DNA of 5,369 bases from Chloroflexota bacterium. GTDB lineage: Bacteria; Chloroflexota; Anaerolineae; Ardenticatenales; Ardenticatenaceae. The notes under the pieces were generated by a model. That model saw nothing but the letters and a program-made list of their open reading frames with translations, was not told the DNA's origin and searched no databases. This document shows, piece after piece, positions 1 to 5,369 of this stretch (the stretch's first letter is position 1; every line of letters starts with the position of its first letter). Both the position numbers and the translations under genes were made by a program. The DNA lies in the NCBI GenBank assembly GCA_003520455.1, contig DOUV01000172.1, positions 1 through 5,369 of the forward strand, given 5' to 3'.

Positions 1-1
1 C

Positions 2-1315
2 TCCTTCGAGGTGGGCGAGGAAACCGCCGCCGGCTACGCTTTCGCCCGGCGCGTCCCGGTGCAGGTGGCCGACATGGCGCGCGAAACCCGCTTCCGCGTG
101 CCCGTCGAGTTACTTGAGGCGGGCCTGCGCTCCGCGTTGAGCGTGCCAATGTTGGCCGGCGAACGGGTACTCGGCGCCCTGCAAGTCAACCGCGCCACCC
201 CCGGCCCCTTTGACGAGCACGACGTGCGCTTGCTGGGGCTGATTGCCAACCAGGCCGGCAATGCGCTGCAGCGCGCCAGGTTCTTCGAGGAACTGCGACT
301 CTACAAAGACGTTTTCGAGAGCACGGTGGATGCCGTGTTGATCGCCGACCTGCAGACGCGCATTATGGACGTCAACCCGGCCTTCGAGCGGCTTACCGGC
401 TTTCGTCGCGCCGAGGCCCTGGGGCAGAGGCCCAGCTTGATCAAATCACCCCACAGTACACCGGCATTCTACCGGCAGATGTGGGAGCAGATATTCAGCC
501 AGGGATACTGGGCCGGCGAAATCGTCAACCAGCGCAAAGATGGCGAGGTGTGGGACGCGTTCCTCACGATTTCTACAGTCAGGGATGAGCGCGGCCAGCC
601 GGTGGCCTATGTGGGCATCAACCGGGACATCACGGAATTGAAGAATCTGCAGCGAGAGCGAGAGGTGCTGCTGGAAGCCGAACAGCAGCGTGCCCGCCAG
701 CTGGCGGCTTCGTACGATCACACGCTCGACGCGCTGGTCGCCGCGCTCGACGCGCGGGACAAAGAGACCGAGGGGCACTCGCGGCGCGTGGTGGCGTACA
801 CCCTGGCCCTGGCGCGCCGGATGACCATCCCCGAGGAAGAGCTGGCCACGATTCAGCGTGGTGCGCTCTTGCACGACCTTGGCAAGATTGGCGTTCCAGA
901 TGCTATCCTGCATAAGCCCGGCCCGCTCACCGAAGAGGAATGGGCCATCATGCGCCGCCACCCTGAGTGGGGCGAGCGCATCTTGCGGGGCATTCCATTC
1001 CTCGACGGCGCGTGCGAAATCGTGTGCGCCCATCAGGAACGCTGGGACAGTGCGGGATACCCGCAGGGGCTGGCGGGCGAAACCATCCCGCTCGGTGCGC
1101 GCATTTTCGCCGTCGCCGACACCTTCGACGCGATCACTTCCGACCGCCCGTATCGCGCCGCGCGGCCGTACGCCGTCGCCCGCGCGGAGATTGAGGCCGG
1201 GCGCGGGACGCAATTCGACCCGCAGGTGGTCGACGCCTTTCTGCAGGTCCCGGAAGCGGAATGGTTGCGGCTGCGCGCCGAATCCCTGACTGCCCTTGAT
1301 TCAGCGGAGCCATGA
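2..1315 (+). CDS. GAF-PAS-HD-GYP sensor, probable cyclic-di-GMP phosphodiesterase (5' end outside window)
   Basis: HD-GYP proteins hydrolyse the second messenger cyclic-di-GMP; the GAF and PAS domains in front probably sense a ligand or redox signal. Numbering from the GTG at 11: the C-terminal half of a GAF domain spans about 1-93, a PAS domain about 97-207 (FESTVDAVLIADL to NRDITELK), a short coiled linker about 208-235, and HD-GYP about 240-420. Visible catalytic motifs are ExxxH (E252, H256), HDLGKIG (H288, D289), HPEWG (H317), HQERWDSAGYP (341-351) and DTFDAITSDRPYR (370-382). The usual HHE is HQE here, and the usual DG before GYP is DS, so metal number or activity may differ from the classic enzyme. 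The GTG at 11 is not the real start: the frame is open to the window edge and the GAF domain is already under way. The TGA overlaps the ATG of a decayed downstream gene. Family assignment is very secure; activity is inferred. Confidence 0.93.
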   Translation, partial: SFEVGEETAAGYAFARRVPVQVADMARETRFRVPVELLEAGLRSALSVPMLAGERVLGALQVNRATPGPFDEHDVRLLGLIANQAGNALQRARFFEELRLYKDVFESTVDAVLIADLQTRIMDVNPAFERLTGFRRAEALGQRPSLIKSPHSTPAFYRQMWEQIFSQGYWAGEIVNQRKDGEVWDAFLTISTVRDERGQPVAYVGINRDITELKNLQREREVLLEAEQQRARQLAASYDHTLDALVAALDARDKETEGHSRRVVAYTLALARRMTIPEEELATIQRGALLHDLGKIGVPDAILHKPGPLTEEEWAIMRRHPEWGERILRGIPFLDGACEIVCAHQERWDSAGYPQGLAGETIPLGARIFAVADTFDAITSDRPYRAARPYAVARAEIEAGRGTQFDPQVVDAFLQVPEAEWLRLRAESLTALDSAEP

Positions 1316-1430
1316 TCTCGTAGAATCGCGCCGCCGGCAGTGGAACTGGCAGCCTCTGGAAGCGATGTAACCAGGTGAATGAGGCGCTGCAGCAACACGA
1401 CCCCGGAACCAGGCCGTGTTCGAATCAGCC
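1175..1430 (+). repeat. Long imperfect direct repeat, left copy (HD-GYP tail plus next gene start)
   Basis: Aligns with 3658-4033 once the 119-bp insertion unit there is taken out, leaving 256 against 257 bases. By hand, 86 of 114 bases match in the HD-GYP part, and about 80% beyond it, with only three single-base gaps. Many differences in the coding part are synonymous, so these are paralogues that diverged under selection, not a recent copy. Confidence 0.8.
1312..1430 (+). pseudogene. Decayed 5' end of a PAS sensor-kinase gene (left copy)
   Basis: The ATG overlaps the stop of the HD-GYP gene (ATGA), but the fourth codon is TAG (1321-1323), and the frame is lost again near 1330 and 1400. 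The stretch aligns with 3914-4033, about 80% identical by hand. That second copy reads as an N-terminal leader and then a PAS domain beginning QAVFESAFDV. Here only the DNA match remains, and it stops at about 1430, just where the PAS domain should begin. A GTG at 1375 (reading MNEAL) corresponds to an internal ATG of the other copy and opens a frame with no PAS-like continuation. This is best read as a gene front left when the rest was lost or replaced by the following block. Confidence 0.7.
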
Positions 1431-1510
1431 GACGAACGGCATTGCCAAAACTGTGATCGACTGCTTTCAAAGACCCCGCGAAACTCTCCTGTTGCGCGGA
1501 GTAAACAAAT
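1431..1510. other. Gap at left island edge, no gene seen
   Basis: These 80 bases lie between the end of the repeat of the signalling genes and the stop codon of the minus-strand DinB gene. I see no coding signal and no stem followed by a T-run that would end the minus-strand transcript. It contains a 20-bp stretch (1465-1484) that matches 17 of 20 bases at 3632-3651, near the other edge of the block. Confidence 0.5.
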
Positions 1511-2104
1511 TTAAGCCTGTCCTCCCCGTGCGGCTTTTGCCTGGTGTGCGATTTCAGCGATGTGACCGAGATGGTCGTCATCGTGCATCAGCCCAAAGGC
1601 GAAGTAGGCGATGGCGTTGATGGGACCCATCGCCTGGAAGGGGGTGTGGGTCACTTCAAGATGGGGCGGGTCGGGCCACAGGTCGAGGCTGGCGAGGCGC
1701 ATCCGGCGACTTTCTTCCAGCCGCTGGCGGCATTGTTCGAGGGTGGTCACAGCCTGCCAGGGCGTCTCGTAGCGCGAGCGCCCGTGATTGGGAACGCCGC
1801 GCGTCAGTTCGGCGGCGAGGAAGGCTGTCTCCTCGGCGGAAGCGGTGGTGTGGACGATGACGTGCCCAAGCGTCCAGGGTTGGTCGGCTTCGTCGGGATT
1901 GGCGGTGTAGGCGTCGTGGGCGTTTGGATCATGCGGCCGGAAAGTGACATCGGCGTCAACGCAGCCTTCGAGATGGGAGAGCATGGCGTCCACCATGCTG
2001 TTCGTCAGGTCGCGCAGGTCGTTTTGGGTTAAGCCACCGAGCAAATCGGCAAAGTTTTTTTCCTTGCGGCGGACGGCGGAGAAATCGAGAAAGCGGATGG
2101 TCAT
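1511..2104 (-). CDS. DinB-family (YfiT/DinB-like) metal-dependent protein
   Basis: 197 aa, usual for the DinB superfamily: four-helix-bundle proteins that bind a divalent metal through three histidines. Some members are thiol-dependent transferases (bacillithiol or mycothiol), but most have no known reaction. Likely ligands are H81 or H85 in [13 protein letters not shown], plus H174 and H178 in [15 protein letters not shown], the typical spacing of a late HxxxH on the last helix. There is no signal peptide or membrane segment, so it is probably cytoplasmic. It is third in a minus-strand row after the DsrE and CDGSH genes, 73 bp below the latter. The start is ATG with no strong Shine-Dalgarno just upstream (reads GGTAACAATCC), so it may be weakly translated or depend on the genes ahead. 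The fold assignment is fairly secure; the substrate cannot be read from sequence. Its company suggests thiol or redox chemistry, which is inference. Confidence 0.82.
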
Positions 2105-2122
2105 GGATTGTTACCAGCGTCC

Positions 2123-2144
2123 CGCAGGCCAAATCCAGCCTGCG
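2123..2144. repeat. GC-rich hairpin between CDGSH and DinB genes
   Basis: A 7-bp perfect stem, CGCAGGC pairing with GCCTGCG, around an 8-nt loop. It sits in the 73-bp gap between two minus-strand genes. No T-run follows on either strand, so it is not a standard terminator. It could be an mRNA processing or stabilising hairpin, or a dispersed palindrome like the one in the next gap. Confidence 0.5.
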
Positions 2145-2177
2145 AGGCGAATTGCAGCACTGCGGTATTTCTTGCGG

Positions 2178-2402
2178 TTACTGTCCACCGACGGACAAAA
2201 CCACGCCTTCATCTGCCTCGAAATTGACCCGCTTATGCGAGCCATTGCAAAACGGCTTGTTTGCGGATTGGCCGCAGCGGCAGAGCGCAAACATTTTGCC
2301 TTCCGTCTCTTTGACGTTTCCATTTGCATCGGTGAACGTCGCTGTCCCTGAGATCAAAAATGGGCCATTTTTGCTGGCTTTGATTTCGTTTTTTTCCGAC
2401 AA
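2178..2402 (-). CDS. CDGSH-type [2Fe-2S] iron-sulfur protein
   Basis: 74 aa, a single-domain CDGSH protein. These carry a redox-active, often labile [2Fe-2S] cluster held by three cysteines and one histidine, and are linked to electron or cluster transfer and redox sensing. The signature CRCGQSANKPFCNGSH gives ligands C41, C43, C52 and H56 with exact family spacing. The Asp of the name motif is Asn (CNGSH), a non-ligand position. No membrane anchor is seen, unlike mitochondrial mitoNEET, so it is expected to be cytoplasmic. The start is TTG at 2402: an AAGGAG Shine-Dalgarno lies 7 nt upstream, and no ATG at the right distance fits. It lies 69 bp below the DsrE gene and 73 bp above the DinB gene, all on the minus strand, probably one transcript. 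Family identification is secure; physiological role is inferred. Confidence 0.9.
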   Translation of the reverse strand: MSEKNEIKASKNGPFLISGTATFTDANGNVKETEGKMFALCRCGQSANKPFCNGSHKRVNFEADEGVVLSVGGQ

Positions 2403-2409
2403 GGCGAGT

Positions 2410-2415
2410 CTCCTT
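2410..2415 (-). promoter_or_regulatory. Shine-Dalgarno that fixes the TTG start of the CDGSH gene
   Basis: The minus strand reads AAGGAG, then 7 nt, then TTG (2402-2400). This is the best ribosome binding site of the three minus-strand genes and decides for the rare TTG codon. Confidence 0.8.
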
Positions 2416-2436
2416 GAATGAATTTGAATTTGTAGC

Positions 2437-2454
2437 GCGGCACTCTCATGCCGC
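2437..2454. repeat. GC-rich hairpin between DsrE and CDGSH genes
   Basis: A 6-bp perfect stem, GCGGCA pairing with TGCCGC, with a 6-nt loop, in the 69-bp gap between two co-directional genes. On the minus strand it is followed by CTACAAATTC, not by a T-run, so it is not a clear terminator. It may partly attenuate or protect the transcript, or be a REP-like dispersed palindrome. Confidence 0.5.
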
Positions 2455-2471
2455 CAACAAAGGTAGTTTTT

Positions 2472-2828
2472 CTAAAACGTAATAATTTGATAGCCCTGTG
2501 AAACGCGGCTGCGCAGGCTGGGATGCTTTTCGTATTCATCCAGAAGCGGGATGTTCAACGCCTGCGCCTGCGCATCCACGCCGAAGGCTTTGGCGCAAAA
2601 GGCGCACACGCCGCTGACCTTGTCCTGCACGGCGGCATACAGACGATGCCGTTTGTGTTCGGGGTCGGCAAAGGCCACCGCTGAGGTCACGCCGCCGCCA
2701 TCGAAGATGAGTTCCACCTCATCGCCGCCTTCCTTGAACTCTTTGGCAACTTCCAACGCGTTGACGACCCGCGCCAAATCAGCATGAGATTCGGATTCTG
2801 CAAAAACGACCAGTGCGATTTTGTTCAT
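2472..2828 (-). CDS. DsrE-family small cytoplasmic protein
   Basis: 118 aa, typical length for the DsrE/DsrF-like fold (Rossmann-like alpha/beta). Characterised relatives (DsrEFH, TusBCD) relay sulfur on a conserved cysteine; many stand-alone members are unassigned. It begins with a beta-strand MNKIALVVFAE, has a central EVELIFDGGGV strand-loop, and carries a CxxC pair, C75 and C78 in SGVCAFCAKAFGV, at about the place where active cysteines lie in the family. No signal peptide or membrane segment. It is the first gene of the minus-strand row (DsrE, CDGSH, DinB) and is divergent from a TetR regulator 136 bp away, which probably controls it. A purine-rich GAAGAAGAG a few bases upstream is a modest ribosome binding site. 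Fold assignment is good; sulfur transfer is a possibility, not shown. Confidence 0.85.
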   Translation of the reverse strand: MNKIALVVFAESESHADLARVVNALEVAKEFKEGGDEVELIFDGGGVTSAVAFADPEHKRHRLYAAVQDKVSGVCAFCAKAFGVDAQAQALNIPLLDEYEKHPSLRSRVSQGYQIITF

Positions 2829-2850
2829 CTTGACTCTTCTTCTTGAATGT

Positions 2851-2867
2851 GACAGGATACACCTGTC
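2851..2867. promoter_or_regulatory. 17-bp palindrome, candidate TetR operator
   Basis: GACAGG, 5 nt, CCTGTC: perfect 6-bp arms, 17 bp in all, in the gap between the divergent DsrE and TetR genes and about 23 bp upstream of the DsrE start codon. Spacing and length suit a TetR-family dimer. Placed here, a bound repressor would cover the DsrE leader or promoter. Inferred from symmetry and position only. Confidence 0.6.
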
Positions 2868-2880
2868 TGATAAACAACAA
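2864..2880 (+). repeat. 17-bp direct repeat, copy 1 (regulatory region)
   Basis: TGTCTGATAAACAACAA matches 16 of 17 bases at 2938-2954, in the same orientation 74 bp away. Copy 1 overlaps the last bases of the 17-bp palindrome. Each copy contains TGT, 7 nt, ACA, a weak dyad that could be a second type of operator site. Confidence 0.65.
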
Positions 2881-2937
2881 GTGTCGCTTAATTAAACTCA
2901 AGTTGTGTAATGAAGTCAATCATCAAATAACGGTATT

Positions 2938-2954
2938 TGTCGGATAAACAACAA
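2938..2954 (+). repeat. 17-bp direct repeat, copy 2 (next to TetR ribosome site)
   Basis: TGTCGGATAAACAACAA, one base different from copy 1. It ends on the first base of the AAGGAG ribosome site of the TetR gene, so a protein bound here would block that gene's leader. This suits autoregulation of the regulator (inference). Confidence 0.65.
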
Positions 2955-2959
2955 AGGAG
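2954..2959 (+). promoter_or_regulatory. Shine-Dalgarno of the TetR gene
   Basis: AAGGAG with a 5-nt spacer to the ATG at 2965, a strong site that supports this start over an upstream in-frame alternative. Confidence 0.8.
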
Positions 2960-2964
2960 CGAAA

Positions 2965-3555
2965 ATGTTGTCCAGGCCGCCAAACAAAAAGGAAGATCCC
3001 CGCGTCACGCGCACCCGCAACCTGATCCTGAATGCCTTTGCGGAACTCCTTCCCCAACAAGGATTCCACGCCCTGACCGTGCAGAATATCGCCGAGAAGG
3101 CAGGCGTCAACCGCGCCACGTTCTACGCGCATTTTCCCGATAAATACGCCTTGCTTGATTCCCGGGTGCAACAGAAGTTTCGTCAGGAAATTGAAAAGCG
3201 GACGCTCAATGCCTGCCACTACAGCGAAGGGAATCTGCGCGCCCTGATCGCGACCGTGTGTGAATTTGTGGCCCGAATGAACGCACACTGCAAGAACGCC
3301 GAAAACCAGTTCGAATCGCTGATCGAGACACAGATCAGGCAACAGGTGCAGGAACTGCTGGAATTCTGGCTGGAACAGATTGGCTCGGAGATCGACTCTC
3401 ATACGGCCGCCACCGCTGCGAGTTGGGCGCTCTACGGGCTGGCGCTGCAATGGAGCCGGGAGAAAAATCGCCTGCTGGCGGAGGAATATGCGGATCAGGT
3501 CCTGCCACTCGTGGCGTCCAATTTGTGCTTGACACGGGAAGGCGTCCTTTCTTGA
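2965..3555 (+). CDS. TetR/AcrR-family transcriptional regulator
   Basis: 196 aa, the usual TetR length. The N-terminal helix-turn-helix domain is clear: helix 1 at about 16-32 (RTRNLILNAFAELLPQQG), then LTVQNIAEKAGVNRATFYAHF at about 37-57, with recognition helix VNRATFYAHF, followed by DKYALL. Residues about 65-190 form an all-helical ligand and dimer domain, which is variable and gives no hint of the inducer. The start has a strong AAGGAG. It is divergent from the DsrE-CDGSH-DinB row, with a palindrome and direct repeats between them, so it likely represses that row and itself. Directly downstream is the tail end of a flavin disulfide oxidoreductase, suggesting the regulator once headed its own operon. 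The last residues (LTREGVLS) lie next to that junction and may not be original. Family very secure. Confidence 0.93.
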   Translation: MLSRPPNKKEDPRVTRTRNLILNAFAELLPQQGFHALTVQNIAEKAGVNRATFYAHFPDKYALLDSRVQQKFRQEIEKRTLNACHYSEGNLRALIATVCEFVARMNAHCKNAENQFESLIETQIRQQVQELLEFWLEQIGSEIDSHTAATAASWALYGLALQWSREKNRLLAEEYADQVLPLVASNLCLTREGVLS

Positions 3556-3557
3556 AC

Positions 3558-3641
3558 TTCCTTGATTCCATTGACGTGATCTACGTCTATCCCACAATGG
3601 CGGAGGCGTTGAAGACCGCGGTGCTCTCGTATTTCAAAGCC
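3558..3641 (+). pseudogene. C-terminal tail of a pyridine-nucleotide disulfide oxidoreductase (fragment)
   Basis: The frame starting at 3558 reads FLDSIDVIYVYPTMAEAL and then KTAVLSYFKA. This resembles the last stretch of the dimerisation domain in mercuric-reductase or dihydrolipoamide-dehydrogenase-like flavoproteins, where a strand with HxxPTxxEAL and a final helix are conserved. The His seen in most members is Tyr or Val here. The FAD and NAD domains are absent: the frame runs back into the TetR gene, and about 15 codons further on the sequence becomes an HD-GYP tail in another frame. So most of a roughly 450-residue gene has been deleted. The match is short, so confidence is moderate. 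Confidence 0.5.
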
Positions 3642-3770
3642 CCAACGAAACCCTATTGTCGCGCGGGCCCAGATCGAATCTGGAAACGGAACGCAGTTCG
3701 ACCCCGCCGTCGTGGCGGCCTTCCTGCAGGCGCCGGAAGAGGAATGGACGTGGCTGCGCGCCGAATCCCT

Positions 3771-3778
3771 GCCTGCCC
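3771..3778 (+). repeat. 8-bp target-site duplication, left
   Basis: GCCTGCCC, repeated exactly at 3890-3897 and immediately flanking the 111-bp element. The paralogous uninterrupted site (1288-1295) has a single GACTGCCC. Confidence 0.75.
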
Positions 3779-3889
3779 GTGAGCACGCAAATGTTGTCAG
3801 TTGCGCATGAAGCAAGCTTCACCCCGAATGACGAAATGCCGGGTATTTCAGAGCAGGCAGAAACCCACTGACGAGTTCTGCGTGCACAC
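3779..3889. mobile_element. 111-bp MITE-like element with 25-bp terminal inverted repeats
   Basis: The left end (3779-3803) begins GTGAGCACGCA and the right end (3889-3865, complement) begins GTGTGCACGCA. The two 25-base ends match at 19 positions, including GCACGCA and a second shared block GTCAGT. The element is flanked by a perfect 8-bp duplication. Removing the element with one duplication rebuilds the HD-GYP tail in frame, collinear with the intact paralogue, which serves as an empty-site reference. There is no gene inside; a small internal dyad GAAGC-AA-GCTTC lies at 3809-3820. Non-coding with inverted ends and an 8-bp duplication fits a MITE moved by a transposase elsewhere in the genome. 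I do not assign it to an IS family. Confidence 0.72.
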
Positions 3890-3897
3890 GCCTGCCC
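3890..3897 (+). repeat. 8-bp target-site duplication, right
   Basis: Second exact copy of GCCTGCCC, directly after the right inverted repeat. The interrupted HD-GYP tail resumes from here in the restored frame. Confidence 0.75.
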
Positions 3898-3913
3898 TTG
3901 ATTCAGCGGAGCG

Positions 3914-4195
3914 ATGATCTCGCAGATTGCGCCCCCGGTAGAGGAACTGGCAGCCTCAGGAAGTGAGTGTAACCAGATGAATGAGGCGGTACGGCCACCC
4001 GAAGCCCGAAACCAGGCCGTGTTCGAATCGGCCTTCGACGTGATCTTCCACCTGGACAAGAACGGGCGCCTGCTGGATATCAATCGCCGCGTGGAGGGGC
4101 TGACCGGATACTCGCGGACCGAGCTGCTCAGGCGGAGATGGAGACGGCGCTCTACCGCATTCGTGTCCTGCTGGCTCCAGACCCGACCGGCGTAG
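3914..4195 (+). pseudogene. Truncated PAS sensor histidine kinase (right copy)
   Basis: The ATG overlaps the restored HD-GYP stop (ATGA). The frame gives a leader of about 35 residues, then the first half of a PAS domain (QAVFESAFDVIFHLDKNGRL to LTGYSRTELL, about 36-72). After that the sequence jumps. From 4129, in another frame, it reads QAEMETALYRI, which resembles the EVETALYRIxQEALTN motif at the start of the ATPase domain in NarL/DesK-type kinases (HisKA_3 class), and then that match breaks off too. So the second half of PAS, the His-containing dimer domain and most of the ATPase domain have been lost, and this frame ends in a meaningless tail. A NarL-type receiver fragment follows, as expected for such a kinase. 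The PAS part is clear; the kinase assignment rests on the short ETALYRI match. Confidence 0.68.
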
Positions 4196-4353
4196 GGCCG
4201 GACAGCGCCCCCGCGTATCTCCCCCGAGGGCCTTGCAACAGGGCATTTTTCGTTGGGAAATCAGCGTCTGTCCTATAGACAGTCCGGATGTGACGCTATA
4301 GGATGTGATCGGCAGGGCACGTTTCCGGCCCGGCGGAGTATCAGAAGGCGCGA
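4196..4353. other. Non-coding remnant between kinase and receiver fragments
   Basis: No recognisable coding in any frame beyond short chance openings. It contains an 8-bp inverted repeat, TCCTATAG (4271-4278) and CTATAGGA (4296-4303), 17 nt apart, and a smaller dyad CTGTC-CTATA-GACAG (4268-4282) overlapping its left arm. This may be an old control region or chance symmetry. Confidence 0.4.
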
Positions 4354-4455
4354 ATGGGCGGAGCGAGGACTCTGATTGTAGATGGCCATGCCCTCGTACA
4401 CGGGCAGGTCAAGGAATTGTTGGCGCGGGAGGCGACTATCAGGGTGAGCGGTGTG
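4354..4455 (+). pseudogene. N-terminal fragment of a NarL-type response regulator receiver domain
   Basis: From the ATG the frame reads MGGARTLIVDGHALVHGQVK and then ELLAREATIRVSGVG, which follows the start of NarL/FixJ receivers (LIVDDHALVRxGLxxLLExxxxIxVVGEA). The second acidic residue of the DD pair, needed for magnesium, is Gly. The match ends at about residue 33. The phosphoacceptor Asp, the rest of the receiver and the DNA-binding domain are missing, and the sequence changes to the next gene remnant in another frame. It cannot be a working regulator. Its position after a kinase remnant fits a former two-component pair. Confidence 0.6.
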
Positions 4456-4709
4456 GGAAGTCAGTCAGGGCAGGCGGCCTGTGCTGGTGGATATGCACGC
4501 GGTCAAATCCCTGGACCGGAAGGCTTGTGTGTACTACGCCAGTTGATAAAGCTGCCAGAGCCAGGAGCACCGGCGCACTGCTGGTCGGCTCAGCCGTCCC
4601 CCGCGTTATGGCGAGTTTCTTCCTGGGGCTGAACCAGCCCAGTCACTCCGTCCGGTTATTCACGTCTGAAGCCGAAGCGCTTGACTGGTTGCGAGGATTC
4701 CTGGAATGA
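4448..4709 (+). pseudogene. Frameshifted STAS/SEC14-like small protein (C-terminal part)
   Basis: Frame 2 from 4448 reads AVWEVSQGRRPVLVDMHAVK and on to KACVYYAS, then TGA at 4544-4546. One base on, frame 3 continues VDKAARARSTGALLVGSAVP and ends SVRLFTSEAEALDWLRGFLE with TGA at 4707-4709. Joined by a single +1 shift near 4541, the two make one continuous protein of about 87 residues. It resembles the C-terminal two thirds of small STAS/SEC14-like proteins (DUF7793-type, from memory) that often precede PAS/GAF sensors in Chloroflexota. The N-terminal third is missing: a TGA at 4445-4447 and the receiver fragment stand there. The final TGA overlaps the ATG of the GAF sensor, so the two were probably translationally coupled. 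Most likely a pseudogene; sequencing error or recoding is less likely. Confidence 0.62.
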
Positions 4710-5369
4710 GTTCAGAGGTGGCGTCGAGCGAAGACCCCCGGATACTCCAGGTCCTTGACGTCATCTTCCAACTGGCGGCGGGGAATCTGGAAGCGCGTGG
4801 CGCTCCTTCCGATCGCGGGGACGACCTGGACGCGATCGTCGTCGGGGTCACCATGCTCGCGGAGGAATTCTCCGCCCTGCAGCAGGAGACGCGACGGCGG
4901 GCCGAGTGCCTGGCGACCCTGAACGAGATCGCCCGCGCCATCGCCGGCAGCCTGAAGATGGACACCATGTTGGCCTCTATCGCCGACACTGTGCAGCGCC
5001 TGATCCCCTTCGACCGCGCCAGCGTACTTCTCCTGGAGCAAGACGGCGAGACCATGAGTGTCTTCGCTCTACACGCACCGGCAGAACTCAGTGAACCAGG
5101 CGAGGGCGTGCGGCTGCCAGTGACGCCGTCAATCCGGGCGATCGCCGCCGCGCGGCAGGGCGTGCTGATCACCGACCTGGCGCAGGAGGTGAGTAATCCG
5201 ATCTACGAGACTCTCGTGCGCCAGGGCATCCGGGCAGGGATGGCGGCGCCGCTCATCGCCGGCGACCGGGTCGTCGGCGCATTCAACCTGGGCGCGTGCG
5301 CGCCGGGCGCCTACCGCAACGATCATCTCTCGCTGCTGCAAGCCATGGCCGACCAGATCGCGCCGGCGG
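4706..5369 (+). CDS. GAF-domain sensor protein, 3' end outside window
   Basis: The ATG at 4706 opens a frame with no stop to the window end, 221 codons. Residues about 10-60 (DPRILQVLDVIFQLAAGNLE and following, with LDAIVVGVTMLAEEF) form a HAMP-like helical leader. Residues about 60-80 look like a coiled linker (LQQETRRRAECLATLNEIAR). A GAF domain spans about 85 to the edge: AGSLKMDTMLASIADTVQRL, the DRASVLLLEQDG strand, VLITDLAQ, the GIRAGMAAPLIAGDRVVGAF core, and ADQIAPA at the end. GAF domains bind small ligands or chromophores and pass the signal to an output domain, which is outside the window (histidine kinase or HD-GYP expected, unknown). No transmembrane segment is seen, so likely cytoplasmic. 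Its start overlaps the stop of the STAS-like remnant; a GAGG lies upstream at 4693-4696. Domain call secure, output unknown. Confidence 0.88.
   Translation, partial: MSSEVASSEDPRILQVLDVIFQLAAGNLEARGAPSDRGDDLDAIVVGVTMLAEEFSALQQETRRRAECLATLNEIARAIAGSLKMDTMLASIADTVQRLIPFDRASVLLLEQDGETMSVFALHAPAELSEPGEGVRLPVTPSIRAIAAARQGVLITDLAQEVSNPIYETLVRQGIRAGMAAPLIAGDRVVGAFNLGACAPGAYRNDHLSLLQAMADQIAPA

Follow-up and report, generated by a model that had tools for sequence, protein, structure and literature searches.

The window, by which we mean the whole stretch of 5,369 nucleotides analysed here, contains a junction between the tail of an HD-GYP-type gene and the start of a PAS domain in two diverged copies (1185-1440 and 3666-4040), on either side of 2.2 kb occupied by other genes. 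The first copy is truncated in its PAS part and the second in its HD-GYP part. Between the two HD-GYP copies, Pfam identifies a DinB-like protein, a CDGSH iron-sulphur protein, a DsrE-like protein (scoring below the Pfam cut-off) and a TetR regulator. This block is enclosed by a 35-bp imperfect direct repeat (1465-1499 and 3632-3666, 28 of 35 positions matching), which adjoins the beginning of the second HD-GYP remnant; when one region was shuffled 500 times no equally high score arose, and the exact pattern of the bases shared by the two repeat copies was not found in viral contigs. The repeat may be the mark of a rearrangement, and the two truncated junction copies look as after an old insertion or deletion between tandem operons. 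Further downstream, an open frame at 4305-4709 sits directly ahead of a GAF-domain gene at 4706; its final portion (residues 89-132 of 134) has a DUF7793 match at E 1.2e-8, and the remainder is unmatched. The second HD-GYP remnant is interrupted by the short element that is the subject of this report (Table 1).

Table 1. Coordinates of the element, its flanking repeats, the interrupted gene and the related site within the window
Feature	Position	Strand	Remark
HD-GYP-type gene, C-terminal remnant interrupted by the element (target)	3666..3916	+	with its 119 bp removed, aligns to the paralogue tail
Element-free paralogous stretch, a natural empty site; HD-GYP tail 1273-1315	1185..1440	+	
PAS-domain start, downstream	3914..4195	+	overlaps the HD-GYP stop as ATGA when read without the element; PAS match limited to the first part of the domain
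MITE-like non-coding element with imperfect inverted ends	3779..3889	.	111 bp
Target duplication, left 8-bp copy, GCCTGCCC	3771..3778	.	identical to 3890-3897
Target duplication, right 8-bp copy, GCCTGCCC	3890..3897	.	identical to 3771-3778
Left inverted end, GTGAGCACGCAAATGTTGTCAGTTG	3779..3803	+	19 of 25 positions equal the right end
Right inverted end, GTGTGCACGCAGAACTCGTCAGTGG (inward reading)	3865..3889	-	19 of 25 positions equal the left end

A preliminary description of this DNA had delimited the element by its 25-bp inverted ends and exact 8-bp flanking repeats, and both the coordinates and the counts are as it gave them. Counted from the tip, the two ends match at 9 of 10, 18 of 23 and 19 of 25 positions; the 18 of 23 represent the truly pairing part, and a base-by-base comparison extended to base 35 adds nothing. 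Neither the match of 19 of 25 nor the 10 of 11 found at the tip was reached when the element was shuffled 20,000 times with its dinucleotides preserved. When all 446 pairs of exact 8-bp direct repeats in the window with starts 58-3000 bp apart are compared, the GCCTGCCC pair encloses the best inverted ends (19/25; the runner-up has 14/25). The flanking repeat extends further as GCCTGCCC-G/T-TGA, with 11 of 12 positions matching, and the agreement of three bases past the 8 bp is either coincidence or a blurred edge of the duplication. The G+C content is 53% in the element and 62.5% in its flanks.

Removal of 119 bp rebuilds the interrupted frame, as had been claimed: the HD-GYP frame then ends in RAESLPALDSAER with its stop and overlaps the ATG of the PAS start as ATGA, and the paralogue (1273-1315) has the same C-terminal tail, ending in RAESLTALDSAEP with a stop and likewise with the ATGA overlap. 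The target site is single in the paralogue, as GACTGCCC. The closest match of the window's HD-GYP protein (11-1312) is a Chloroflexota MAG protein, P0002, annotated as 'PAS domain S-box protein [Chloroflexi bacterium]', with 86% identity over the whole query; its HD-GYP tail is similar, free of the insert, and ends in RAESLTAPDSAKR. Judged by this closest match, the host is probably a Chloroflexota bacterium. Searches with P0002 against viral contigs returned two stretches, neither of them a relative, and the HD-GYP protein matched 803 plasmid records, a Leptolinea plasmid among them. HD-GYP orthologues that naturally carry the insert had been named as one of two observations that would speak against the interpretation, and this was partly tested: none of the 5-residue words of the insert read in the gene's frame occurs in the 120 best-listed of 7668 HD-GYP homologues, the window's own protein included. 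Eleven word matches to two other frames of the insert among the same 120 look like chance. Inverted ends, duplication and restored frame are real and concordant signs, and because the inverted ends and the exact duplication are joined by an insert-free tail in both the paralogue and P0002, the segment 3771-3897 is a well-delimited transposition footprint.

The homology of the HD-GYP remnant to the paralogue was aligned from 3666 on. Pfam returns nothing for the fragments 3552-3665 and 3667-3777, the latter of which is the part of the HD-GYP remnant that is too short alone. Either the target was already a remnant at the time of insertion or it became one since. Since it is a C-terminal remnant only, the insertion is without visible effect on an intact gene in the window as it stands, and no host function of the element is indicated.

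The element was described as carrying no gene of its own, and our searches agree. For the reverse frame spanning the element Pfam gives no family at E 0.01, a protein-set search with this reading (one of six frames) gave no candidate homologue, and the other five frames contain stops. DDE_Tnp_IS66 (PF03050) has no match among the ten frames of the window scanned. The need for a transposase in trans follows from insertion by transposition together with this lack of a gene. Other kinds of short elements were also considered. For an RNA element, no Rfam family reaches the gathering score anywhere in the window. A stable hairpin finds little in its favour: folded as single-stranded DNA, the element is only slightly more stable than its shuffled versions (z -2.0, 8 of 200 shuffles equally stable), and the best fold leaves the two ends unpaired with each other. 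The exact duplication of 8 bp, and a paralogue free of the insert, speak against a REP-type hairpin or other non-transposon insert.

Prokaryotic MITEs are characterized in the available text of PMC10969869 as non-coding elements of <500 bp with terminal inverted repeats of ~4-30 bp and a target duplication. The element corresponds to this anatomy in its length of 111 bp, in terminal inverted repeats (19/25) that fall within the 4-30 bp range, in the direct repeats that flank it, and in being without transposase or other coding capacity. Two further MITE traits, AT-richness and a stable stem-loop, may be hinted at by the G+C content below that of the flanks and by the slightly stable fold. The earlier designation as MITE-like consequently holds for the anatomy; membership of a MITE family does not follow, as no second copy was found.

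The search for further copies covered viral contigs, plasmids, phages and genome contigs. Two-ended and one-ended patterns of the element had no match in viral contigs. A looser one-ended pattern matched 12 stretches there, several being the same stretch in different records, which we read as chance; none of the 12 has an inverted partner of at least 15/22 together with a 7-8-base flanking repeat within 4.5 kb inward in the stored stretch. Among plasmids, the whole element produced nothing convincing (two Streptomyces records at E 4), and of the single ends used as queries one had no match and the other one match at E 3. Nine plasmid records from Leptolinea and Thermomicrobium (one each), Deinococcus and Thermus contained no copy at <=3 mismatches (0/9). 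Seven phage records were matched, none convincingly; the best match (E 0.009) spans 31 bases within an Erwinia phage gene for a hypothetical protein. When the end sequences were searched as literature text, no bacterial mobile-element paper could be recognized by title among the matches listed. The one exact two-ended pattern applied to genome contigs had a single match, in a Legionellales MAG (G001). We reject it as a relative of the element: the BLAST alignment is confined to the 13 end bases covered by the pattern, and the locus is a palindrome of a different sort, rich in repeats. This palindromic repeat (L001, 3631-3770), REP-like in look, contains GTGAGCACGCAAAAGGCGCTTTGCCCACCCTAC, and the GTGAGCACGCAAAAGGCGCTTTGCCCACCCTAC palindrome has 121 matches at E up to 10 on the two strands of the 1.5-Mb G001 genome, with 40 out of 76 candidates scored. 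An exact two-ended pattern on chromosomes would miss a diverged Chloroflexota family, and metagenome families lie outside the searched data; the search was thin, and the finding of no second copy in these collections deserves little weight.

Target duplications of about 8 bp are produced not only by IS66 but also, for example, by ISL3, ISAs1, IS256, IS1 and ISH1-type IS5. The preliminary description did not recognise the ends as those of a named family. Taken jointly, the tips and the 8-bp duplication fit IS66-type ends, although not exactly. The tips of the element are GTGAGCA (left) and GTGTGCA (right). IS66 ends are given in excerpts of PMC11946415 as 20-30 bp long, starting GTAAGCG and accompanied by 8-bp repeats; the window tips depart from this consensus at the third base, G, and the seventh, A. 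For ISDge4, which belongs to the ISBst12 group with its single gene, PMC12898284 lists the ends GTGACTACTCAGCA and GTAACTGCTCAGCA, which start with GTGACT / GTAACT, and the 8-bp repeat CCTCGATG, and a listing in PMC3281130 includes two IS66 elements whose ends measure 22 and 35 bp and whose repeats measure 8 bp.

We compared the tips with ends computed at 40 IS66-transposase loci, namely 10 from three Deinococcus plasmids and 30 from genomes of the phylum of the Legionellales MAG, presumably Pseudomonadota; the 30 were drawn from 150 genomes of that phylum, 59 of which had a match, and none of the 40 comes from Chloroflexota. No match to the IS66 transposase is present in the plasmids of Leptolinea and Thermomicrobium. 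Loci were screened for an exact 8-bp repeat next to inverted ends matching at no fewer than 13/22 positions, and at 5/6 at the tip. Twelve of the 40 loci passed, with IS66-like elements of 1.7-3.4 kb. Ten of the 12 have GTAAGC, GTATGC, GTAACT or GTGACT tips beside their exact 8-bp repeats; the ends of the other two (L025 and L039) are not IS66-like, so that the screen yields false positives and these two are probably such. One pair of ends is identical at two loci (L020 and L024). Half of the 24 ends (12) share 5 of 6 tip bases with a window tip, and the mean is 3.83 of 6, a figure that takes in the two probable false loci. Two loci (L031 and L041) each combine a GTAAGC with a GTATGC end, which differ by A/T at base 4 just as the two ends in the window do. 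The exact window tip (GTGAGC or GTGTGC) is present in no sampled IS66-type end, and likeness fades past about 6 bases, with a best match of 7/10. Under the same screen, IS256 controls passed at 4 of 30 loci with a best tip match of 3/6 and IS1595 controls at 10 of 30 with 4/6, while IS6 (1 of 30 loci, 1/6) and ISL3 (0 of 30) provided too few ends to inform. IS66 is therefore favoured as the likely, though not proven, family of the element, a suggestion drawn from six tip bases and the 8-bp duplication.

Taken together, we consider it probable that the 111 bp represent a non-autonomous MITE-like element inserted in the tail of the HD-GYP remnant by a transposase of the IS66 kind. A DDE transposase acting in trans would bind both 23-25-bp inverted ends and join the element ends to both strands of the target with a spacing of 8 bp, and host repair of the gaps would then yield the two GCCTGCCC copies; that the enzyme would be of the IS66 kind is suggested by the tips GTGAGC/GTGTGC and the 8-bp duplication.

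The same mechanism could have been driven by a different DDE family with 8-bp duplications, such as ISL3, ISAs1, IS256, ISH1-type IS5 or an undescribed Chloroflexota family. The resemblance to IS66 is carried by only about six bases, several families make duplications of this size, and the ISL3 and IS6 controls offered almost no ends for comparison. However, the screened-in IS256 and IS1595 ends begin otherwise, and GT(A/G)(A/T) tips beside exact 8-bp repeats appeared in the IS66 sample only, which leaves another family a less likely, if still serious, candidate. Very improbable, by comparison, is the reading in which there was no insertion at all and recombination between two short direct repeats removed 119 bp from the paralogue, the inverted ends having arisen by chance. 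The 11/12 flanking repeat could indeed serve a slipped-strand deletion, but such ends were never obtained by shuffling, the insert-free tail is common to P0002 and the paralogue, and the 120 best-listed homologues lack the 5-residue words of the insert read in the gene's frame.

A further question concerns copy number and is compatible with the mechanism of an IS66-kind insertion: the element could be a one-off, internally deleted IS copy, i.e., a solo remnant, instead of a member of a multiplying MITE family. An IS66-like element of 1.7-3.4 kb deleted to 111 bp with both ends kept would look alike, and the collections searched contain no second copy. Against this, the ends and the duplication are just as well explained if the short form itself inserted, and the absence of copies means little when the host and related genomes lie outside the searched data; we regard a solo remnant as possible but doubtful. 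Similarly tentative is the idea of a hitherto unrecorded family of very short IS66-mobilised MITEs in Chloroflexota, with the 23-bp end GTGWGCACGCANANNTNGTCAGT and 8-bp duplications, of which this might be the first described copy.

MITEs are common and modest, and the value of this one is local: it is a cleanly delimited insertion with its empty site on the same contig, and its 23-bp end GTGWGCACGCANANNTNGTCAGT can be used to probe Chloroflexota for a parent IS. An IS66-type parent, if found, would add a parent family of MITEs; the literature on IS66 and MITEs showed no clear case in the portions available. The element is best called one of an ordinary kind, MITE-like with IS66-type ends. It shares with the IS66 family (including the ISBst12 group, ISDge4 and the Frankia IS66), as far as the excerpted sources describe it, the 8-bp duplication, the GT(A/G)(A/T) tips and inverted ends in the 20-30-bp range. 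Unlike IS66 elements, it is without a transposase gene and its ends diverge past about base 6, and unlike the sampled IS66 ends it combines G as third base with GC at bases 5-6. MITEPsy1 (100 nt, 18-nt ends, 4-nt duplication), in the available text of PMC3189936, is similar in size, in being non-coding, and in its imperfect inverted ends and target duplication; MITEPsy1 exists in multiple copies, a likely parent IS is known for it and its movement was captured by trapping, whereas one copy of the present element was found, and its duplication is 8 bp. MITEPye1 of Paracoccus yeei, with IS1182-like ends, is likewise a low-copy, non-autonomous element classed by its ends, and differs, according to the accessible part of PMC11578231, in having several copies and a known IS with similar ends, compared to the one copy found here.
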